Assembly (NCBI GenBank): GCA_019635875.1
Contig: JAHBYP010000001.1
Location: 682,001 to 746,000 of the forward strand
Direction: 5' to 3'
From: Alphaproteobacteria bacterium
GTDB taxonomy: Bacteria; Pseudomonadota; Alphaproteobacteria; Reyranellales; Reyranellaceae
Length of the DNA: 64,000 nt
Position numbers and translations under genes: made by a program. Positions 1 to 64,000 of this stretch are shown piece after piece (the first letter of the stretch is position 1; each line of letters begins with the position of its first letter). The notes beneath the pieces were generated by a model. That model did no database searches and was not told where the DNA came from. It saw only the letters and a list, made by a program, of their open reading frames with translations.

Positions 1-2
1 AC

Positions 3-1196
3 ACGGCGTGGCGCCGCGCCGGCCTGCGCGGCGCGGCGCAGGATCTGGCGCGCGACCATCCGCTGGCGGCCGCGTCGGTGGGCATCGACGTCGCGCGCCT
101 GCGCTACGTCGAGTTCGTCGCCGGCGCGGCGCTCGCCGGCCTGGCGGGCGGACTGCAGGCGCATGTCGTGGGCGTGGTGTCGCCCGATGGCGCCGACATC
201 GCCGTGATGATCGGCTGCCTGACCGCCGTCGTGGTCGGCGGCCGCACGCGGGCGAGCGGCGCGATCCTGGGCGCGATCCTGCTGGTGCACCTGCCGGAAT
301 GGTTCCGCTGGCTGGAGAACCGCCAGCTCATCGCCTACGGCGTCGCGACGCTGCTGATGGTGGTGCTGGCGCCGGAGGGGCTGGTGTCGCTGATCGATCG
401 CGCCTCGAACGCCGTGTGGCCGCGCCGTCGCGTGCTTGCGATACCACCGCCGGCGGCCGACGAATCGCTACGGCCGGCCACGAATGGGCCGACATTGCAG
501 GCCAGCCATCTTGCGAAGAGTTACGGCGGCGTGCGCGCCGTCGACGACGTGTCGTTGCGCCTGGTCACGCGCGAAGCCCTCGCGGTGATCGGTCCCAACG
601 GTTCCGGCAAGACCACTCTGCTCAACCTGCTGAGCGGCGTCGCGCAGCCCGACGCCGGCACCATCGCGCTGGGCGACCTGCCGGTCGACCGCGCGCCAGC
701 CGACGCGGTGGCGCGCGCCGGTCTCGCCCGCAGCTTCCAGGCCGCGGACCTGCCCGCGACGCTCGCGACCCTCGATGCCGTCGCCGTCGGCGCGCATGGA
801 CGGCCCGACGCGATCGCCCGCGGCCTTGCCTGGCGGGCGCTGCGACGACTGGGCCTCGAAGCCGACGCGGCCACGCCGGTCGGGGCGTTGCCGGCGGGAC
901 GGCGGCGGCTGGTCGAGATCGCGCGCGCCCTGGCGACGCAGCCCTGGCTGCTGGCGCTCGACGAGCCCGCCGCCGGATTGTCGCCCGCCGAGCGCGCGGC
1001 GCTGGCCGATGCGCTGCGCGGCCTTCTCGCCGACGGCCTGGGCATCATCATCGTCGAGCACGATCTCGACTTCCTCGCCCGGTTCTGCGCGCGCGGCATC
1101 TGCCTGGATCGCGGCCGGGTGATCGCCGAAGCGCCGTTCGCCGAGCTGCGGCGCGATCCCGCGGTGCTTGCCGCCTATGTCGGCGACGCGCCGTGA
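3..1196 (+). CDS. Branched-chain amino acid-type ABC transporter, LivM-LivG fusion (5' partial)
   Basis: The frame is open from the window edge, so the N-terminus is missing. The first ~130 visible residues match the end of a LivM-type permease: a loop containing DHPLAAASVGIDVARLR, then hydrophobic segments. A short linker leads into a LivG-type ATPase. Its Walker A is GPNGSGKT (about nt 589-612), the signature is the degenerate LPAGRRRL, and Walker B is LLALDEP with the following EHD His switch. Permease-ATPase fusions of this type are known in proteobacterial liv clusters. The stop overlaps the next gene by 4 bp (GTGA), so both are translated together. The substrate cannot be read from sequence; branched amino acids, amides or aromatic acids are all possible. 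Confidence 0.9.
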   Translation, partial: TAWRRAGLRGAAQDLARDHPLAAASVGIDVARLRYVEFVAGAALAGLAGGLQAHVVGVVSPDGADIAVMIGCLTAVVVGGRTRASGAILGAILLVHLPEWFRWLENRQLIAYGVATLLMVVLAPEGLVSLIDRASNAVWPRRRVLAIPPPAADESLRPATNGPTLQASHLAKSYGGVRAVDDVSLRLVTREALAVIGPNGSGKTTLLNLLSGVAQPDAGTIALGDLPVDRAPADAVARAGLARSFQAADLPATLATLDAVAVGAHGRPDAIARGLAWRALRRLGLEADAATPVGALPAGRRRLVEIARALATQPWLLALDEPAAGLSPAERAALADALRGLLADGLGIIIVEHDLDFLARFCARGICLDRGRVIAEAPFAELRRDPAVLAAYVGDAP

Positions 1197-1894
1197 GCGC
1201 GGCGCTCGATATCGAGTCCCTGACCGTCGGCTATGGCGGCGAGCCGGTGCTGCGCGACGTCTCGCTCGCCGTCGAGCCCGGCAGGATCCTCGCGCTGCTG
1301 GGCGCCAACGGGGCGGGCAAGACGACGCTCTTGCGCGCCGCCATGGGGCTCGTGCCGAGCGCCGGTCGCATCCTGGTCGGCGATCGCCGGATCGATGGCC
1401 TGTCGCCCGAGCGCCGGGCGCGCTCGGGCCTCGGCTACGTGCCCGAGGGGCGCCGCGTGTTCCCCGGCCTGACCGTGCGCGAGAACATCGAGGTCGCGGT
1501 CGTCGGGGGTGCGGCCCTGCGCGGGCGCCGGATCGCGCAGATGCTTGCGCTGTTCCCGGCGCTGGCCGAGAAGGCGCGCGAGCGCGCCTGGCGGCTGTCG
1601 GGCGGCCAGCAGCAGATGCTGGCGATCGCGCGGGCGCTGGCGAGTGGACCACCGGTGCTGCTGCTTGACGAGCCCTCGCTCGGCCTGGCGCCGATCGTCG
1701 CGCGCGAGGTCTTCGGCCGCCTGCGCATCGTCGCCGACGGCGGCGTGGCCGTGCTGCTGGCGGAGCAGAACGCGACCCGGGCGCTGGCGATCGCCGACGA
1801 AGCCGTCGTGCTGGCGCGCGGCGGCGTGGCGCATCGCGGTCCCGCGGCCGGGCTGACGCCGCAGGCGGTGGCCGATCTGCTGGTGGCGGGGTAG
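1193..1894 (+). CDS. livF: ABC transporter ATP-binding protein, LivF family
   Basis: A 233-residue protein starting at the GTG that overlaps the upstream TGA. It carries Walker A GANGAGKT, signature LSGGQQQM, Walker B VLLLDEP and a downstream AEQNATRAL switch region, the usual LivF set. LivF is the second cytoplasmic ATPase of the HAAT branched-chain amino acid uptake complex, pairing with LivG and the LivH/LivM channel. The partner permease and binding protein must lie upstream of the window. The longer frame reading 5' of the GTG is a shadow of the LivM-LivG gene. Length and motifs are normal. Confidence 0.92.
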   Translation: MSAALDIESLTVGYGGEPVLRDVSLAVEPGRILALLGANGAGKTTLLRAAMGLVPSAGRILVGDRRIDGLSPERRARSGLGYVPEGRRVFPGLTVRENIEVAVVGGAALRGRRIAQMLALFPALAEKARERAWRLSGGQQQMLAIARALASGPPVLLLDEPSLGLAPIVAREVFGRLRIVADGGVAVLLAEQNATRALAIADEAVVLARGGVAHRGPAAGLTPQAVADLLVAG

Positions 1895-1905
1895 AACCGC
1901 GCGCC

Positions 1906-2679
1906 ATGCTGCAGTCCGCGTTCGCCTATCTCGCCGCCCTGTTCGTCACTACGGGCATCTGGCTGCCGGCCGCCGTCGTGCTGGTGGCCGGGCTGATGCG
2001 CGGCTTCGCCGGATTCGGCTCGGCGATGCTGATGGCGCCGATCTTCGCCATCCTGTTCGGGCCCACCGACATGATCGCCACGGTGGTCGCCATCGAGCTC
2101 GCGGTCAGCCTGCAGCTCTTCCCTCAGGCCCGGCGCGACTGCGACTGGCGCATCATCGGGCCGATGAGCCTGGTCGCCTGCCTCGCCATGCCGTTTGGCG
2201 TCTGGCTGCTGGCCAGTGTCGACAAGGGGCTGATCGTCAAGGTGGTCTCGGCGATCATCGTGCTGTTCGTCGCCGTGCTGGCCAGCGGCCTGCGCTGGAA
2301 GGGTCGGCGCTCGGTGGCGGGTGGTGCCCTGGTCGGCGCGATCTCCGGCATGATGATGTCGGTGACCAGCGTCGGCGGGCCGCCGGTGCTGATGTACCTG
2401 CTGGCCGGCAACGATCCGCCGTCGCGCCATCGCGCCAATATCATCACCTACTACATGGCGACGCAGTTCCCGCTGATCCTCATCATCGTCTGGAGCGGCG
2501 TCGCCGGCTGGGACTCGCTTGCGCGCGGCATCGTGCTGCTGCCGCTGATGCTGCTGGGCTCGTGGATCGGCGCGAGGCTGTTCCAGCCCGAGAACGAGCG
2601 GCTCTACCGCAACGTCGCGCTCGTCATCCTGTTCTGCGCCGGCGCCTTCGGGCTCCTGCGCGACGTCATCATGCCCTGA
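1906..2679 (+). CDS. TauE/SafE (TSUP) family membrane permease
   Basis: A 257-residue, strongly hydrophobic protein with about seven to eight predicted membrane spans and two half repeats, each with the family glycine-rich turn (GLMRGFAGFGSAM near the start; SVTSVGGPPVLMYL in the second half). TSUP proteins export or import sulfite, sulfonates, sulfoacetate or other organic anions across the inner membrane. It starts 12 bp after livF and is followed 12 bp later by a tartrate dehydratase-like gene, so it may carry the organic acid used by that enzyme; this is inference from neighbourhood only. No clear Shine-Dalgarno sequence precedes the ATG. Confidence 0.85.
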   Translation: MLQSAFAYLAALFVTTGIWLPAAVVLVAGLMRGFAGFGSAMLMAPIFAILFGPTDMIATVVAIELAVSLQLFPQARRDCDWRIIGPMSLVACLAMPFGVWLLASVDKGLIVKVVSAIIVLFVAVLASGLRWKGRRSVAGGALVGAISGMMMSVTSVGGPPVLMYLLAGNDPPSRHRANIITYYMATQFPLILIIVWSGVAGWDSLARGIVLLPLMLLGSWIGARLFQPENERLYRNVALVILFCAGAFGLLRDVIMP

Positions 2680-2690
2680 GGAGGCAGCCC

Positions 2691-3857
2691 ATGCGTATCG
2701 TCGCCATCCGCTCCATCGTCTCGCCGATCCGCTCGGCGATCGCCAACGCCTATATCGACTTCAGCCAGATGACGGCGAGCGTCGTCGCCGTGGTCACCGA
2801 CCAGATGGTCGACGGCAGGCCGGTGATCGGCTTCGGCTTCAACTCCAATGGCCGCTACGCGCAGAAGGGCCTGCTCGAGGAACGCTTCATCCCGCGCCTG
2901 CAGCTCGCCGATCCGCAGAGCCTGCTCGACAACGAGAACCTGCTGAGCCCGCAGAAATGCTGGGCGGCGATGATGAAGAACGAGAAGCCCGGCGGCCACG
3001 GCGAGCGCTCGGTTGCGGTCGGCGTGCTCGACATGGCGCTGTGGGATGCGGTCGCCAAGGCCCGGCGCGTGCCGCTGTGGAAGCTGCTGGCCGATCGCTA
3101 CAACGGCGGGCAGGCCGACGAGCGCGCCTGGGTCTACGCCGCCGGCGGCTACTACTACCCGGGCAAGGACCTCGAGCAGCTGCAGGACGAGATGAAGCGC
3201 TATCTCGACCTCGGCTATTCCTGCGTGAAGATGAAGATCGGCGGCGTGCCGCTGGCCGATGATTTGCGCCGCATCGAGGCGGTGCTGAAGATCGTCGGCA
3301 AGGGCGAGCGGCTGGCGGTCGACGTCAACGGCCGCTACGAGCTCAAGGACGCGATCGCCTGCGGCGAGGCCATCGCCGGCTACGGCCTGCGCTGGTACGA
3401 GGAGCCGCTCGATCCGCTCGACTACCTCGCGCACGCCGCGCTGGCGACGCACTACGCGCCGCCGCTGGCGACCGGCGAGAACCTGTTCTCGATGCAGGAC
3501 GCGCGCAACCTGATCCGCCATGGCGGGCTGCGGTCCGACCGCGACATCCTGCAGTTCGATCCGGCGCTCAGCTACGGGCTGGTCGAGTACCTGCGCACAC
3601 TCGACATGCTGCGCGCCCACGGCTGGTCGCCGCGCCGCTGCGTGCCGCACGGCGGCCATCAGTTCGCGCTCAACATCGCCGTCGGGCTGGGCCTGGGCGG
3701 CAACGAATCCTACCCGCAGGTCTTCGCGCCCTTCGGCGGCTTCGCCGACGACTGCCCGGTCGAGGACAGCCGCGTGCCCATGCCCGACGCCCCCGGCATC
3801 GGCTTCGAACGCAAGGCCGATCTCTGGGTGGTGATGAAGCCGCTGGCGGAGGCGTGA
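2691..3857 (+). CDS. tarD: D(-)-tartrate dehydratase-like enolase superfamily enzyme
   Basis: 388 residues, collinear with D(-)-tartrate dehydratase of Bradyrhizobium in the mandelate racemase/enolase superfamily, as recalled from the family. The catalytic KxK motif is present (K180, K182 in VKMKIGG). Acidic Mg2+ ligands appear at D211, E237 and E263, and the partner His at H320 (CVPHGGHQ). The family abstracts the alpha proton of the acid and loses water to give oxaloacetate. The start chosen is the ATG preceded by GAGGAGGC, which also leaves the normal N-terminus. The upstream TauE-like permease, 11 bp away, may supply substrate. Another sugar-acid dehydratase specificity remains possible. 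Confidence 0.88.
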   Translation: MRIVAIRSIVSPIRSAIANAYIDFSQMTASVVAVVTDQMVDGRPVIGFGFNSNGRYAQKGLLEERFIPRLQLADPQSLLDNENLLSPQKCWAAMMKNEKPGGHGERSVAVGVLDMALWDAVAKARRVPLWKLLADRYNGGQADERAWVYAAGGYYYPGKDLEQLQDEMKRYLDLGYSCVKMKIGGVPLADDLRRIEAVLKIVGKGERLAVDVNGRYELKDAIACGEAIAGYGLRWYEEPLDPLDYLAHAALATHYAPPLATGENLFSMQDARNLIRHGGLRSDRDILQFDPALSYGLVEYLRTLDMLRAHGWSPRRCVPHGGHQFALNIAVGLGLGGNESYPQVFAPFGGFADDCPVEDSRVPMPDAPGIGFERKADLWVVMKPLAEA

Positions 3858-3858
3858 C

Positions 3859-4008
3859 ATGGAAGACGAGACCGAAGAGGCCACGCAGATGGATCTGAAG
3901 GCTGCGGTCGCTGAAGGCCTGGCCCAGTCCTTGCGCGGCGAGAGTGCACCCATCGACTTCGCTGAATTGAAGCGTGAGCTACGTGCGAGGCTCAACCGAT
4001 CGGGTTGA
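3859..4008 (+). CDS. Hypothetical 49-residue protein, antitoxin-like C-terminus
   Basis: A small ORF whose ATG is one base after the stop of the tartrate dehydratase-like gene, with GGAGG about 7 bases upstream. It is acidic at the N-terminus and then has a helix-like stretch ending in FAELKRELRARLNR. That tail resembles the C-terminal part of ParD-type antitoxins, but the N-terminal ribbon-helix-helix is absent and no toxin gene follows. It could be a remnant of an antitoxin or an unrelated coupled microprotein. I do not assign a function. Confidence 0.45.
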   Translation: MEDETEEATQMDLKAAVAEGLAQSLRGESAPIDFAELKRELRARLNRSG

Positions 4009-4015
4009 ACCGGTT

Positions 4016-4083
4016 CTGACATTCCGAGCGCAGCGAGGAATCCGGTGATCATCTTGGATTCCTCGCTTCACTCGGAATGACAG
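4016..4083. repeat. Palindromic intergenic repeat, family A, copy 1
   Basis: Two inverted arms of about 27 bases, beginning CTGACATTCCGAGCGCAGCG and ending with the reverse complement form CTCGGAATGACAG, around a short centre. Related copies lie at 32627-32693, 45576-45676 and 61733-61801, with a half copy at 20916-20930. It sits just after a gene 3' end and could fold as a long hairpin in RNA. There is no long T-tract, so a role as an intrinsic terminator is not shown. Confidence 0.8.
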
Positions 4084-4164
4084 GGTGGAACGCCATCCAG
4101 TATCGTGTTCCCGAAGGCGGCGTCGACGTATCGGCCGTGATTCGTGAACCAAGGCAGGTGAGCG

Positions 4165-4845
4165 ATGGCGAGCGACGGCACGGTGGCGACCTGGCATACG
4201 CGGCCGGGTGGCGATGACGGGATGGGCGATGCGCATACGCCGGTGTGGCGGCGCATGATCGAGGTCTCGAAGCTCGGCGATCTTTCCGGCAGCGACGTGC
4301 TGGATTTCGGCTGCAACCAGGGCGGTTTCCTGCGACTGCTGCACGCGACGCATCCGTTCCGCTCGGGTATCGGCATCGACATCGCGCGCGAGTCCGTTGC
4401 ACGAGCCGAGGCGCTGAAGGGTGACCGGCCGTTGAGCTATCACGTGGGTTCCGAGGTCGCGAAGCTGGGCCGGCGCTTCGATCTCACCTTCAGCCACGAG
4501 GTGCTCTATCTGCTGCCCGATCTCGCCGCGCATGCGCGCGACATGGCCGACGTGCTGAAGCCGGGCGCGTCGTACATCGCGGCGATGGGCTGTCATCGCG
4601 ACATGCCGCTGTGGCCGCGCTGGCGCGCGCTGATCGCCTCGATGTCGACGGTGAAGGTGCAGGACCACTCGCTCGACGATGTCGCGCGCGCCTTCGGCGA
4701 TGCGGGATTCGGCGTCGCCGCGCGCTCGCTGCAGCTCGAGGACTTCCTGCCCGTCAGCCCCGGCAATCAGCACTATCCCCGTGTCGTCGACCTGATCCGC
4801 TACTATACGATCGACAAGGTGCTGTTCCGCTTCACGCGCGGATAG
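4165..4845 (+). CDS. Class I SAM-dependent methyltransferase
   Basis: 226 residues with a Rossmann methyltransferase core. Motif I is VLDFGCNQGGFLR, followed by an acidic strand end at GIGIDIARESV and a motif IV-like FDLTFSHEVLYLL. A HTRPGGDDGMGDAHTPVW-like N-terminal segment precedes the core. The family transfers a methyl group from S-adenosylmethionine; the substrate is not evident. The ATG has GCAGGTGAGCG just upstream. The next gene (MAPEG) starts 10 bp after the stop, so the two are probably co-transcribed. Confidence 0.85.
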   Translation: MASDGTVATWHTRPGGDDGMGDAHTPVWRRMIEVSKLGDLSGSDVLDFGCNQGGFLRLLHATHPFRSGIGIDIARESVARAEALKGDRPLSYHVGSEVAKLGRRFDLTFSHEVLYLLPDLAAHARDMADVLKPGASYIAAMGCHRDMPLWPRWRALIASMSTVKVQDHSLDDVARAFGDAGFGVAARSLQLEDFLPVSPGNQHYPRVVDLIRYYTIDKVLFRFTRG

Positions 4846-4854
4846 GGGGAGACA

Positions 4855-5253
4855 ATGACCGTGCCGGTGATTTCCGCGTTCTATGGCGGGTTGCTCGGAA
4901 TCCTGGCCATCGTGCTGGCGGTGCTGGTGATCAACCAGCGCCGCGTCACGCATGTCGGCATCGGCGACGGCGGCCACAAGAACCTGGCGCTGGCGGGACG
5001 CGCCTTCGGCAATTTCACCGAGTACGCACCGCTCGCACTGGTGCTGTTCGTGCTGCTCGAGCTCTGTGGCGGGCCACGCCTGGCGGTGCATCTGTGCGCC
5101 GGCGGCTTCCTCGTCGGCCGCATCGGCCATGCCTACGGCATCAGTCGCAGCTCGGGCGAGAGCGTCGGCCGCGCCGTCGGCGTGACGCTGACCTTCCTGT
5201 CGATGCTCGTCGCAGCGATCTGGCTGATCGTGATCGCAGCACCGAAGCTCTGA
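4855..5253 (+). CDS. MAPEG family membrane protein
   Basis: 132 residues with four predicted membrane helices and the family pattern NLALAGRAFGNFTEYAPLAL followed by RIGHAYG in the third and fourth segments. MAPEG proteins (membrane-associated proteins in eicosanoid and glutathione metabolism) act as glutathione-dependent transferases or peroxidases in eukaryotes; bacterial members are mostly uncharacterised. A good GGGGAGA ribosome site precedes the ATG. It runs convergently into the large flavoprotein gene, with one base between the two stops. Confidence 0.85.
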   Translation: MTVPVISAFYGGLLGILAIVLAVLVINQRRVTHVGIGDGGHKNLALAGRAFGNFTEYAPLALVLFVLLELCGGPRLAVHLCAGGFLVGRIGHAYGISRSSGESVGRAVGVTLTFLSMLVAAIWLIVIAAPKL

Positions 5254-5254
5254 G

Positions 5255-8200
5255 CTACTCCGCCGCCAGCGCCCGCACGCCCTCGGCCTTCAGCGCACGG
5301 TCGAGCCAGAGCTTCGACAGCTTCTCCTGCAGGCCCTGCTGCGTCAGGCGCTGGCGCAGGTTGGCGAAGTCGACCAGGTCCATGCGCTGGTCCTGGTTGA
5401 AGCAGGAGAACACCACGGTCTCTCTGCCGGAAGCCGGATCGACATGGCGCTGCAGGCACTGCGCGCAGATCTCCTTCATCATGCACTGCATCGGCGAGTT
5501 GATGCTGGCGATCGCATGATGGTCGGCGCGCTCGATGAAGGGAGCCAGCACGCCGTGCCGCGCCAGCCGCACCGCGTTCATCATGCCATCGGAGCCGATG
5601 GCGATGATGCGGTCGAGCGAGCGATAGGAAATGGCCTGCTCGCCCAGCTCGCCCGAAGCATAGGCGCGCATGGCCTCGACGATGTTGGCGACGATGGCGC
5701 GGTCCTGCTTGCGGCCCGGCGCGAAGCCCGGCGCCTCGTCGCAGCACCACACCACGACGTCGGCCGCGGCCTCGATCTCGGCCACCTTGTAGCGGTCGAT
5801 CACGCGCTTGTAGCCGGCGAAGTACAGCACCTTCGAGCCGGCGGCGCGCAGCGCGGCGCCGATCGAGAACAGCACCGCGTTGCCCAGGCCGCCGCCCACC
5901 AGCACCACGGTCTCGCCCGCCTCGACCTCGGTCGGCGTGCCGGTCGGGCCCATCAGGATCACCGGCTCGCCCGGCTTCAGGTGTGCGCACAGATCCGACG
6001 AGCCGCCCATCTCCAGCACGATCGTCGACAGCAGGCCGCTTTCCTTGTCGCACCAGGCGCCGGTGAGCGCGATTCCCTCCATCGCCAGCACCGTGTCGTC
6101 GACGCGTCGCGCATGCGCCTCGAAATTCTGCAGGCGGTAGAACTGGCCGGGCTCGAAGGCGCGCGCCGCGGCCGGCGCCTTGACCACGACCTCGACGATG
6201 GTCGGCGTCAGGCGATGTACGGCATGCACCGTGGCGCGCAGCTCGGCATTGGAACGGTCGATCAGCGCCCGGGGTGTCGCGGCCGCCGGCACCCTGGCCA
6301 GCATGCGCGAGACCACGGGATAGCCCTGCTTGGTGCCGCCCATCGCCTTCACCACGTTGCCGGCGAAGGACGGATGCAGGTCGCCCCAGAACGACACCGT
6401 GCGACCATCGCCGTGCCGGTACATCAGCACCTGCGGCGTCGCCGGCTTGGCGATGCGCTCGGGCGCGACCGGATTGCCATCCTCGTCCAGTGCCCGGAAG
6501 TACTTGCCGTCGAGCATCGCGTGCGAACCGTCCTCGCGCGCCAGCACGGTGTTGGGCTGCGTGCCGGCGGCGACCAGGATCGAGCGCGCCGGCAGCACGG
6601 TCTCGAAGGCCACGCCGTCCTTCTCGCCTTTCACCTTCAGGCCGCTGGCGTGGCCGTGTTCGTCGATCTCGACGGCGACGGGCGTCAGGCCCTCGGCGAA
6701 GCGGATGCCCTCCTCCAGCCCCTTGTGAACCTCCTCGTGGTTCAAGGTGTAGGAGGGTGAATCGATCATGCGCCGGCGATAGGCGATGGTGACGCCGCCC
6801 CAGTTCTCGGCCAGGCGCGCGAACTCGGGTACGCGCCCTTCGCGCTCGGCCGCCTCGCGCTCGCCGTGCAGCGCGCGGGCGTGGATCAGGTACTCGGTGG
6901 CGATCTCGCGCTCCTCGGCACTCCAGCCGGCCTGCACCGCCGACTCGCCGCGCTCGGCGACCAGTGTCTCGTAGCGCGCCAGGAACTTCTCGACCTGCAA
7001 GGTGTAGTAGGCGAGCGATTCGGTGGCGGTGTCGATCGCCGTCAGGCCGCCGCCGATCACGACGACAGGCAGGCGGATCTGCAGATTGGCCAGGCTGTCC
7101 TTCTTGGCGGCCCCCGTGAGCTGCAGCGCCATCAGGAAGTCCGAGGCCTGCCGCACGCCGCGCGCCAGGCCGTTGGGCATGTCGAGCACGGTGGGCTTGC
7201 CGGCGCCCATGCACAGCGCGATGTGGTCGAAGCCCATCGCGAAGGCGCTCTCGATGGTGAGCGCTCCGCCGAAGCGCGTGCCGCCGACCATCGCGAACTC
7301 GGAGCGCCGCTCCAGCAGGAGGCGCACGGTCTTGAGGAAGTTCTTGTCCCAGCGCACGGTGATGCCGTACTCGGCGACGCCGCCGAAGCCCGCCAGCACG
7401 CGCTCGCCCAGATCCTCGCGCAGTTCCTCGAAGTCCTTCAGCGGCGCGAAGGGCACGCGGCCGCCGGCCTCGTTCACGCCGCATATCCCGGGCTCGATCG
7501 GCTCGATCTTCAGGCCGTCGATGGCCACGACGTGGTGGCCGTCGTTGATCAGGTGATGCGCCAGGTTGAAGCCGGCCGGCCCGAGACCCACCACCAGCAC
7601 CGTGCGGCCGCTCGACGGCCTGGGCAGCGGCCGGCGCAAATTCATCGGGTTCCAGCGGGTGAGCAGCGAGTAGATCTCGAAGCCCCAGGGCAGCGACAGC
7701 GCGTCCTTGAGCGTGCGCGTCTCGATCTGCGGGATGTCGACCGGCTCCTGCTTCTGATAGATGCAGGCCTTCATGCAGTCGTTGCAGATGCGGTGCCCGG
7801 TGGCGGCGCAGAGCGGGTTGTCGACGGCGACGATGGCGAGCGCGCCCAAGGTGTAGCCCTGGCCCTTCACCAGGTTCATCTCGGAGATCTTCTCCTCGAG
7901 CGGGCAGCCGGCGAGCGTGACGCCGAACGGGCTCTTGGTGAAGGCGCCGGTCTTGCGGTCCTTGTAGCCGCGCGAGCAGCTGTCCTTGCCCTGGTTGTGG
8001 CACCAGATGCAGTACTGGGTGTGATCCAACGCGTAGGCGAGGTCGCCGCCCTGGTCGGTGAGGTGGAAGCCATCGCGCGGACGGATCAACGCTCGGGGCA
8101 GCTTCATCTTCACCACGCCGTCGACCGTCTCGGTCTCGACCGGCACCAGCTTCTCGAAGTCCAGCTTGTGCGGCTGCTTGAACAGCGCGCCGGCGCGATG

Positions 8201-8773
8201 GCGCGCCTTGCCGTCCTTCGCGAACAGCGCCCAGGCGGCGTAGCGCGTCAGCGCCTCGACCTCGGGCGTCGGCGTCGCGACCTTGTACTCGGCGTCGAGA
8301 TGGCGCGGCACCGTCGTGGCGAAGGCCAGCTCGCGCGCTTCCAGGTCGAGCGAGGCATCGGCGAGATCGATGCCGACCACGGCATTGGCCGCCGCCGTGA
8401 CGGCGGCGCCGTCGAGCGCCTCGGCCGCCGGCTGCTTGATGGCGCGCGCGGCGTGGCGCTGCACGAAGAGGCGCTTGCAGTCGTAAAGCGGCATCAGCCG
8501 CGCGTGCGTCGCGCGCAGCGCCAGGTTGGGCGGGGTGACGCCGAAGAGATCGGCGAGGAAGTCGTCGAGATGCGGCGCCAGATCGATCAGCAGCGTCGAC
8601 TCGTCCTTGGCCGCCAGCGAATCGGGCGCGGCGCGCGCGGCGACGAGGCGGTTGTGCAGGGCGGCGTCGACGCCCGCGAGACCCGACACGAACGCCGCAT
8701 CGAGCCGGCTGAGCCCGTCGCGCGCGTGGAGGTCTTCGAAGGTCAGGCCGTGCCTGAGGGAGAGGGCAGACAT
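5255..8773 (-). CDS. 1172-residue fused flavoprotein: GltD/NfnB-like module plus PyrK/NfnA-like module
   Basis: Domains in order: about 250 residues of unrecognised sequence; a cysteine-rich segment (residues ~255-340; YCIWCHNQGKDSC, later RICNDCMKAC) as in GltD-type Fe-S N-domains; an FAD-binding GLGPAG motif near 398 and a second nucleotide-binding site IGGGLTAID near 573; then a ferredoxin-reductase-like FAD/NAD part (~850-1080, LVGGGLGNAV); and a C-terminal cysteine set C1097, C1103, C1106, C1124 like the [2Fe-2S] site of PyrK/DHODB. This is the NfnB plus NfnA content of NADH-dependent ferredoxin:NADP oxidoreductase in one chain. The ATG at 8773 was preferred over an upstream TTG at 8782. 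Partner and reaction are unproven. Confidence 0.85.
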   Translation of the reverse strand: MSALSLRHGLTFEDLHARDGLSRLDAAFVSGLAGVDAALHNRLVAARAAPDSLAAKDESTLLIDLAPHLDDFLADLFGVTPPNLALRATHARLMPLYDCKRLFVQRHAARAIKQPAAEALDGAAVTAAANAVVGIDLADASLDLEARELAFATTVPRHLDAEYKVATPTPEVEALTRYAAWALFAKDGKARHRAGALFKQPHKLDFEKLVPVETETVDGVVKMKLPRALIRPRDGFHLTDQGGDLAYALDHTQYCIWCHNQGKDSCSRGYKDRKTGAFTKSPFGVTLAGCPLEEKISEMNLVKGQGYTLGALAIVAVDNPLCAATGHRICNDCMKACIYQKQEPVDIPQIETRTLKDALSLPWGFEIYSLLTRWNPMNLRRPLPRPSSGRTVLVVGLGPAGFNLAHHLINDGHHVVAIDGLKIEPIEPGICGVNEAGGRVPFAPLKDFEELREDLGERVLAGFGGVAEYGITVRWDKNFLKTVRLLLERRSEFAMVGGTRFGGALTIESAFAMGFDHIALCMGAGKPTVLDMPNGLARGVRQASDFLMALQLTGAAKKDSLANLQIRLPVVVIGGGLTAIDTATESLAYYTLQVEKFLARYETLVAERGESAVQAGWSAEEREIATEYLIHARALHGEREAAEREGRVPEFARLAENWGGVTIAYRRRMIDSPSYTLNHEEVHKGLEEGIRFAEGLTPVAVEIDEHGHASGLKVKGEKDGVAFETVLPARSILVAAGTQPNTVLAREDGSHAMLDGKYFRALDEDGNPVAPERIAKPATPQVLMYRHGDGRTVSFWGDLHPSFAGNVVKAMGGTKQGYPVVSRMLARVPAAATPRALIDRSNAELRATVHAVHRLTPTIVEVVVKAPAAARAFEPGQFYRLQNFEAHARRVDDTVLAMEGIALTGAWCDKESGLLSTIVLEMGGSSDLCAHLKPGEPVILMGPTGTPTEVEAGETVVLVGGGLGNAVLFSIGAALRAAGSKVLYFAGYKRVIDRYKVAEIEAAADVVVWCCDEAPGFAPGRKQDRAIVANIVEAMRAYASGELGEQAISYRSLDRIIAIGSDGMMNAVRLARHGVLAPFIERADHHAIASINSPMQCMMKEICAQCLQRHVDPASGRETVVFSCFNQDQRMDLVDFANLRQRLTQQGLQEKLSKLWLDRALKAEGVRALAAE

Positions 8774-8867
8774 CAGGTCCAAACGCTGATCGTTAGTGTA
8801 CGAACGTTCTTAGTTTAACCCGCGGCAGGCACGGCATCAAACAAGCATGTCTTACGCCGGGATAAGG

Positions 8868-10883
8868 TCAAACCTCGACTTGTGCCCCAAGTTCCACCGC
8901 CCGGTTGGGCGGGATGCGGAAGAAGATCTTGGTCGCCGCCGCCGTGGTCGACAGCGCGATGAAGATGCTTTGCCGCGCCCGGCCGAGCGGCGAGCGGGCC
9001 GAGGGCACCAGGGTCTCGCGGCCGAGGAAGAACGAGGTCTGCATCTCGTCGTAGGCCAGCCCGTGCTGGCGACATCGCGCCAGCGCTGCCGGCACGTCGG
9101 GCTGCTCCATGAAGCCGTAACGCGCCACCACGGTGTGGAAACCCTTGCCCAGGCGCCGCACCTCGACGCGCCGCGTCTCGGCGACGCGGGGTATGTCCAT
9201 GGTCAGCACGTGCATCAGGATGACGCGCTCGTGCATGACCTTGTTGTGCTTGAGATTGTGCAGCAGGGCGAGCGGCACGGTGTTGACGTCGCCGGTCATG
9301 AACACCGCAGTTCCGGCCACCCGCATCGGCGCGCGCTCCATGCGTTCGAGGAACTGCTCGACCGGCAGGGAGCTGCCCTGCAGCTGCTCGTAGAGCAGCG
9401 CGCGGCCGCGCCGCCAGGACGAGATCAGGTACCAGGTGGCGGCTGCCATGAGAAGCGGGAACCAGGCGCCGTCGGGGATCTTCAGCACGGTCGCCGAGAA
9501 GAAGGCGAGGTCGATGGCCATCAGTGCGCCGAAGGCGCCGATCGCCAGCAGCGGATGCCAGCGCCAGATCAGGATCGCGACGATGCAGGCGAGGACGGCA
9601 TCGATCGCCATGGCGCCGGTGACCGCGATTCCGTAGGCGCCGGCAAGGTTGCTCGACGAGCCGAAGCTCACTACCAGGGTGATCACGCCGGCCATCTGCA
9701 GCCAGTTCATCCTCGGCACGTAGATCTGGCCGATCGCCTTCTCTGAGGTATGCAGGATGGTCATGCGCGGCAGCAGGCCAAGCTGGATGGCCTGGCGGGA
9801 AAGCGAGGCCACGCCCGAGATGGTGGCCTGCGAGGCGATGATCGCCGCCAGGGTCGACAGCGCGATCATCGGGATCAACGCCCAGTCGGGCACCATCTCG
9901 AAGAACAGGTGGTCGAGCGCCTCGGGCGTGTGCAGCAGCAGCGCGCCTTGTCCGAAGTAGTTCAGCACCAGCGCCGGCAACACGACGGCGAACCACGCCA
10001 GCCTGATCGGGCGACGGCCGAAGTGACCCATGTCGGCGTAGAGCGCCTCGCCGCCGGTCACCGCCAGCACCACGGCGCCCAACACGACGAAGGTCTTCCA
10101 GCCCAGCAAGGACATGAAGGCGATGCCATGGCGTGGGTCGAGCGCCGCCAGCACGCCGGGATTGTGCACGATCTGCCACAACCCGGTCGTGGCCAGCACC
10201 GCGAACCAGATCATCATCACGGGGCCGAACAGTCGGCCGACGCGTTCGGTACCGCGCGACTGGAAAAAGAAGAGCGCGAAGAGGATGACGACGGCGGTCG
10301 GGACGATAAAGGGCTGAAGTGCGGGCTGCAGCTTCTGGATGCCCTCGATGGCGCTCAGCACGGTGACCGCCGGCGTGATCAGGCCGTCACCGAAGAACAG
10401 CGCCATGCCGATGATCGACAGCAGCATGATGACTCCGCGCCGACTGACCGCGCCCGGCGGCAATGCGTTGCCGGCGAGCCGAGCCAGCGCCAGCACGCCG
10501 CCTTCGCCGCGGTTGTCGGCGCGCAGGATCAGTACGAGGTACTTGACCGTGACGGTGAGGATCAGCGCCCAGAACACGAGCGAAAGCGATCCGAGCACGG
10601 CCGCCTCGCCTTTGCCGGAATCTCCCGCCTTGGCGAAGATCTCGCGCATCGTATAGAGCGGGCTGGTGCCGATGTCGCCGTAGACCACGCCGAGCGCGCC
10701 CAGGGCCAGCACCCCGACCGGTCCCTTGGGGAGATGGTAGTCGCCCTGGTCGCTCTGCTCGTGCTGCAGGGCCTCGTCGGCAAGAAGCGGGGGACGGGAA
10801 TCCTCGGCGAAGGCATCGGCGGGGCGATGACCATTGCCATTGGCCGGGTCCGTCGCCTTGGGAGCGCCTGGGGTTTGTTCCAT
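8868..10883 (-). CDS. kup: Kup-family potassium uptake protein
   Basis: 671 residues. After a ~50-residue polar N-terminus the typical Kup start LALGALGVVYGDIGTSPLYT is present, followed by about twelve membrane helices and a soluble C-terminal domain ending in FFRIPPNRAVELG. Kup proteins take up K+ with protons across the inner membrane. The ATG chosen has CAGGAG about 13 bases upstream; the frame extends further 5' without a good start and overlaps the divergent lipoprotein gene, so the extension was dropped. A separate transcription unit from the flavoprotein, which follows 94 bp downstream on the same strand. Confidence 0.93.
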   Translation of the reverse strand: MEQTPGAPKATDPANGNGHRPADAFAEDSRPPLLADEALQHEQSDQGDYHLPKGPVGVLALGALGVVYGDIGTSPLYTMREIFAKAGDSGKGEAAVLGSLSLVFWALILTVTVKYLVLILRADNRGEGGVLALARLAGNALPPGAVSRRGVIMLLSIIGMALFFGDGLITPAVTVLSAIEGIQKLQPALQPFIVPTAVVILFALFFFQSRGTERVGRLFGPVMMIWFAVLATTGLWQIVHNPGVLAALDPRHGIAFMSLLGWKTFVVLGAVVLAVTGGEALYADMGHFGRRPIRLAWFAVVLPALVLNYFGQGALLLHTPEALDHLFFEMVPDWALIPMIALSTLAAIIASQATISGVASLSRQAIQLGLLPRMTILHTSEKAIGQIYVPRMNWLQMAGVITLVVSFGSSSNLAGAYGIAVTGAMAIDAVLACIVAILIWRWHPLLAIGAFGALMAIDLAFFSATVLKIPDGAWFPLLMAAATWYLISSWRRGRALLYEQLQGSSLPVEQFLERMERAPMRVAGTAVFMTGDVNTVPLALLHNLKHNKVMHERVILMHVLTMDIPRVAETRRVEVRRLGKGFHTVVARYGFMEQPDVPAALARCRQHGLAYDEMQTSFFLGRETLVPSARSPLGRARQSIFIALSTTAAATKIFFRIPPNRAVELGAQVEV

Positions 10884-11201
10884 GTCGCGAGCGAACTCCT
10901 GACCGTGACCTTCCCCAGGTGCTGACGGTTCTCCCGAACCGGGTCGCGGCGGGGCCGGGTGATGCACCCGGGCCGGAGATGAGTCAAGCCAAGGCGTCGC
11001 CCGGGCTCCGCATGAGGCCGCCTCATCCTGAAGTTGTTTGGCAGGCTGCGCGGCCAACCCGGTGTCGGTACCCGACAAGCTGTGGATAAGAGTCGGATTT
11101 TCCAGCTGTTTCAGGGCACTAGAGGGTCTCAAGAGTCCTCGTTTGTGTCCCGCGGGGCACTCCCGGATCATGTCTGTGGGGGCTGTGACAAGAGGGACGT
11201 C
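10884..11201. other. Intergenic region between divergent kup and C13-like lipoprotein genes
   Basis: About 318 bases separate the two start codons. It must hold the promoters for both genes, but I see no clear -35/-10 pair, no recognisable riboswitch and no long inverted repeat. The reading frames crossing it are extensions of the flanking genes or shadows. In particular I see no c-di-AMP-type potassium riboswitch. Confidence 0.5.
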
Positions 11202-11996
11202 ATGCGTGACGCGGCGGACAGGTTCGTCCGTTGGGCTGGCGCGTGCGCGGTGGCCGTGGTTGTCGCCGCCTGCGTGCCGCGGCACGCCATCGTGCATGAC
11301 ATCGCCGCCGCACCGGCGGGCTGGGGAGCGATCGCGGCCAAGGACTGGAAGGCGCTGGTGGTCGGCGGCGCCGATGACCGGCCGATCTACGATTTCGCCG
11401 CCGAGGATCTGGCGGGCCGCCTGCGCGATGCCGGCGTCAGCCGGGTGGCGCTGCACACCGCCTCGCTGACCGCGCCCGACGGCTCGGCGCGGCCGCCCGC
11501 CCGGCTGTCCAGCCTGCGCCAGTCGCTCTCGCGCCTGGGCTCGCGGCAGGGCGAGGCCTGCCTGCTCTTTTTCAGCTCGCATGGCGAGGAGGGCATGCTG
11601 CGCCTGGCGGGCGAGCCCAATGGCCGTCGCGCCTCGCCGGCCGATATCGACCGGCTGGCGACGGCAGCCTGTGGCGATCGGCCGACCGTGCTCGTGCTGT
11701 CGGGCTGCGAGACCGGCTCGTTCATCACCGCCCGGCTCGAGCGGCCCAACCGCATCATCATTGCCGCCGCCGCGCGCGGCCGCGCCACCTACGCCGCGAA
11801 GCTCGACGAGCGCCACGGCGCTTTCGACCGCTGCCTGATCGGCGCCTACGATTCCGGTGCCGGCACCTGGCGCGAGCTGTTTGCGCGCGTCCTGCCCTGC
11901 GTCGCCGAGCGCGAGGCGTGGCTCGGCGTGCCGGCCTCGCGGCCGCAGGCGTCCTTCGGCGCCGCTGTCGCCGACCTCAGGCTGCCGGCGCGCTGA
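11202..11996 (+). CDS. Predicted lipoprotein with C13/caspase-like cysteine peptidase fold
   Basis: 264 residues. The N-terminus is a lipoprotein signal: hydrophobic stretch ending VVVAAC with the lipidated Cys at position 24. The mature part shows a His motif FFSSHGEEG (H127) and a Cys motif VLVLSGCETGSF (C169), the His-Cys dyad order of clan CD peptidases (C13 legumain-like, caspase, metacaspase). Bacterial C13-family proteins with an SxC(Y/E)SG motif are widespread and mostly of unknown role. It would be tethered at the periplasmic face of a membrane. The start was set at the ATG giving the signal peptide. Target proteins are unknown. Confidence 0.8.
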   Translation: MRDAADRFVRWAGACAVAVVVAACVPRHAIVHDIAAAPAGWGAIAAKDWKALVVGGADDRPIYDFAAEDLAGRLRDAGVSRVALHTASLTAPDGSARPPARLSSLRQSLSRLGSRQGEACLLFFSSHGEEGMLRLAGEPNGRRASPADIDRLATAACGDRPTVLVLSGCETGSFITARLERPNRIIIAAAARGRATYAAKLDERHGAFDRCLIGAYDSGAGTWRELFARVLPCVAEREAWLGVPASRPQASFGAAVADLRLPAR

Positions 11997-12033
11997 AGGG
12001 AGTTTTGTTCAGACAGGTTCAATCGATCGCAGC

Positions 12034-12070
12034 ACTACCTTCCCCCGCTGGCCAGCGGGGGGAAGGTAGT
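12034..12070. repeat. Palindromic repeat, family B (CCTTCCCCC type)
   Basis: Inverted arms of 18 and 19 bases (ACTACCTTCCCCCGCTGG and its near-perfect complement, one extra G on the right). It lies between the convergent ends of the C13-like lipoprotein gene and modC and may act as a bidirectional terminator-like stem. Related sequence occurs at 46685-46706 and at 63628-63803. Confidence 0.75.
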
Positions 12071-12094
12071 CGGCTCACTCAATCCGCTTGCGAT

Positions 12095-13159
12095 CTATTC
12101 GCGTTCCAGCGCCACGGTCTTGATCAGGGCCACCACACGCTTGCCTGGGGCGAGCGCCAGTTCCTCGGCCGCCTTGGCGCTGACGCGCGACCACAGCGGC
12201 GCGCCGATGTCGAGCTTGACGTCGACGATGAACCGGCTGGGCCGCGCCATGTCGGCGATCGTCGCCTCGAGGCGGTTCTGAATGCTGATGCCGGTCGGCA
12301 CCTCGAGCGCCAGTGACACGTCCCGCGCCAGGATGCGCACGCGCACCGCGTCGCCGATCGGTTGCTCGATCGCGGGCGTCACCAGCTCGCGGCCGGCGCC
12401 GACCTCCAGCACCGTCAGGCCGAAGCGGCCGTCGTGGCGCTTCAAGACGGCGCGCAGCACGCTCGCCGGCCCGTGCTCGTCACCGATCGCGCCGCCGCTC
12501 AGCATCTCCTCGACCGGGCCGACTCCGGTGATGCGGCCGTGCTCGATGCGCACGACCTTCTGCGCCAGGCGCACGACCTCCTCGACGGCGTGGCTGACAT
12601 AGAGGATCGGCAGGCCGAAGCGATCGCGCAGGCGTTCGATGTACGGCAGCACCTCGGCCTTGCGCTCGCGGTCGAGCGCCGCCAGCGGCTCGTCCATCAG
12701 GAGCGCGCGTGGCTGCGACAGGAGCGCGCGCCCGATGGCGACGCGCTGTCGCTCGCCGCCGGAGAGCGTGCCCGGCCGCCGCTCCAGCAGATGGCCGATG
12801 CCGAGCAGGGCGACGACGTCGTCGAAGCTGGCGATGCGCCGGCCGCCGCGCGCGCCGCGCTCGCCATAGCGCAGGTTGGACACGACGCTGAGATGCGGGA
12901 AGAGCCGCGCGTCCTGGAAGACGTAGCCCAGGCGCCGACCCTCCGGCGGCACATTGGTCCCTCCATCTGCGAACAGCGTCTCGCCCTCGACGACGACGCG
13001 GCCGCGGTCCGGACGGCGCAGGCCGGCGACGCAGTCGATGATGGTCGACTTGCCCGAACCCGAGCGGCCGAACAATGCCGTGACGCTGCCGGCGGGCGCA
13101 TCGAAAGCGGCAGCGAGGTCAAAGTCGCCGATGCGCAGGGCGATGTCGACCTCGATCAC
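12095..13159 (-). CDS. modC: Molybdate ABC transporter ATP-binding protein ModC
   Basis: 354 residues. Walker A is GRSGSGKS, signature LSGGERQR and Walker B ALLMDEPLAALD, followed by SHAVEEV. The C-terminal ~120 residues form a TOBE domain (molybdate-binding in ModC), seen as the segment IGDAVRVRILARDVSLAL. ModC drives import of molybdate through ModB. The start is the GTG whose bases overlap the modB stop (GTGA, 4 bp); it gives the expected N-terminus of a ModC. Last gene of modABC. Confidence 0.93.
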   Translation of the reverse strand: MIEVDIALRIGDFDLAAAFDAPAGSVTALFGRSGSGKSTIIDCVAGLRRPDRGRVVVEGETLFADGGTNVPPEGRRLGYVFQDARLFPHLSVVSNLRYGERGARGGRRIASFDDVVALLGIGHLLERRPGTLSGGERQRVAIGRALLSQPRALLMDEPLAALDRERKAEVLPYIERLRDRFGLPILYVSHAVEEVVRLAQKVVRIEHGRITGVGPVEEMLSGGAIGDEHGPASVLRAVLKRHDGRFGLTVLEVGAGRELVTPAIEQPIGDAVRVRILARDVSLALEVPTGISIQNRLEATIADMARPSRFIVDVKLDIGAPLWSRVSAKAAEELALAPGKRVVALIKTVALERE

Positions 13160-13851
13160 TGGAGCGCTCCGATGCGCCGGCTGAGCGCGCGGTTCAGGAG
13201 CTCGGCGCCGGCCAGCGCCGCCAGCGCCACGGCGATCGAGATCAAGGTCAGGCGCAGCGCCGGGCCGTCGCCGCCGGGCACCTGCGTGTAGGCGTAGATC
13301 GCCAGCGGCAGGGTCCGGGTCTCGCCGGGGATGTTCGATACGAAGGTGATGGTGGCGCCGAACTCGCCCAGCGAGCGCGCGAAGGACAGCACCGCACCGG
13401 CGAGCACACCGGGCGCCATCAGCGGCAGGGTGATGGTGAGGAAGACCCGCCATGGCGGCGCTCCCAGCGTGCGCGCCGCCTGCTCGAGCCTGCGATCGAC
13501 GGCCTGCGCCGACAGGCGGATCGCCTGCGTCATCAGCGGAAAGCCCATGACCGCGGCGGCCAGCACCGCGCCGCGCCAGGAAAAGGAGAAGTCGATGCCG
13601 AACCATTCGCGCAGCGGCGCGCCCAGTGGGCCCCTGGGCGCGAACAGCACCAGCAGCACGTAGCCGACGACGACCGGCGGCAGCACCAGCGGAAGGTGCA
13701 GGGTCGCATCGATCGCCGCCTTGCCGGGGAAGCTGTAGCGAGCCAGCGCCCAGCCGATCGCGATCGCCGGCACCAGGCTGACCGCGACGCTCCACGCCGC
13801 GACCTTCAGGCTCAGCAGAAGGATGCCGAGTTCCTCGGGGGACAGGATCAT
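13156..13851 (-). CDS. modB: Molybdate ABC transporter permease ModB
   Basis: 231 residues with about five membrane helices and the permease EAA-type loop EQAARTLGAPPWRVFLTITL that contacts ModC. The sequence SLGEFGATITFVSNIPGET is typical for ModB. It forms the inner-membrane channel for molybdate delivered by ModA. The ATG follows the modA stop by 9 bp and the gene overlaps modC by 4 bp. Length is normal for the family. Confidence 0.94.
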   Translation of the reverse strand: MILSPEELGILLLSLKVAAWSVAVSLVPAIAIGWALARYSFPGKAAIDATLHLPLVLPPVVVGYVLLVLFAPRGPLGAPLREWFGIDFSFSWRGAVLAAAVMGFPLMTQAIRLSAQAVDRRLEQAARTLGAPPWRVFLTITLPLMAPGVLAGAVLSFARSLGEFGATITFVSNIPGETRTLPLAIYAYTQVPGGDGPALRLTLISIAVALAALAGAELLNRALSRRIGALQ

Positions 13852-13860
13852 GCCGTCACG

Positions 13861-14634
13861 TCACTTCGGCGGCGGGCCGAAGCCCGAATCCGCCAGCGTC
13901 TTCTGCGACTGCGGTGTCGTCAGGAAGTCGAGGAAGGCCTGCGCGCGCGGGCTCCTCACGTTGGCGGTGACGGCCATCGGATAGACCACGGGCGGATGGC
14001 TTCCTTCGGGGAAGGTGGCGACGATGCGTACCTTCGGCTCGGCCCTGGCGTCGGTGCCGTAGACGATGCCCAGCGGCGCCGCGCCGCGCGCCACGAAGGC
14101 CAGCGCGTCGCGCGCGTTCTCGGCGCGCGCGATCCTGCCCGCGACCTGGTCCCAGACGCCGAAATGCGTCAGCGCCGCCTTGGCGTAGCGCCCGGCCGGC
14201 ACCGTATCGGGATCGGCCAGCGACAGACGGCCGCCGTCCAGCGCCGCGGCGATGGCGAAGTTCGTGCCGGGTGTCAGCAAAACCCTGCTGTCGGCAGACG
14301 CGACGATCACCAGCAGGTTGGTCGCCAGCGCGCGCCGCGTCTCGAGCTTCACCGCCTTCCTGTCGACGACGTGCTTCATCCACGGCTCGTCGGCCGAGAT
14401 GAACACGTCGCCCGGTGCGCCGTTCTCGATCTGCCGCGCCAGGGCGGAGGAGGCGGCATATACCGGAACGCATTTCGGTTCGCCTCGCGCCGCCCAGGTC
14501 TGGCAGAGCCTGTCGAGCACGCTCGACAGGCTGGCTGCGGCCAGCACGCGGATTTCCTGCGCCGCGACACCGCTCGACGATGTCGCGACGAACAGGATTG
14601 CCGTGAAGCATCGCCGCCAGCCACGATGCCGCAT
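13861..14634 (-). CDS. modA: Periplasmic molybdate-binding protein ModA
   Basis: 257 residues with a Sec signal peptide ending near SSSGVAAQE, then the ModA start IRVLAAASLSSVLDRL. Later family segments include SSALARQIENGAPGDVFISAD and the region LSLADPDTVPAGRYAKAAL. It captures molybdate or tungstate in the periplasm for ModBC. First gene of modABC. The 129 bases upstream, shared with a divergent TauE-like gene, contain a ModE-like box (14660-14686), so repression by molybdate-bound ModE is likely. Confidence 0.94.
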   Translation of the reverse strand: MRHRGWRRCFTAILFVATSSSGVAAQEIRVLAAASLSSVLDRLCQTWAARGEPKCVPVYAASSALARQIENGAPGDVFISADEPWMKHVVDRKAVKLETRRALATNLLVIVASADSRVLLTPGTNFAIAAALDGGRLSLADPDTVPAGRYAKAALTHFGVWDQVAGRIARAENARDALAFVARGAAPLGIVYGTDARAEPKVRIVATFPEGSHPPVVYPMAVTANVRSPRAQAFLDFLTTPQSQKTLADSGFGPPPK

Positions 14635-14659
14635 GAAGCACCTCGCCCGTGCAGCGTTT

Positions 14660-14686
14660 CGCTATATCCAATTGAACATATCGAGC
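14660..14686. promoter_or_regulatory. ModE-like operator between modA and a TauE-like gene
   Basis: CGCTATAT, a 10-base spacer, then ATATCGAG form an interrupted inverted repeat close to the known ModE box (CGCTATAT separated by a short spacer from its complement). It lies 26 bases upstream of the modA start and 78 bases upstream of the divergent TSUP start. A ModE-type DNA-binding gene is nearby (15547). The match is by eye. Confidence 0.65.
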
Positions 14687-14763
14687 AATCGTCTGTCCAC
14701 CGGCTTGGCTCGCCCTGCGGCCGGTGGAGCGACGTCGGCTGGTGGGCTAGGCTCGATCGACGC

Positions 14764-15486
14764 ATGCACGTCATTGTCGTCCTGTTGGCGCTCGCCACCG
14801 TCTCGTTGATCTACGCGACCGTCGGGCAAGCCGGCGGAACCGGCTTTCTCGCCGTGATGGCGTTTGCCGGCATGCCTGCGGAGCAGCTGCGTCCCACGGC
14901 GCTCGGTCTCAACTTCGTCGCCGCGAGCTACGCGACCTGGCGGCTGCAGGTGGAGCGGGCCATCGAATGGCCGCTCCTGCTGCGGGCCGTCGTGCCGTCG
15001 ATTCTGGCCGCCTTCCTGGGTGGGCTGGTCACGCTGGAAAGCCGCATCTACTACACGCTGACGGGCTGCTTGTTGTTGTTCGCCGCGGCGATGATGGTGG
15101 CCAGGCTGAGACCCGCCCAGGCGACACGTTCGCCGATGCTGGGGATGGGCGTGGTCGGCGCGCTCGCCGGCTTCGCCTCCGGTGTCATGGGTATCGGTGG
15201 TGGCGTGTTCCTGGCGCCGGCAGTCGTCGGGCTCGGCTGGGTCACGGCGCGCCGGTCGGCTGCGCTGTCTGCGCCATTCATTCTTGCCAACTCGATCGCG
15301 GGACTTGCCGGCGCGCTGCTCGCGGGCCTGCAGCCCGCCCCCGGAACACCGCTGTTTGCCGTCGCGGCACTGGCCGTGGCCGTTGTCGGAACGATGATCG
15401 GCCTGTGGTTCATGTCAGAGCGCGCGACCCGCGCCATTCTCGCCGTCATCCTGGCGGCTGCTGCGCTGCGGCTCCTGACCCGCTGA
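14764..15486 (+). CDS. TauE/SafE (TSUP) family membrane permease
   Basis: 240 residues, about eight membrane spans in two repeats, with the family glycine-rich segments (TVGQAGGTGFLAVMAF and ASGVMGIGGGVFLAPAVV). TSUP members move sulfite, sulfonates or related anions. It is divergent from modA across a ModE-like box and is followed 60 bp later by a ModE-type regulator, so it may belong to the oxyanion regulon and transport an anion whose traffic is linked to molybdate. That link is inference from position. The ATG selected avoids a long 5' extension overlapping modA. Confidence 0.85.
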   Translation: MHVIVVLLALATVSLIYATVGQAGGTGFLAVMAFAGMPAEQLRPTALGLNFVAASYATWRLQVERAIEWPLLLRAVVPSILAAFLGGLVTLESRIYYTLTGCLLLFAAAMMVARLRPAQATRSPMLGMGVVGALAGFASGVMGIGGGVFLAPAVVGLGWVTARRSAALSAPFILANSIAGLAGALLAGLQPAPGTPLFAVAALAVAVVGTMIGLWFMSERATRAILAVILAAAALRLLTR

Positions 15487-15546
15487 CGTCCGGGGCTCGC
15501 TGTGCCTGCACTTGGCGCCCGGCCCGCACCATGGTCTAGTCGAGAC

Positions 15547-15894
15547 ATGGCCAAGCTCAATGTCCGCATCGAGTTCGGCGGCGAGGATGCCCTCGGTCCC
15601 GGCAAGATCCGCCTGCTCGAGCTGATCGAGTCGAGCGGCTCGATCGCTGCGGCGGGGCGCGACATGGGCATGTCGTACCGGCGCGCCTGGCTTCTGATCG
15701 AGGAGGTCAATCGCTGCTTTCGCAGGCCGGTGGTGGAAAAGCGTACCGGCGGCAGCCAGGGCGGCGGTGCGGCGTTGACTTCCTTTGGCCAGGCGCTGGT
15801 CACGCACTATCGCGCCATCGAGACCAAGGCCGCCTCGGCTGCCGCGCCGCATCTGAGAGCCCTGCACCGCGAATTGCGTGCTGGCAGGTCGTGA
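15547..15894 (+). CDS. ModE-type winged helix DNA-binding protein without molybdate-binding domain
   Basis: 115 residues matching only the N-terminal DNA-binding half of ModE: LLELIESSGSIAAAGRDMGM as the helix-turn-helix entry, then SYRRAWLLIEEVNR and a wing-like EKRTGGSQGGGAALTSFGQAL. E. coli ModE has two additional MOP domains (about 262 residues in total) that bind molybdate; they are absent here. Single-domain versions are common in alphaproteobacteria. It is the likely regulator of the modABC/TSUP intergenic box. How it senses molybdate without MOP domains is not visible. Confidence 0.85.
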   Translation: MAKLNVRIEFGGEDALGPGKIRLLELIESSGSIAAAGRDMGMSYRRAWLLIEEVNRCFRRPVVEKRTGGSQGGGAALTSFGQALVTHYRAIETKAASAAAPHLRALHRELRAGRS

Positions 15895-16004
15895 TCGCCT
15901 TGCATCAGCCGTTCTCTCGCGAAAAGGTGTAGTGCCACAAGGCACAGCCGCTGGCACCCGACGGTGTTATCGGTAGATCGGTGACGTCGTCGGGAGAGTG
16001 GTCC

Positions 16005-17048
16005 ATGTCCGAACGCCCACGCCTGCTCGCGTTGAGCACGGCCGTTCCGCCTTACGTGCTGGATCAGCGGGACGTCTGCGTACGCGCTTCGCGTGTGCTG
16101 GGCGGGCGCCTGGATCTGGAGAAGCTGTTGCCGGTCTTCGGCAACGCCGGCATCGAGCGCCGGTACTCCTGCGTGCCGATCGATTGGTACGAGCAGTCGC
16201 ATGGCTGGCGGGAACGCAGCCAGCTGTTCGTCGACAACGCCGTGGCGCTGCTCGAGCGCATCACGCTGGACTGCCTCGACGAGGCCGGACTGCGCCGCGA
16301 GGACATCGACGCCATTGTCGTCGCCTCGACCACCGGCATCGCCACGCCCAGCCTCGACGCGCTGCTGGTCGAGCGCCTTGGTCTGCGCCGCGACATCCGC
16401 CGCCTGCCGATCTTCGGCCTGGGCTGTGCCGGCGGCGTCACCGGGCTGGCGCGCGCCGTCGACCTGGCGATGGCGGCGCCCGGCTCGCGCGTGCTGTTCC
16501 TCGTCGTCGAGCTCTGCGCGCTGACCTTCCGGCGCGACGACTTCGATCGCAGCAACATCATCGCCGCCGCGCTGTTCGGCGACGGCGCCGCCGGCGCGAT
16601 CGTTTCGACCGAAGGCGACGGCGCGGCCTTCGGGCCGGCGGGCGAGCACACCTGGCCGGATTCGCTGGGCATCATGGGCTGGGACGTGCAGGACGACGGG
16701 CTCAAGGCGATCTTCGCGCAGAGCATCCCGGGCCTGGTGGAGAACGGCCTGCGTGCGGTCCTCGACGACTACCTCGCGCGCCACCGCCGCTGCATATCGT
16801 CGGTCGACGGCTTCGCCTGTCATCCCGGCGGCGCCAAGGTGCTCGACGCGCTGGAGGACTCGTTTGAGCTGCAACGCGGCGCGCTCGAGGACAGCCGCGT
16901 CACCTTGCGTGACTTCGGCAACATGTCGGCGGCCACCGCGCTCTTCGTGCTCCAGCGCATGAAGCCCAGGCTGGACACGCAGCGTACCCTGCTGAGCGCC
17001 CTGGGGCCGGGCTTCTCGGCCAGCTTCCTGATGCTCGACGGCAGATGA
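16005..17048 (+). CDS. Type III polyketide synthase (chalcone/alkylpyrone synthase family)
   Basis: 347 residues with a thiolase-fold ketosynthase. The catalytic triad is visible as C141 (FGLGCAGGV), H273 (FACHPGGAKV) and N306 (RDFGNMSAAT). Such enzymes extend an acyl-CoA with malonyl units and cyclise to pyrones, resorcinols or phloroglucinols. The ATG is preceded by GGGAGAG at 7-base spacing; a longer GTG start upstream is less likely. It overlaps an ICMT-type methyltransferase gene by 4 bp. That pair is the BpsA-BpsB / SrsA-SrsB arrangement, in which the second enzyme methylates the alkylpyrone or phenolic lipid. The product here is likely a lipid pyrone or phenol. Confidence 0.92.
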   Translation: MSERPRLLALSTAVPPYVLDQRDVCVRASRVLGGRLDLEKLLPVFGNAGIERRYSCVPIDWYEQSHGWRERSQLFVDNAVALLERITLDCLDEAGLRREDIDAIVVASTTGIATPSLDALLVERLGLRRDIRRLPIFGLGCAGGVTGLARAVDLAMAAPGSRVLFLVVELCALTFRRDDFDRSNIIAAALFGDGAAGAIVSTEGDGAAFGPAGEHTWPDSLGIMGWDVQDDGLKAIFAQSIPGLVENGLRAVLDDYLARHRRCISSVDGFACHPGGAKVLDALEDSFELQRGALEDSRVTLRDFGNMSAATALFVLQRMKPRLDTQRTLLSALGPGFSASFLMLDGR

Positions 17049-17554
17049 TCGCCGCGCTCGCCATCGTCGGCCTGGTCGCGCTGCAGCGGCTGGGCGAACT
17101 GGTCTACGCCCGGCGCAACACGCGCGCGTTGCTGGCCAAGGGCGCGGTCGAGGTCGGCCGCGCGCATTATCCGCTGTTCGTGCTGCTGCACGCCTCGTGG
17201 CTGCTCGCGATCGTGGCGATGCTGCCGCCGGCGCCGCCGATCCACTGGCCGGCGCTGGCGGCGCTGGTGGCCTTGCAGGCGCTGCGGCTCTGGGTGATCG
17301 CGACCCTGGGCCCGTACTGGACGACGCGCATCCTCACCCTGCCCGGCGCGCCGCTGGTGCGCGGCGGCCCGTACCGCTTCCTGCGCCACCCCAACTACGC
17401 CGTGGTGGTGGGCGAGATCGCCGTGCTGCCGCTGGTGTTCGGCCTGGTCGGCGTCGCGATTGTTTTCTCGATCCTCAACGCCCTGCTACTGTGGTGGCGC
17501 ATCCGCGTCGAGGACCAGGCGCTGGAGTCGAGGCGGGGAAGACCGGGTGGTTGA
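17045..17554 (+). CDS. ICMT-family (isoprenylcysteine carboxyl methyltransferase-like) membrane methyltransferase
   Basis: 169 residues, about four to five membrane helices, with the C-terminal SAM-binding signature GGPYRFLRHPNYAVVVGE and the final RIRVEDQAL. ICMT-fold proteins paired with type III polyketide synthases (BpsB, SrsB) O-methylate the polyketide. Start and upstream stop share ATGA, so translation is coupled to the synthase. The downstream MFS gene overlaps its end by 8 bp. A role in methylating the polyketide is inferred from this strict pairing. Confidence 0.88.
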   Translation: MIAALAIVGLVALQRLGELVYARRNTRALLAKGAVEVGRAHYPLFVLLHASWLLAIVAMLPPAPPIHWPALAALVALQALRLWVIATLGPYWTTRILTLPGAPLVRGGPYRFLRHPNYAVVVGEIAVLPLVFGLVGVAIVFSILNALLLWWRIRVEDQALESRRGRPGG

Positions 17555-19082
17555 AGCAAGAGCCCGCGACGGCGCGGGCGCCTGGATCGGCTTTCTCGCG
17601 ATGTGCGTCGCCATGTTCATGGCGATCCTCGACATCCAGATTGTCGCCAGCTCGCTCACCACCATCGGCACCGCGCTGCGCATCCCGCACGAGGACCTCA
17701 GCTGGGTGCAGACCGCCTACCTCGTGGCCGAGGTGATCGCCATCCCGCTGTCGGGCTGGTTGACCCGCGCCTTGACTCTGCGCTGGGTGATCGCCGGGGC
17801 AACCATGGGCTTCACGCTGAGCAGCGTCGGCTGCGCCCTGTCCGGCGACTTCGCCAGCCTGATCGCGGTGCGCACGGTGCAGGGTTTCTTCGGCGGCCTG
17901 CTGATCCCCGGCGTCTTCACCTCGGTGTTCATCATGTTCAACCCGTCGCGGCAGATGGCGGCGGCGGCGGTCGCCGGCAGCTTTGCCATGGTGGCGCCGA
18001 CGATCGGCCCGGCGCTCGGTGGCTGGCTGACCGAGACGGCGTCGTGGGAATGGATGTTCCTGATCAATCTGCCGCCCGGACTCGCGGTCGTCGCGGTCGC
18101 CACCCGCTTCGTGCCCGGCTCGATGCCGGACTGGGCGTCGCTGCGGCGCATCAGCGTGTCGACCGTCCTGTGCGCGGCGATCTTTCTCGGCGGGCTGGAG
18201 CTCTTGCTCAAGATCGGGCCGCGCAACGGCTGGGGCGGGCCGGTGGTCCTGGCTCTGTTCGCGATCTGCCCGGTGGCCGCGGTGGCGATGGTCCGGCTGT
18301 GCCTGACGCGACCGCATCCCTTCGTCGACCTGCACCGTTTCCGCGACGTCGCCTTCTCGATCGGCTGCGGCCTGAACTTCACCATCGGCGCGGGCCTCTA
18401 CGGGGCCACCTACCTGATGGCGGTCTTCCTCGGTTTGGTGCGCGATCTCGGCCCGCTGGGCATCGGCACGATCATGGCCGTGATGGGCGCCGCGCAGCTC
18501 CTCGTCGCGCCGCTCGCCGCCTGGCTCGAGCCGCGGGTCGAGGCGCGCCGGCTGACTGCCCTCGGCTTCGCGTTGTTCGCCGCCGGCCTGATCGCCAACG
18601 GCTTCACCACGCCGCGCTCCGGCTTCGACGATCTGTTCTGGCCCCAGGTGATGCGCGGCGTCAGCGTGCTGCTGTGCGTGCTGCCGGTGACGCGCCTGGC
18701 GCTCGACGGCTGGAACGACGACGACTCGGCGGAGGCCAGCGGCGTGTTCAACCTCAAGCGCGCTTTGGGCGGCGCCATCGGCATCGCGCTCATCGACACC
18801 ATCCTCGAACGGCGCACGCCGGGTCACGCCGCCGATCTGGTCGAGCGCCTGCAGGCCGGCGAGCGTGAGGCCGCCGCCTTCGTCGGCCTGCCCCTGGAGC
18901 GCTTCATCGGCGTGCCGCTGCCGCCGCTCGACGCGGCGACCCAGGAAGCCCTGCGGCCGCTGGTCGAGCGCGCCGCGCTGACGGTATCGTTCAACGAGGC
19001 CTGGCTGGCGGTCGGCGCGACGTTCGTGCTGGCGATGTGCGTCGTGCCGTTCATCCCGCGACGACGGCGCGGCGCGCCCTAG
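17547..19082 (+). CDS. MFS exporter, DHA2 (14-TM) family
   Basis: 511 residues from the GTG inside the end of the ICMT gene, with GGGGAAG upstream. Features: MFMAILDIQIVASSLTTIG in helix 1, DLSWVQTAYLVAEVIAIPLS in helix 2, then RTVQGFFGGLLIPGVF and GPALGGWLTETASWEWMFLI, all hallmarks of EmrB/QacA-type drug/proton antiporters. Third gene of the polyketide operon, so it probably exports the methylated product or protects against it. It ends convergently with a MATE gene, sharing 4 bp. Start choice could be a few codons off. Confidence 0.88.
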   Translation: MVEARARDGAGAWIGFLAMCVAMFMAILDIQIVASSLTTIGTALRIPHEDLSWVQTAYLVAEVIAIPLSGWLTRALTLRWVIAGATMGFTLSSVGCALSGDFASLIAVRTVQGFFGGLLIPGVFTSVFIMFNPSRQMAAAAVAGSFAMVAPTIGPALGGWLTETASWEWMFLINLPPGLAVVAVATRFVPGSMPDWASLRRISVSTVLCAAIFLGGLELLLKIGPRNGWGGPVVLALFAICPVAAVAMVRLCLTRPHPFVDLHRFRDVAFSIGCGLNFTIGAGLYGATYLMAVFLGLVRDLGPLGIGTIMAVMGAAQLLVAPLAAWLEPRVEARRLTALGFALFAAGLIANGFTTPRSGFDDLFWPQVMRGVSVLLCVLPVTRLALDGWNDDDSAEASGVFNLKRALGGAIGIALIDTILERRTPGHAADLVERLQAGEREAAAFVGLPLERFIGVPLPPLDAATQEALRPLVERAALTVSFNEAWLAVGATFVLAMCVVPFIPRRRRGAP

Positions 19083-20497
19083 CGACCGCGCCAGGGCCTG
19101 ACGAGCAGTGCCACGAGATTGGCGCTGCCGAAGACGACGATGGCGATGGCGACCGCCCAGAACAGGCCGTCCTGGCCCAGGCCCCAGACATGCACCGCGA
19201 GCCAGCCGCCGCCGGCCGCCAGCGCCAGGCGCAGGAAGGCGATGGCCAGCGGCACGCCCTGGCGCCCGGCGCCCTGCGCGGCGAAGTTCAGCGCCATGCC
19301 CAGGCCGAAGAAGGCATAGAACGGCGCGGCGCGCGTCAGGTAGGCCACGCCGGTCTGCTGCACGGCGGCATCGGCGCTGAAGATCGACATCCAGCCCTGC
19401 GGGAAGATCGCCGCCAGCACGCCGACAACGCCGGTCAGCGCCGCGGCCATCAGCGAGCCGATGACGGCGACGCGCACCGCACGCTCCCACTGGCCGGCGC
19501 CGACGGCGATGCCGACCAGCGTGGTGAGCGCCGAGCCGATGCCGAAGGCCAGCGGTACCAGCATGAACTCCAGCCGCGAGCCGACGCCGTAGCCGGCCAG
19601 CGCCGCCACGCCGAAGCCGGCGACCAGCAGGGTGACCAGGATGGTCGTGAGGTTGGCGATGATCGCTGAAATCGAGGAGATCAGGCCGACGCGCAGGATC
19701 GGCGCGAACAGCGAACCCCTGAGCGAGATGCCGCGCAGCGACGGCGCAATCCCGGCGGCGCCGCGGTGCAGCGACCGGGCCATCAGGCCGGCGGCGAGCA
19801 GCGCGGTGAGGATCGAGGATACGGCGGCGCCGGCGATGCCCATGCCGCCCCAGCCGCCGACACCCAGCGCCAGCACATAGGTCAGCGGGATCTGCAGCAA
19901 GGAGCTCAGCAGCATCGCCTTGCCCGGTAGCGCAGCGTTGCCGGCGCCGCGGATGATCGAGGACAGCGCGAACATCGCCCAGTGCGCGGCGGCGCCGGCG
20001 AAGACCATGTCGGAATAGGTCAGCGCATAGGCCAGCACGAGGGCCGGATCGCCGCCGGCCCCCGCGCCATTGGCGCTGCGCAGGCTGCCCAGAAGGCGAT
20101 AGATATCGGCGCCGAAGACGCGCATGCCGATGGTGAACAGCAGCGCGAAGCCCAGCGCCACGACGAGCGCATGCACGACCAGCGCGCGCACCTCGGCGGT
20201 GCGTCCGCCGCCCGAGGCGCGGGCGATCGCCGAGGCGATGCCGCCGCCGATGCCGCCGGCGGCCATCATGGTCATCAGCATCAGGAGCGGGAAGACCAGC
20301 GCGAAGCCGGCGAGCGCCTCGGTGCCGAGCTGGCCGATCACCCAGGTTTCGGCGACGCTGACGCCCGACTGCGCGATCATCACCGCCGTGGTCGGCAGCG
20401 CCAGCCGCGCGATGATCGGCACCGGCGGCGCCTCCAGCAGCGGATGCGGCTTGGGCGGCGCGGGCAGTTCGCGCAGGATTGGAGCTGAATCGGGCAT
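19079..20497 (-). CDS. MATE family multidrug/cation antiporter
   Basis: 472 residues, twelve predicted helices in two related halves, with MATE landmarks (PTTAVMIAQSGVSVAETWVIG near the start; GGIGGGIASAIARASG after helix 2). MATE proteins expel cationic or aromatic compounds using Na+ or H+ gradients. It is convergent with the MFS exporter of the type III polyketide operon, overlapping by 4 bp, and has its own promoter region shared with the divergent cupin gene. Substrate unknown. Confidence 0.9.
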   Translation of the reverse strand: MPDSAPILRELPAPPKPHPLLEAPPVPIIARLALPTTAVMIAQSGVSVAETWVIGQLGTEALAGFALVFPLLMLMTMMAAGGIGGGIASAIARASGGGRTAEVRALVVHALVVALGFALLFTIGMRVFGADIYRLLGSLRSANGAGAGGDPALVLAYALTYSDMVFAGAAAHWAMFALSSIIRGAGNAALPGKAMLLSSLLQIPLTYVLALGVGGWGGMGIAGAAVSSILTALLAAGLMARSLHRGAAGIAPSLRGISLRGSLFAPILRVGLISSISAIIANLTTILVTLLVAGFGVAALAGYGVGSRLEFMLVPLAFGIGSALTTLVGIAVGAGQWERAVRVAVIGSLMAAALTGVVGVLAAIFPQGWMSIFSADAAVQQTGVAYLTRAAPFYAFFGLGMALNFAAQGAGRQGVPLAIAFLRLALAAGGGWLAVHVWGLGQDGLFWAVAIAIVVFGSANLVALLVRPWRGR

Positions 20498-20566
20498 GCG
20501 AGGCTCGGCGGTCTGGTTAATGAGTGTATATGCACGAATCTCGGCCGGGCGCCATACGCGTTCCGC

Positions 20567-21685
20567 TCATGCTAGGGTGAGCGACAACGCGAGGACGGGA
20601 TCATGGCGGAGCGCGACGAGGACAGATCGAGGCCGATGGCCACCGGCACGAAGCAGCTCGAGACGGACCGCGCCATCGTCTGGGAATGGCGCATGCCGCC
20701 GGGCGCGCGCACCGGCTGGCACCGGCACGGCCACGACTACATCGTCGTGCCGCTGGTCGACGGCAAGCTCGGCGTCTGGACCGGCGCGCAGTACGTCGAG
20801 TCCGACATGAAGGTCGGTGTGTCCTACGCCCGCGCCGTCGGCGTCGAGCATGACGTGATCAACCCCAATCCCCACGAATACGTCTTCATCGAGATCGAGC
20901 TGAAGCCGTAGCGATCTGTCATCCCGAGCGATGCCCGCGGACATCGCCTGCTGCAGCAGGGCGACGTCGGTGGCGATCGAGATGAAATCGTAGCCCCGGG
21001 CCACGAAGCCGGCCGCCTCCTCGGCGTCGCGCGCCAGGCGACCGGCGGATTTGCCGTGCTTGCGGCAGGCGGCGATGGTGGCACCCTCATGCGCCTGAAA
21101 GCGCTGGTCGTCGAAGGCGCCGGGCATGCCCATCGCCACCGACAGATCGTTGTGGCCGATCCACAGCACGTCGACGCCGTCCATCGCCGCCATCTGGTCG
21201 GCGCATTCGGCGCCGGCCGGATCCTCGATCTGCAGCATCACGATGGTGCGATCATTCTGGGCGGCGAAGCGCTCGGCGAGCGGCGCGCCGCTCATGCTGT
21301 AGCGCTCCATCGCCAGGCCCAGCGCCACGCCGCGCCTGCCCTGCGGGAAGTACTTCACCGCGTCGAGCACGGCGCGCGCCTGCTCGACCGAGGTGACCAT
21401 CGGCACCATCACGCCGTCGGCGCCGATGTCCATGATGCGCGCGATGTGGTCGTAGGCCTTCGACGGCGCGCGCACGATGACCGGCAGGTTGCCGGCGTGC
21501 ATGTACTTGATGCCGGCGCGCACGGTATCGAAGCCGAAGCCGCTGTGCTCCATGTCGATCACGACGAACTCGGCGCCGGCGGCACCCAGGATCTGCCCGA
21601 TCGCCGGCACGGCGAACTCGAAGACAAAGGTGCCGATTTTCGGCGGCCTCGTGCCGACCGCCGCCCGCAATCCCGTCCTGGCCAT
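20567..21685 (-). CDS. HpcH/HpaI family aldolase with aberrant 3' read-through
   Basis: Residues 1-251 are a normal HpcH/HpaI/citrate lyase beta-fold aldolase: catalytic H45 in DMEHSGF, R72 in VRAPSK, metal site E154 (QIEDPAGAE) and D180 (WIGHNDLS). Family members cleave or form 4-hydroxy-2-oxo acids with pyruvate. A typical protein would end near residue 251 (about position 20932). Here no stop follows: the frame continues 121 residues across the half repeat at 20916-20930 and the entire opposite cupin gene, ending at 20567. The tail has no domain character and is presumably recent or non-functional. Confidence 0.75.
   Translation of the reverse strand: MARTGLRAAVGTRPPKIGTFVFEFAVPAIGQILGAAGAEFVVIDMEHSGFGFDTVRAGIKYMHAGNLPVIVRAPSKAYDHIARIMDIGADGVMVPMVTSVEQARAVLDAVKYFPQGRRGVALGLAMERYSMSGAPLAERFAAQNDRTIVMLQIEDPAGAECADQMAAMDGVDVLWIGHNDLSVAMGMPGAFDDQRFQAHEGATIAACRKHGKSAGRLARDAEEAAGFVARGYDFISIATDVALLQQAMSAGIARDDRSLRLQLDLDEDVFVGIGVDHVMLDADGAGVGHTDLHVGLDVLRAGPDAELAVDQRHDDVVVAVPVPAGARARRHAPFPDDGAVRLELLRAGGHRPRSVLVALRHDPVLALSLTLA
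20603..20911 (+). CDS. Small cupin-domain protein
   Basis: 102 residues, one cupin barrel. Motif 1 is present as PPGARTGWHRHGHDYIVVPL (metal ligands H and H, with a later E or D) and motif 2 as the segment around GVEHDVINPN. Single-cupin proteins bind a metal and act as isomerases, lyases or sensors. The opposite strand is completely open because the neighbouring aldolase frame runs through it; the cupin is judged real because it has full motifs, a start with GGACGGG upstream and a stop matching the family length. Confidence 0.82.
   Translation: MAERDEDRSRPMATGTKQLETDRAIVWEWRMPPGARTGWHRHGHDYIVVPLVDGKLGVWTGAQYVESDMKVGVSYARAVGVEHDVINPNPHEYVFIEIELKP
20916..20930. repeat. Half copy of palindromic repeat family A
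   Basis: CTGTCATCCCGAGCG, one arm tip of the family A palindrome, with no second arm. It occupies almost the whole gap between the cupin stop codon and the last conserved codon of the convergent aldolase gene. It may be the scar of a deleted full palindrome. Confidence 0.65.
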
Positions 21686-21859
21686 GGCATTTCCCCCTCA
21701 AGTGGCGGCAGGACGCTAGTCGGTCCGGCAATGTCTCAAAACAACATCTATAGACTGTTCAATAGGAACGTTATGCATTCCTGTTAGGTAAATTATTTTG
21801 TATTGGCCCCGGTGAAGGGGCCAATTGGAGGGCGACGGCTTTTGCCGGGAGAGCGCCCC

Positions 21860-23179
21860 TTGGACCACCTGCCGATCTTCATGGCTCTGCACGGCAAGAC
21901 GGCGCTGGTCGTCGGCGGCACGGCGGCCGCCGACCAGCGCGCCGCGCTGCTGGCCAGGGCCGGCGCCTCGGTGCGGCGCGTGGCGTCGCAGACCGTGGTC
22001 GCGGCGGACTTCGTCGACGTCGCCCTGGGCTTCGTCGCCACGGGCAATCGCGATCTCGACCGCCTCGTCGCCGGCTGGGCGCGCGCGGCCCGGGTGCCGG
22101 TGAACGTCGTCGACCGGCCCGATCTCTGCGACTTCATCATGCCGGCGATCGTCGACCGCGACGGCGTCGTGGCGGCGATCTCGACCGGCGGCGCCTCGCC
22201 GACCCTGGCACGGCTGCTGCGCGAACGGATCGAAGCGGCGCTGCCGGCGCGCATCGGTGCGCTGGCGAAATTCGCCGCGCGCTTCCGCAACGCCGCCAGG
22301 AGCGTCGGCAACCGTCTTCATTTCTGGGAGCGCGCGCTCGATGGCCCGATCGGCGAGCTCGTGCTGGCCGGCCGCGACGCCGAGGCCGAGATCGCCATGC
22401 GTGAAGAACTCGCGCGCGGCGAGGGCGGGCAGGGCGTGGTGCACATCGTCGGTGCCGGCCCGGGCGATCCGGAGCTGCTGACCCTGCGCGCGCTGCACCT
22501 GCTGCAGCGTGCCGACGTCGTCCTGCACGACGATCTCGTCGCGCCGGCGATCCTCGACTATGCGCGCCGCGACGCTCTCCTGGTGCCTGTAGGCAAGCGC
22601 AAGGGCCGCCACAGCCACAAGCAGGACGAGATCAATGCGCTGATCGTCGAGCATGCGCGCGCCGGCAAGCGCGTGGTGCGGCTGAAGGGCGGCGATCCTT
22701 TCGTCTTCGGCCGCGGCGGCGAGGAGCTCGAGCATGTGCGCCAGGCGGGTATCGAAGCCTTCGTCGTGTCCGGCATCACCGCGGCGCTGGGCTGCGCCGC
22801 CGCGACGGGCATCCCATTGACCCATCGCGATCTGGCGCAGTCCGTGACCTTCGTCACCGCGCATGGCCGCGACGGCGAGCCCGATATCGACTGGCGGGCC
22901 GCTGCGCGGCCGGGCCAGACCACCGTGGTCTACATGGGGCTCTCCCAGGCCCCGCGCGTGCGCGATCGATTGCTGGCGGCGGGGACCCCACTCTCCCTGC
23001 CCGTCGCCATCGTCGATCGCGGCACGCGCCCCGATCAGCGCGTCTCCATCGGCACGGTCGGTTCGCTGGCGGCGCTGGCGGCACGGCACGCCGGCGGCGG
23101 ACCCGCCCTCATCATCATCGGCGAGGTCGCCGCGTTGGCAAACGCCGGCCTGCCCGCCCGTCTTGCGGAGGCTTCGTGA
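21860..23179 (+). CDS. cysG: Siroheme synthase CysG (multifunctional)
   Basis: 439 residues from the TTG that gives the family N-terminus (M)DHLPIFMALHGKTALVVGG, preceded by GGGAGAG. The N-terminal third is the precorrin-2 dehydrogenase/ferrochelatase (NVVDRPDLCDFIMPAIVDRD, ISTGGASPTLARLLRE). The C-terminal two-thirds is uroporphyrinogen-III C-methyltransferase (VHIVGAGPGDPELLTLRAL, VVRLKGGDPFVFGRGGEE). Together they make siroheme, the cofactor of the sulfite/nitrite reductase encoded two genes downstream. The stop overlaps the next start (TGATG). Upstream in the leader is an 8-bp hairpin (21803-21824) of unknown role. Confidence 0.94.
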   Translation: MDHLPIFMALHGKTALVVGGTAAADQRAALLARAGASVRRVASQTVVAADFVDVALGFVATGNRDLDRLVAGWARAARVPVNVVDRPDLCDFIMPAIVDRDGVVAAISTGGASPTLARLLRERIEAALPARIGALAKFAARFRNAARSVGNRLHFWERALDGPIGELVLAGRDAEAEIAMREELARGEGGQGVVHIVGAGPGDPELLTLRALHLLQRADVVLHDDLVAPAILDYARRDALLVPVGKRKGRHSHKQDEINALIVEHARAGKRVVRLKGGDPFVFGRGGEELEHVRQAGIEAFVVSGITAALGCAAATGIPLTHRDLAQSVTFVTAHGRDGEPDIDWRAAARPGQTTVVYMGLSQAPRVRDRLLAAGTPLSLPVAIVDRGTRPDQRVSIGTVGSLAALAARHAGGGPALIIIGEVAALANAGLPARLAEAS

Positions 23180-23493
23180 TGGCCAAGGCTGCCAAATCCA
23201 CCCTGCAGATCGCCACCGCCAACCGCCTGCGCGACGGCGCGGTCGTCTTCCTGGATGCCGACGGCACCTGGTCGACGTCGCTGGCCGACGCCCAGGTCGC
23301 GCGCACCGCGGCCGACGCCGAGCGGCTGGTGGCGATCGCCAATCGCGACGCCGCGACCGTGATCGTGGGGCCCGCGCTGATCGCCGTCACCGACCACGAC
23401 GGCGCGATCGAGCCGGTCGACCTGCGCGAGCGCATCCGCGCCAATGGTCTCACCATCGACACCATCGCGGCCGACGCCGTGCGTTACCTCTGA
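23179..23493 (+). CDS. DUF2849 protein of the sulfite reduction operon
   Basis: 104 residues; matches the small DUF2849 family that sits between cysG and cysI in many alphaproteobacteria (ANRLRDGAVVFLDADGTW near the start). Function is unknown; its fixed place suggests a helper for sulfite reductase assembly or electron transfer. Start overlaps the cysG stop, and cysI begins 7 bases after its stop. Confidence 0.88.
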   Translation: MAKAAKSTLQIATANRLRDGAVVFLDADGTWSTSLADAQVARTAADAERLVAIANRDAATVIVGPALIAVTDHDGAIEPVDLRERIRANGLTIDTIAADAVRYL

Positions 23494-23500
23494 GCCTGCG

Positions 23501-25156
23501 ATGTACACCTACGACGAGCACGACCGCACTTTCGTCGCCGAGCGCGTCGCGCAGTTCCGTGATCAGGTGAACCGGCGTCTGGCCGGCGAGCTGACGGAGG
23601 AGCAGTTCAAGCCGCTGCGCCTGACCAACGGCCTGTACCTGCAGCTGCACGCCTACATGCTGCGCGTGGCGATCCCCTACGGCACACTGTCGTCGAAGCA
23701 GATGCGCATGCTGGCGCATATCGCGCGGCGCTACGATCGCGGCTACGGCCATTTCACCACGCGCCAGAACATCCAGTTCAACTGGATCAGGCTCGAGGAC
23801 GCCGCCGACGCGCTCGACGATCTGGCCTCGGTCGAGATGCACGCGCTGCAGACCAGCGGCAACTGCATCCGCAACACCACCGCCGACCAATGGGCCGGCG
23901 TCGCCGTCGACGAGATCGAGGATCCGCGCGTCTGGTGCGAGATCATCCGCCAGTGGTCGAGCCTGCACCCGGAGTTCACCTTCCTGCCGCGCAAGTTCAA
24001 GATCGCCGTCACCGGCTCGCCGCACGATCGCGCCGCGGTGCGCGTGCACGACATCGGGCTGCGGCTGCATCGCAACGAGGCGGGCGAGACCGGCTTCGAG
24101 GTGATCGTCGGCGGCGGGCTGGGCCGCACGCCGATGATCGGCAAGACCATCCGCGAGTTCCTGCCCAAGCGGCATCTGCTGTCCTATCTCGAGGCGATCC
24201 TGCGCGCCTACAATCTCGCCGGCCGGCGCGACAATCTCTACAAGGCGCGCATCAAGATCCTGGTGCACGAGATCGGCACCGAGGAGATGCGCCGCCGCGT
24301 CGAGGCCGAGTGGGACGCGATCCGCGACGGCGCGCTCGAGCTGTCGCCGCAGACCGTCGCCGCCATCACCGCCCACTTCGCGCCGCCGGCCTATCAACCG
24401 CAGCCCGCCGTCGATCTCGCGGTCGAGCGGCTGCGGCTGGAGAACGCCGGCTTCGCGCGCTGGCTGAAGACCAACGTCGCGCCGCATCGCCAGCCGGGCT
24501 ACGCCATCGTCAACCTGTCGCTGAAGCCCGAGGGCGCGCCGCCGGGCGACGCCAGCGCGGCGCAGATGGAAGCCGTCGCCGACCTGGCGCAGGCCTACAG
24601 CCACGAGGAGATCCGCGTTTCGCACGAGCAGAACCTGGTGCTGCCGCATGTCCGGCGCGCCGACCTGCCGGCGCTGTGGCGCAAGCTCGAGGCGATCGAC
24701 CTGGCGACGCCCAATCTCGGCCTGGTCAGCGACATCATCGCCTGCCCCGGCCTCGACTATTGCGCGCTGGCCAATGCCCGCTCGATCCCGGTGGCGCAGC
24801 AGATCACCAAGCGCTTCGCCGATCTGAAGCGCCAGCACGACATCGGCGAGCTGAAGATCAAGATCTCGGGCTGCATCAACGCCTGCGGCCATCACCACGT
24901 GGGCCATATCGGCATTCTCGGCGTCGACAAGAACGGCGAGGAATTCTACCAGATCACGCTGGGCGGCGACGGCAGCGAGACCACGTCGCTGGGCCGCATC
25001 GTCGGCCCCGCAGTGCCGGCCGACGGCGTGGTCGACGCGATCGAGAACCTGATCGAGACCTATCTCGCCACGCGCCGCCCGGGCGAGCGCTTCGTCGACA
25101 CCTATCGCCGCCTGGGCGATGCCCCGTTCAAGGAGCGCCTCTATGCCGCTGCTTAA
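23501..25156 (+). CDS. cysI: Siroheme-dependent nitrite/sulfite reductase
   Basis: 551 residues, two-repeat ferredoxin/NADPH-type reductase. The siroheme and [4Fe-4S] ligands are present: CPGLDYC (C-x5-C) and GCINACGHHH (C-x3-C), with the conserved TTRQNIQFNWI near the N-terminus that binds substrate and siroheme. It reduces sulfite to sulfide (or nitrite to ammonia) in the cytoplasm using electrons from a partner. Context with cysG, DUF2849 and DUF934 favours assimilatory sulfite reduction. No flavoprotein subunit is adjacent. Confidence 0.93.
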   Translation: MYTYDEHDRTFVAERVAQFRDQVNRRLAGELTEEQFKPLRLTNGLYLQLHAYMLRVAIPYGTLSSKQMRMLAHIARRYDRGYGHFTTRQNIQFNWIRLEDAADALDDLASVEMHALQTSGNCIRNTTADQWAGVAVDEIEDPRVWCEIIRQWSSLHPEFTFLPRKFKIAVTGSPHDRAAVRVHDIGLRLHRNEAGETGFEVIVGGGLGRTPMIGKTIREFLPKRHLLSYLEAILRAYNLAGRRDNLYKARIKILVHEIGTEEMRRRVEAEWDAIRDGALELSPQTVAAITAHFAPPAYQPQPAVDLAVERLRLENAGFARWLKTNVAPHRQPGYAIVNLSLKPEGAPPGDASAAQMEAVADLAQAYSHEEIRVSHEQNLVLPHVRRADLPALWRKLEAIDLATPNLGLVSDIIACPGLDYCALANARSIPVAQQITKRFADLKRQHDIGELKIKISGCINACGHHHVGHIGILGVDKNGEEFYQITLGGDGSETTSLGRIVGPAVPADGVVDAIENLIETYLATRRPGERFVDTYRRLGDAPFKERLYAAA

Positions 25157-25643
25157 GGCCGGACGTCTGGTCGAGGATCCCTGGCGCGTTGTCGACGACG
25201 CCGCGCCGCTGTCGGCGAGCGAGCCGGTGATCGTCTCGCTCGCGCGCTTCCAGGCCGAGCGCCAGACACTGCTGGAGCGCTGGGCGCCGCTGGGCGTGAA
25301 GCTGCGCAACAGCGACGCGATCGACGCGTTGGCCGGCGTCGTCAATCGCTTCGCGGTGATCGCGCTGGAATTCCCCAAGTTCAGTGACGGTCGCGCCTAC
25401 AGCCAGGCCCGCGGCCTGCGCGAGCGCCTGGGATTCGCCGGCGAGCTGCGCGCCACCGGCGACGTGCTGATCGACCAGGCGCTGTTCATGCGCCGCTGCG
25501 GCTTCGACGCCTATGAGATCGCCGAGGCAGCGCGCGCGCCGCGCTTCGTCGAAGCCTTCCGGACCTTCAGCGTGTTCTACCAGCCGGCCGGCGACGGCAG
25601 CGCGCCTGTGGCGGCGCTGCGCCGCTACGCCTCGGCGGCATGA
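25143..25643 (+). CDS. DUF934 protein of the sulfite reduction operon
   Basis: 166 residues, DUF934 family, always near cysI in proteobacteria. Recognisable segment: VIALEFPKFSDGRAYSQARG followed by LRERLGFAGELRATGDVL. The family is thought to take part in sulfite reduction, but the reaction is undefined. The start lies inside the end of cysI (14-bp overlap). In many genomes cysH follows; here the next gene is a nitronate monooxygenase-like protein. Confidence 0.9.
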   Translation: MPLLKAGRLVEDPWRVVDDAAPLSASEPVIVSLARFQAERQTLLERWAPLGVKLRNSDAIDALAGVVNRFAVIALEFPKFSDGRAYSQARGLRERLGFAGELRATGDVLIDQALFMRRCGFDAYEIAEAARAPRFVEAFRTFSVFYQPAGDGSAPVAALRRYASAA

Positions 25644-25646
25644 CGC

Positions 25647-25713
25647 GACTCGGGAGCACCGTGGTCCCGCCGGCATCATAGGAAGAGCCGGCAAGACGCC
25701 GGTGCCCCCAGTC
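25647..25713. repeat. Imperfect palindromic repeat, family C
   Basis: Outer arms GACTCGGGAGCACCG and its approximate complement CGGTGCCCCCAGTC surround GCCGGC-bearing inner arms. It lies directly after the DUF934 stop and 16 bases before the next start codon, so it is placed to end the cys operon transcript. The T-tract of an intrinsic terminator is absent. Confidence 0.55.
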
Positions 25714-25728
25714 GGCTAGCGTGACGGC

Positions 25729-26682
25729 ATGTCATTGTCGCCCGAGCTGTCGTCCCGCCTGTCGTTGCCATTGATCGCGGCGCCGATGTTCCTGGTCTCC
25801 GGCGTCGAGCTGGTGGTCGCCGCCTGCGTCGATGGCGTGGTCGGCTCGTTTCCCACCGCCAACGCCCGCACGATCGAGGAACTCGATGCCTGGCTGGGCG
25901 AGATGCGCGGCCGCGTCGGCGAGGCCGAGCAGCGCGCCGGCGGCCGGCTGGCGCCGATCTGCCCCAACTTGATCGTCCACCGCTCCAACACACGCCTGGC
26001 CGACGACCTGCAGGTGCTGCTGCGCCATCGCGTCGAGCTGGTGATCGCCAGCGTCGGCAGCCCGCACAACGTGATCGGGCCGCTGCACGATATCGGCTGT
26101 CGCGTCTTTACCGACGTCGCCTCCCTGCGCCACGCCGAGAAAGCGATCGAGGCGGGAAGCGACGGGCTCGTGCTGCTGACGGCGGGTGCCGGCGGGCAGA
26201 CCGGATGGGCCAATCCGTTCGCCTTCGTGCGCGCTGTGCGGGCGATCTGGGACGGGCCGCTGGTGCTGGCGGGCGGCATCGCCGATGGCCGCGCCCTGCG
26301 CGCCGCCGAGGTGCTGGGCTGCGACCTCGCCTACATGGGCACCAAATTCATCGCCACGCGCGAGAGCATGGCCAAGGAGGCCTACAAGGCCATGCTGGTG
26401 TCGGCGCGGCTCGACGACGTGCTGCTGACCCGCGCCTTCACCGGGCTGGAAACCAACATGCTCAGGCCCTCGATCGTCGCCGCCGGCGTCGACCCGGACA
26501 ATCTGCCGGCGCGCGGCGGCATCGACGTCGCCAAGGACATCAACAGCGGAACGCGCGAGCAGGGGACGCGGCGCTGGAAAGATATCTGGAGCGCGGGCCA
26601 CTCGGTGTCGGGCGTGGCCGATATCCCGGCGGCGTCGGACCTGATCGCCCGCACCCGCCAGGAGTACCGCGAGGCTTTCTGA
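25729..26682 (+). CDS. Nitronate monooxygenase-like (2-nitropropane dioxygenase family) flavoprotein
   Basis: 317 residues, FMN-binding TIM barrel: LPLIAAPMFLVSG at the start, then LLTAGAGGQTGWANPFAF and LVLAGGIADGRALRAAEVLG for phosphate binding. In classical nitronate monooxygenases the motif reads GGHxG, with His as catalytic base; here the position is Gln (GGQTG). This marks a separate subgroup whose substrate may not be a nitronate. The family oxidises nitroalkanes or acts as enoyl reductase-like flavoenzymes. Preceded by a CTAGCGT element that may be the -10 box. Confidence 0.85.
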   Translation: MSLSPELSSRLSLPLIAAPMFLVSGVELVVAACVDGVVGSFPTANARTIEELDAWLGEMRGRVGEAEQRAGGRLAPICPNLIVHRSNTRLADDLQVLLRHRVELVIASVGSPHNVIGPLHDIGCRVFTDVASLRHAEKAIEAGSDGLVLLTAGAGGQTGWANPFAFVRAVRAIWDGPLVLAGGIADGRALRAAEVLGCDLAYMGTKFIATRESMAKEAYKAMLVSARLDDVLLTRAFTGLETNMLRPSIVAAGVDPDNLPARGGIDVAKDINSGTREQGTRRWKDIWSAGHSVSGVADIPAASDLIARTRQEYREAF

Positions 26683-26751
26683 CATATGGGATGACAATTC
26701 GTTGAATTTATAGTATGTTAGTGAAATATCTTAAGGTAACTCTTTGGGAAC

Positions 26752-27279
26752 ATGGCGTTACACTTCCTGTCCGACGACGCCGAACGCTACCTGCCAGCCA
26801 CGGCGCTGCGGCGGGCGGGCATGTTCGTCTTCTTCCTGGTCGTCGTGACGCTGGTCTGCGGCATCGGGGCGTTCTACTCGCCGACGCACGATCCGCTCTG
26901 GTGGAACGCGCTGAAGAAGCCCGTCGGCATGCCGCCAAGCTGGATCATCCCGCCGATCTGGATGGCGATGTACGTCGCCATGGCGGTCGCGGTCTGGCTG
27001 GTCTGGCGCAGCGCCCCCTGGCACCGCACCGGCCCGGCGCAGCTCCTGTGGTGGACCCAGTTGACCCTCAACGCGATCTGGATGCCGTTGTTCTTCGGCA
27101 CCCATCGCGTCGGCCTCGCGGTTGCGGTGATCTTCGTGCTGCTCGTGGCGATCGGCGCCACCCTCGGCACCTTCCGCCAGCACTCCAGAATCGCCGCCTG
27201 GCTGCTCGTACCCTATGTCGTCTGGGTCGGCTTCCTGGCGATGCTGAGCATGCAGATCTGGCAGCTCAACCTGGCTTAG
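26752..27279 (+). CDS. TspO/MBR family tryptophan-rich membrane protein
   Basis: 175 residues, five predicted helices and many Trp residues. Family signature segments: WWNALKKPVGMPPSWIIPPIW (first loop), then LNAIWMPLFFG and AAWLLVPYVVWVGFLAML. TspO proteins bind porphyrins and influence tetrapyrrole and stress responses in alphaproteobacteria. The upstream 69 bases are unusually AT-rich (TTTATAGTATGTTAG) and may contain the promoter. The end overlaps the convergent usg gene by 4 bp. A heme/siroheme link to the nearby cysG is possible but not shown. Confidence 0.87.
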   Translation: MALHFLSDDAERYLPATALRRAGMFVFFLVVVTLVCGIGAFYSPTHDPLWWNALKKPVGMPPSWIIPPIWMAMYVAMAVAVWLVWRSAPWHRTGPAQLLWWTQLTLNAIWMPLFFGTHRVGLAVAVIFVLLVAIGATLGTFRQHSRIAAWLLVPYVVWVGFLAMLSMQIWQLNLA

Positions 27280-27542
27280 TGCACCGTCGCCAGGATCTGG
27301 GCGAAGCGGAACTCGGCCGGCTGGATGAGGCCGGCGCTGGCGATGCGCACGCGGTGCAGTTTGCCGTCCAGGTTGGTCTGCCAGAAGGTCAGGAACTTCG
27401 TCAGCACCGGGTACTTCGGCGCGATGTCGAGATCCTGCCAGATGAATGTCTGCAGCAGGTTCTGATGATCCGGCAGGAAATAGAGGATCTCCGCGGTGGT
27501 CAGTCGGTAGTCGCGCAGCTGCTTCTCGAAGGCATCAGACAT
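27276..27542 (-). CDS. usg: Usg family protein
   Basis: 88 residues. Near-family segments LTTAEILYFLPDHQNLLQTF and IWQDLDIAPKYPVL identify Usg, a small alphaproteobacterial protein first described beside tryptophan genes in Caulobacter. Function is unknown. The ATG with GAAGAGG 8 bases upstream was chosen over a GTG nine bases further 5'. No trp gene is in the window, so the usual linkage is lost here. Confidence 0.88.
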   Translation of the reverse strand: MSDAFEKQLRDYRLTTAEILYFLPDHQNLLQTFIWQDLDIAPKYPVLTKFLTFWQTNLDGKLHRVRIASAGLIQPAEFRFAQILATVH

Positions 27543-27675
27543 CTCGAACACCTCTTCGCGGGTGGATTCAAACGTCGAGGGACGTCGATGGTCTCGCGAG
27601 ATTCATGCCAACGCAATGGAAATCGCGTTTGAAATCAACATATTAGCAGCCATGCGACACGATTGCTGCTGATCC

Positions 27676-27704
27676 TTGACTAAATTCGGGCAAACCCCTA
27701 CATC
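27676..27704 (+). promoter_or_regulatory. groESL promoter
   Basis: TTGACT and TACATC separated by 17 bases, ending 11 bases before the CIRCE element. The same stretch (CTTGACT ... CCCCTACAT) also fits an alphaproteobacterial heat-shock sigma-32 promoter, so dual control is possible. Assigned by eye. Confidence 0.65.
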
Positions 27705-27714
27705 CCGCGCGCGT

Positions 27715-27741
27715 TTGGCACTCACGATTCAGGAGTGCTAA
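27715..27741. promoter_or_regulatory. CIRCE element (HrcA operator)
   Basis: TTGGCACTC, nine bases, GAGTGCTAA. This matches the CIRCE consensus (TTAGCACTC-N9-GAGTGCTAA) with one change in the left arm. HrcA binds CIRCE and represses groESL in the absence of heat stress. It lies 61 bases before the groES start. hrcA itself is not in the window. Confidence 0.95.
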
Positions 27742-27801
27742 CAGCAATCTTGTTACCCGGCCCTGAGAGGGGCCTCGTTTGACCCAAGGAGGAGGGAGTT
27801 C

Positions 27802-28119
27802 ATGAGCTTTCGTCCGCTGCATGACCGCGTCGTGGTGAAGCGCGTCGCGGAAGAAGAGAAGACCAAGGGTGGGATCATCATCCCCGACACCGCCAAGGAA
27901 AAGCCGATGGAAGGCGAGATCGTCGCCGTCGGCCCGGGCGCCCGCGACGAGAAGGGCACTCTGGTGCCGCTCGACGTCAAGGTCGGCGACCGCATCCTGT
28001 TCGGCAAGTGGTCGGGCACCGAGGTCAAGCTCGACGGCGTCGATCTGCTGATCATGAAGGAGAGCGACGTCATGGGCATCCTCGAGGCGCCCGCGAAGTC
28101 CGCCAGGAAAGCCGCCTGA
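27802..28119 (+). CDS. groES: Co-chaperonin GroES
   Basis: 105 residues with the Cpn10 start [20 protein letters not shown], the mobile-loop segment [20 protein letters not shown] and a C-terminal [13 protein letters not shown]. It caps the GroEL ring during folding cycles. GGAGGAGGGAG lies 8 bases before the ATG. First gene of the CIRCE-controlled operon. Ten or so residues longer than E. coli GroES, with a basic tail. Confidence 0.97.
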
Positions 28120-28149
28120 GACCGTCGCGCATCGCGCACGGTCTTTTTT
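28120..28149 (+). terminator. Possible intrinsic terminator/attenuator between groES and groEL
   Basis: GACCGT and ACGGTC can pair around a 12-base GC-rich loop that can itself pair partly, and six T residues follow at once. This has the form of an intrinsic terminator placed one base after the groES stop and 26 bases before groEL. If active it would give more groES than groEL transcript. Confidence 0.6.
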
Positions 28150-28154
28150 GTTGA

Positions 28155-29819
<1,665 letters not shown>

Positions 29820-29853
29820 GGTCCGTCGCCGATCCTGCCGGATCGGAAGTGGA

Positions 29854-29886
29854 GGGCCGGGGAGCGATCCCCGGCCCTTCTTCTTT
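29854..29886 (+). terminator. Intrinsic terminator after groEL
   Basis: A perfect 10-bp stem GGGCCGGGGA / TCCCCGGCCC with a GCGA tetraloop, followed by TTCTTCTTT. Ends the groESL transcript. Confidence 0.88.
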
Positions 29887-29903
29887 GCGTGTATGATCGG
29901 CGC

Positions 29904-32168
29904 ATGGTCCTGCCGCGACTGCTGGGCGTCGCTCTGTGCCTCGCCGCCATGGCGTGGTCGGCCGCCGCGCGCGCGCAGGAAGTGCCGCGGCCGGTCGCCG
30001 TGCACGGCCTCGACGGCGTGGTCGACCTGGCGCCGGCCGCCGCCTTCCTCGTCGATCCCGAACATCGCCTCGCGCTCAGCGACGTCGCCTCACCGGCGTT
30101 CGCCGTCCGCTTCAGGCCCGACGGACGCTCGGCGCCTTCCTTCGGGCTGACCCGTGCGGCGGTGTGGATGCGGATCGACGTCGACTGGCGCGTCGATGAC
30201 CGTGAGCAGTGGTGGCTGCTGATCCGGCACGGCGGCATGGATCGCGTCGATCTCTACCTGCCGCAGCCGGGCGGTCCCTATCGCCTGCTCTCGGCCGGCC
30301 TCGACGTGCCGCACACCTTCGAGCCGGCGCCGCATCGCCGCATCGCCTTCCGCCTGCCGCCTGAGTTCCAGGGCGGCACCCTCTATCTCAAGGTGGTCAG
30401 CGCCGGGCCGATCCGTCTGCCGGTGCAGATCGTCGACGCGATCGCCTTCGAGCGGCGCGAGGCGATCGAGTACGTGCTGCTTGCCGGCTATTGCGGCCTG
30501 TTGCTGGCGCTGGCCGTGTACATGACGACGATCTGGTTCGCCGTGCGGCCGCCCGGCGCACTGTGGCTTGCGGCCGCCGTCGTCTCGCTGCTCGTCAGCG
30601 TCGTCGTCAGTCACGGCCTGATCGGCGAGCTGGTCTCGCCCGGGCTGCAGCCGCCGGCGCGAGAGGTCGGGCTGGTCGCGGCACTGATCGGCATCATCTG
30701 CAGCAATCTGTTCATTGTCGAGTTCCTTGGCCTGCGCGCGTCGTATCGCGCCCTGGCGCTGGGTTTCACCGCTGCGAATGCCGGTCTGGCCGCCGCCGCA
30801 ATCGTCGTCCTCGTCGATCCGCTGATCGGACGCATCGCGAGCGCCGGCCTGGCGGTGGTCACCACCATCCTCGGCGTCTGCGCCGTGATCGTGGCGCTGG
30901 CCGAGCGGCGCGCCGGCGCGATCGCATTGGCCCTGGGCTGGCTGGTCGGCAAGGCCGGCGGCATCATGCTGCACGTCATGGCGTGGGCCGCGCTGGTGAC
31001 ACCCGCCGCCACCGGCCTGCTGGGCTTCGGCGCCGTGGTCCTGGCCGCGCTGCTGGCCGTGGTGGCGATGGCCGGCCGACTGCGCGACGAACGGCTGCGC
31101 GCCGAGGCGGCGCTGCGCGACAGCGAGGCGCGCTTCCGCGACTTCGCCAACGCCTCTTCGGACTGGTTCTGGGAGACCGACGCGGAGCGCCGCTTCACGC
31201 ATTTCGGCGGCGCGGCGCTGAAGATGATCGGCTTCGAGCAGGCGCGTGCGCTGGGTCGCCGCGCCTTCGAGGTCGCCTCGCTGCGCCCCAGCGAGGACGT
31301 CGACGCGATCTCCCGGGCAATCGCCGAGCGGCGGCCGTTCCGCGATGCCATCTACAGCTATCGCCAGCGCGCCGACGAGACGCGCTATCTCAGGGTCAGC
31401 GGCGTGCCGATCTTCGACGCCGAGGGCCGTTTCGCCGGCTATCGCGGCGTCGCCGCCGACATCACCGAGGAACGCCGCGCGCGCGAGGCGCGCCAGCAGC
31501 GCGAGAAGCTGGCGGCGCTCGGCCAGCTTGCCGGCGGCGTGGCGCACGAGATCAACAACATGCTGCACCCGGTGCTGAACTTCGCGCGCGAGGCGCGCGA
31601 GGTGCCGCCTTCACGCGAGGCCGACCGCCGGCGCTATCTCGACATCGTCATCGACAACACGCGCAAGGCCGGCGAGATCGTCAGCCGCGTGCTGGCCTTC
31701 GCCCGCGGCGAGGCGGCGCGGCCGCGCGAGATCGACCTCGCGCAGGCGCTGCGCGACGCCCTCGACCTGGCGCGCGGTGCGCTGCCGCCGGAGGTCGTAC
31801 TCGAAGCCGACGTCCCGGCCAGCTGCGGCTTCGCGCGCGTGGCGCCGGCAGAGATCACGCAGGTCGTGCTCAATCTCACCGTCAACGCCGTGCAGGCGAT
31901 GAAGGGCGGCGGCACGCTGGGCATCTCGCTGGCGCGGGGCGCGAGCGGCGGCGCGCGGCTGATCGTGAGCGACACCGGCGAGGGCATGGACGAGGCGACC
32001 CGCGCGCGGCTGTTCGAGCCGTTCTTCACCACGCGCGGCGAGAGCGGCACGGGTCTGGGCCTCTCGGTCGTCTACGGCATCGTCACCAGCTGGCGCGGCG
32101 CGATCGGCGTCGAGAGCCGGCCTGGCGGCGGCACGCGCTTCACCATCGACATCCCGGCGGCGGACTGA
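29904..32168 (+). CDS. 7TMR-DISM sensor histidine kinase with PAS domain
   Basis: 754 residues. Order: signal peptide (1-25, ending ARAQE); a periplasmic 7TMR-DISM extracellular domain (~30-180); seven membrane helices (~190-390); a PAS domain (~405-525); HisKA with the phosphorylated H548 (GGVAHEINNML); an HATPase domain with N-box NLTVNAVQAM, DTGEGMD and GTGLGLSVV. Periplasmic DISM domains are thought to bind small ligands such as carbohydrates. The response regulator gene 80 bp downstream is the evident partner. The start was placed at the ATG giving a clean signal peptide, 12-18 bases past the groEL terminator. Confidence 0.92.
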   Translation: MVLPRLLGVALCLAAMAWSAAARAQEVPRPVAVHGLDGVVDLAPAAAFLVDPEHRLALSDVASPAFAVRFRPDGRSAPSFGLTRAAVWMRIDVDWRVDDREQWWLLIRHGGMDRVDLYLPQPGGPYRLLSAGLDVPHTFEPAPHRRIAFRLPPEFQGGTLYLKVVSAGPIRLPVQIVDAIAFERREAIEYVLLAGYCGLLLALAVYMTTIWFAVRPPGALWLAAAVVSLLVSVVVSHGLIGELVSPGLQPPAREVGLVAALIGIICSNLFIVEFLGLRASYRALALGFTAANAGLAAAAIVVLVDPLIGRIASAGLAVVTTILGVCAVIVALAERRAGAIALALGWLVGKAGGIMLHVMAWAALVTPAATGLLGFGAVVLAALLAVVAMAGRLRDERLRAEAALRDSEARFRDFANASSDWFWETDAERRFTHFGGAALKMIGFEQARALGRRAFEVASLRPSEDVDAISRAIAERRPFRDAIYSYRQRADETRYLRVSGVPIFDAEGRFAGYRGVAADITEERRAREARQQREKLAALGQLAGGVAHEINNMLHPVLNFAREAREVPPSREADRRRYLDIVIDNTRKAGEIVSRVLAFARGEAARPREIDLAQALRDALDLARGALPPEVVLEADVPASCGFARVAPAEITQVVLNLTVNAVQAMKGGGTLGISLARGASGGARLIVSDTGEGMDEATRARLFEPFFTTRGESGTGLGLSVVYGIVTSWRGAIGVESRPGGGTRFTIDIPAAD

Positions 32169-32248
32169 CGGCGGCCTTGCGCGCGGGCATCAGGGCTGCT
32201 CAATCTGCAGGCGCCGAATCTCGTCGCTGCTGTCCACTGGAGCGTAAC

Positions 32249-32626
32249 ATGGCCAAGGGCCGCATCCTCGTTGTCGACGACGTCGACGCCGTGCGCGAGT
32301 CGCTGCGCCTGGCGCTGGAGCGCGCCGGCTACGAGGTCGACGAGGCCGCCGACGGGGAGGAGGCACTGTCCATCGCGCGGCGCCGACCGTCGGACGCGGT
32401 GGTCGCCGACCTGTGGATGCCGAGGCTCGATGGCATCGAGCTGCTCAAGGCGCTGCGCCACGAGCGGCCCGGGCTGAAGGTGATCGCCATCTCCGGCGGC
32501 GGCGCCGGCATGTCGCTGGAGGTCGCCGCGTCGCTGGCGCGCGCCTGGGGCGCTGAGGACGTGCTGGTCAAGCCATTCGACAACGAGACCCTGGTGGCGC
32601 GCCTCGACGCCATGCTCGACGAGTAG
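32249..32626 (+). CDS. Single-domain response regulator
   Basis: 125 residues, receiver domain only: acidic pair D10-D11 (VVDDVD), phosphorylated D54 in VVADLWMP and K108 in VLVKPF. No output domain, so it works as a CheY-like protein or phosphotransfer partner. It follows the 7TMR-DISM kinase and is the likely phosphate acceptor. The stop codon is immediately followed by a family A palindrome. Confidence 0.92.
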   Translation: MAKGRILVVDDVDAVRESLRLALERAGYEVDEAADGEEALSIARRRPSDAVVADLWMPRLDGIELLKALRHERPGLKVIAISGGGAGMSLEVAASLARAWGAEDVLVKPFDNETLVARLDAMLDE

Positions 32627-32693
32627 CTGTCATCCCGAACGAAGCGAGGGATCCAGGGGTGGCCTGGATCCCTCACTTCGTTCGGGATGACAG
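32627..32693. repeat. Palindromic intergenic repeat, family A, copy 2
   Basis: Arms CTGTCATCCCGAACGAAGCG and its near-complete inverted copy meet around a short GGGGTGG centre. It begins at the base after the response regulator stop and lies between convergent genes, so a transcript hairpin could end both. Confidence 0.85.
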
Positions 32694-32718
32694 AGGGCTG
32701 TCTGCCTCTGATGGAGTC

Positions 32719-33228
32719 TTACGTCCGCCGCCGGCCGCGCGGCGGGAACGGGCTGCTGCGCGGCAGCTCGCGCACCAGCACCTCCAGCGCCTCGACCAAG
32801 GCCTCGCTGCGTGCGCCGTCGAGCGCCTCGAGCAGGCTGCGCAGGGGCAGGCGCGGGTCGTGGTGCAGCAGGGCGCGGCCGTTGTCGGTGACCTCGATGA
32901 GATCGGCGCGCCGGCTGCGCGGATTGGGCCGGCGCTCGAGCAGGCCCTTGTCGACCAGCGTGCGGATGGTGCGCGCCACCGGCGCGATGCTCATGTCCTG
33001 GAAGCGTGCCAGGCCCGAGGCGGTGCGCGCCGGCACGTCGACCTCGGCGAAATAGCGCAGGGCCACCCACTGGGCGGGATAAAGGCCCTGGGCATAGCCC
33101 GCGCCATGGATCATGCGACTGACCTGCTCGAGGAGCATGACGATGCCCTGGGCGGGGACTGGCTTTTGCATGAGGGAACGGTGGATTTCGCTGACGGGGA
33201 CGTCGGACGTTCTGGAGAGAACCTGCAT
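32719..33228 (-). CDS. MarR family transcriptional regulator
   Basis: 169 residues with a winged helix: ALRYFAEVDVPARTASGLARF, then SIAPVARTIRTLVDKGLLER as recognition region and RRADLIEVTDNGRALL as wing. MarR proteins repress neighbouring genes and respond to phenolic or other small ligands. AGAGG lies 9 bases before the ATG. The nearest divergent gene is the NUDIX hydrolase; a target is not evident. Confidence 0.87.
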   Translation of the reverse strand: MQVLSRTSDVPVSEIHRSLMQKPVPAQGIVMLLEQVSRMIHGAGYAQGLYPAQWVALRYFAEVDVPARTASGLARFQDMSIAPVARTIRTLVDKGLLERRPNPRSRRADLIEVTDNGRALLHHDPRLPLRSLLEALDGARSEALVEALEVLVRELPRSSPFPPRGRRRT

Positions 33229-33373
33229 GCGTCGAACCTCTGCGCTACAGTGAACCCCCCAGGATTGGTGGCACAGGGATTTTCTCAGGCCAAGGGGACT
33301 GTTCGGATTATTGGTGACGACTGATCACCATGACCTCATTTTTTGCGAAGCATTCGCGCGGAGGTGCGCCGTC

Positions 33374-33763
33374 TTGACGATTCCCGTGTCGGTCAAAGGG
33401 GTTGTCGTGGTCGATGGCCGCGTGCTGTTGCTGCGCAACGAGCGCGACGAGTGGGACCTGCCGGGCGGTCGGCCGGACGCCGGCGAGACCTACGAAACGG
33501 CGGTGATCCGCGAGGCGCGCGAGGAAGCCAATGTCGAGGTGGCGATCGTCGATCGCCTGGATGACTGGCGCTACGAGGTCCTGCCCGGCCGCTTCGTGCG
33601 AATCCTCGCCTATGGCTGCCGTGTGCTCGACGCCTCGCGGGCGGCGCTGGGCGAGGAGCACCTCGAGCTGCGCTTCTTCGCGCCCGAGGAGCTGCCGGGC
33701 CTGCGCCTGCACGAGGGCTATCGCCGGGTCATCGACCGCTGGCTTGCACGCGCCACTCGATAA
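33374..33763 (+). CDS. NUDIX hydrolase
   Basis: 129 residues. The start is TTG with GGAGG at 9-base spacing and gives TIPVSVKGVVV, a normal NUDIX opening. The NUDIX box is GGRPDAGETYETAVIREARE followed by EANVEV: the catalytic glutamates are present, but the usual Gly near the end is Asn. The family hydrolyses nucleoside diphosphate derivatives; specificity unknown. It converges with and overlaps the end of the next gene by 35 bp. Confidence 0.86.
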   Translation: MTIPVSVKGVVVVDGRVLLLRNERDEWDLPGGRPDAGETYETAVIREAREEANVEVAIVDRLDDWRYEVLPGRFVRILAYGCRVLDASRAALGEEHLELRFFAPEELPGLRLHEGYRRVIDRWLARATR

Positions 33764-34769
33764 CCCAGTCGTCGCCGTCGCGCCGGCGATGCGTTTCGAG
33801 ACGCAGGAAGCGGTCGCTGGCCGCGAGCGCGCCTTGCCACAAACCGTTCCAGGCGTCGAAGGCGGCGAGAGCCTGCGCATCGTCGCCCAGCTCGACGCCG
33901 CGCATCAGCTTCCAGCCGCGCTGCACGACGCGCGCGCCCTGCGGCGTGACGTCCTCGCCCTGCGCCGCCAGCAGGCTGGCGAGAAAGGCGCCGAAGCCGC
34001 CGGTCTCGCCGCCGAGCCGCGCGGCGCACTCGTCGAAATACTGCATGCCGACCAGCCGCGCGGCGCGGCCGACCTCGACGCGCACGCCCTCGGCGCCGAT
34101 CAGCTCCAGCAGCGTCGGCAGCAGGCTGCGCACGTATTCCATGGCGTAGGAGCGGTAGACCTTGTGCAGGCGCGCCTGCGGCCAGCTGGCGACATCGAGG
34201 GTGGGCGCCTGCGCGGCGTCGAAGCGCGGCATGGTCTCGTCGTCGACGAAGCGCACGCGCTCGTGTTCGGCGAGGTCGCGATCGTATTCGCAGTAATAGC
34301 CTTCCAGACCGGGCGCGCCGGTCGTGATCATGCCGGTGCAGACGAAGCCCAGCCGCGGATTGCCGAGCGAGACGCCGTTGTGGCCGTGCCAGCCGTGCAG
34401 CATCGCGGCGTTGACCTCGTGCGGCACGGCGCAGACCGCTGTGCCGCGCCAGATCCAGCGCGGCGGCGGATAGCGCACCCAGACCTTGCGGTCGGACTCC
34501 AGGACGTACTCGGTCTTCACGCCGCCCACGGCGTTGGAAAGGTAGTGGTACTGCGCGCAGGCCACGGCGTGCGGCAGCCCGTCGAGTCCGAGCTTGACCA
34601 GGCCCGGCTTGAATTTCTCCAGGTGCTGGCGCCGGAAGTGGCGGAACACGAACTCGCGCGCGGTGTCGCTGCCGCGGCGCGTGACCAGGCTCAGCACCAC
34701 GCCGGTCATCAGGGCGTTGTAGAGATCGGCGATCGCCTGGCTCGCCCCGCCGCCGTCCTGCATGGTCAT
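33729..34769 (-). CDS. Conserved hypothetical protein (346 residues)
   Basis: I do not recognise this protein. It is soluble, about 346 residues from the ATG two bases after the DUF1330 stop, and rich in Trp and Tyr (VRYPPPRWIWRGTAVCAVPH, HGWHGHNG). It includes the segments LGFVCTGMITTGAPGLEGYY and FDAWNGLWQGALAAS. The pattern of a His/Cys-containing centre suggests an enzyme. Weak resemblance to L-2-amino-thiazoline-4-carboxylate hydrolase-type proteins came to mind but I cannot support it. Genes for DUF1330 and a sulfurtransferase lie upstream in the same direction. Confidence 0.75.
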   Translation of the reverse strand: MTMQDGGGASQAIADLYNALMTGVVLSLVTRRGSDTAREFVFRHFRRQHLEKFKPGLVKLGLDGLPHAVACAQYHYLSNAVGGVKTEYVLESDRKVWVRYPPPRWIWRGTAVCAVPHEVNAAMLHGWHGHNGVSLGNPRLGFVCTGMITTGAPGLEGYYCEYDRDLAEHERVRFVDDETMPRFDAAQAPTLDVASWPQARLHKVYRSYAMEYVRSLLPTLLELIGAEGVRVEVGRAARLVGMQYFDECAARLGGETGGFGAFLASLLAAQGEDVTPQGARVVQRGWKLMRGVELGDDAQALAAFDAWNGLWQGALAASDRFLRLETHRRRDGDDWVIEWRVQASGR

Positions 34770-34771
34770 GC

Positions 34772-35068
34772 TCACCCCGGCGGCACGCCGTCGACCAGCA
34801 CGGCCTTGCTCCTGCCGGCCTTCAGCCGCATCGCCAGCACCGGCTTGTAGTCTTCCGAATGATAGAAGCGGCGCGCCGTCGCCATGTCGGGAAACTCGAG
34901 CACGACCATGCGCGAGGGCGTCCAGCCGCCTTCGAGGCTGTCGCATTCGCCGCCGCGCACGATGAACTTGCCGCCGAACTTGGCGACCAGGCCGGGCGTG
35001 TGCTTGCGGTACTCCGCCATCAGCTCGGCGTCGGTGGTCTCGATCTCGACGATCAGGTAGGCAGCCAT
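34772..35068 (-). CDS. DUF1330 family protein
   Basis: 98 residues, ferredoxin-like dimeric alpha/beta barrel fold of the DUF1330 group: AYLIVEIETTDAELMAEYRK at the start and MVVLEFPDMATARRFYHSEDY later. Function unknown; many act as small ligand-binding dimers or oxygenase-like proteins. Nine bases separate it from the upstream sulfurtransferase gene and two from the downstream hypothetical gene, so the three form one operon. Confidence 0.88.
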   Translation of the reverse strand: MAAYLIVEIETTDAELMAEYRKHTPGLVAKFGGKFIVRGGECDSLEGGWTPSRMVVLEFPDMATARRFYHSEDYKPVLAMRLKAGRSKAVLVDGVPPG

Positions 35069-35077
35069 GGTCTTCCT

Positions 35078-35938
35078 CTAAGCGACAGACATGGGCAGTC
35101 GGGGATCGCTCGCCCATTCCTGCAGCGAGGCGTCGTACACCGCGACGTCCCCGTGGCCCAGCAGCGCGACCAGCGCGAAGGCGTCACCAGTGGCGGCGAT
35201 GCCGCCGCCGCAATAGGCGATCACGCGACGGCCGCCTTCCTCGATGCCGCGATCGGCGAACATCGCGCGCAACGTGCCGGTGTCCTTGAATGTGCCGTCG
35301 GCCTCGAACAGCGAGGCGGCCGGCAGGCTGACGCTGCCGGTGATGTGGCCGGGCCGTCCATAGTGCGCGCCGCCGGTGCCGCGATGCTGTTCTTCCGTGA
35401 GGCAGTTCACCACCACGGCGCCACCGTGATCGAGCGCGCCCAGCACCGCGTCCTTGCCGATCATCAGGCCGGCGCGCGGCCTGGCCGACAGCGCCGCCGG
35501 GGAATAGGCATTGGCGGTGTGCTCGACGGGTCGTCCTTCGACGATCCACTTGCGGAACCCGCCGTCGAGGATGCGCGCGCGGTCGAAGCCGATGGCGCGC
35601 AGCTGCCACCACACGCGCGTCGCCCACCATTGCGTGCCGTTGCAGTAGAGCACCACCTCGCTGTCCTCGCCGATGCCCTTGGCGCCGGCCATTCGCGCCA
35701 GCGCCTCGGGCGCGGGCATGGTGAAGCGCAGCGCGCTCTGCGCGTCGGAGAGATCCTGCTGCAGCTCGATCAGCGCCGCGCCGGGGATGTGGCCCTTCTC
35801 GCCATAGGCGGCGCGGCCGGTCTCGACGCGCATGCGGCCGCCGGGCTCGGGATGCAGGAAGGTCGTGCAGTCGAAAATGCGCAGCGCGGGCTCGCCGAGC
35901 CGGTGCGCGAGCTCGTCGGTGGTGATCAGCGGTTCCAT
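35078..35938 (-). CDS. Two-domain rhodanese-like sulfurtransferase
   Basis: 286 residues, two rhodanese domains. Both carry a candidate persulfide Cys: VVLYCNGTQWWATRVWW in the first and VIAYCGGGIAATGDAFAL in the second, where active enzymes of the family keep the catalytic loop. The second loop (CGGGIAA) is closer to mercaptopyruvate sulfurtransferase (CGSGVTA) than to thiosulfate sulfurtransferase (CRKGVTA). Retention of Cys in the first domain is unusual, as it is often lost. Start taken at the ATG that gives MEPLITTDELAHRL; longer frames are shadows. Confidence 0.88.
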   Translation of the reverse strand: MEPLITTDELAHRLGEPALRIFDCTTFLHPEPGGRMRVETGRAAYGEKGHIPGAALIELQQDLSDAQSALRFTMPAPEALARMAGAKGIGEDSEVVLYCNGTQWWATRVWWQLRAIGFDRARILDGGFRKWIVEGRPVEHTANAYSPAALSARPRAGLMIGKDAVLGALDHGGAVVVNCLTEEQHRGTGGAHYGRPGHITGSVSLPAASLFEADGTFKDTGTLRAMFADRGIEEGGRRVIAYCGGGIAATGDAFALVALLGHGDVAVYDASLQEWASDPRLPMSVA

Positions 35939-35978
35939 CGGCGCATCGTGATGCGCCGCGAGCACGCGCGCAATGCGA

Positions 35979-36275
35979 TCAGTTCTGCGGAGCGGCCGCG
36001 GGAGCCGGCGCCGGCGCCGGCGCCGGCCGCACCGGCCGCTTCGCCGCCTTGCGCGGCGGCTTGGCCTGCGCATGGGCGCGGCGCTGGCAGGAGGCCTTGG
36101 CCTTCGCGTCCTTGACCTTGGCGCAGGCGCGCAGCGCGCGCTGCAGTGCCGTCGGCTTGGGTGCCGGCTTGGTCGTCGGCGTGGTCGAGGCCGGCGTCGA
36201 GGGTGCGGCGGCGGAGGATGCCGCGAAGCCGCCGGCGGCCAACGCCAGCACGAGCGCGAGGGTGAGGCGGCGCAT
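35979..36275 (-). CDS. Small secreted Ala/Pro/Lys-rich protein
   Basis: 98 residues: a Sec signal peptide (RRLTLALVLALAAGGFAASS), a Thr/Pro/Lys-rich stretch, a short segment with two Cys (LRACAKVKDAKAKASCQRR) and a Pro-Ala tail (APAPAPAPAAAP). The Cys pair may form a disulfide. No domain recognised. The ATG with GGAGA just upstream was chosen; a start four codons earlier is equally possible. The gene stands alone. Confidence 0.6.
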   Translation of the reverse strand: MRRLTLALVLALAAGGFAASSAAAPSTPASTTPTTKPAPKPTALQRALRACAKVKDAKAKASCQRRAHAQAKPPRKAAKRPVRPAPAPAPAPAAAPQN

Positions 36276-36440
36276 CGTTGTCTCCATCGGTTCTTGAACG
36301 ACGCCAACAACCGGGCGGTCGTCATCGAGGGTCCGCAAGATATATTTTGGATCAGCGAGATAGGTCAACGACTTCATATGTTGTCGCGCAGGCGGTGCGA
36401 GACATGACGCGCGTCGCCCCCATCGCTATATGTCGGCGCC

Positions 36441-37382
36441 GTGAACGTCGTCTTCTCCGTCGCCTTCCCGCTCTTCGCCCTGATCGCCACCGGCTTCGTC
36501 GCGGGCCGCGCCAGGCTGCTGGGCCGCGACGGCGCGGGCGCGCTGAACGCCTTCGTCACCTGGTTCGCGCTGCCGGCGCTGCTGTTCAACGCCATCGCCA
36601 ACGTCAGGCTTTCCGAGGTGCTGAACGTTCCGTTCATCGTCGCCTTTGGCCTGGTGATCGTGATCGTCTACGGCGTCGGCATGCTGATGGCCCGCCTCGC
36701 GTCGGGCGCCGGGCTGGCGCAGATGAGCCTGCATGGCCTGACAGCCGCCTATGGCAATGTCGGCTATATCGGCATCCCGCTGTGCCTCTACGCCCTGGGT
36801 CCGCAAGGCGCCGTGCCGGCGGCGGCGGCGACCTGCCTGGGCAGCGCCTTCCTGCTGACCTTCGCGGTGGTCTTGATCGAGAGCGACCTGCAGGCCGGCC
36901 GGGGCGTCTGGCGCACGGCGCGGCGCGTGCTGCTGGCGGTCGCGCAGAGCCCGGTGCTGATCTCGATCGTCCTGGGCGGCTTCGTCTCGGCGCTGGCTAT
37001 CGCGGTGCCGGTGCCGATCCAGCGCTTCCTCGACCTGATCGGCGCCGCGGCGGCGCCCTGCGCGCTCTTCGCCATCGGCCTGTTCCTGTCCGGCACCTCG
37101 ATCCGCGCCAACCTGCGCGAGGTCGGCCTGGCGACCATCGCCAAGGTGCTGCTGCAGCCGCTCGTGGCGCTGTCGATCGTGCCGTGGTTCCTGCCGCTGG
37201 ACTCGGTGTGGGCGCAGGCGGCACTGCTGATGGCGACCTTGCCCACCGCCTCGAACGCCTTCGTGCTGGCCCGGCGGTACGACATCTTCGTCGAGGAGAC
37301 CTCGACCACCGTCCTGCTGTCGACCGTGCTCTCGGTGTTCACCGTGTCGGCGATGCTGGTGTGGCTGCGCGGCGGCCTCTAG
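36441..37382 (+). CDS. AEC (auxin efflux carrier) family transporter
   Basis: 313 residues, about ten helices. It shows the AEC pattern: a conserved [18 protein letters not shown] near the N-terminus, [13 protein letters not shown] in the middle and [19 protein letters not shown] near the end. Bacterial AEC proteins such as MdcF/MleP carry malonate, malate or similar acids. It starts with GTG. It is followed 49 bp later by mscL in the same direction. Confidence 0.88.
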
Positions 37383-37431
37383 CGGCGTAGGATGCGACCG
37401 GCGCTCGAGGCGCAGACAAGGGAGAACGGGG

Positions 37432-37857
37432 ATGCTCAAGGAGTTTCGCGAGTTCGCCATGAAGGGCAACGTCGTCGATCTCGCCATCGGCGTGATCATC
37501 GGCGCGGCCTTCGGCAAGATCGTCGAGTCGCTGGTCGCCGACGTCATCATGCCGCTGATCAGCATGTTCGGCACCGTCGACTTCACCAACATGTACGTCG
37601 TGCTCAAGGGCAGCGTCGCCGCCGGCGCCTCGCTGGCCGAGGCCAAGAAGGCGGCTGTCGTCTGGGGCTATGGCAACTTCATCACCATCGCGATCAACTT
37701 CCTGATCATCGCCTTCGCGCTCTTCCTGGTCGTCAAGGGCATCAACCGCCTGCGGCGCGAGGAAGCGGCCGCCGAACCCGCGCCGGCCCCGGCTCCGGAG
37801 GATCCGGCGGACATCAAGTTGCTGACTGAGATCCGCGACCTGCTGAAGAAGCCCTAA
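37432..37857 (+). CDS. mscL: Large-conductance mechanosensitive channel MscL
   Basis: 141 residues. The N-terminal amphipathic helix ([20 protein letters not shown]) and TM1 [20 protein letters not shown] are textbook MscL; TM2 is [20 protein letters not shown]. It opens under membrane tension to release solutes during osmotic downshift. A terminator follows directly. Confidence 0.96.
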
Positions 37858-37872
37858 GACCGCCAACGGCCG

Positions 37873-37899
37873 ACGGGCCGGTCCGATCCGGCCCGTTTT
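37873..37899 (+). terminator. Intrinsic terminator after mscL
   Basis: A 9-bp perfect stem ACGGGCCGG / CCGGCCCGT with loop TCCGAT, followed by TTT. It lies 16 bases past the mscL stop. Confidence 0.85.
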
Positions 37900-38000
37900 C
37901 CGATTGATAAATGTCAGTAAAAATGTATATTTACGCGCCGTAGTTGAAGTTATTTTCCGAGACGGTCGGGCCGCCCAGATTTCGCGGGGAGAGCAAGCTC

Positions 38001-38213
38001 ATGCTGCTAGGTTTTTTGGGTCGCATGGTACGCGGCCTGGTGATCAAGCTGGCCTTCCTCGGTGTCGCCTTCGGGGTCGTGAAATATGGCCCCAACGTGT
38101 ACGCCCAGTATGTGGGCCCGCTGCCGCCGGCGATTGAGGAAGCGCAGAAGTACACGGACTTCGACCAGATGTACAAAACCTTCACCGAGATCTCCAAGAA
38201 GATGCCTCACTGA
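38001..38213 (+). CDS. Small single-TM hypothetical protein
   Basis: 70 residues. One membrane segment near the start (GLVIKLAFLGVAFGVVKYG), then a short polar tail ending MYKTFTEISKKMPH. The ATG with GGGGAGAG at 7-base spacing was chosen over an upstream TTG. The preceding 80 bases are AT-rich and may hold the promoter. Function unknown. Its end overlaps the convergent helicase gene by 7 bp. Confidence 0.65.
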   Translation: MLLGFLGRMVRGLVIKLAFLGVAFGVVKYGPNVYAQYVGPLPPAIEEAQKYTDFDQMYKTFTEISKKMPH

Positions 38214-41035
38214 GGCAGCGCTCTCAGAAAATCCCGCGTCTCGGCGATCGCGTCGGCAAGGCCGACGCGCTGGATCGACACGCCCGGCGGGAACGCCGCC
38301 AGCAGGCGTGACGCCAGCCGGTTGTCGAGCATCACGAACACGCCGCGATCATCGGCGCGCCGCACCAGCCGGCCGAAGGCCTGCTTCAGGCGGAAGCGCG
38401 TCAGCATGTCGTCGTAGGCGCTGCTGCCGTGCCCCGCCGCGCGGTGCGCATCCTTGCGCGCGCGATGCAGGATATCGGGCCTCGGCCACGGCACGCGATC
38501 GAACACGATCAGCCGCAGCGAACGGCCCGGCACGTCGACGCCGTCCCTGACCGCATCGGTGCCAAGCAGGCACGAGCGCTCCTCGGCGCGGAAGATGTCG
38601 ACCAGGGTCGCGGCGTCCATGCCGCCGACATGCTGGGCGTAGAGCGGAATGCCGCGATCCTCGAGCGGCGCGGCAATCTGGCGGTGCACCGCGCGCAGCC
38701 GGCCGATGGCGGTGAACAGGCCCAGCCCGCCGCCGTCGGCGGCGATGAACAACTCGCGATAGGCGGCGGCGACCTGCTCGACCGAGTCGCGGCCGACATC
38801 GCGCACGATCAGCACGCGGGTGTTGCTGGCATAGTCGAACGGCGAGGCGACCGCGGCGCGGATCGCCGGCGCCTCGAGATGGCGCGCGCCGGTGCGCGCC
38901 TCGGCGGCTTCCCAGTCGGCCGCTTCCAGCGCGCCCGAGGCGATGGTCGGCGCCGGCGGCGGATCGTTGGCGCCGGTCCAGTCGCGCAAGGTCGCCGACG
39001 TCACGACCACGCCGTGCGCCGGCTTCACGACGGCTTCGGCGAAAGGCTGCGTCGGATCGACGTAGTGGCGGTACATGCCGACGTCGTACTCGCGCCCCTC
39101 GATGCGCTCGATGGCGAACCAGTCGACGAAGGCCTCCTGCGGCTCGCTCTCGATGCTCTTGAGCATGCCGAGCCAGGCCGACAGCACGAACTGGCAGCGA
39201 TTGCGCAGCGAGCGCGTGATGCCCTCGATGCGGTTGCGCTGCGCGGTGTCGAGCGTCTCGGCGCCTTCGTCGAGCTGGCGCGCCAGCGCCTGGATCAGCG
39301 CCAGCGCCGGCCGCAGCATCGCCTCGATCGCCTCGCCGCAGGCGCGCGCCGCCTCGACCAGCCCGGCCGGGGGCGGCCGCACGTCGCATTCGATGCGGTA
39401 GGGATTGTCGTCCTTGGGCGCACGCGCCAGCACCTGCTGGCGCACCAGCGCGAGGAAATCCTCGATGTCGCCCTGCGTCGTGCCGTCGGCCAGCCGGGTC
39501 TGCCAGCCGGCCGAGGGCAGGGCCTGCGCCGCCGACATCAGCGCGCGCAACGCCTGCTGCGTGGCGTCGTCGCTCTCGGCCAGCTCGTTGACCCGCCGCT
39601 CCAGCCCGCGCGCGCGGCTGCCGGCGCGGCCTTCGGCGCCCAGCAGCCAGCGCCGCAGATCCGAGCCCTCGACGCCGGTGAGATGCGCGGCGAAGGCCGA
39701 GTCGGCGGCGTCGAACAGATGATGGCCCTCGTCGAAGACGTAGCGCGTGGGCCGCGTGTTGTCGTCGAGCCCGCCGGTCGCCGCCTGCATCATCACCAGC
39801 GCGTGATTGGCGATGACGATGTCGGCCTGGCGGGCACGGCGGATGGTGCGCTCGACGAAGCAGCGCCGGAAATGCTCGCAGCCGGCATAGACGCATTCGC
39901 CGCGCCGGTCGGCCAGGCGCGAAAGCCGCGCGCGGCCGATCAGGTCGCCGAGCCAGGCCGGCAGGTCGCCGCCCACCATGTCGCCGTCGCGCGTCGCCAT
40001 GGTCCAGCGCGCCAGCAGGCCCAGCCCGACCGCGTTACGCGGCGTGGCGCGCGTGCGCTGCACGGCCTCCTCGTAGTTCAGCAGGCAGAGATAGTTCTCG
40101 CGCCCCTTGCGCACGACGACGCGGGCGCGCTTGGCAGCGGCGTCGGGATGCAGCCGATCGAGCTCGCCGTCGATCTGGCGCTGCAGGTTGCGGGTGAAGG
40201 TTGCGATCCATACCGGCGCGCCGTTGCGCTCCGCCCACAGCGAGGCCGGCGCGACATAGCCCAGCGTCTTGCCGGTGCCGGTGCCCGCCTCCGCCAGCAC
40301 GACATGCGGCTCGCCCTCGCGCTCGCGCGGCTGGAAGGCGAGCGACACGGCCGAGGCATAGTCGCTCTGGGTCGGCCGCACCTCCGTCGTGCCCGGGCCG
40401 GCATGCACCAGATCGGCCAGGCGCGCGCGCGCCTCGTGCGGCTCGACCGGCAGGCTGCGCGGCGGCGAGGGCGGCGGATCGTCCTCCCAGGCCGGCAGAT
40501 GTTTCCACGTGTCGAGCCCGGCGAAGCCGCGCGGCCGATCGGCGGCCGACACGCCCAGCGCCGCGCACACCGCCGCGCCCCATTGCCAGCCGCCGGCCGC
40601 CATGCGCCGCGCCAGCTCGGCGGTTTGCTGCGATTGGCGACGGCGCTGTTCACCGAGCTCGTCGAGCAGCGCCTCGGCGATCGCCGGCAGCGCGACGACC
40701 TCGTCCTCGGGCGTCGCCGGCAGGTCGAGCGCCAGCGCCGCCGCCAGGCCCCGGATGGTCGGCAGGCAGAACTGCGCCGGTCTCACGAAGGCGAAGAGCT
40801 CGAGCACGTCGGTGGCGTCGACCTCGTCCAGCGCCAGGCGCGAGCCGGTGTCCGGGGCGTGGCACACCAGCGGCCGCTCCAGCGCCAGCCGCGAGGCCGC
40901 CGCGCTGTGGCTCAGCCGCTCGATCTCGCCCTCGGGCGACAGCCACCAGGCACCGGCCGCGGTCACGGCGAGCGCCGGCTGGCGGCGGCTTCTGCCTGCC
41001 ACGATCGGCGCACTGTCCGGATCGGTCGTGCTCAT
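38207..41035 (-). CDS. DinG-family (XPD-like) ATP-dependent helicase
   Basis: 942 residues. About 220 N-terminal residues of unclear fold precede a superfamily 2 core: Walker A AEAGTGTGKT (near 250), an Fe-S cysteine set C317, C381, C386 and C392 as in XPD/DinG, DEGH box (435-438, VFDEGHHLFDAAD) and C-terminal motifs LLGTDAVRDGVDVPG and KQAFGRLVRR. Members unwind DNA 5' to 3' and resolve R-loops and other structures after damage. The long N-terminal extension is larger than in E. coli DinG. Separate transcription unit. Confidence 0.92.
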   Translation of the reverse strand: MSTTDPDSAPIVAGRSRRQPALAVTAAGAWWLSPEGEIERLSHSAAASRLALERPLVCHAPDTGSRLALDEVDATDVLELFAFVRPAQFCLPTIRGLAAALALDLPATPEDEVVALPAIAEALLDELGEQRRRQSQQTAELARRMAAGGWQWGAAVCAALGVSAADRPRGFAGLDTWKHLPAWEDDPPPSPPRSLPVEPHEARARLADLVHAGPGTTEVRPTQSDYASAVSLAFQPREREGEPHVVLAEAGTGTGKTLGYVAPASLWAERNGAPVWIATFTRNLQRQIDGELDRLHPDAAAKRARVVVRKGRENYLCLLNYEEAVQRTRATPRNAVGLGLLARWTMATRDGDMVGGDLPAWLGDLIGRARLSRLADRRGECVYAGCEHFRRCFVERTIRRARQADIVIANHALVMMQAATGGLDDNTRPTRYVFDEGHHLFDAADSAFAAHLTGVEGSDLRRWLLGAEGRAGSRARGLERRVNELAESDDATQQALRALMSAAQALPSAGWQTRLADGTTQGDIEDFLALVRQQVLARAPKDDNPYRIECDVRPPPAGLVEAARACGEAIEAMLRPALALIQALARQLDEGAETLDTAQRNRIEGITRSLRNRCQFVLSAWLGMLKSIESEPQEAFVDWFAIERIEGREYDVGMYRHYVDPTQPFAEAVVKPAHGVVVTSATLRDWTGANDPPPAPTIASGALEAADWEAAEARTGARHLEAPAIRAAVASPFDYASNTRVLIVRDVGRDSVEQVAAAYRELFIAADGGGLGLFTAIGRLRAVHRQIAAPLEDRGIPLYAQHVGGMDAATLVDIFRAEERSCLLGTDAVRDGVDVPGRSLRLIVFDRVPWPRPDILHRARKDAHRAAGHGSSAYDDMLTRFRLKQAFGRLVRRADDRGVFVMLDNRLASRLLAAFPPGVSIQRVGLADAIAETRDFLRALPQ

Positions 41036-41290
41036 GGACGAGGCGTAGCATACTCGACCCGGGCGGCGTCAGCAGGCCGCGGGTCATCCCGGTGGAAACC
41101 GCCGTCCATGTCGCGGCGCCACTGATGGTCGGGAGGCCGCGCAGCGCGATCTGGAGAAGCCCTCGCGCGAAATCGCTTCACGGGCCGCCCGGCCTGCAGG
41201 CTTCCGCGTCGCAATTGATGCGCGCTCACAGATTTTATCTGCTACGCTATATGCCGCTCTGCGCCGGCGGATGGTGCCCAGGAGGCGACA

Positions 41291-42250
41291 TTGACCGGCT
41301 TCACGATCTTCATCCTCGTCCTCGTCCTGTTCGCTGTCCTGCTGCTGTTCCTGGGCGTCAAGCAGGTGCCGCAGGGCTGGAACTATACCGTCGAGCGCTT
41401 CGGCCGCTTCACTACCACCCTGACGCCGGGCCTGCGCTTTCTGGTGCCCTTCGTCGACAGCATCGGCAAGAAGGTCAACGTCCAGGAATCGGTGCTCGAC
41501 ATCCCGCAGCAGCAGGTGATCAGCAAGGACAACGCCATCGTTGCCGTCGACGCCGTGGCCTTCTACCAGGTGATCGACGCCGCCAAGGCCGCCTACGAGG
41601 TGCGCGACCTGGTGCAGGGCATCACCAACCTGGCGCTGACCAACATCCGCAACGTCATGGGCAACATGGCCCTGGACGACGTGCTGTCCAAGCGCAACGA
41701 GATCAACGACACGCTGCTTTCGGTGATCGACCACGCCACCAACGCCTGGGGCGTGAAGGTGCTGCGTGTTGAGCTCAAGGACATCGTGCCGCCGCAGGAC
41801 ATGGTGCAGACCATGGCCCGGCAGATGAAGGCCGAGCGCGAGCGGCGCGCCGTGATCCTCGAGGCCGAGGGCGTCCGCCAGGCGCAGATCACCCGGGCCG
41901 AGGGCGAGAAGCAGGCGGCGATCCTCTCGGCGGAAGGCCGCCGCGAGGCCGCCTTCCGCGACGCCGAGGCGCGCGAGCGCGCCGCCGAGGCGGAAGCCAA
42001 GGCGACCGAGGTGGTGACCGCGGCGATCGGCGCCGGCGGCTCGCAGGCGATCAGCTACTTCCTCGGCCAGAAATACGTCGACGCACTGCAGGCGATGGGT
42101 GCCTCGAACAACGCCAAGGTGTTCTTCCTGCCGGTCGAGGCGACCGGCCTGATGGGCACCTTGGGCGGCATCGCCGAGCTGGCCAAGGAGGCCCAGGCGC
42201 GCGGCGCGGCCGGGATGGCGGCGCTGCCCTACCGCCCGCAGGACAACTAG
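41291..42250 (+). CDS. SPFH/band 7 membrane protein (slipin/QmcA-like)
   Basis: 319 residues starting at a TTG with GGAGG immediately before it. One N-terminal membrane helix, then the SPFH domain (VKQVPQGWNYTVERFGRF, and TPGLRFLVPFVDSIGKKVNV), and a long Ala/Glu/Arg-rich coiled coil (AEGEKQAAILSAEGRREAAF). Such proteins form large ring assemblies in bacterial membranes and chaperone FtsH or organise membrane domains. The usual NfeD partner gene is not adjacent. No operon mate is evident. Confidence 0.9.
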   Translation: MTGFTIFILVLVLFAVLLLFLGVKQVPQGWNYTVERFGRFTTTLTPGLRFLVPFVDSIGKKVNVQESVLDIPQQQVISKDNAIVAVDAVAFYQVIDAAKAAYEVRDLVQGITNLALTNIRNVMGNMALDDVLSKRNEINDTLLSVIDHATNAWGVKVLRVELKDIVPPQDMVQTMARQMKAERERRAVILEAEGVRQAQITRAEGEKQAAILSAEGRREAAFRDAEARERAAEAEAKATEVVTAAIGAGGSQAISYFLGQKYVDALQAMGASNNAKVFFLPVEATGLMGTLGGIAELAKEAQARGAAGMAALPYRPQDN

Positions 42251-42268
42251 GGGCGCGCTTTATCGGCG

Positions 42269-42523
42269 CTAGATCATCACTGGCAGGATCAGGACCAGCA
42301 GGACGGCGGCTACCACAGTCCATCCGATGACCAGACCCCAGGTCACGTGCCTTGGCGTGATGATCAGTCGATCGCCGGATGCGATGCTGTGCCACACCGC
42401 CCTGGTCCAGGACTCGCGCGGCGTGGGCTCGGCCGTCAGGCCATCCGCTGTGGAATCGATCGCTGCGGCATTGGCTCTCTGTCTCGTTTCGAGGTCGGCA
42501 TTCCGGTTCGGGCCCCGTGCCAT
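42269..42523 (-). CDS. Small membrane protein, hypothetical
   Basis: 84 residues from the ATG with GGAGGG upstream (five codons after the alternative GTG). Polar N-terminal half, then one C-terminal membrane helix (TWGLVIGWTVVAAVLLVLIL). No family recognised. It lies 18 bp after the SPFH gene on the other strand. Confidence is limited by its size. Confidence 0.6.
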   Translation of the reverse strand: MARGPNRNADLETRQRANAAAIDSTADGLTAEPTPRESWTRAVWHSIASGDRLIITPRHVTWGLVIGWTVVAAVLLVLILPVMI

Positions 42524-42695
42524 CGCACCCTCCTGCACATCCCCCCTTCGGCCAAACGACGAGAATCCTCCCTAGTTCCGTTGTTCCGCCCTGTCAAACA
42601 GGGCAGTCAGGTGAAAACGCGAACCGCGATGTCCTCGCGGTCGGCGCCGGCCGGATGCGCTCGACGCCCGCCATGCGCTTCGCTAAGCAGGCACG

Positions 42696-43421
42696 ATGAC
42701 GAGCCAGCCGGCTGCCGATGGTCCGGATTTCGTCCTGTCGCGGACAGCATTCATGGTGGCGTGGACGCTTGCGTCGCTCGTGCCCTGGGTCGCCACGACG
42801 CTGCTGTGGCGCGTCAACTACGACGTCGCGCTGGCCGACGGCGCGGCTTCGATCCTGTTCGGCGCGAACCCCGGCGAACTCGAGGCCGACCGCGCCCACC
42901 GGATCCTGCATACGATGGCGTACTTCCTCGGCACGGTGCTGTCCGTCCTGATCGAGGCGCGGCTGCTGCGCCAGTTCCGCGACGACACGCGATGGTGGTG
43001 GATCCTGGGGATCGCCGCGGCGCTCGTCATGGAGCTGCTCTACGCCGTCGTGCTGACCACCCCCGGGAATCCCCTGACGATCGAGGCCGTCGTGCTGCGG
43101 GTATCCGGTTACCTGCTCTGGGCCGGGATGGCCTGGCGGCTGATCCGGCTCTGGGGATGGCGCGACCGCTACTGGCTCGCCTTCAACGTCGTCGTCGCCC
43201 TGGCGCTGCCGCTGGTCGACCGCCTCTGTGGGGCGGTGCCGCACTGGGCAATGGTGCTCTACGCGCGGGCCGGCGTCGGAGACCATGCGGCGCGCTACGT
43301 GCTGGGCGAGCTGATGAGCGGCCTGATCGGCGCGATCCTCGTCGCCGGACCGATGTCCTGGCTGCTGTGGCATCACGTCGTCGTCCACCGGCGCAGCGTT
43401 ACGCTGCCGCCGGCGCGTTGA
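42696..43421 (+). CDS. Hypothetical membrane protein, about six TM helices
   Basis: 241 residues with hydrophobic segments at roughly 18-37, 68-88, 100-120, 130-148, 160-180 and 200-225. No family recognised. Notable residues: a WRVNYDVALADGAASILFGA loop after helix 1 and HWAMVLYARAGVGDHAARY near the end. The 60-bp promoter-bearing repeat begins 16 bases before the end of this gene. Confidence 0.65.
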   Translation: MTSQPAADGPDFVLSRTAFMVAWTLASLVPWVATTLLWRVNYDVALADGAASILFGANPGELEADRAHRILHTMAYFLGTVLSVLIEARLLRQFRDDTRWWWILGIAAALVMELLYAVVLTTPGNPLTIEAVVLRVSGYLLWAGMAWRLIRLWGWRDRYWLAFNVVVALALPLVDRLCGAVPHWAMVLYARAGVGDHAARYVLGELMSGLIGAILVAGPMSWLLWHHVVVHRRSVTLPPAR

Positions 43422-43465
43422 CGCTCCGGCACGCGGCGCCTAGCCTGCCCAACCCGCACGTGGGC
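43406..43465 (+). promoter_or_regulatory. Promoter-bearing direct repeat, copy 1
   Basis: A 60-bp sequence nearly identical to 43873-43932. It contains TTGACG (43418-43423), 17 bases, and TAGCCT (43441-43446), plus the downstream CCGCACGTGGGC. It reads as an alphaproteobacterial housekeeping promoter ahead of the small membrane protein gene. Confidence 0.7.
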
Positions 43466-43568
43466 CGGACGCCGTGGAGCATGGAAGGCATTGCCGCCCT
43501 GATCGATGCGCCGGTCCCTGAGCCTCGCGCCCCCTGCCGGACGGCGACGCCAGCCCTGGCAGCGTCCG

Positions 43569-43835
43569 ATGTCCGGTAAGTTCGTCGTCAATATCGTGGC
43601 CGTCATCGGCTGGCTGATCGCCGCCGTGTTCGCCTATGCGTTCATCGCGCTGTTCGGCTTTTTCGGAGTCGGGTTCTACGGACTGCTGCTGCTGTTCATC
43701 TGCACGCAGGTCGAGTTGCAGCCGGACGCGGCTTCCCATCGCGGGCGGTGGCCCGGAATCGGCTTTTTCAAGCTTCTTGGCCTCGCGCTGACGGTCGTCG
43801 GCTTCGGCGGGTTCCTTGGCTTTCAGCTCGACTAG
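43569..43835 (+). CDS. Small hypothetical membrane protein
   Basis: 88 residues, about three hydrophobic segments (VVNIVAVIGWLIAAVFAYAF, FIALFGFFGVGFYGLLLLFI, LLGLALTVVGFGGFLGF). No family recognised. The start is uncertain: an ATG 63 bases upstream would add 21 basic residues. It lies between the two copies of the promoter-bearing repeat. Confidence 0.55.
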   Translation: MSGKFVVNIVAVIGWLIAAVFAYAFIALFGFFGVGFYGLLLLFICTQVELQPDAASHRGRWPGIGFFKLLGLALTVVGFGGFLGFQLD

Positions 43836-43872
43836 GTTTCGAACCGGGAAGCGCCGACGCCCGGCCCGCCTC

Positions 43873-43932
43873 GCCGCCGGCCCGTTGACGCTCCGGCGCG
43901 CGGCGCCTAGGTTGCCCGACCCGCACGTGGGC
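43873..43932 (+). promoter_or_regulatory. Promoter-bearing direct repeat, copy 2 (lysK promoter)
   Basis: Second copy of the 60-bp repeat: TTGACG (43885-43890), 17 bases, TAGGTT (43908-43913). The likely start of transcription is about 40 bases before the lysK ATG. Only a few positions differ from copy 1, two of them in the -10 box. Confidence 0.75.
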
Positions 43933-43960
43933 GGGTCGAAATCGTACAGACGGCGGAGTG

Positions 43961-45568
43961 ATGAGCAGCGAACGGGAGCTGGCCGGACAGGCGCGGGCGT
44001 GGCCTTTCGAGGAGGCGCGCAAGATCGTGGCGCGACTGGGCGGGCCTGAGCTGTCGAAAACCCCGGCCAAGGGCTACGTCCTGCTCGAGACCGGCTACGG
44101 TCCCTCGGGCCTGCCGCATATCGGCACCTTCGGCGAGGTGGCCCGCACCACCATGGTGCGCAACGCCTTCCGGCGGCTGTCGGACATCCCGACCAAGTTG
44201 TTCGCCTTCTCCGACGACATGGACGGCTTCCGCAAGGTGCCGGACAACGTGCCCAACCGCGAGATGCTGGCCGCCCACCTGGGCAAGCCGCTGACCGCGG
44301 TGCCCGATCCGTTCGGCACGCACGAGAGCTTCGGCGCGCACAACAACGCGCGCCTGAAGGCGTTCCTCGATTCGTTCGGCTTCGAGTACGAGTTCCAGTC
44401 GGGCACCGACTGGTACAAGTCGGGCCGCTTCGATCCGATGCTGCGCGCCATGCTCAATCACTACGACGAGATCCAGGCGGTGATGCTGCCGACGCTCGGC
44501 GAGGAGCGGCAGCAGAGCTACTCGATCTTCCTGCCGGTCTGCCGCAAGACCGGCCGCGTGCTGCAGGCGCCGGTGGTCAAGACCGACGCCGATGCCGGCA
44601 CCATGGTCTATCGCGACGAGGACGGCGCGCTGGTCGAGACGCCGGTGACCGGCGGCAACGTCAAGCTGCAGTGGAAGGCCGACTGGGCCGGCCGCTGGTT
44701 CGCGCTGGGCGTCGACTACGAGATGTACGGCAAGGACCTGATCCCGTCGGCCGAGCTCAGCGCCAAAATCGTGCGCATCCTCGGCGGCAAGCCTCCCGAG
44801 GGCTTCAACTACGAGCTCTTCCTCGACCACGAGGGCAGGAAGATCTCCAAGTCCAAGGGCAACGGGCTGTCGGTCGAGGAGTGGCTGGCCTACGCGCCGC
44901 CGGAATCGCTGGCGCTCTACATGCACCAGCAGCCGCGTCGGGCGAAGCGGCTGTACTTCGACGTCATCCCGCGCGCGGTCGACGAGTACCTGTCGCTGGT
45001 CGAGAAGCTGCCGGCGGAGGAGCCGGCCAGGGCGCTGGAGAATCCCGCCTGGCACATCCACGACGGCAAGGCGCCGAACAATCGCGCCGCCGGCGTGAGC
45101 TTCGCCATGCTGCTGAACCTCGCCGGCGTCGCCAACACAGACGACAAGGAGGTGCTGTGGCAGTACCTCCGGCGCTACGTGCCGGGCGCGACGCCCGAGA
45201 ATGCGCCCTATCTCGACACCCTGCTGGCGCGCGCGGCGCGCTATTACGTCGACTTCGTCAAGGCGAACAAGAAGTTCCGCCTGCCCAGCGACCTGGAGCG
45301 CGCGGCCCTCGACGATCTGCGCGACACGCTGAAGAGGATGTCCGACGAGGCCAGCGCCGAGGACATCCAGAACGAGGTCTACGAGGCCGGCAAGCGGCAC
45401 TTCCCGAAGGAGAAGCTGCGCGACTGGTTCGGCACGCTCTACCAGGTGCTGCTGGGCAGCGAGCAGGGCCCGCGCATGGGCGCCTTCATCAAGCTCTACG
45501 GCCGCGACAACGTCGTGCGCCTGATCGAACGCGCGCTCGCCGGCGAGGATCTCGGCCAGGCGGCTTAG
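43961..45568 (+). CDS. lysK: Lysyl-tRNA synthetase, class I
   Basis: 535 residues. The class I signatures are clear: the HIGH-equivalent [13 protein letters not shown] near residue 50 and KMSKS-equivalent [12 protein letters not shown] near 290. Class I LysRS charges tRNA-Lys and replaces the class II enzyme in archaea and many alphaproteobacteria. GGCGGAG precedes the ATG; a GTG three bases upstream also exists. The gene has its own promoter (43885). A family A palindrome follows the stop. Confidence 0.97.
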
Positions 45569-45575
45569 AGACTCC

Positions 45576-45676
45576 GTCGTCCTGAGCGCAGCGAAGGACC
45601 CTGCGGTATCGCGGCCACAGATCGGCGCTGTGTCCATGCGCACCACCGCAAGGTCCTTCGCTGCGCTCAGGACGAC
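45576..45676. repeat. Palindromic intergenic repeat, family A, copy 3
   Basis: Arms of about 37 bases: GTCGTCCTGAGCGCAGCGAA and onward, with the inverted partner ending CTCAGGACGAC, around an unpaired centre of ~25 bases. A more diverged member of the family. It starts 8 bases after lysK and would form a long stem in its 3' untranslated RNA. Confidence 0.8.
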
Positions 45677-45803
45677 AGTCATGGCCGTCCCGGCGCGGCC
45701 CCTGTCGCGTAGCGCATGGCGGCCAGCCGACAAGGATTGAGGTGGCGGCCGGACGCCTCGGCTAGACTTTGCGCAACGACTCATCGACCGGGAGGGACCA
45801 CGC

Positions 45804-46670
45804 ATGGCACGCGCTCTCGACATCGCGCCGCTCGACGGCGTCACCTTCGGCGCCATCGTGCGCGGTCCCAGGGTCACGGATCTCGACGAGGCCGAGTTCG
45901 GCACGCTCTACCAGGCGTGGCTGAAGCACGCGCTGCTGATCTTCCCCGGCCAGTTCCTCAAGCGCGACGAGCAGATCGCCTTCGCCCGGCGCTTCGGGCC
46001 GCTGGAGTTCGAGATGGCGGCGATCAGCAACGTGAAGGCCGACGGCAGCCTGCGCATCGAGAAGGACAACGACGACGTGATGAAGGTGCTGAAGGGCAAC
46101 ATGGGCTGGCACTGCGACAGCACCTACATGCCGCTCCAGGCCAAGGGCGCGGTGTTCAGCGCCGAGGAGGTGCCGAGCGTCGGCGGCCATACCGGCTTCG
46201 CCGACATGCGCGCCGCCTACGACGCGCTCGACGAGGCGACGCGCACCAAGGTCGAGGGGCTCTCGGCGTTCCACTCGCTGTACTACAGCCAGTCCAGGCT
46301 CGGCCACGAGCCGAAGAAGAAGTCAGACGGCGAATACAGCGGCTACGGCTTCCACAACGGCCCGGTGCCGCGCCGCGCGCTGGTCAAGCGCCATCCCGAG
46401 ACCGGCCGCAGATCGCTGCTGATCGGCCGGCACGCGCACGACATCCCCGGCATGGACAAGGCCGAGTCCGAGCGCTTCCTGCAGGGGCTGGTCGACTTCG
46501 CCTGCCAGCCACCGCGCATCTATCACCACGACTGGAAGGCGGGCGACGCGGTGGTCTGGGACAATCGCTGCCTGCTGCACCAGGCGACGCCGTGGGACAT
46601 GACCCAGCGCCGCATCATGTGGCACAGCCGCATCGCCGGCGACCCGGTGAGCGAGGCTGGGCTGGCGTAG
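45804..46670 (+). CDS. TauD/TfdA family 2-oxoglutarate-dependent dioxygenase
   Basis: 288 residues. The iron facial triad is visible: H103 and D105 (GWHCDSTY) and H259 (CLLHQATPWD), with R270 following as the 2-oxoglutarate ligand. Family enzymes hydroxylate taurine, phenoxyacetates, sulfates or similar and split off the leaving group. The length and the N-terminal DGVTFGAIVRGPRV pattern are normal. No sulfonate genes adjoin it, so the substrate is open. Confidence 0.9.
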   Translation: MARALDIAPLDGVTFGAIVRGPRVTDLDEAEFGTLYQAWLKHALLIFPGQFLKRDEQIAFARRFGPLEFEMAAISNVKADGSLRIEKDNDDVMKVLKGNMGWHCDSTYMPLQAKGAVFSAEEVPSVGGHTGFADMRAAYDALDEATRTKVEGLSAFHSLYYSQSRLGHEPKKKSDGEYSGYGFHNGPVPRRALVKRHPETGRRSLLIGRHAHDIPGMDKAESERFLQGLVDFACQPPRIYHHDWKAGDAVVWDNRCLLHQATPWDMTQRRIMWHSRIAGDPVSEAGLA

Positions 46671-46684
46671 GGCACCAACCGCTG

Positions 46685-46706
46685 CCTTCCCCTGCCGGCG
46701 GGAAGG
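46685..46706. repeat. Short palindrome related to family B
   Basis: CCTTCCC and GGGAAGG arms around an 8-base centre (CTGCCGGC), 14 bases past the TauD-like stop. Possible transcript end for that gene. Confidence 0.5.
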
Positions 46707-46914
46707 GTAGGACCAAGTGCGCCACTTCGCGCCGCTGCATCGCTTGTAGATTGTCCAGTCCGATACGCGTGCCTTCCTCGCGGCTGGCGATGTCGTTCCG
46801 TCGAGGAAGACGCCCGGCTCTATGACGTCCAGCCGCGTGCCCTTTGCCGTGGGCTGCGAAGGTCAGGCTCACCAGCGAAACAAAGTTCAGCCGCATTCGG
46901 GTTCACATGGTGGC

Positions 46915-46943
46915 TTGCATAAGCATTCCCAAGAATATATATA
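46915..46943 (+). promoter_or_regulatory. Promoter of the nitroreductase-MarR operon
   Basis: TTGCAT, 17 bases, TATATA. Downstream between the -10 box and the ATG is the inverted repeat ATTCC-AC-GGAAT (46947-46958), a candidate operator for the MarR protein encoded second in the operon. The region is strikingly AT-rich compared with its surroundings. Confidence 0.6.
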
Positions 46944-46974
46944 TGAATTCCACGGAATATGTATGGAGGCAGGA

Positions 46975-48111
46975 ATGGCCATGACCAAGCGCAGATTCCT
47001 TCGAGTGGTGGGCGGTGGCGCGGTTCTGGCGGCGGGCGCGGCCTGGGTGGTGCCGCGGCTCGATGCCATGCCGCAGGCGGCGATCGCCGGCTGGAACGGG
47101 CCGTCGCCCGACGAACGCGATGCGCGCCGCCGGGCGCTCAGCTGGGCGATGCTGGCGCCCAACCCGCACAACATGCAGCCCTGGCTGGTCGACCTCGGCG
47201 AACCCGAGATGGTGACGCTGCACCTCGATCGCACGCGGCTGCTGCCGCAGACCGACCCGTTCGCCCGGCAGATCATCATCGGCCATGGCGCGTTCCTCGA
47301 GCTGCTGTCGATCGCGGCGTCGGCCGAGGGCTATCGCGCCGAGATCGCGCCGTATCCCGCCGGGCCGGAGGACGGCAAGGTGGTGGCGCGCATCCGCTTC
47401 GTGCGCGACGCGGCGCTGAAGGCCGATCCGCTGTTCGCGCAGATCCCCAGGCGACGCACGACGCGCATCGCCTTCGACGGCCGTCCGCCTTCGGCCGAGC
47501 ATGTCGGGGCGCTGGGCGCAGCGTGCGACCTGCCGGTGTCGTTCGCGATCGAGCCGGCGCGCGTCGCGGCGCTACGCAAGCTGGCGATATCCGGCAGCGA
47601 GCTGGAGATGTCGGTCCCGCGCACGCACAAGGAGAGCATCGACGTGGTGCGCCTGGGCACCGCCGAGATCGCGCGCCATCGCGACGGCATCTCGCTCACC
47701 GGCCCGATGATGTGGGCGCTGCGCCAGGCCGGCGTGATGACGCACGAGAAGGCGATGACTCCCGGCACCATGGCGTGGAATGGCGGGCGCGACTACGCGC
47801 TGAAGGGCTACGACTCGGCTGCGGGATTCGGCTGGTTCTCGACCGAGGGCAATGCGCGCGCCACGCAGATCGCCGCCGGCCGCGCCTATGCGCGGCTCAA
47901 CCTCAAGGCCACCGAGCTCGGCGTGGCGATGCAGCCGCACAGCCAGACCCTGCAGGAATATCCCGAGATGGCAGCGCTCTACGCCGCCATGCGGCGGGAA
48001 ACGGAGACCGGCGAGGGTCGCACGCTGCAGATGTTCTTCCGCCTGGGCTATGCTGCGGATGCCGGTCCGTCGCCGCGACGGCCGCTCGACGCCATCGTGA
48101 TGAAGGCCTGA
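46975..48111 (+). CDS. Tat-exported nitroreductase-fold protein
   Basis: 378 residues. The N-terminus is a twin-arginine signal (TKRRFLRVVGGGAVLAAGAAW). The body matches nitroreductase-family proteins of the long type (RRALSWAMLAPNPHNMQPWL as FMN-binding start, and a C-terminal LGVAMQPHSQTLQEYPEM). Export through Tat implies folding with FMN in the cytoplasm before transfer to the periplasm. GGAGG sits 5 bases before the ATG. It overlaps the MarR gene (TGATG). Substrate unknown; nitroaromatics or quinones are candidates. Confidence 0.82.
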   Translation: MAMTKRRFLRVVGGGAVLAAGAAWVVPRLDAMPQAAIAGWNGPSPDERDARRRALSWAMLAPNPHNMQPWLVDLGEPEMVTLHLDRTRLLPQTDPFARQIIIGHGAFLELLSIAASAEGYRAEIAPYPAGPEDGKVVARIRFVRDAALKADPLFAQIPRRRTTRIAFDGRPPSAEHVGALGAACDLPVSFAIEPARVAALRKLAISGSELEMSVPRTHKESIDVVRLGTAEIARHRDGISLTGPMMWALRQAGVMTHEKAMTPGTMAWNGGRDYALKGYDSAAGFGWFSTEGNARATQIAAGRAYARLNLKATELGVAMQPHSQTLQEYPEMAALYAAMRRETETGEGRTLQMFFRLGYAADAGPSPRRPLDAIVMKA

Positions 48112-48572
48112 TGTCCGATCCGCAACCGCTGCCATTTCGCATCGTCACCTGGATCGGCATCATCGACCAGCTCGCCGGCAGCGCGGCCAACCGCCTGCTG
48201 GCGCCGCTCGATCTGCCGCTGCCGCAGTTCATCCTGCTCAACCATCTCAGCTACCGGCCCGGCACGGAAAGCGGCGGCCATACGATCATGGAGCTGGCGC
48301 GCGCCCTGCAGCAGCCGCAGCCGGGCATCACCAAGACCGTGCAGAAGCTGGTCGACAAGGGCTTCCTCGCCGAGCGCGGCAATCCGCGCGACGGCCGGTC
48401 GAAGCTGCTGCGCATGACGGCCAGAGGCGCGGCGGCGCATCAGGCGGCGATCGAGGCCCTGATGCCCGAGCTGGCGCGGGCCTTCGCGGGCTGGTCGGCC
48501 GAGGAGATGCGACGGCTGTTCGCCGATCTCGACCGGCTCAAGCTGTGGCTCGACGCCGATCGCGACCGCTGA
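48111..48572 (+). CDS. MarR family transcriptional regulator
   Basis: 153 residues with the winged helix QFILLNHLSYRPGTESGGHT, QPGITKTVQKLVDKGFLAER and wing RDGRSKLLRMTARGAAA. Start overlaps the nitroreductase stop, so it is made together with that protein and probably autoregulates the operon through the inverted repeat upstream. It could also act on the adjacent Rieske operon, but that has its own TetR regulator. Confidence 0.88.
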   Translation: MSDPQPLPFRIVTWIGIIDQLAGSAANRLLAPLDLPLPQFILLNHLSYRPGTESGGHTIMELARALQQPQPGITKTVQKLVDKGFLAERGNPRDGRSKLLRMTARGAAAHQAAIEALMPELARAFAGWSAEEMRRLFADLDRLKLWLDADRDR

Positions 48573-48597
48573 CGCTCCGAGCTGTCGCCAACGGACC

Positions 48598-48626
48598 TTG
48601 ACATCGGCAGCCGTTCCTCCATTAAT
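48598..48626 (+). promoter_or_regulatory. Promoter of the Rieske dioxygenase operon
   Basis: TTGACA, 17 bases, ATTAAT. The consensus -35 and the spacing are ideal. The -10 box lies inside the left arm of the 52-bp palindrome, so a repressor bound there would block polymerase. Confidence 0.7.
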
Positions 48627-48661
48627 AGACCGACGCGTCGGTCTATTAATGGAGGAACGGC
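48610..48661. promoter_or_regulatory. 52-bp perfect palindrome, operator candidate for TetR
   Basis: Two 26-base arms, exact reverse complements with no spacer; the centre is GACGCGTC. The inner part TAGACCGACG-CGTCGGTCTA resembles TetR-family operators (compare the TAGACC-N4-GGTCTA site of NemR). The left arm covers the promoter -10 box and the right arm contains the Shine-Dalgarno GGAGGAAC of the dioxygenase alpha gene, whose ATG starts two bases later. The TetR gene of the same operon is the natural binding protein. Confidence 0.8.
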
Positions 48662-48662
48662 C

Positions 48663-49928
48663 ATGGACGACGTTGCGGACGCGTTGCCTATCGAGAATCT
48701 GATCCGGCGCGATCGCGTGCATGGGTCGCTCTATACCGATCCGGCGATCTTCGAGCGCGAGCTGGGGAACATCTGGTACCGCACCTGGGTCTATGTCGGT
48801 CACGAGAGTGAGGTGCCCGACGCCAACGACTTCGTCATGAAGTCCATCGGCCCCGAGCCGATCATCATGACGCGCGACGGCCGCGGTGCGATCCAGCTGC
48901 TGCACAACCGCTGCCCGCATCGCGGCAATACCGTTTGCGTCGCCGATCGCGGCAACGCCGCCTCGTTCACCTGTCCGTTCCACAGCTGGACGTTCAACAA
49001 CGATGGAAGCTTGCGGGGCTTTCCGTTCCCGGGTGGCTACCAGGGAGTGGATCGTTCGCGGCTCGGCCTGGGGCGCGTGCCGCGCGTGGCGTCCTATCGC
49101 GGCTTCGTCTTCGGATCGCTGACGGCCGACGGGCCCGACTTGCACACACATCTGGGCGCCGCCCGGCAGGCCATCGATGCGCTGTGCCGAACGTCACCGG
49201 ACGGCGAGGTCCAGATCACGACGGGATTCCTCAAGCACAAGGTGCGCGCGAATTGGAAGCTCGTCGTCGAGAACGAGACCGACGGCTATCACCCGGCCTT
49301 CGTCCACGCCTCGATCTTTCGGGTCGCCCAGAGCGGCATCGGCTCGCTGTACAGCGACGACTCTTCCGCCGTGGCGCGCTACCTGGAAGACGGACATTCG
49401 GAGAACGATCTGCGTCCGGAGTTCCGCAAGCGGGACGAGCCGCTCGGTTGGTTCGGCACGAGCCCCGCGCGGCTGCCGGACTACGTCGCGCGCATGGAAG
49501 CGGCGTACGGCGCCGACGAAGCGCGGCGGATCATGATCGACGGCACGCCACACATCATGATCTATCCCAACCTTTTCATCGCCGAGATCCAGATCTTCGT
49601 GCTCCAGCCATTGGCCGTCGATCTCACGGTGCAGCACGTCAGCGCGCTGCAATTCAAGGGCGCGCCCGACCTCAACCGGCGCATGCTACAGCAGACCATG
49701 GGTTCGGTGGGACCGGCGGGCTTCCTGCTCGCCGACGACGCGGAGATGTACGAGCGCACCCACATGGGCCTGCGCGCCCGCGATCCCGCCTGGCTCTACA
49801 TTGGCCGCGGCCTGGGCCGCGAGCGGCGCGACGAGAACGGCTTCCGCGTCGGTGCGGCGACCGACGAGACGCCTACGCGTGGGATCTGGGAACACTACCG
49901 ATCGCTCATGCGGACGGCCCAACCATGA
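48663..49928 (+). CDS. Rieske non-heme iron aromatic-ring dioxygenase, alpha subunit
   Basis: 421 residues. The Rieske [2Fe-2S] ligands are C84, H86 (CPHRG), C104 and H107 (CPFHSW). The catalytic iron site is D207, H210 and H215 (ENETDGYHPAFVHAS), with an acidic partner in LLADDAEMYER. These oxygenases add O2 across an aromatic ring to give a cis-diol. First gene of a six-gene operon controlled by the palindrome just upstream. The beta gene overlaps by 4 bp. Substrate unknown; the CoA ligase in the operon suggests an aromatic acid or its CoA ester. Confidence 0.93.
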   Translation: MDDVADALPIENLIRRDRVHGSLYTDPAIFERELGNIWYRTWVYVGHESEVPDANDFVMKSIGPEPIIMTRDGRGAIQLLHNRCPHRGNTVCVADRGNAASFTCPFHSWTFNNDGSLRGFPFPGGYQGVDRSRLGLGRVPRVASYRGFVFGSLTADGPDLHTHLGAARQAIDALCRTSPDGEVQITTGFLKHKVRANWKLVVENETDGYHPAFVHASIFRVAQSGIGSLYSDDSSAVARYLEDGHSENDLRPEFRKRDEPLGWFGTSPARLPDYVARMEAAYGADEARRIMIDGTPHIMIYPNLFIAEIQIFVLQPLAVDLTVQHVSALQFKGAPDLNRRMLQQTMGSVGPAGFLLADDAEMYERTHMGLRARDPAWLYIGRGLGRERRDENGFRVGAATDETPTRGIWEHYRSLMRTAQP

Positions 49929-50410
49929 ACGCCGCGCACGACTACCGGCTCATCGCCGACGTGATGCAGTTCATCTACCGCGAGGCGCGTCTGCAGGACG
50001 AGCACGAGTACGAGGCCTGGGAAGCGCTCTGGGCCGAGGATGCGATCTACTGGATCCCGGCGGGCGACACGATCGATCCCGACAAGAGCATGTCGATCGT
50101 CTACGACAATCGCTCCCGCATCGCGCTGCGCGTGAAGCAGCTCCTGACCGGGCGTCACTTCAGCCAGTCGCCGCGATCGGCGCTGCGGCGCGTGGTGTCC
50201 AACGTCGAGGTGATCGCCGCCGATGGCGACACGGTGCGGGCCGCCGCCAACGCGATGCTGTTCGAGTCCAACATCAAGGGCGAAACGCTATGGGCGTCGC
50301 GCAACGAATACACGCTGCGCCGCGCCGGCGACGATTTCCTGATGGCGCGCAAGAAGGTCGATCTGGTCAACAAGGACAAGGCCTTGTTCTCGATGGCATT
50401 CCTGATGTGA
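49925..50410 (+). CDS. Aromatic-ring dioxygenase, beta subunit
   Basis: 161 residues, the NTF2-like small subunit of ring-hydroxylating dioxygenases (FIYREARLQDEHEYEAWEAL and WAEDAIYWIPAG). It forms a structural alpha3beta3 complex with the upstream gene product and shares ATGA with its stop. Electron-transfer partners (ferredoxin, reductase) are absent from the operon. Confidence 0.92.
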   Translation: MNAAHDYRLIADVMQFIYREARLQDEHEYEAWEALWAEDAIYWIPAGDTIDPDKSMSIVYDNRSRIALRVKQLLTGRHFSQSPRSALRRVVSNVEVIAADGDTVRAAANAMLFESNIKGETLWASRNEYTLRRAGDDFLMARKKVDLVNKDKALFSMAFLM

Positions 50411-50432
50411 CCGACAGGCTGGGAGGCAAACG

Positions 50433-51227
50433 ATGAGCAAGGATCCCGTTCTGCTCGAGGTCCATGCCGACGGCGTGGCGCATGTACGGCTCAACCGGCC
50501 GGAGGTGTCCAACGGCCTCGACATGGCGCTGCTGGAGGCGTTGCATCAGGTGCTGCTGCAGGTCCACGGCGACAAGCGGGTCCGCGCCGTGCTGCTCACC
50601 GGCGAAGGCAAGAATTTCTGCGCCGGCGGCGATGTACGCGCCTTCCTCGATCAGGGCGATGACCTGCCGTACTTCATCCGCGTCGCGACGGCCCGGCTCG
50701 GCGCGGTGGCGACGACGATGATCGGTCTCAATGCGCCCGTCGTGGCCGCGGTGCAGGGCTTCGCGGCGGGCGGCGGCGGGATGGGCCTGGTCTGCTCGGC
50801 AGACCTCGTGGTCGCCGGCGAGTCGACCAAGTTCCTGACTGGCGCGACGCGTGTCGCCATGGTGCCCGACGCCGGCGTCTCGGTGACGCTCACGCAGCTC
50901 GTCGGCCTGCGCAAGGCGATGGAACTGCTGATGCTCAATTCGGTCGTCTCGTCGGCCGAAGCGCTTGCGATGGGGCTGATCAACCGGATCGTGCCCGACG
51001 ATCGGATCGCCGAGGAGGGCCTGGCGCTGGCACGCCAGCTGGCGCAGGGCGCGACAGCCGCCCTGGCCGCCACCAAGCGCCTGCTGTGGAGTGGCCTCGG
51101 TGGCAACCTCCATACCGCCGTACCGGCGGAAAACCAGCTTCAGTCCCAGCTTTGCGCTACGGCGGATGCCCACGAGGGTCTGACTGCGGTGGTCGAGAAG
51201 CGCGCGCCGCGCTTCAGGGGCCTCTGA
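50433..51227 (+). CDS. Enoyl-CoA hydratase/isomerase (crotonase) family
   Basis: 264 residues. The oxyanion hole is seen in FCAGGDVRAFLDQGD and AGGGGMGLVCSADLVVAG. The usual hydratase glutamates are not clear; MVPDAGVSVTLTQLVG is like the PaaG/isomerase subgroup (PDAG), where an Asp takes part. The enzyme would work on a CoA thioester made by the ligase at the end of the operon, either hydrating or isomerising a ring or chain double bond. GGGAGGC precedes the ATG. Confidence 0.88.
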   Translation: MSKDPVLLEVHADGVAHVRLNRPEVSNGLDMALLEALHQVLLQVHGDKRVRAVLLTGEGKNFCAGGDVRAFLDQGDDLPYFIRVATARLGAVATTMIGLNAPVVAAVQGFAAGGGGMGLVCSADLVVAGESTKFLTGATRVAMVPDAGVSVTLTQLVGLRKAMELLMLNSVVSSAEALAMGLINRIVPDDRIAEEGLALARQLAQGATAALAATKRLLWSGLGGNLHTAVPAENQLQSQLCATADAHEGLTAVVEKRAPRFRGL

Positions 51228-51228
51228 G

Positions 51229-51948
51229 ATGCGGCGCGCTCTGCTGACGGGCGGCGCCCAGGGGATCGGCGAGGCGATCGCGCGTCGGCTGGCCGGCGAT
51301 GGCCTGGCGCTTGTCATCGCCGATATCGACATCGCCAAAGCCCGACGCGTCGCGACGGACATTGGCGCGACGGCGATCGAGCTCGATGTCACCGACTTCG
51401 AGCGCGTGCAAAAGGCCGTGGCCGAGTGCGGGCCTTTCGACGTGCTGGTCAACAACGTGGGGATGGACCAGCACGCCTTCTTCACGCGCACCACCAGCGC
51501 GGACTGGCGGCGATTGCTGGCCGTCAATCTCGAGAGCGCGTTCGCCACCACCCATGCCGTCCTGCCGGCGATGCGCGACGCGGGCTATGGGCGGATCGTC
51601 AACATCTCCTCCGAAGCCGCGCGCCAGGGCTCGCGCGGCGCCGCCATCTACGCCGCGGCGAAGGGCGGCATGATCGCCTTCACCAAGTCGATCGCGCGCG
51701 AGAACGGCGAGAAGGGCATCACCGCCAACGTGATCGCACCCGGGCCGATCGATACGCCGATGACGGCCCAGGCGGTGGCGAAAGGCGGCGAGCGGCTGAT
51801 GGGCGCCATGGTCGGCGCCACCCTTGTCGGACGGCTGGGCCGGCCGGAGGAAGTCGCCGCGGCGGTGGGCTTTCTCGCCTCGGAAGCGGCCAGCTTCATC
51901 ACCGGTGAGACGCTTGGCGTATCGGGTGGTATGGGCGTGGGCTCGTAA
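51229..51948 (+). CDS. Short-chain dehydrogenase/reductase
   Basis: 239 residues, classical SDR. NAD(P)-binding TGGAQGIG at residues 7-14, D34-type acidic residue after strand 2 (IADIDIA) favouring NAD, NNVG at the fourth strand, catalytic Ser in NISSEAARQG, and YAAAK as the Tyr-Lys pair. It begins one base after the crotonase stop. Likely roles are dehydrogenation of the cis-diol from the dioxygenase or of a 3-hydroxyacyl-CoA. Confidence 0.9.
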   Translation: MRRALLTGGAQGIGEAIARRLAGDGLALVIADIDIAKARRVATDIGATAIELDVTDFERVQKAVAECGPFDVLVNNVGMDQHAFFTRTTSADWRRLLAVNLESAFATTHAVLPAMRDAGYGRIVNISSEAARQGSRGAAIYAAAKGGMIAFTKSIARENGEKGITANVIAPGPIDTPMTAQAVAKGGERLMGAMVGATLVGRLGRPEEVAAAVGFLASEAASFITGETLGVSGGMGVGS

Positions 51949-51973
51949 CCGCGATTCGCAGGGAAAAGCAGCA

Positions 51974-52612
51974 ATGGCCAGGCCGCGCGCCGACGACTAC
52001 GACGCCAAGTACCAAGCGATTCTCGATGCCGCCGCTGTGCTGTTCGCCGAGGTGGGCTATCCGAACGCCAAGATGCAGAACATCGCCGAGCGCTGTGGCG
52101 CCACCAAGTCGATGCTCTATCACTACTTCCCGACCAAGGACGAGCTGCTGCAGGCGATGCTGTCGGAGCATCTGGAGCGGCTGATCCAGGAGATCGCCCA
52201 GGCGAGCGGCGGACCGGGCACGGTCGAGGAGCGCTTCTTCCGTTTGGTCCAGGCCTATGTCGAGAAGTCGGCGCAGTCCCGGCAGCGCCACATCAGCGCG
52301 ATGAACGACGTGAGGTTCCTGCCGGTCGACATGCAGCAGCCGCTGCGGCGATTGCAGAAGCGCTCGATCGAGGTCGTTGCCGCGCTGCTGGCGGAGCTCA
52401 ATCCCACCCTGCCGGCCGAGCTGCGCAAGCCCTACGCCCTGATGCTGCTCGGCCTGCTGAACTGGACCGACCTCTGGTACAAGCCGCGCGGCCGGATCAA
52501 GCCGCGCGAGCTTTGCGCGCGCATCTCGCGCCTCTTCCTCAACGGCTTTCTCGACCAACGCACGGCGATGCCCGGCCTGGCGCTCGTCCACGAACACTCC
52601 GAATTCCTCTAG
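51974..52612 (+). CDS. TetR family transcriptional regulator
   Basis: 212 residues. N-terminal HTH: ILDAAAVLFAEVGYPNAKMQ, then NIAERCGATKSMLYHYFPTK, the TetR recognition helix. C-terminal ligand domain of the TetR_C type found in aromatic and fatty-acid catabolism. It lies within the operon it is expected to control through the 52-bp palindrome, giving a negative autoregulatory loop relieved by a pathway metabolite, perhaps an acyl-CoA. AGGGAAAAGCAGCA precedes the ATG. Confidence 0.9.
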   Translation: MARPRADDYDAKYQAILDAAAVLFAEVGYPNAKMQNIAERCGATKSMLYHYFPTKDELLQAMLSEHLERLIQEIAQASGGPGTVEERFFRLVQAYVEKSAQSRQRHISAMNDVRFLPVDMQQPLRRLQKRSIEVVAALLAELNPTLPAELRKPYALMLLGLLNWTDLWYKPRGRIKPRELCARISRLFLNGFLDQRTAMPGLALVHEHSEFL

Positions 52613-52631
52613 CAAGCAGCGGGAGGGACGC

Positions 52632-54191
52632 GTGCGACTTCAGCTCACACACAGCCTGCACCGCCTGGTGCGGCAGCGGCCTTCCGATCTGGCCACCCTG
52701 TTCCAGGGGCGACGACGCAGCTGGCAAGAGCTGGCCGATCGATCGGCTCGACTGGCCACCGTCTTGCGCACGCTCGGCCTGGAGCCCGGCGGCCGCATCG
52801 GCATGCTCGCCAACAACCGCGATAGCTATTTCGAGTACCTGATCGGCACTTGGTGGGCGGGCGGCGCGGTCAATCCGGTGAACATTCGCTGGAGCACGGC
52901 GGAGATCGCCTTCTCGCTCGACGATTGCGACACCCGGGTTCTGCTGGTCGACGAGCATTTCGCCAGCCTCGGACCGGCGCTGCGCGCGGCGTCGCGCTCG
53001 CTGCGGACCCTGGTGTATGTCGGCGCGGGCGCGACGCCCGATGGCATGTTGGACGGTGGCGCGCTGTTGGCTGGCGCTGCGCCGGCTAAGGATGCCGGCA
53101 GTGGCGGTGATGACCTCGCTGGTGTGTTCTACACCGGCGGCACGACGGGATTTCCCAAAGGCGTGATGCTCACTCACCATGGATTGCTGAGCAATGCGCT
53201 GGGCTGCCTGCTCGAGGCCAACCTGGCGGATGACGACGTCGTGCTGTCGGTGGCGCCGATGTTCCATCTCGCCGGGCTGTGCATGATCAACCGTGCTTTG
53301 GTGCGCGGCCGGCCGACGATCATCGTGCCCGGCTTCGATCCGCTTGCAGTGCTCGAGGCGATCCAGTCAGAGCGCGTCACCTTCACCTTGCTGGTGCCGA
53401 CGATGATCCAGCGTCTGCTCGATCATCCGGGCTTCGCCCGCTTCGACCTCTCCAGCCTCCGCCACATCATCTACGGGGCTTCGCCGATCAGCGAAGGCCT
53501 GCTGGAGCGCACCCTGAAGGCGATACCGGGCGTGGCGCTCACCCAGCAATACGGGATGACGGAGACCGGCGGTCCCTACACGATCCTGCCGCCATCCTGC
53601 CATCGCCTCGACGCCAACCGACACCGGCTGCGCTCGGCGGGACGCGCGGCCTGGAGCATGGATGTGCGGATCGCCGATCTCGACGGCCGGACCATGCCGA
53701 ACGGCGAGGTCGGCGAGATCGTGGCCCGTGGCGCCGGCGTGATGAAGGGCTACTGGAACCGGCCATGCGAGAACGAGGACGCGTTCCGTGACGGATGGCT
53801 GCGCTCGGGAGACATGGGCTACATGGATGACGAGGGCTTCGTCTATCTCGTCGACCGGCTCAAGGACATGATCGTGAGCGGCGGCGAGAACGTGTACTCG
53901 GCGGAAGTCGAGAACGCGCTGGGTACGCATCCGGCGGTGGCCAGCTGCGCCGTGATCGGCGTGCCGAGTGAAAAGTGGGGCGAGGCGGTCCACGCGATCG
54001 TTGTCTTGCGCGCGGATTTACACGCCACTGCAGAGGATCTGCGTTCCCACTGCAAGGGGTTGATCGCCGGCTACAAGTGTCCGGTGAGTGTCGAGTTTCG
54101 CGACAGCATGCCGCTCTCGGGCGCCGGCAAGCTGCTCAAGCACGTCCTGCGCGAACCATATTGGCAAGGTCGCACCCGCCGGGTCAGCTAG
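52632..54191 (+). CDS. Acyl-CoA synthetase / AMP-dependent ligase
   Basis: 519 residues from a GTG with GGGAGGG upstream. ATP/AMP motifs: FYTGGTTGFPKGVML, YGMTETGG, and RSGDMGYMDDEGFVYLVDR; the adenylation Lys lies in SGAGKLLKHVLRE. It activates a carboxylic acid to an acyl-CoA via an acyl-adenylate. The acid is probably aromatic or a side-chain acid handled by the dioxygenase operon. Last gene of the operon. Fatty acid-type ligases look similar, so the substrate remains open. Confidence 0.9.
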   Translation: MRLQLTHSLHRLVRQRPSDLATLFQGRRRSWQELADRSARLATVLRTLGLEPGGRIGMLANNRDSYFEYLIGTWWAGGAVNPVNIRWSTAEIAFSLDDCDTRVLLVDEHFASLGPALRAASRSLRTLVYVGAGATPDGMLDGGALLAGAAPAKDAGSGGDDLAGVFYTGGTTGFPKGVMLTHHGLLSNALGCLLEANLADDDVVLSVAPMFHLAGLCMINRALVRGRPTIIVPGFDPLAVLEAIQSERVTFTLLVPTMIQRLLDHPGFARFDLSSLRHIIYGASPISEGLLERTLKAIPGVALTQQYGMTETGGPYTILPPSCHRLDANRHRLRSAGRAAWSMDVRIADLDGRTMPNGEVGEIVARGAGVMKGYWNRPCENEDAFRDGWLRSGDMGYMDDEGFVYLVDRLKDMIVSGGENVYSAEVENALGTHPAVASCAVIGVPSEKWGEAVHAIVVLRADLHATAEDLRSHCKGLIAGYKCPVSVEFRDSMPLSGAGKLLKHVLREPYWQGRTRRVS

Positions 54192-54219
54192 GTCCGGCCG
54201 GACTTCGCTCCAGGCAGAT

Positions 54220-54360
54220 TTACGGCCGTACGATCGCGTAAGCGATGATGAACGCCACGATCACCAGGCCGAGGCTGATGCTGAGCACGTAACGCACGCC
54301 GTGGCCCGTCACGCCCTGGCGGGCATCGTCTTCATTCTTGGTCTGTCGCGGTTCCGCCAT
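54220..54360 (-). CDS. 46-residue single-TM membrane protein
   Basis: A short ORF: a polar N-terminus (AEPRQTKNEDDARQG), a hydrophobic helix (LSISLGLVIVAFIIAYAIV) and stop. GGAGG lies 6 bases before its ATG. The form recalls small alphaproteobacterial membrane microproteins of unknown role. It converges with the ligase gene 28 bp away. Confidence 0.6.
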   Translation of the reverse strand: MAEPRQTKNEDDARQGVTGHGVRYVLSISLGLVIVAFIIAYAIVRP

Positions 54361-54451
54361 GCCGACCTCCTGACCGTATATCAACGGCCGGCTCTCGCAT
54401 GGGGTTGCACGTGGGGTGCCGGGCCCCGCGGATCAAGGACGGATCAGGGCG

Positions 54452-55309
54452 TCACATCACGCGCTGGCTGTGCGCGTACGCCATGTAGAGCTCGTGCGCC
54501 TGGCGCGCCACCGGGCCGGGCTGCAGGTCGCGGCTCTCGTAGCGGCTGACCGGCTGCACCTTGCCGGCGTTGCCGGTGGTGAACAGCTCGTCGGCGTCGT
54601 CGAGCTCGGCCGGCGCCACGGTGCGCTCGACCACGCTGCGGCCGGCGTCGCGCAGCAGGGCGATGACGCGGTTGCGGGTGATGCCGGCGAGGAACGAGCC
54701 GTTGGGCACCGGCGTCACCACCGTGCCGTCCTTCACCAGGAAGAGGTTGGAGCTGCAGGTTTCCGCCACATTGCCCAGGGCGTCGAGCACGACGCCGTTC
54801 TGGAAGCCGCGGGCGAGGATCTCCTGCACGCCGCGCGAGGAATTGGGATAGAGCGCCGAGGCCTTGGCCGCGGTCGGCGCGCTCTCCGGCGTCGGGCGGC
54901 GGATGGTGCGGCACAGGCCGAGGCTCAGCGGCGTGCCGGCGCGCATCGGCGAATGGTAGATGCACAGGCAGAACTTCGTGCTGTCGGGATCGATCGAGAT
55001 CGGGCCCGGGCCGCCCTTGGTCGCCCAGAACATCGGCCGCACATAGAGCTCGGCCCTGGGCCCGAAGCGGCGCACGCCCTCGTGCGACAGCGCCAGGATC
55101 TCCTCGGCCGTCTTCGTCGGGCTCAGCCCCATGGTGCGGGCCGAACGCACGACGCGCTGCGAATGCTGGTCGAGATCGGGGCCGCAGCCGTCGAAGGCGC
55201 GGCCGCCGTCGAAGACGATCGAGCCCAGCCAGAACGCGTGATCGCGCGGCCCCATCAGGTTGGGGCTGCCCTCGTGCCAGGCGCCGTCCCAGAAGGTCAG
55301 CGTGTCCAT
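54452..55309 (-). CDS. Class IV PLP aminotransferase (branched-chain aminotransferase-like)
   Basis: 285 residues. The PLP Lys is in the segment TAAKASALYPNSSRG, and the family segment GVVLDALGNVAETCSSNLF follows, then a glycine-rich GNAGKVQPV phosphate site. Overall length and the N-terminal LTFWDGAWHEGSPNLMGPRD are like IlvE and D-amino acid aminotransferases. It exchanges amino groups between 2-oxoglutarate and branched-chain acids or similar. Substrate not fixed. Monocistronic. Confidence 0.9.
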   Translation of the reverse strand: MDTLTFWDGAWHEGSPNLMGPRDHAFWLGSIVFDGGRAFDGCGPDLDQHSQRVVRSARTMGLSPTKTAEEILALSHEGVRRFGPRAELYVRPMFWATKGGPGPISIDPDSTKFCLCIYHSPMRAGTPLSLGLCRTIRRPTPESAPTAAKASALYPNSSRGVQEILARGFQNGVVLDALGNVAETCSSNLFLVKDGTVVTPVPNGSFLAGITRNRVIALLRDAGRSVVERTVAPAELDDADELFTTGNAGKVQPVSRYESRDLQPGPVARQAHELYMAYAHSQRVM

Positions 55310-55398
55310 CGTCGTTTCCCTCCGATTTTGGGCGACGATATAGCAGGTCTACTGACCTATCGGACCCGGAATCTTGTCCCGATGTCGCAAAAATGTCG

Positions 55399-56451
55399 TC
55401 ATGCCAGCAGCGGCATCACCAGCCGGCCGAAGCGGTCGGCCTCCTCGTCGTGCAGGTAGCCCGAGAGGCAGAAGGAGTGGCAGCCGACGTCGATGAACTG
55501 GCGCAGCGTTGCGGCGACCTGCCCTGGGTCGCCGACCACGGCGACGCCGGCGCCGGGCCGCGCCAGGGTCAGGCCGGTCCACAGATGCGGGCCGATCCTC
55601 ATGCCCTCGGTCCGGCTCAGTTCCTTCATGCGCCGGTTGGCTTCCGAGGCGTTGAACATGTTGGCGATGCGCGCCTTGTGGCGTTCGCCGAGATCGGCGA
55701 TCAGCCGTTCGGCCGCCGCCCAGGCGTCCGCCTCGCGCTCGCGCACGATCACCTGCAGGCGCATGCCGAAGCCGATCGCCTCGTGCCGGCCGTGCCGGCG
55801 TGCCAGGGCGCGGATCTCGGCGATCTGCCGGCCGATGCGCTCGGGCGTGTCGCCCCAGAACAGGTGCACGTCGGCGTGCCTGGCCGAGATCTCCCAGGCC
55901 TGCTTCGAGCCGCCACCAAGGTAGAAGGGCGGCCACGGCCGCTGCAGCGGCTTCGGGACAATCAGCGCGCCCTTCAGCTTGTGGAAGGCGCCGTCGAAAT
56001 CGACCCGCCCGGTGGCGCTCCACAGGGTCTTGAGCAGCGTCACCTCCTCGTCCATCAAGTCGTAGCGCTGCTCCTTGGCGAAGGCGATGCCGTCGGCGGC
56101 GGCTTCCTCGTCGCTGGCGCCGGCGATCAGGTTGATGCAGACGCGCCCGCCCGAGAGCTGGTCGAAGGCGGCGATCATCTTGGCCAGCAGAGCGGGGTTG
56201 ATGTAGCCAGGCCGGGCCGCCACCAGCGGCTTGATGGAATTAGTGCGCGCCACCAGCATGGCCGCGGTGATCCACGCCTCCCAGCAGGCGGTCTGCACCG
56301 GGATCAGGATGTACTCGAAGCCCGCCGCCTCTGCCGCCTTCGTGACGCGCTCGAACATCTCCATCGAGGGCGGCACGAAGGCCTCGGCATGGCCATAGGC
56401 GTCGGTGTCGCCCGATGTCGGCACGAACCAGCCGAACTCCAGCCTGCGCAT
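55399..56451 (-). CDS. LLM class flavin-dependent monooxygenase (alkanesulfonate monooxygenase-like)
   Basis: 350 residues, a luciferase-like TIM barrel: EFGWFVPTSGDTDAYG at the start, LVAARPGYINPALLAKMIA for flavin contact, GGRVCINLIAG and PPFYLGGGSKQAW. Close in pattern to SsuD-type enzymes that desulfonate with FMNH2, so a role in sulfonate use is suggested, but SsuEADCB partners are missing. The ATG giving the typical N-terminus was taken; the longer frame overlaps the promoter of the divergent LuxR gene. Confidence 0.88.
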   Translation of the reverse strand: MRRLEFGWFVPTSGDTDAYGHAEAFVPPSMEMFERVTKAAEAAGFEYILIPVQTACWEAWITAAMLVARTNSIKPLVAARPGYINPALLAKMIAAFDQLSGGRVCINLIAGASDEEAAADGIAFAKEQRYDLMDEEVTLLKTLWSATGRVDFDGAFHKLKGALIVPKPLQRPWPPFYLGGGSKQAWEISARHADVHLFWGDTPERIGRQIAEIRALARRHGRHEAIGFGMRLQVIVREREADAWAAAERLIADLGERHKARIANMFNASEANRRMKELSRTEGMRIGPHLWTGLTLARPGAGVAVVGDPGQVAATLRQFIDVGCHSFCLSGYLHDEEADRFGRLVMPLLA

Positions 56452-56545
56452 CCTCACCTCATCTCGGGCTTGCCAATCGGGCGCAGCACCCTTACCCCAT
56501 CCCGAGCAAGCGTTCGACCCGTGGCCCTGTTGGGGGGTGCCTCGC

Positions 56546-57661
56546 ATGGACGAGCCAACGTTCTCCCGCATTCTCGACGCCGTCTACGATGCCGCGACGG
56601 CGTTCGAGCGCTGGCCGGTGGCCCTCGACAGCCTCGGCCAGGCCTTCGGCTGCAGCTATGTCGGCCTGATCGACCGCAACCTGCGCACCAACCAAGGCCG
56701 GGCGAGCGCCGTCGGCATCGACCAGCCGGGACAGCGCGAGTACTTCGAGGTCTGGAGCCAGCACGACATGCTGCGCCGCTGGACCCGGGCCTATCGGCCG
56801 GGCGCGGTCGAGACCGACCGGCAGATCCTGCCGCGCGACGACCTGGTGCGCAGCGACTACTACAACTGCTTCCTCAAGCCGCGCGACATGCACGTGGTGA
56901 TGCGCATCACGCTGGCCGCCGAGGACGGGTTCCGCAAGTTCATCAGCTTCACGCGCCCCGCCTCGCTCGGCGAGTACGACAAGGCGGATGTCGAGCAGTG
57001 CCATCGACTGATGCCGCATCTGCAGCGCGCCGCCCGGGTCGCGCAATGCGTCGAGGAGTCGAGCCTGTCGCTCGCGGCCTTCTCCGATGTCTTCGAGCAG
57101 AGCGCCAAGGGTGTGCTGCTGCTGGACCGCAGCGGACGGGTGGCGTTCGCCAATCGCGCCGCGCGCGCGATGACGCAGGCTTCCTCGACCCTGATCCTGC
57201 GCCGCGAGCGCCTCGAGGCCGCAAGCCGCGACGACAATGTCGCGCTGCAGCGCCTGATCGCCGGGGCGACCGGCATGGCGGATCGGCCCGAGGCGACGCG
57301 CGGCGGCGTCATGCGGCTTGCCGCGATGTCGGATGCGCCGGGTCCGTCCGTTGCCGTCGCGCCGCTCGCCGGCATGGCTTCGTGGAGCGGCAGGTCGCCG
57401 GTCGCGTTCGTTCTCATCAGCGATCCGCGCGCCGATTCCCGCAGGCCCGAAGCGATGCTGCGACAGCTGTTCGGCCTGACCGCCGCCGAGACCCGCGTGG
57501 CGGAGCGGCTGATGCTGGGCGACAGCCCCGAGCAGGTCGCCGGGACGCTCGACGTCAGCATCACCACGGTGCGCTGGCATCTCTCGGCACTGTATCGCAA
57601 GACGGGCACGGGCCGGCAGGCCGACCTTGTGCGCCTCCTGCTGTCGATGCCGACCGTCTGA
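56546..57661 (+). CDS. LuxR-family transcriptional regulator
   Basis: 371 residues. A long N-terminal part (about 300 residues) with a PAS-like central stretch (GVLLLDRSGRVAFANRAARAM) is followed by a LuxR-type HTH (FGLTAAETRVAERLMLGDSP and VSITTVRWHLSALYRKTG). No receiver Asp pattern is seen, so it may sense a ligand directly. It is divergent from the LLM monooxygenase gene and may control it. GGGGGG lies about 10 bases before the ATG. Confidence 0.87.
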   Translation: MDEPTFSRILDAVYDAATAFERWPVALDSLGQAFGCSYVGLIDRNLRTNQGRASAVGIDQPGQREYFEVWSQHDMLRRWTRAYRPGAVETDRQILPRDDLVRSDYYNCFLKPRDMHVVMRITLAAEDGFRKFISFTRPASLGEYDKADVEQCHRLMPHLQRAARVAQCVEESSLSLAAFSDVFEQSAKGVLLLDRSGRVAFANRAARAMTQASSTLILRRERLEAASRDDNVALQRLIAGATGMADRPEATRGGVMRLAAMSDAPGPSVAVAPLAGMASWSGRSPVAFVLISDPRADSRRPEAMLRQLFGLTAAETRVAERLMLGDSPEQVAGTLDVSITTVRWHLSALYRKTGTGRQADLVRLLLSMPTV

Positions 57662-57673
57662 CGGACTCGTAGA

Positions 57674-59356
57674 TCAGCCGCCGGAATCGGCTTCCGCCGC
57701 GGCGAAGTACAGCGTCACCGTCGTGCCCCTGCCTTCGACGCTCTGCAGCCCGACATGGCCGCCGGACTGGCTCATGAAGCCGTAGACCATGCTCAGGCCC
57801 AGGCCGGTGCCCTTGCCGACATCCTTGGTGGTGAAGAACGGCTCGAAGGCGCGCTGCGCCACCTCCGGCGCCATGCCGACGCCGGTGTCGCCGACCTCGA
57901 TCGCCACCCAGGCGCCGGGCGCCATGCCCGGCACCGGCGGCTGGTCGCGCACCCTGAGGTGCAGGGCGCGCGCGCCGAGCGAGATCGTGCCGCCGTCCTC
58001 CATCGCGTCGCGGGCGTTGACGGCGAGATTGATCAGCGCCGTCGAGAGCTGCGTGGGATCGGCGCGCACCCAAAGCTTCTCGATACCCGGCTGTACGACG
58101 ATGCCGATGCGCCCGCCCATGGTCGGGCGCAGCAGGCGGCCGACCTCGGCCACTGCCGCGCCCGCCTCCAATGTCTGCGGCGCGAGGTTCTGCTTGCGGG
58201 CGAAGGCCAGCAGCTGGCCGGTCAGCGCTGCCGCCTTGGTCGCCGCCGACAATGCGACGTCGAGCGTGGGGCGCAGCGTGTGGTCGGTTCCCAGTTCCTC
58301 CTCGATGTGCTCGGCGGCGCCGATCACGGCGGTCAGCAGGTTGTTGAAGTCGTGCGCGATGCCGCCCGTCAGCTCGCCGATGGCGGCGAGCTTCTGCGAC
58401 TGCGCCAGCTGGCCCTCGCGCGCCTTGACGTCGGTGATGTCGAGGTAGGTGATCATCAATCCGCCGTCGGGCAGCGGATGCGAGCGGATATGGTAGGTGC
58501 GACCGTCGGGCCGCGTGCGGATCATGTGCTGCGGCTCGCGGGAGCGCGCCAGCTTCATGCGCAATGCGACCGCGGCCTCGATATCGGCATCAGGCCCGTA
58601 CTCGCCGCGCGCGGCGGCGTGGCGCACGATATCCTCGTAGGAATCGCCCGGGCGAAACCGGCTGGCATCCTGGCCCAGCACCGCGGCGACCGGGGCGTTG
58701 GCGACCACCAGCTTGAGGTCGGCGTCGAAGACGCTGATGCCGAGATGGATGTTGTCGACGATCGACATCAGGATCTCGTTGCGCGCCTCGATCTCGCGCC
58801 GCTGGCGGCGGCGCTCGAGCTCGGCCTCGGCCAGCCGGGCGAGCGCGCGCAGGCCGGCGATCTGGTCGGGCCGCAGGGCGCCATGCGGGCGATTGTCGAC
58901 GACGCAGACGCTGCCCAGGCGATGGCCCTCGGCGCTTTGCACCGGCGCGCCGGCGTAGAAGCGCACATGCGGCTCGCCGGTGACGTAGGGATTGCCGGCG
59001 AAGCGCGGGTCCTCGCGCGCGTCGGGGATCACCAGGATGTCGCGCTCGCGGATGGCGTGGTCGCAGAAGGCGTGACGCCGCTCGGTCTGGGCGATGTCGG
59101 TGCCGATCCGCGCCTTGAACCATTGCCGTTCGGCGTCGATCAGCGAGACGAAGGCCATCGGCGTGCCGAGCATCGCCGCGGCCAGCTGGGCGATGTGGTC
59201 GAATGCCGCCTCGGGCCCGGTGTCGAGGATGCCGAGCGCGTGCAAGGCGCGCAGGCGAGCCTGCTCGCCTTCGTCCATGGCGGAGTCCGACGGCGGCGCG
59301 CCCCCAACCGACGGCGCGCGCGTCGGTTGATCGAAGCGCATGTCGTCACTGTACAT
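57674..59356 (-). CDS. Sensor histidine kinase with GAF and PAS domains
   Basis: 560 residues, cytoplasmic, no membrane helix. GAF domain ~30-180 (LGILDTGPEAAFDHIAQLAA, SVCVVDNRPHGALRPDQ), PAS ~195-310 (NIHLGISVFDADLKLVVANA), HisKA with H335 (GELTGGIAHDFNNLL) and HATPase (NLAVNARDAMEDGG, GDTGVGMAPE, GTGLGLSMVYGFM). No receiver domain. Two later ATGs (positions 59341 and 59278) could be the real start. The partner regulator is not adjacent. Its stop is 12 bp from the convergent LuxR gene end. Confidence 0.9.
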   Translation of the reverse strand: MYSDDMRFDQPTRAPSVGGAPPSDSAMDEGEQARLRALHALGILDTGPEAAFDHIAQLAAAMLGTPMAFVSLIDAERQWFKARIGTDIAQTERRHAFCDHAIRERDILVIPDAREDPRFAGNPYVTGEPHVRFYAGAPVQSAEGHRLGSVCVVDNRPHGALRPDQIAGLRALARLAEAELERRRQRREIEARNEILMSIVDNIHLGISVFDADLKLVVANAPVAAVLGQDASRFRPGDSYEDIVRHAAARGEYGPDADIEAAVALRMKLARSREPQHMIRTRPDGRTYHIRSHPLPDGGLMITYLDITDVKAREGQLAQSQKLAAIGELTGGIAHDFNNLLTAVIGAAEHIEEELGTDHTLRPTLDVALSAATKAAALTGQLLAFARKQNLAPQTLEAGAAVAEVGRLLRPTMGGRIGIVVQPGIEKLWVRADPTQLSTALINLAVNARDAMEDGGTISLGARALHLRVRDQPPVPGMAPGAWVAIEVGDTGVGMAPEVAQRAFEPFFTTKDVGKGTGLGLSMVYGFMSQSGGHVGLQSVEGRGTTVTLYFAAAEADSGG

Positions 59357-59408
59357 TCGAAACCCGAGGGCGGGGCGAAGATCGATCCGCGGTGGACCAT
59401 TTTGCCGC

Positions 59409-60356
59409 CTACCGGGGAGATGATTGCAGAGCGGTTGAATTTTTCTCGCGACCCGCCGGCCGGGTGATCTGGCGCTCAACCGTGCCGCAGATCGCCGTCA
59501 GCGGCCGCACCGCATGGTCGAGGAAGGCGCGGACGCGCGGCGGCACGTGCTGGGCGCTGGGGATCACCAGCTGGACCGGCAGGGGCGGCGGCTCGTGATC
59601 CGCCAGGATGCGAACCAGCCGGCCGGCGGCGATGTCGTCCGCCACCTGGTAGGACAACGCCCGGCCGATGCCGTGACCGGCGCGCACCGCGTTCAGCATC
59701 GCGTCGTTCTCGTTGACCACGAGGCGCGGCTGCAGGCGCACCGGCGCGGCACGCTTCGTGCCGCCGGCATGGAAGCGCCACTCCATCAGGCCGTCGCGAC
59801 CCGGCACGAGCACCACGTCGTGCGCGGCCAGATCGCGTGGCCGCCGCGGCGGGCCACGGCGTTCGAGATAGCCGGGGCTGGCGAGGGTCAGCCGGCGCAC
59901 CACGCCGACCTGGCGACGCACCAGGCTGGAATCCTCGAGCCGGCCGATGCGCAGCGCGATGTCGATGCCGTCCTCGAGCAGGTCGACATTGCGGTCGTTC
60001 AGCTCCAGCTCGACCCGAACTTCGGGATGGGTGGAGAGGAAGGTGCTCACCAGCGGCGTGACATGGCGGCGGCCGAACAGCCGCGGCGCGGCGATGCGCA
60101 GCGTGCCGCCCAGCGTCGTCTCGCGATTGCGGACCTGGCCGATCGCGGCTTCGTACTGGGCCAGCACGTGCCGCGCCTGCTCGGCCAGGGCGCGGCCGGC
60201 CGCGGTCGGCGACAGGCGCCGCGTCGTGCGCTCGATCAGCCGGGCGCCGACCCGCCGCTCCAGCGCCGCCAGCGCGCGGCTCACCATCGGCGGCGAGCGG
60301 CGCAACCGACGTGACGCGGCCGCCAGGGTGCCGGCCTCCAGCACGGCGGCAAGCAC
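59409..60356 (-). CDS. LysR family transcriptional regulator
   Basis: 315 residues from a GTG. The HTH is AGTLAAASRRLRRSPPMVSR followed by ALAALERRVGARLIERTTRR. The C-terminal half is the ligand-binding domain (NDRNVDLLEDGIDIALRIGR). The frame stays open 24 bases upstream to a CTG (60378-60380) that would add LDRLEELAV, the usual LysR N-terminal helix, and AAAGGA lies 7 bases before that CTG; initiation at CTG is possible. It is divergent from the PNPOx-like gene, which it probably regulates via the inverted repeats between them. Confidence 0.9.
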   Translation of the reverse strand: MLAAVLEAGTLAAASRRLRRSPPMVSRALAALERRVGARLIERTTRRLSPTAAGRALAEQARHVLAQYEAAIGQVRNRETTLGGTLRIAAPRLFGRRHVTPLVSTFLSTHPEVRVELELNDRNVDLLEDGIDIALRIGRLEDSSLVRRQVGVVRRLTLASPGYLERRGPPRRPRDLAAHDVVLVPGRDGLMEWRFHAGGTKRAAPVRLQPRLVVNENDAMLNAVRAGHGIGRALSYQVADDIAAGRLVRILADHEPPPLPVQLVIPSAQHVPPRVRAFLDHAVRPLTAICGTVERQITRPAGREKNSTALQSSPR

Positions 60357-60388
60357 GGCCAGCTCCTCCAGACGGTCCAGCGGACATC

Positions 60389-60446
60389 CTTTCAGAAATG
60401 GAAAGACTGGCTTTCAGAGTACGACGTTTCATCCATTTCTGGAAAG
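60389..60446. promoter_or_regulatory. Inverted repeats between LysR and PNPOx-like genes
   Basis: CTTTCAGAAATGGA (60389-60402) and its complement, one base longer, TCCATTTCTGGAAAG (60432-60446). Between them is GAAAG-ACTGG-CTTTC (60401-60415). Such spaced dyads near a divergent LysR start are typical LysR binding sites. Seen by eye; not tested. Confidence 0.6.
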
Positions 60447-60460
60447 AGTAGCGTTGCGCC

Positions 60461-61318
60461 ATGTCCGAGACCATCGACGCCCTCTCACCCTTCCATGCCG
60501 GCGAGCGCGAGGCGCAGCGCCGGGCCAACGTGCCGACGCCGCACACGCAGGGCATCCGGCCCTTCATGCCCGAGCAGCATCGCGACTTCTTCGCGCTGTT
60601 GCCCTGCGCGCTGATCGCCGCGCGCGATCGCCAGGGTTGGCCGGTGCCGACCATGTTGGCCGGCCTGCCCGGCTTCATCTCGAGTCCCGATCCGACGACG
60701 TTGCGGGTGTCCCCGGTGACCGATTCGCATGATCCCGTGCGAGGCCTGCTGACGCCGGGCGACGGCTTCGGCCTGCTCGGCATCGACTTCTCGACGCGCC
60801 GGCGCAACCGCGCCAATGGCCGCGTGGCGGCGGCGGACGAGGGGTCGCTGACGCTCGCCGTTGAGCAGAGCTTTGGCAACTGCCCGCAGTACATCAATCT
60901 GCGCGACGCGACATGGCACGGGACGGCGGCGCCGTCGCTGCCCGAGCATTTCACCGGTCTCGACGACGCGGCGCGGGCGCTGATCGGGCGCGCCGACACG
61001 TTCTTCGTCGCCTCCGGCTCGGAAAGCGGCCTCGACATCTCGCATCGCGGCGGACCGCGCGGCTTGGTGCAGATCGAAGGCGATCAGCTGGCGATTCCGG
61101 ACTATCGCGGCAACCGCTTCTTCAACACGCTTGGCAACCTGCTGCTGGATCCGCGCGCATCCCTGCTGTTCGTCGACTTCGAGCGCGGCGATACGCTGGT
61201 CGTGCGCGGTCGCGTCGAGATCGAGTGGACCGCGCAGCGCCTGTGGCGGCTGCGGGTCGAGGATGGCTGGTGGCGGCGCGGAGCCCTGCCGCTGCGCTGG
61301 ACGGGGAGGGCGGCATGA
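60461..61318 (+). CDS. Pyridoxamine 5'-phosphate oxidase-like FMN protein
   Basis: 285 residues, split-barrel flavin fold: segments VRGLLTPGDGFGLLGIDFST and CPQYINLRD, then DFERGDTLVVRGRVEIEW. It resembles PNPOx-type FMN-binding proteins of the long type that reduce or oxidise small ligands. The true substrate is unknown. The ATG follows the LysR/PNPOx intergenic dyads. The GFA gene overlaps its end by 4 bp, so they act together. Confidence 0.85.
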   Translation: MSETIDALSPFHAGEREAQRRANVPTPHTQGIRPFMPEQHRDFFALLPCALIAARDRQGWPVPTMLAGLPGFISSPDPTTLRVSPVTDSHDPVRGLLTPGDGFGLLGIDFSTRRRNRANGRVAAADEGSLTLAVEQSFGNCPQYINLRDATWHGTAAPSLPEHFTGLDDAARALIGRADTFFVASGSESGLDISHRGGPRGLVQIEGDQLAIPDYRGNRFFNTLGNLLLDPRASLLFVDFERGDTLVVRGRVEIEWTAQRLWRLRVEDGWWRRGALPLRWTGRAA

Positions 61319-61707
61319 TCGGTGGAAGCTGCCTGTGCGGGCAGGTGCGCTACGAGGTCGATGGCGAGCTGGGCGGCTTCGTCCACTGCCATTGCCGGAC
61401 CTGTCGCAAGGCGCACGGCTCGGCGTTCTCGAGCGTCGCGGCGGTGCCGAAGTCCGCGTTCCGCTGGGTGGCGGGCGAGGCGCTGCTGAAATCCTACGAG
61501 TCCTCGCCCGGCAAGTTCCGCAGCTTCTGCGGCGAGTGCGGCTCGCACATCGTCGCCAGCCGGCCGGCGCAGCCGACCATCCTGCTGCGGCTCGGCTGTC
61601 TCGACACGCCGGCGGCGGGCCAGCCGAGATGTCACATCTGGCGATCCGACGGCGCCTCCTGGTACGACCCGGAGCTCAGCCTGCCGCAGATGCCCGCCGG
61701 TCTCTAG
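61315..61707 (+). CDS. GFA family (glutathione-dependent formaldehyde-activating) protein
   Basis: 130 residues. Zinc-binding Cys: CLCG, CHCRTCRK and FCGECGSH, the Mss4-like fold of GFA proteins. The classic member condenses formaldehyde with glutathione, but most bacterial members have no proven activity. ATGA overlap with the upstream gene. Followed by a family A palindrome. Confidence 0.88.
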   Translation: MIGGSCLCGQVRYEVDGELGGFVHCHCRTCRKAHGSAFSSVAAVPKSAFRWVAGEALLKSYESSPGKFRSFCGECGSHIVASRPAQPTILLRLGCLDTPAAGQPRCHIWRSDGASWYDPELSLPQMPAGL

Positions 61708-61732
61708 GGCAACGCCCGCCTACGCGCCTCCG

Positions 61733-61801
61733 CTGTCATTCCGAGGGCAGCGAGGAATCTAGCGGAGTTGCCTGGATTCCTCGCTGCGCTCGGAATGACA
61801 G
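61733..61801. repeat. Palindromic intergenic repeat, family A, copy 4
   Basis: Arms CTGTCATTCCGAGGGCAGCG and its complement around a short centre (AGCGGAGTTGCCT). It lies between the convergent ends of the GFA and GNAT genes. Confidence 0.85.
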
Positions 61802-61811
61802 ATCGTACGCG

Positions 61812-62084
61812 TCAGGCGATGAGGTCGCGGTACTCGGGGTGGCGCCGGATGACGTTGGCGTAGAAGCCGCAAAGCGGCCGCACCCTGCGGCCCGAGGCGC
61901 GGATCAGCTCGAGCGAACCCAGCACCAGCTTCGTGCCGATGCCGCGGCCCTCGAGCGCACGCGGCACCTCGGTATGCGGCACGACAAGCACGTCGCCCAT
62001 CGCCCGATAGTCGACGAAGGCGATGGCGCCCTCGACGTCCATCTCGAAGCGGTTGCGTGCGGGATTGTCGACGACCTGGGACAT
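61812..62084 (-). CDS. Small GNAT-type N-acetyltransferase
   Basis: 90 residues, the short acetyltransferase form (NATD1/YjdJ-like): NRFEMDVEGAIAFVDYRAMG, TEVPRALEGRGIGTKLVLGS with the acetyl-CoA pyrophosphate loop RGIGT, and a final RPLCGFYANVIRRHPEYRDL. Acceptor unknown. Stands alone between convergent and same-strand neighbours. Confidence 0.9.
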   Translation of the reverse strand: MSQVVDNPARNRFEMDVEGAIAFVDYRAMGDVLVVPHTEVPRALEGRGIGTKLVLGSLELIRASGRRVRPLCGFYANVIRRHPEYRDLIA

Positions 62085-62135
62085 GATTGGCCAATGCCGC
62101 GTGCCGGCGAAGGTTGCTGGAGCGCTAGGGATTCA

Positions 62136-62696
62136 CTAGACCGCCGTCTCGAGGATCTCGCAGTTGGCGAATTTGTGGCTGGTCCAGTGGAAGAAGAAGG
62201 CGCTGTGGCCGACCACGGCGATGCGCTGCTCTGGGCGTGCCCGCAGCCAGTCGCGGAACTGCGCGATGCGGCTGTGCACGACGTCGAGCGGCTCCTGCGG
62301 GATGCCGTTGTCGTCGACGTCCTCGCAATGCCACCACGGATCGCCGATATGGTCGAAACACAGGCCGGGGAAGTCGGCGGCCAGCAGCTTCGGCGAGCGG
62401 CCGATGTCGCAGCTCGCGGTGACGCGCTCGCGATGCAGGCACTCGATCACCAGCGGATGCGACTCGCCGAACAGCCCGCGCGCGGTCTGCAGCGCACGGG
62501 TGAAGGGGGTGGTGACCACCAGCTCGGCCTTGAGCGCCAGCGCCTTTTCGCGCGCCTGGGCGACCTGGGTCTCGCCGATGGGGGACAACGGGGCGTCGAT
62601 CAGCCAGGGATCGACCTGGGTCCTGGCGTAGATCGCGTTGAAGGTCGATTCGCCGTGGCGGATGAGGAAAACGGACTTCATGGAGGGCCGGGACAT
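62136..62696 (-). CDS. Histidine phosphatase family protein
   Basis: 186 residues. The phosphohistidine motif is FLIRHGESTFNA near the start, a second catalytic His is in VVGHSAFFFHW, and TTPFTRALQTA supplies the Arg. Members dephosphorylate small metabolites or proteins. The ATG chosen gives MSRPSMKSVFL; the ATG five codons later is also possible. It follows the dipeptide-type permease gene by four bases and may be co-transcribed. Confidence 0.88.
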   Translation of the reverse strand: MSRPSMKSVFLIRHGESTFNAIYARTQVDPWLIDAPLSPIGETQVAQAREKALALKAELVVTTPFTRALQTARGLFGESHPLVIECLHRERVTASCDIGRSPKLLAADFPGLCFDHIGDPWWHCEDVDDNGIPQEPLDVVHSRIAQFRDWLRARPEQRIAVVGHSAFFFHWTSHKFANCEILETAV

Positions 62697-62700
62697 AGGC

Positions 62701-63588
62701 CTATCGCGACTTGGGATCAAGTGCGTCACGAAGTCCGTCGCCCAGCAGGTTGAACGACAGGACGGCGAGGAAGATCGCCACGCCGGGCCAGATCGCCATC
62801 CACGGCGCGTTGGTCAGGAAGCGCTGCGCGGTGTTGAGCATCGAGCCCCAGGACGGCGCCGGCGGCTGCTGGCCCAGGCCGAGGAAGGACAGCGCCGCCT
62901 CGGCGATGATGGCCGTCGCGATCGCCAGGGTCGCCTGCACCAGCAGGGCCGGCAGGATGTTGGGCAGGATGTGCCGGAAGGCTATGCGCCAGCGCGGATT
63001 GCCCACGGCGGCGGCGGCCTCGATGTAGTCCTCGACCTTCACCGCCATCACCTGGCCGCGGGTCAGCCGGATGAAGATCGGCGTGGCGGTGATGCCGATG
63101 GCGATCATGGCGTTGCCCAGCGAGGGGCCGAGGAAGGCAGCCAGCGCGATCGCCAGGATCAGGAACGGCGTGGCCAGCATGGCGTCGGTGATGCGGCTGA
63201 TCAGGGCGTCGATCCAGCCGCCGATATAGCCGGCGGCGACGCCCAGCGGCACGCCGATGCCCAGCGCGATGCTGACCGAGATCAGCCCGGCCGACAGCGA
63301 GGCGCGCGCGCCGAAGATGATGCGGCTGAGCACGTCGCGGCCGACCTCGTCGGTGCCCAGCCAGTAGAGCTCCGAGGGCGGCTTGCGCACCGCCGACCAG
63401 CTCTGCTTGATCGGATCGTGCGGCGCGATCCACGGCGCCAGGATCGCCACCGCGACCATGACGCCGACCACGCCCAACCCGAGCATGGCGCCCTTGCGCC
63501 GCTTCAGGCGCCGCCAGGCGCGCCGGCCGGGACTTTCGATGGTCTCGGGGCGGCTCTCGACGGTATCGGTGGCGGTGACGACGGCCAT
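62701..63588 (-). CDS. ABC transporter permease, DppC/OppC family
   Basis: 295 residues. N-terminal polar segment, then helix GAMLGLGVVGVMVAVAILAP, the conserved HDPIKQSWSAVRKPPSELYW and LGTDEVGRDVLSRIIFGARA, the EAA loop EAAAAVGNPRWRIAFRHIL and a C-terminal LSFNLLGDGLRDALDPK. It forms the inner-membrane channel with a DppB-type partner whose 3' end lies at the window edge. Peptides, nickel or other solutes are possible. Confidence 0.93.
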   Translation of the reverse strand: MAVVTATDTVESRPETIESPGRRAWRRLKRRKGAMLGLGVVGVMVAVAILAPWIAPHDPIKQSWSAVRKPPSELYWLGTDEVGRDVLSRIIFGARASLSAGLISVSIALGIGVPLGVAAGYIGGWIDALISRITDAMLATPFLILAIALAAFLGPSLGNAMIAIGITATPIFIRLTRGQVMAVKVEDYIEAAAAVGNPRWRIAFRHILPNILPALLVQATLAIATAIIAEAALSFLGLGQQPPAPSWGSMLNTAQRFLTNAPWMAIWPGVAIFLAVLSFNLLGDGLRDALDPKSR

Positions 63589-63627
63589 CAGCGAGACCCC
63601 GTCATCGACGCTGTCAGGCCTACCCTG

Positions 63628-63761
63628 GTCTTACCTTCCCCCGGAGGGGGAAGGTGCCCGAAGGGCGGATGGGGGATGTCGAAGACGAATACGGGAGTCC
63701 GTCTTCGACATCCCCCATCCGGCGCTCCGCGCCACCTTCCCCCTCCGGGGGAAGGTAAGAC
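63628..63761. repeat. Large inverted repeat, family B
   Basis: Outer arms GTCTTACCTTCCCCCGGAGG and its complement, inner arms GGATGGGGGATGTCGAAGAC and its complement, around a centre of ~15 bases. Each outer arm is itself nearly palindromic. A truncated third unit follows at 63784-63803. It lies between the two permease genes of one presumed operon and could form a strong RNA stem there. Confidence 0.85.
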
Positions 63762-63783
63762 AAAGGTCAAATGCGATCGTTCT

Positions 63784-63803
63784 GCCCCTCCGGGGGAAGG
63801 CAA
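63784..63803. repeat. Truncated family B unit
   Basis: GCCCCTCCGGGGGAAGG followed by CAAG, one arm only, just after the large inverted repeat. It suggests repeated duplication and decay of the unit here. Confidence 0.55.
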
Positions 63804-63827
63804 GATGAACTCGGTCGGCATCGAGCC

Positions 63828-64000
63828 CTAGCCCCTCAGCCGCGGGTTGGCCAGCACGTAGGCGATGTCGGCCAGCAGGTTGAGCGCGATGTAGGTGGTG
63901 GCGGTGACCAGCACGACGCCCTGCACCACGGCGTAGTCGCGGTTGAACACGGCGTCGACAATCAGCTTGCCGAAGCCGGGGATGGTGAAGATCTGCTCGG
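63828..64000 (-). CDS. ABC transporter permease, DppB/OppB family (5' partial at window edge)
   Basis: Only the last 57 residues are present: segment FTIPGFGKLIVDAVFNRDYA, then VVQGVVLVTATTYIALNLLA and the family ending LANPRLRG before TAG. It pairs with the downstream DppC-type permease. The rest lies beyond the window. Confidence 0.9.
   Translation of the reverse strand, partial: EQIFTIPGFGKLIVDAVFNRDYAVVQGVVLVTATTYIALNLLADIAYVLANPRLRG

Follow-up and report, generated by a model that had tools for sequence, protein, structure and literature searches.

TetR-family repressors that control operons for aromatic catabolism with CoA-based chemistry, among them PaaR of Burkholderia cenocepacia (PMC2770484) and MbdR of Azoarcus (PMC4424350), act at palindromic operators embedded in the core promoter; the PaaR site is a repeat of about 15 bp between the −35 and −10 elements (PMC2770484) and the MbdR operator reads ATACN10GTAT (PMC4424350). 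Some TetR proteins, of the QacR/CprB type, bind 22–32 bp as a dimer of dimers (PMC4150764). Palindromes can also be remodelled through their own hairpins. In E. coli quasipalindrome mutations, the nascent strand folds on the palindrome, copies itself and returns to the template (PMC7202029), and template switching has been proposed as a source of perfect RNA stems and hairpins (PMC8794818). Common to both is a hairpin-forming palindrome that primes copying of the nascent strand and leaves a longer or more perfect inverted repeat.

Here, in a 64,000-nucleotide stretch of a Reyranellaceae genome (the window), we analyse a 52-bp perfect palindrome at the head of a predicted Rieske oxygenase/CoA-ligase operon. 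With the PaaR and MbdR systems this locus shares a TetR repressor, a palindromic putative operator in the core promoter and a catabolic operon built on CoA chemistry, although the operator sequence is unlike that of MbdR. Its conserved inner part of about 22–26 bp falls within the size range of QacR/CprB-type operators; operator sequence does not account for the full 52 bp. The best explanation, which we consider likely, is that a template switch of the quasipalindrome type inserted, beside an inner operator, an inverted copy of the flank that carries the Shine–Dalgarno (SD) sequence. Compared with the template-switch systems above, this would be a natural event at a repressor operator, known from its product alone, in which 17 + 5 bp were added, the SD and the tail of the −10 element were copied and the promoter geometry was shifted.

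Geometry, rarity and setting of the palindrome

The palindrome consists of GCCGTTCCTCCATTAATAGACCGACG followed directly by CGTCGGTCTATTAATGGAGGAACGGC. Its two 26-nt arms (48610–48635 and 48636–48661) are 100% complementary with a 0-nt spacer, as the initial annotation had described, and the right arm does hold the SD that was assigned to it (GGAGG, 48651–48655). A single base (48662) lies between that arm and the ATG at 48663. Across 1,189,900 bases of the contig that holds the window, the runner-up among spacerless perfect palindromes has 15-bp arms; the number with arms of 26 bp or more expected from base composition, in a null model based on this 1.19 Mb of one contig, is 6.6 × 10⁻⁹. The palindrome is thus real and statistically extreme.

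The outer arm has no other match with up to two mismatches in the 6.2-Mb genome. Derivation of the arm from a dispersed or mobile repeat was considered and rejected, the 48610–48661 site being its sole occurrence in that genome. Rfam searches of the palindrome returned only sub-threshold chance matches and no known RNA family, the exact core-plus-right-arm sequence was absent from the viral contigs searched, and no intrinsic terminator was detected in the palindrome region.

Separately, two repeated hairpins were observed. One, CTGTCATCCCGAGCGcAGCGAGGGATCCAGG, forms a dispersed, REP-like family of near-perfect hairpins with 27–32-bp arms and 2–8-bp loops, present in the window at 32627–32693 and on contig C1 at, for example, 148207, 254260, 293052, 300152, 818419, 899456 and 937041. 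The other is a stem-loop with 25-bp arms (CGGATGGGGGATGTCGAAGACG) at 780707 of contig C1, with a slightly imperfect copy at 63666–63721 of the window.

Downstream of the palindrome, six genes (48663–54191) encoding alpha and beta oxygenase subunits, a hydratase-like protein, an SDR dehydrogenase, a TetR regulator and a ligase all lie on the + strand with small gaps and therefore probably form a single operon (Table 1). The TetR protein matches the DNA-binding domain PF00440 (E = 1.3 × 10⁻¹⁷) and also PF17932. Whereas tetR and the CoA ligase gene lie inside this one operon, several relatives have tetR or the ligase gene apart, with an operator of its own.

Table 1 Features of the locus (window positions)
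Feature	Position	Strand	Detail
MarR-family gene	48114–48572	+	upstream; possible source of read-through RNA
−35 hexamer	48598–48603	+	TTGACA; homologous to the operator-adjoining −35 of ten ortholog sites
Insertion relative to orthologs	48605–48626	+	22 bp: CGGCA (48605–48609) + GCCGTTCCTCCATTAAT (48610–48626)
Perfect palindrome	48610–48661		52 bp; in RNA a computed 24-pair hairpin, −43.7 kcal/mol, whole SD paired
−10-like hexamer	48621–48626	+	ATTAAT, 17 bp from TTGACA; apparently made by the inverted copy
Predicted TetR operator region	48623–48648		26 bp; relatives keep ATAGWCCGACnnGTCGGWCTAT; from motif sites versus decoys
Right arm, presumed copy source	48645–48661	+	old −10 end TATTAAT (48644–48650), SD GGAGG (48651–48655)
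Rieske ring-hydroxylating oxygenase alpha subunit	48663–49928	+	first operon gene
Ring-hydroxylating oxygenase beta subunit	49925–50410	+	
Enoyl-CoA hydratase/isomerase family protein	50433–51227	+	
SDR dehydrogenase	51229–51948	+	top NCBIfam model BadH, under the BadH cut-off
TetR-family repressor	51974–52612	+	within the operon; TetR_N + TetR_C_24
AMP-forming acyl-CoA ligase	52632–54191	+	final gene of the apparent operon

A conserved inner motif and private outer arms

TetR orthologs (53–63% identical) were collected from 24 genome contigs and one genome of the same class, and their loci were searched with the inner 26-bp pattern, allowing up to 8 mismatches, with palindromic decoys as a control. 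The 26 loci yielded 44 motif sites against a mean of 0.5 from the decoys. The genes that these sites precede are tetR and the orthologs for alpha subunit, ligase and hydratase, joined in betaproteobacteria by the gene for a conserved protein of about 387 residues; among orthologs with the motif, the TetR helix-turn-helix segment CGATKSMLYHYFPTKDD is nearly invariant.

When the sites are aligned on their centres, conservation is strong at offsets 2, 4–6 and 9–11, and both symmetry and information drop to background past about offset 13. What is conserved in 50 sites other than that of the window is the inner ~22–26 bp only, (A)TAGWCCGACnnGTCGGWCTA(T); the sites were picked using the inner 26 bp of the window, which biases the inner values upward and leaves the outer positions unbiased. 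Across those outer 13 positions the 50 sites are symmetric at a mean of 3.4 of 13, the level of chance, compared with 13 of 13 in the window. Judged by these alignments, the outer arms are private to the source genome.

The TetR encoded in the operon most likely has its operator in these inner ~22–26 bp. The initial annotation had proposed an operator overlapping the promoter for the protein encoded at 51974, and this part of its proposal gains from the recurrence of the motif next to orthologous tetR and target genes: the palindromic site overlaps the promoter and is conserved with orthologous regulators, as is characteristic of TetR operators. Operators for a dimer of dimers span 22–32 bp (PMC4150764), so binding of two dimers to the inner part by itself is possible. 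A genome-wide search with the 18-mer core (48627–48644, the segment flanked by both 17-bp arms) at up to three mismatches gave 22 forward matches compared with 26 for the reversed control, with an exact match at the palindrome only. One operator site was found in the window, and TetR bound there would shut down the enzyme genes and tetR alike; the inducer is probably a product of the linked ligase, an acyl- or aryl-CoA.

At four further loci (L098–L101), some alpha orthologs (58–70% identity) are not preceded by the operator and have other palindrome-like variants upstream, such as ATAAACCGGACnGCCG and AACCGAACGGTCGTTCT; the nearby TetRs are just ~29–35% identical, possibly reflecting co-divergence of operator and regulator. 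Our literature search returned no described TetR of a comparable Rieske/ligase operon; ibuprofen ipf operons also surfaced.

Probable origin of the left arm and its possible effect on the promoter

The promoter layout in relatives indicates what the window has gained. At all ten of the nearest ortholog sites, which are not all independent (the promoter sequence of L168 equals that of L032 and may come from the same genome), TTGAC[A/T]T directly precedes the operator, exactly TTGACAT in nine and TTGACTT in L096, and TATTAT or TATTAA stands at its right end, giving an 18-bp spacing in which the operator itself is the spacer. A DNA-only pattern, TTGAC-operator-CTATTA, run on 381 genomes of one family was found in seven, six times directly upstream of alpha orthologs (73–76% identity) and once at the ortholog of the operon's hydratase gene; L032, L096 and L097 have the same layout. 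In the window, TTGACAT is followed by CGGCAGCCGTTCCTCCATTAAT (48605–48626) and only then by AGACCGACGCGTCGGTCTATTAAT, which places 22 bp between the −35 element and the operator. Seventeen of these inserted bases (48610–48626) are the exact reverse complement of 48645–48661; the other five, CGGCA, are unaccounted for by a single copy. A distance of 40 bp now separates the old −10 element from the −35 element, and the start codon follows the former after 12 bases. The orthologs have ~55–95 nt more between the promoter and the conserved protein start, which points to more than one rearrangement at this locus.

We propose that the ancestral operator lay between TTGACA (−35) and TATTAWT (−10) and that, during replication, the nascent strand folded back on this self-complementary operator, was primed by it, copied its own flank, with the SD and the end of the −10 element, and rejoined the template at TTGACAT. 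The outcome would be a 17-nt inverted copy and 5 nt of other origin, inserted so as to yield the perfect 52-bp palindrome. Of the two arms, the right one is functional, with its SD beside the ATG, and we therefore regard the left one as the copy. This replication mechanism we infer from the sequence of its product, which bears two marks of template switching: a pre-existing palindrome able to prime, in that orthologs have an imperfect or near-perfect operator palindrome of ~20 bp, and new sequence that repeats the adjoining flank exactly, in inverted orientation (48610–48626 versus 48645–48661). The ten ortholog sites are without the copy, the nearest alpha protein being only ~76% identical. 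Our searches found no closer relative in which the pre-insertion allele of the source lineage could be seen, so the order of events is likewise one that we infer.

The copy may also have moved the promoter. Because ATTAAT equals its own reverse complement, copying it in inverted orientation sets up a −10-like hexamer at a 17-bp spacing from the old −35 element. The letters of the annotated promoter TTGACA-N17-ATTAAT are indeed present, with 10 of 12 consensus matches and a TTGACA that is a full match and conserved in orthologs. ATTAAT, however, matches TATAAT at four of six positions and lacks the A at the second, which makes its use as a promoter uncertain, and a strict promoter scan called no promoter at the palindrome. 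If ATTAAT is used, the local transcript would begin near 48633, midway through the operator, its leader would retain the whole, open SD, and TetR would repress by blocking the −10 element and the start site. The old promoter, if the insertion had not occurred, would start inside or after the SD; speculatively, the insertion may have restored a working promoter geometry. More tentatively still, as a possibility that we do not favour, one template switch could have rewired the control region altogether, moving the −10 element, setting the operator over the start site and supplying an RNA hairpin that insulates from read-through, and so may have rescued a leader-deleted promoter whose SD lay too near the old start.

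Alternative accounts and significance

Perfect symmetry across all 52 bp had led the initial annotation to a long operator for extra repressor dimers, in line with the dimer-of-dimers binding of some TetR proteins to 22–32 bp (PMC4150764) and with an ortholog locus (L041, 5916–5964, upstream of tetR) that has two overlapping motif copies with centres 23 bp apart. We regard this as highly improbable. That annotation had held that variable outer arms in relatives would speak against it, and such is the pattern observed: the inner part is conserved, the 50 other sites show neither the conservation nor the symmetry at the outer 13 positions that a TetR operator spanning 52 bp would have, and the outer-arm sequence is accounted for by the SD and −10 flank rather than by the motif. 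In a different account, copying put the left arm in place of the old left flank, with neither a 22-bp insertion nor a promoter shift. In its favour are the unaccounted-for CGGCA and a leader and upstream context that are likewise unlike those of orthologs. This account would make the nearby TTGACAT a coincidence, yet this heptamer is an exact match to nine of ten ortholog sites and, by our own estimate from base composition, its chance occurrence in so short a flank is well under 1%; we consider this account quite unlikely. Perfect fold-backs are a known type of artefact, and the palindrome is known from a single genome. An assembly or amplification chimera is nevertheless scarcely credible, given that both flanks continue into unique intact sequence, the arm holds a correctly placed SD, 26-bp arms are shorter than ordinary reads, and the contig is 1.23 Mb long and belongs to an assembly of 17 contigs with a listed completeness of 100%.

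Selection might instead maintain the outer arms for a regulatory role in RNA. Transcripts that read through from marR upstream would contain both arms, and the hairpin into which they fold would mask the SD, so that only RNA from the operon's own promoter would be translated. The 52-nt palindrome alone is computed to fold at −43.7 kcal/mol (z −10.6), with 24 pairs and the SD fully paired, whereas RNA from the predicted start at 48633 folds no better than shuffled sequences (z 0.38) and leaves the SD free; no terminator-like site was found between marR, which ends at 48572, and the palindrome. These folds make SD masking by a read-through hairpin, as suggested in the initial annotation, plausible, but the hairpin is absent from every relative examined, a fresh template switch yields equal perfection without selection, and read-through is itself an assumption. 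Maintenance by selection therefore seems unlikely to us, although it is compatible with the template-switch explanation, as a consequence of it.

Repressor operators are palindromes and therefore natural primers for template switching. The locus described here offers a clear candidate from nature: a single switch appears to have lengthened an operator, duplicated a ribosome-binding site in inverted form and altered promoter geometry. It also cautions that extra palindrome length need not mean extra protein contacts. The analysis further defines the operator motif of a TetR regulon that comprises Rieske oxygenase/CoA-ligase operons and of which we found no earlier description. More broadly, the locus suggests a route, which can be tested, for the joint emergence of regulatory regions and RNA hairpins in bacteria.
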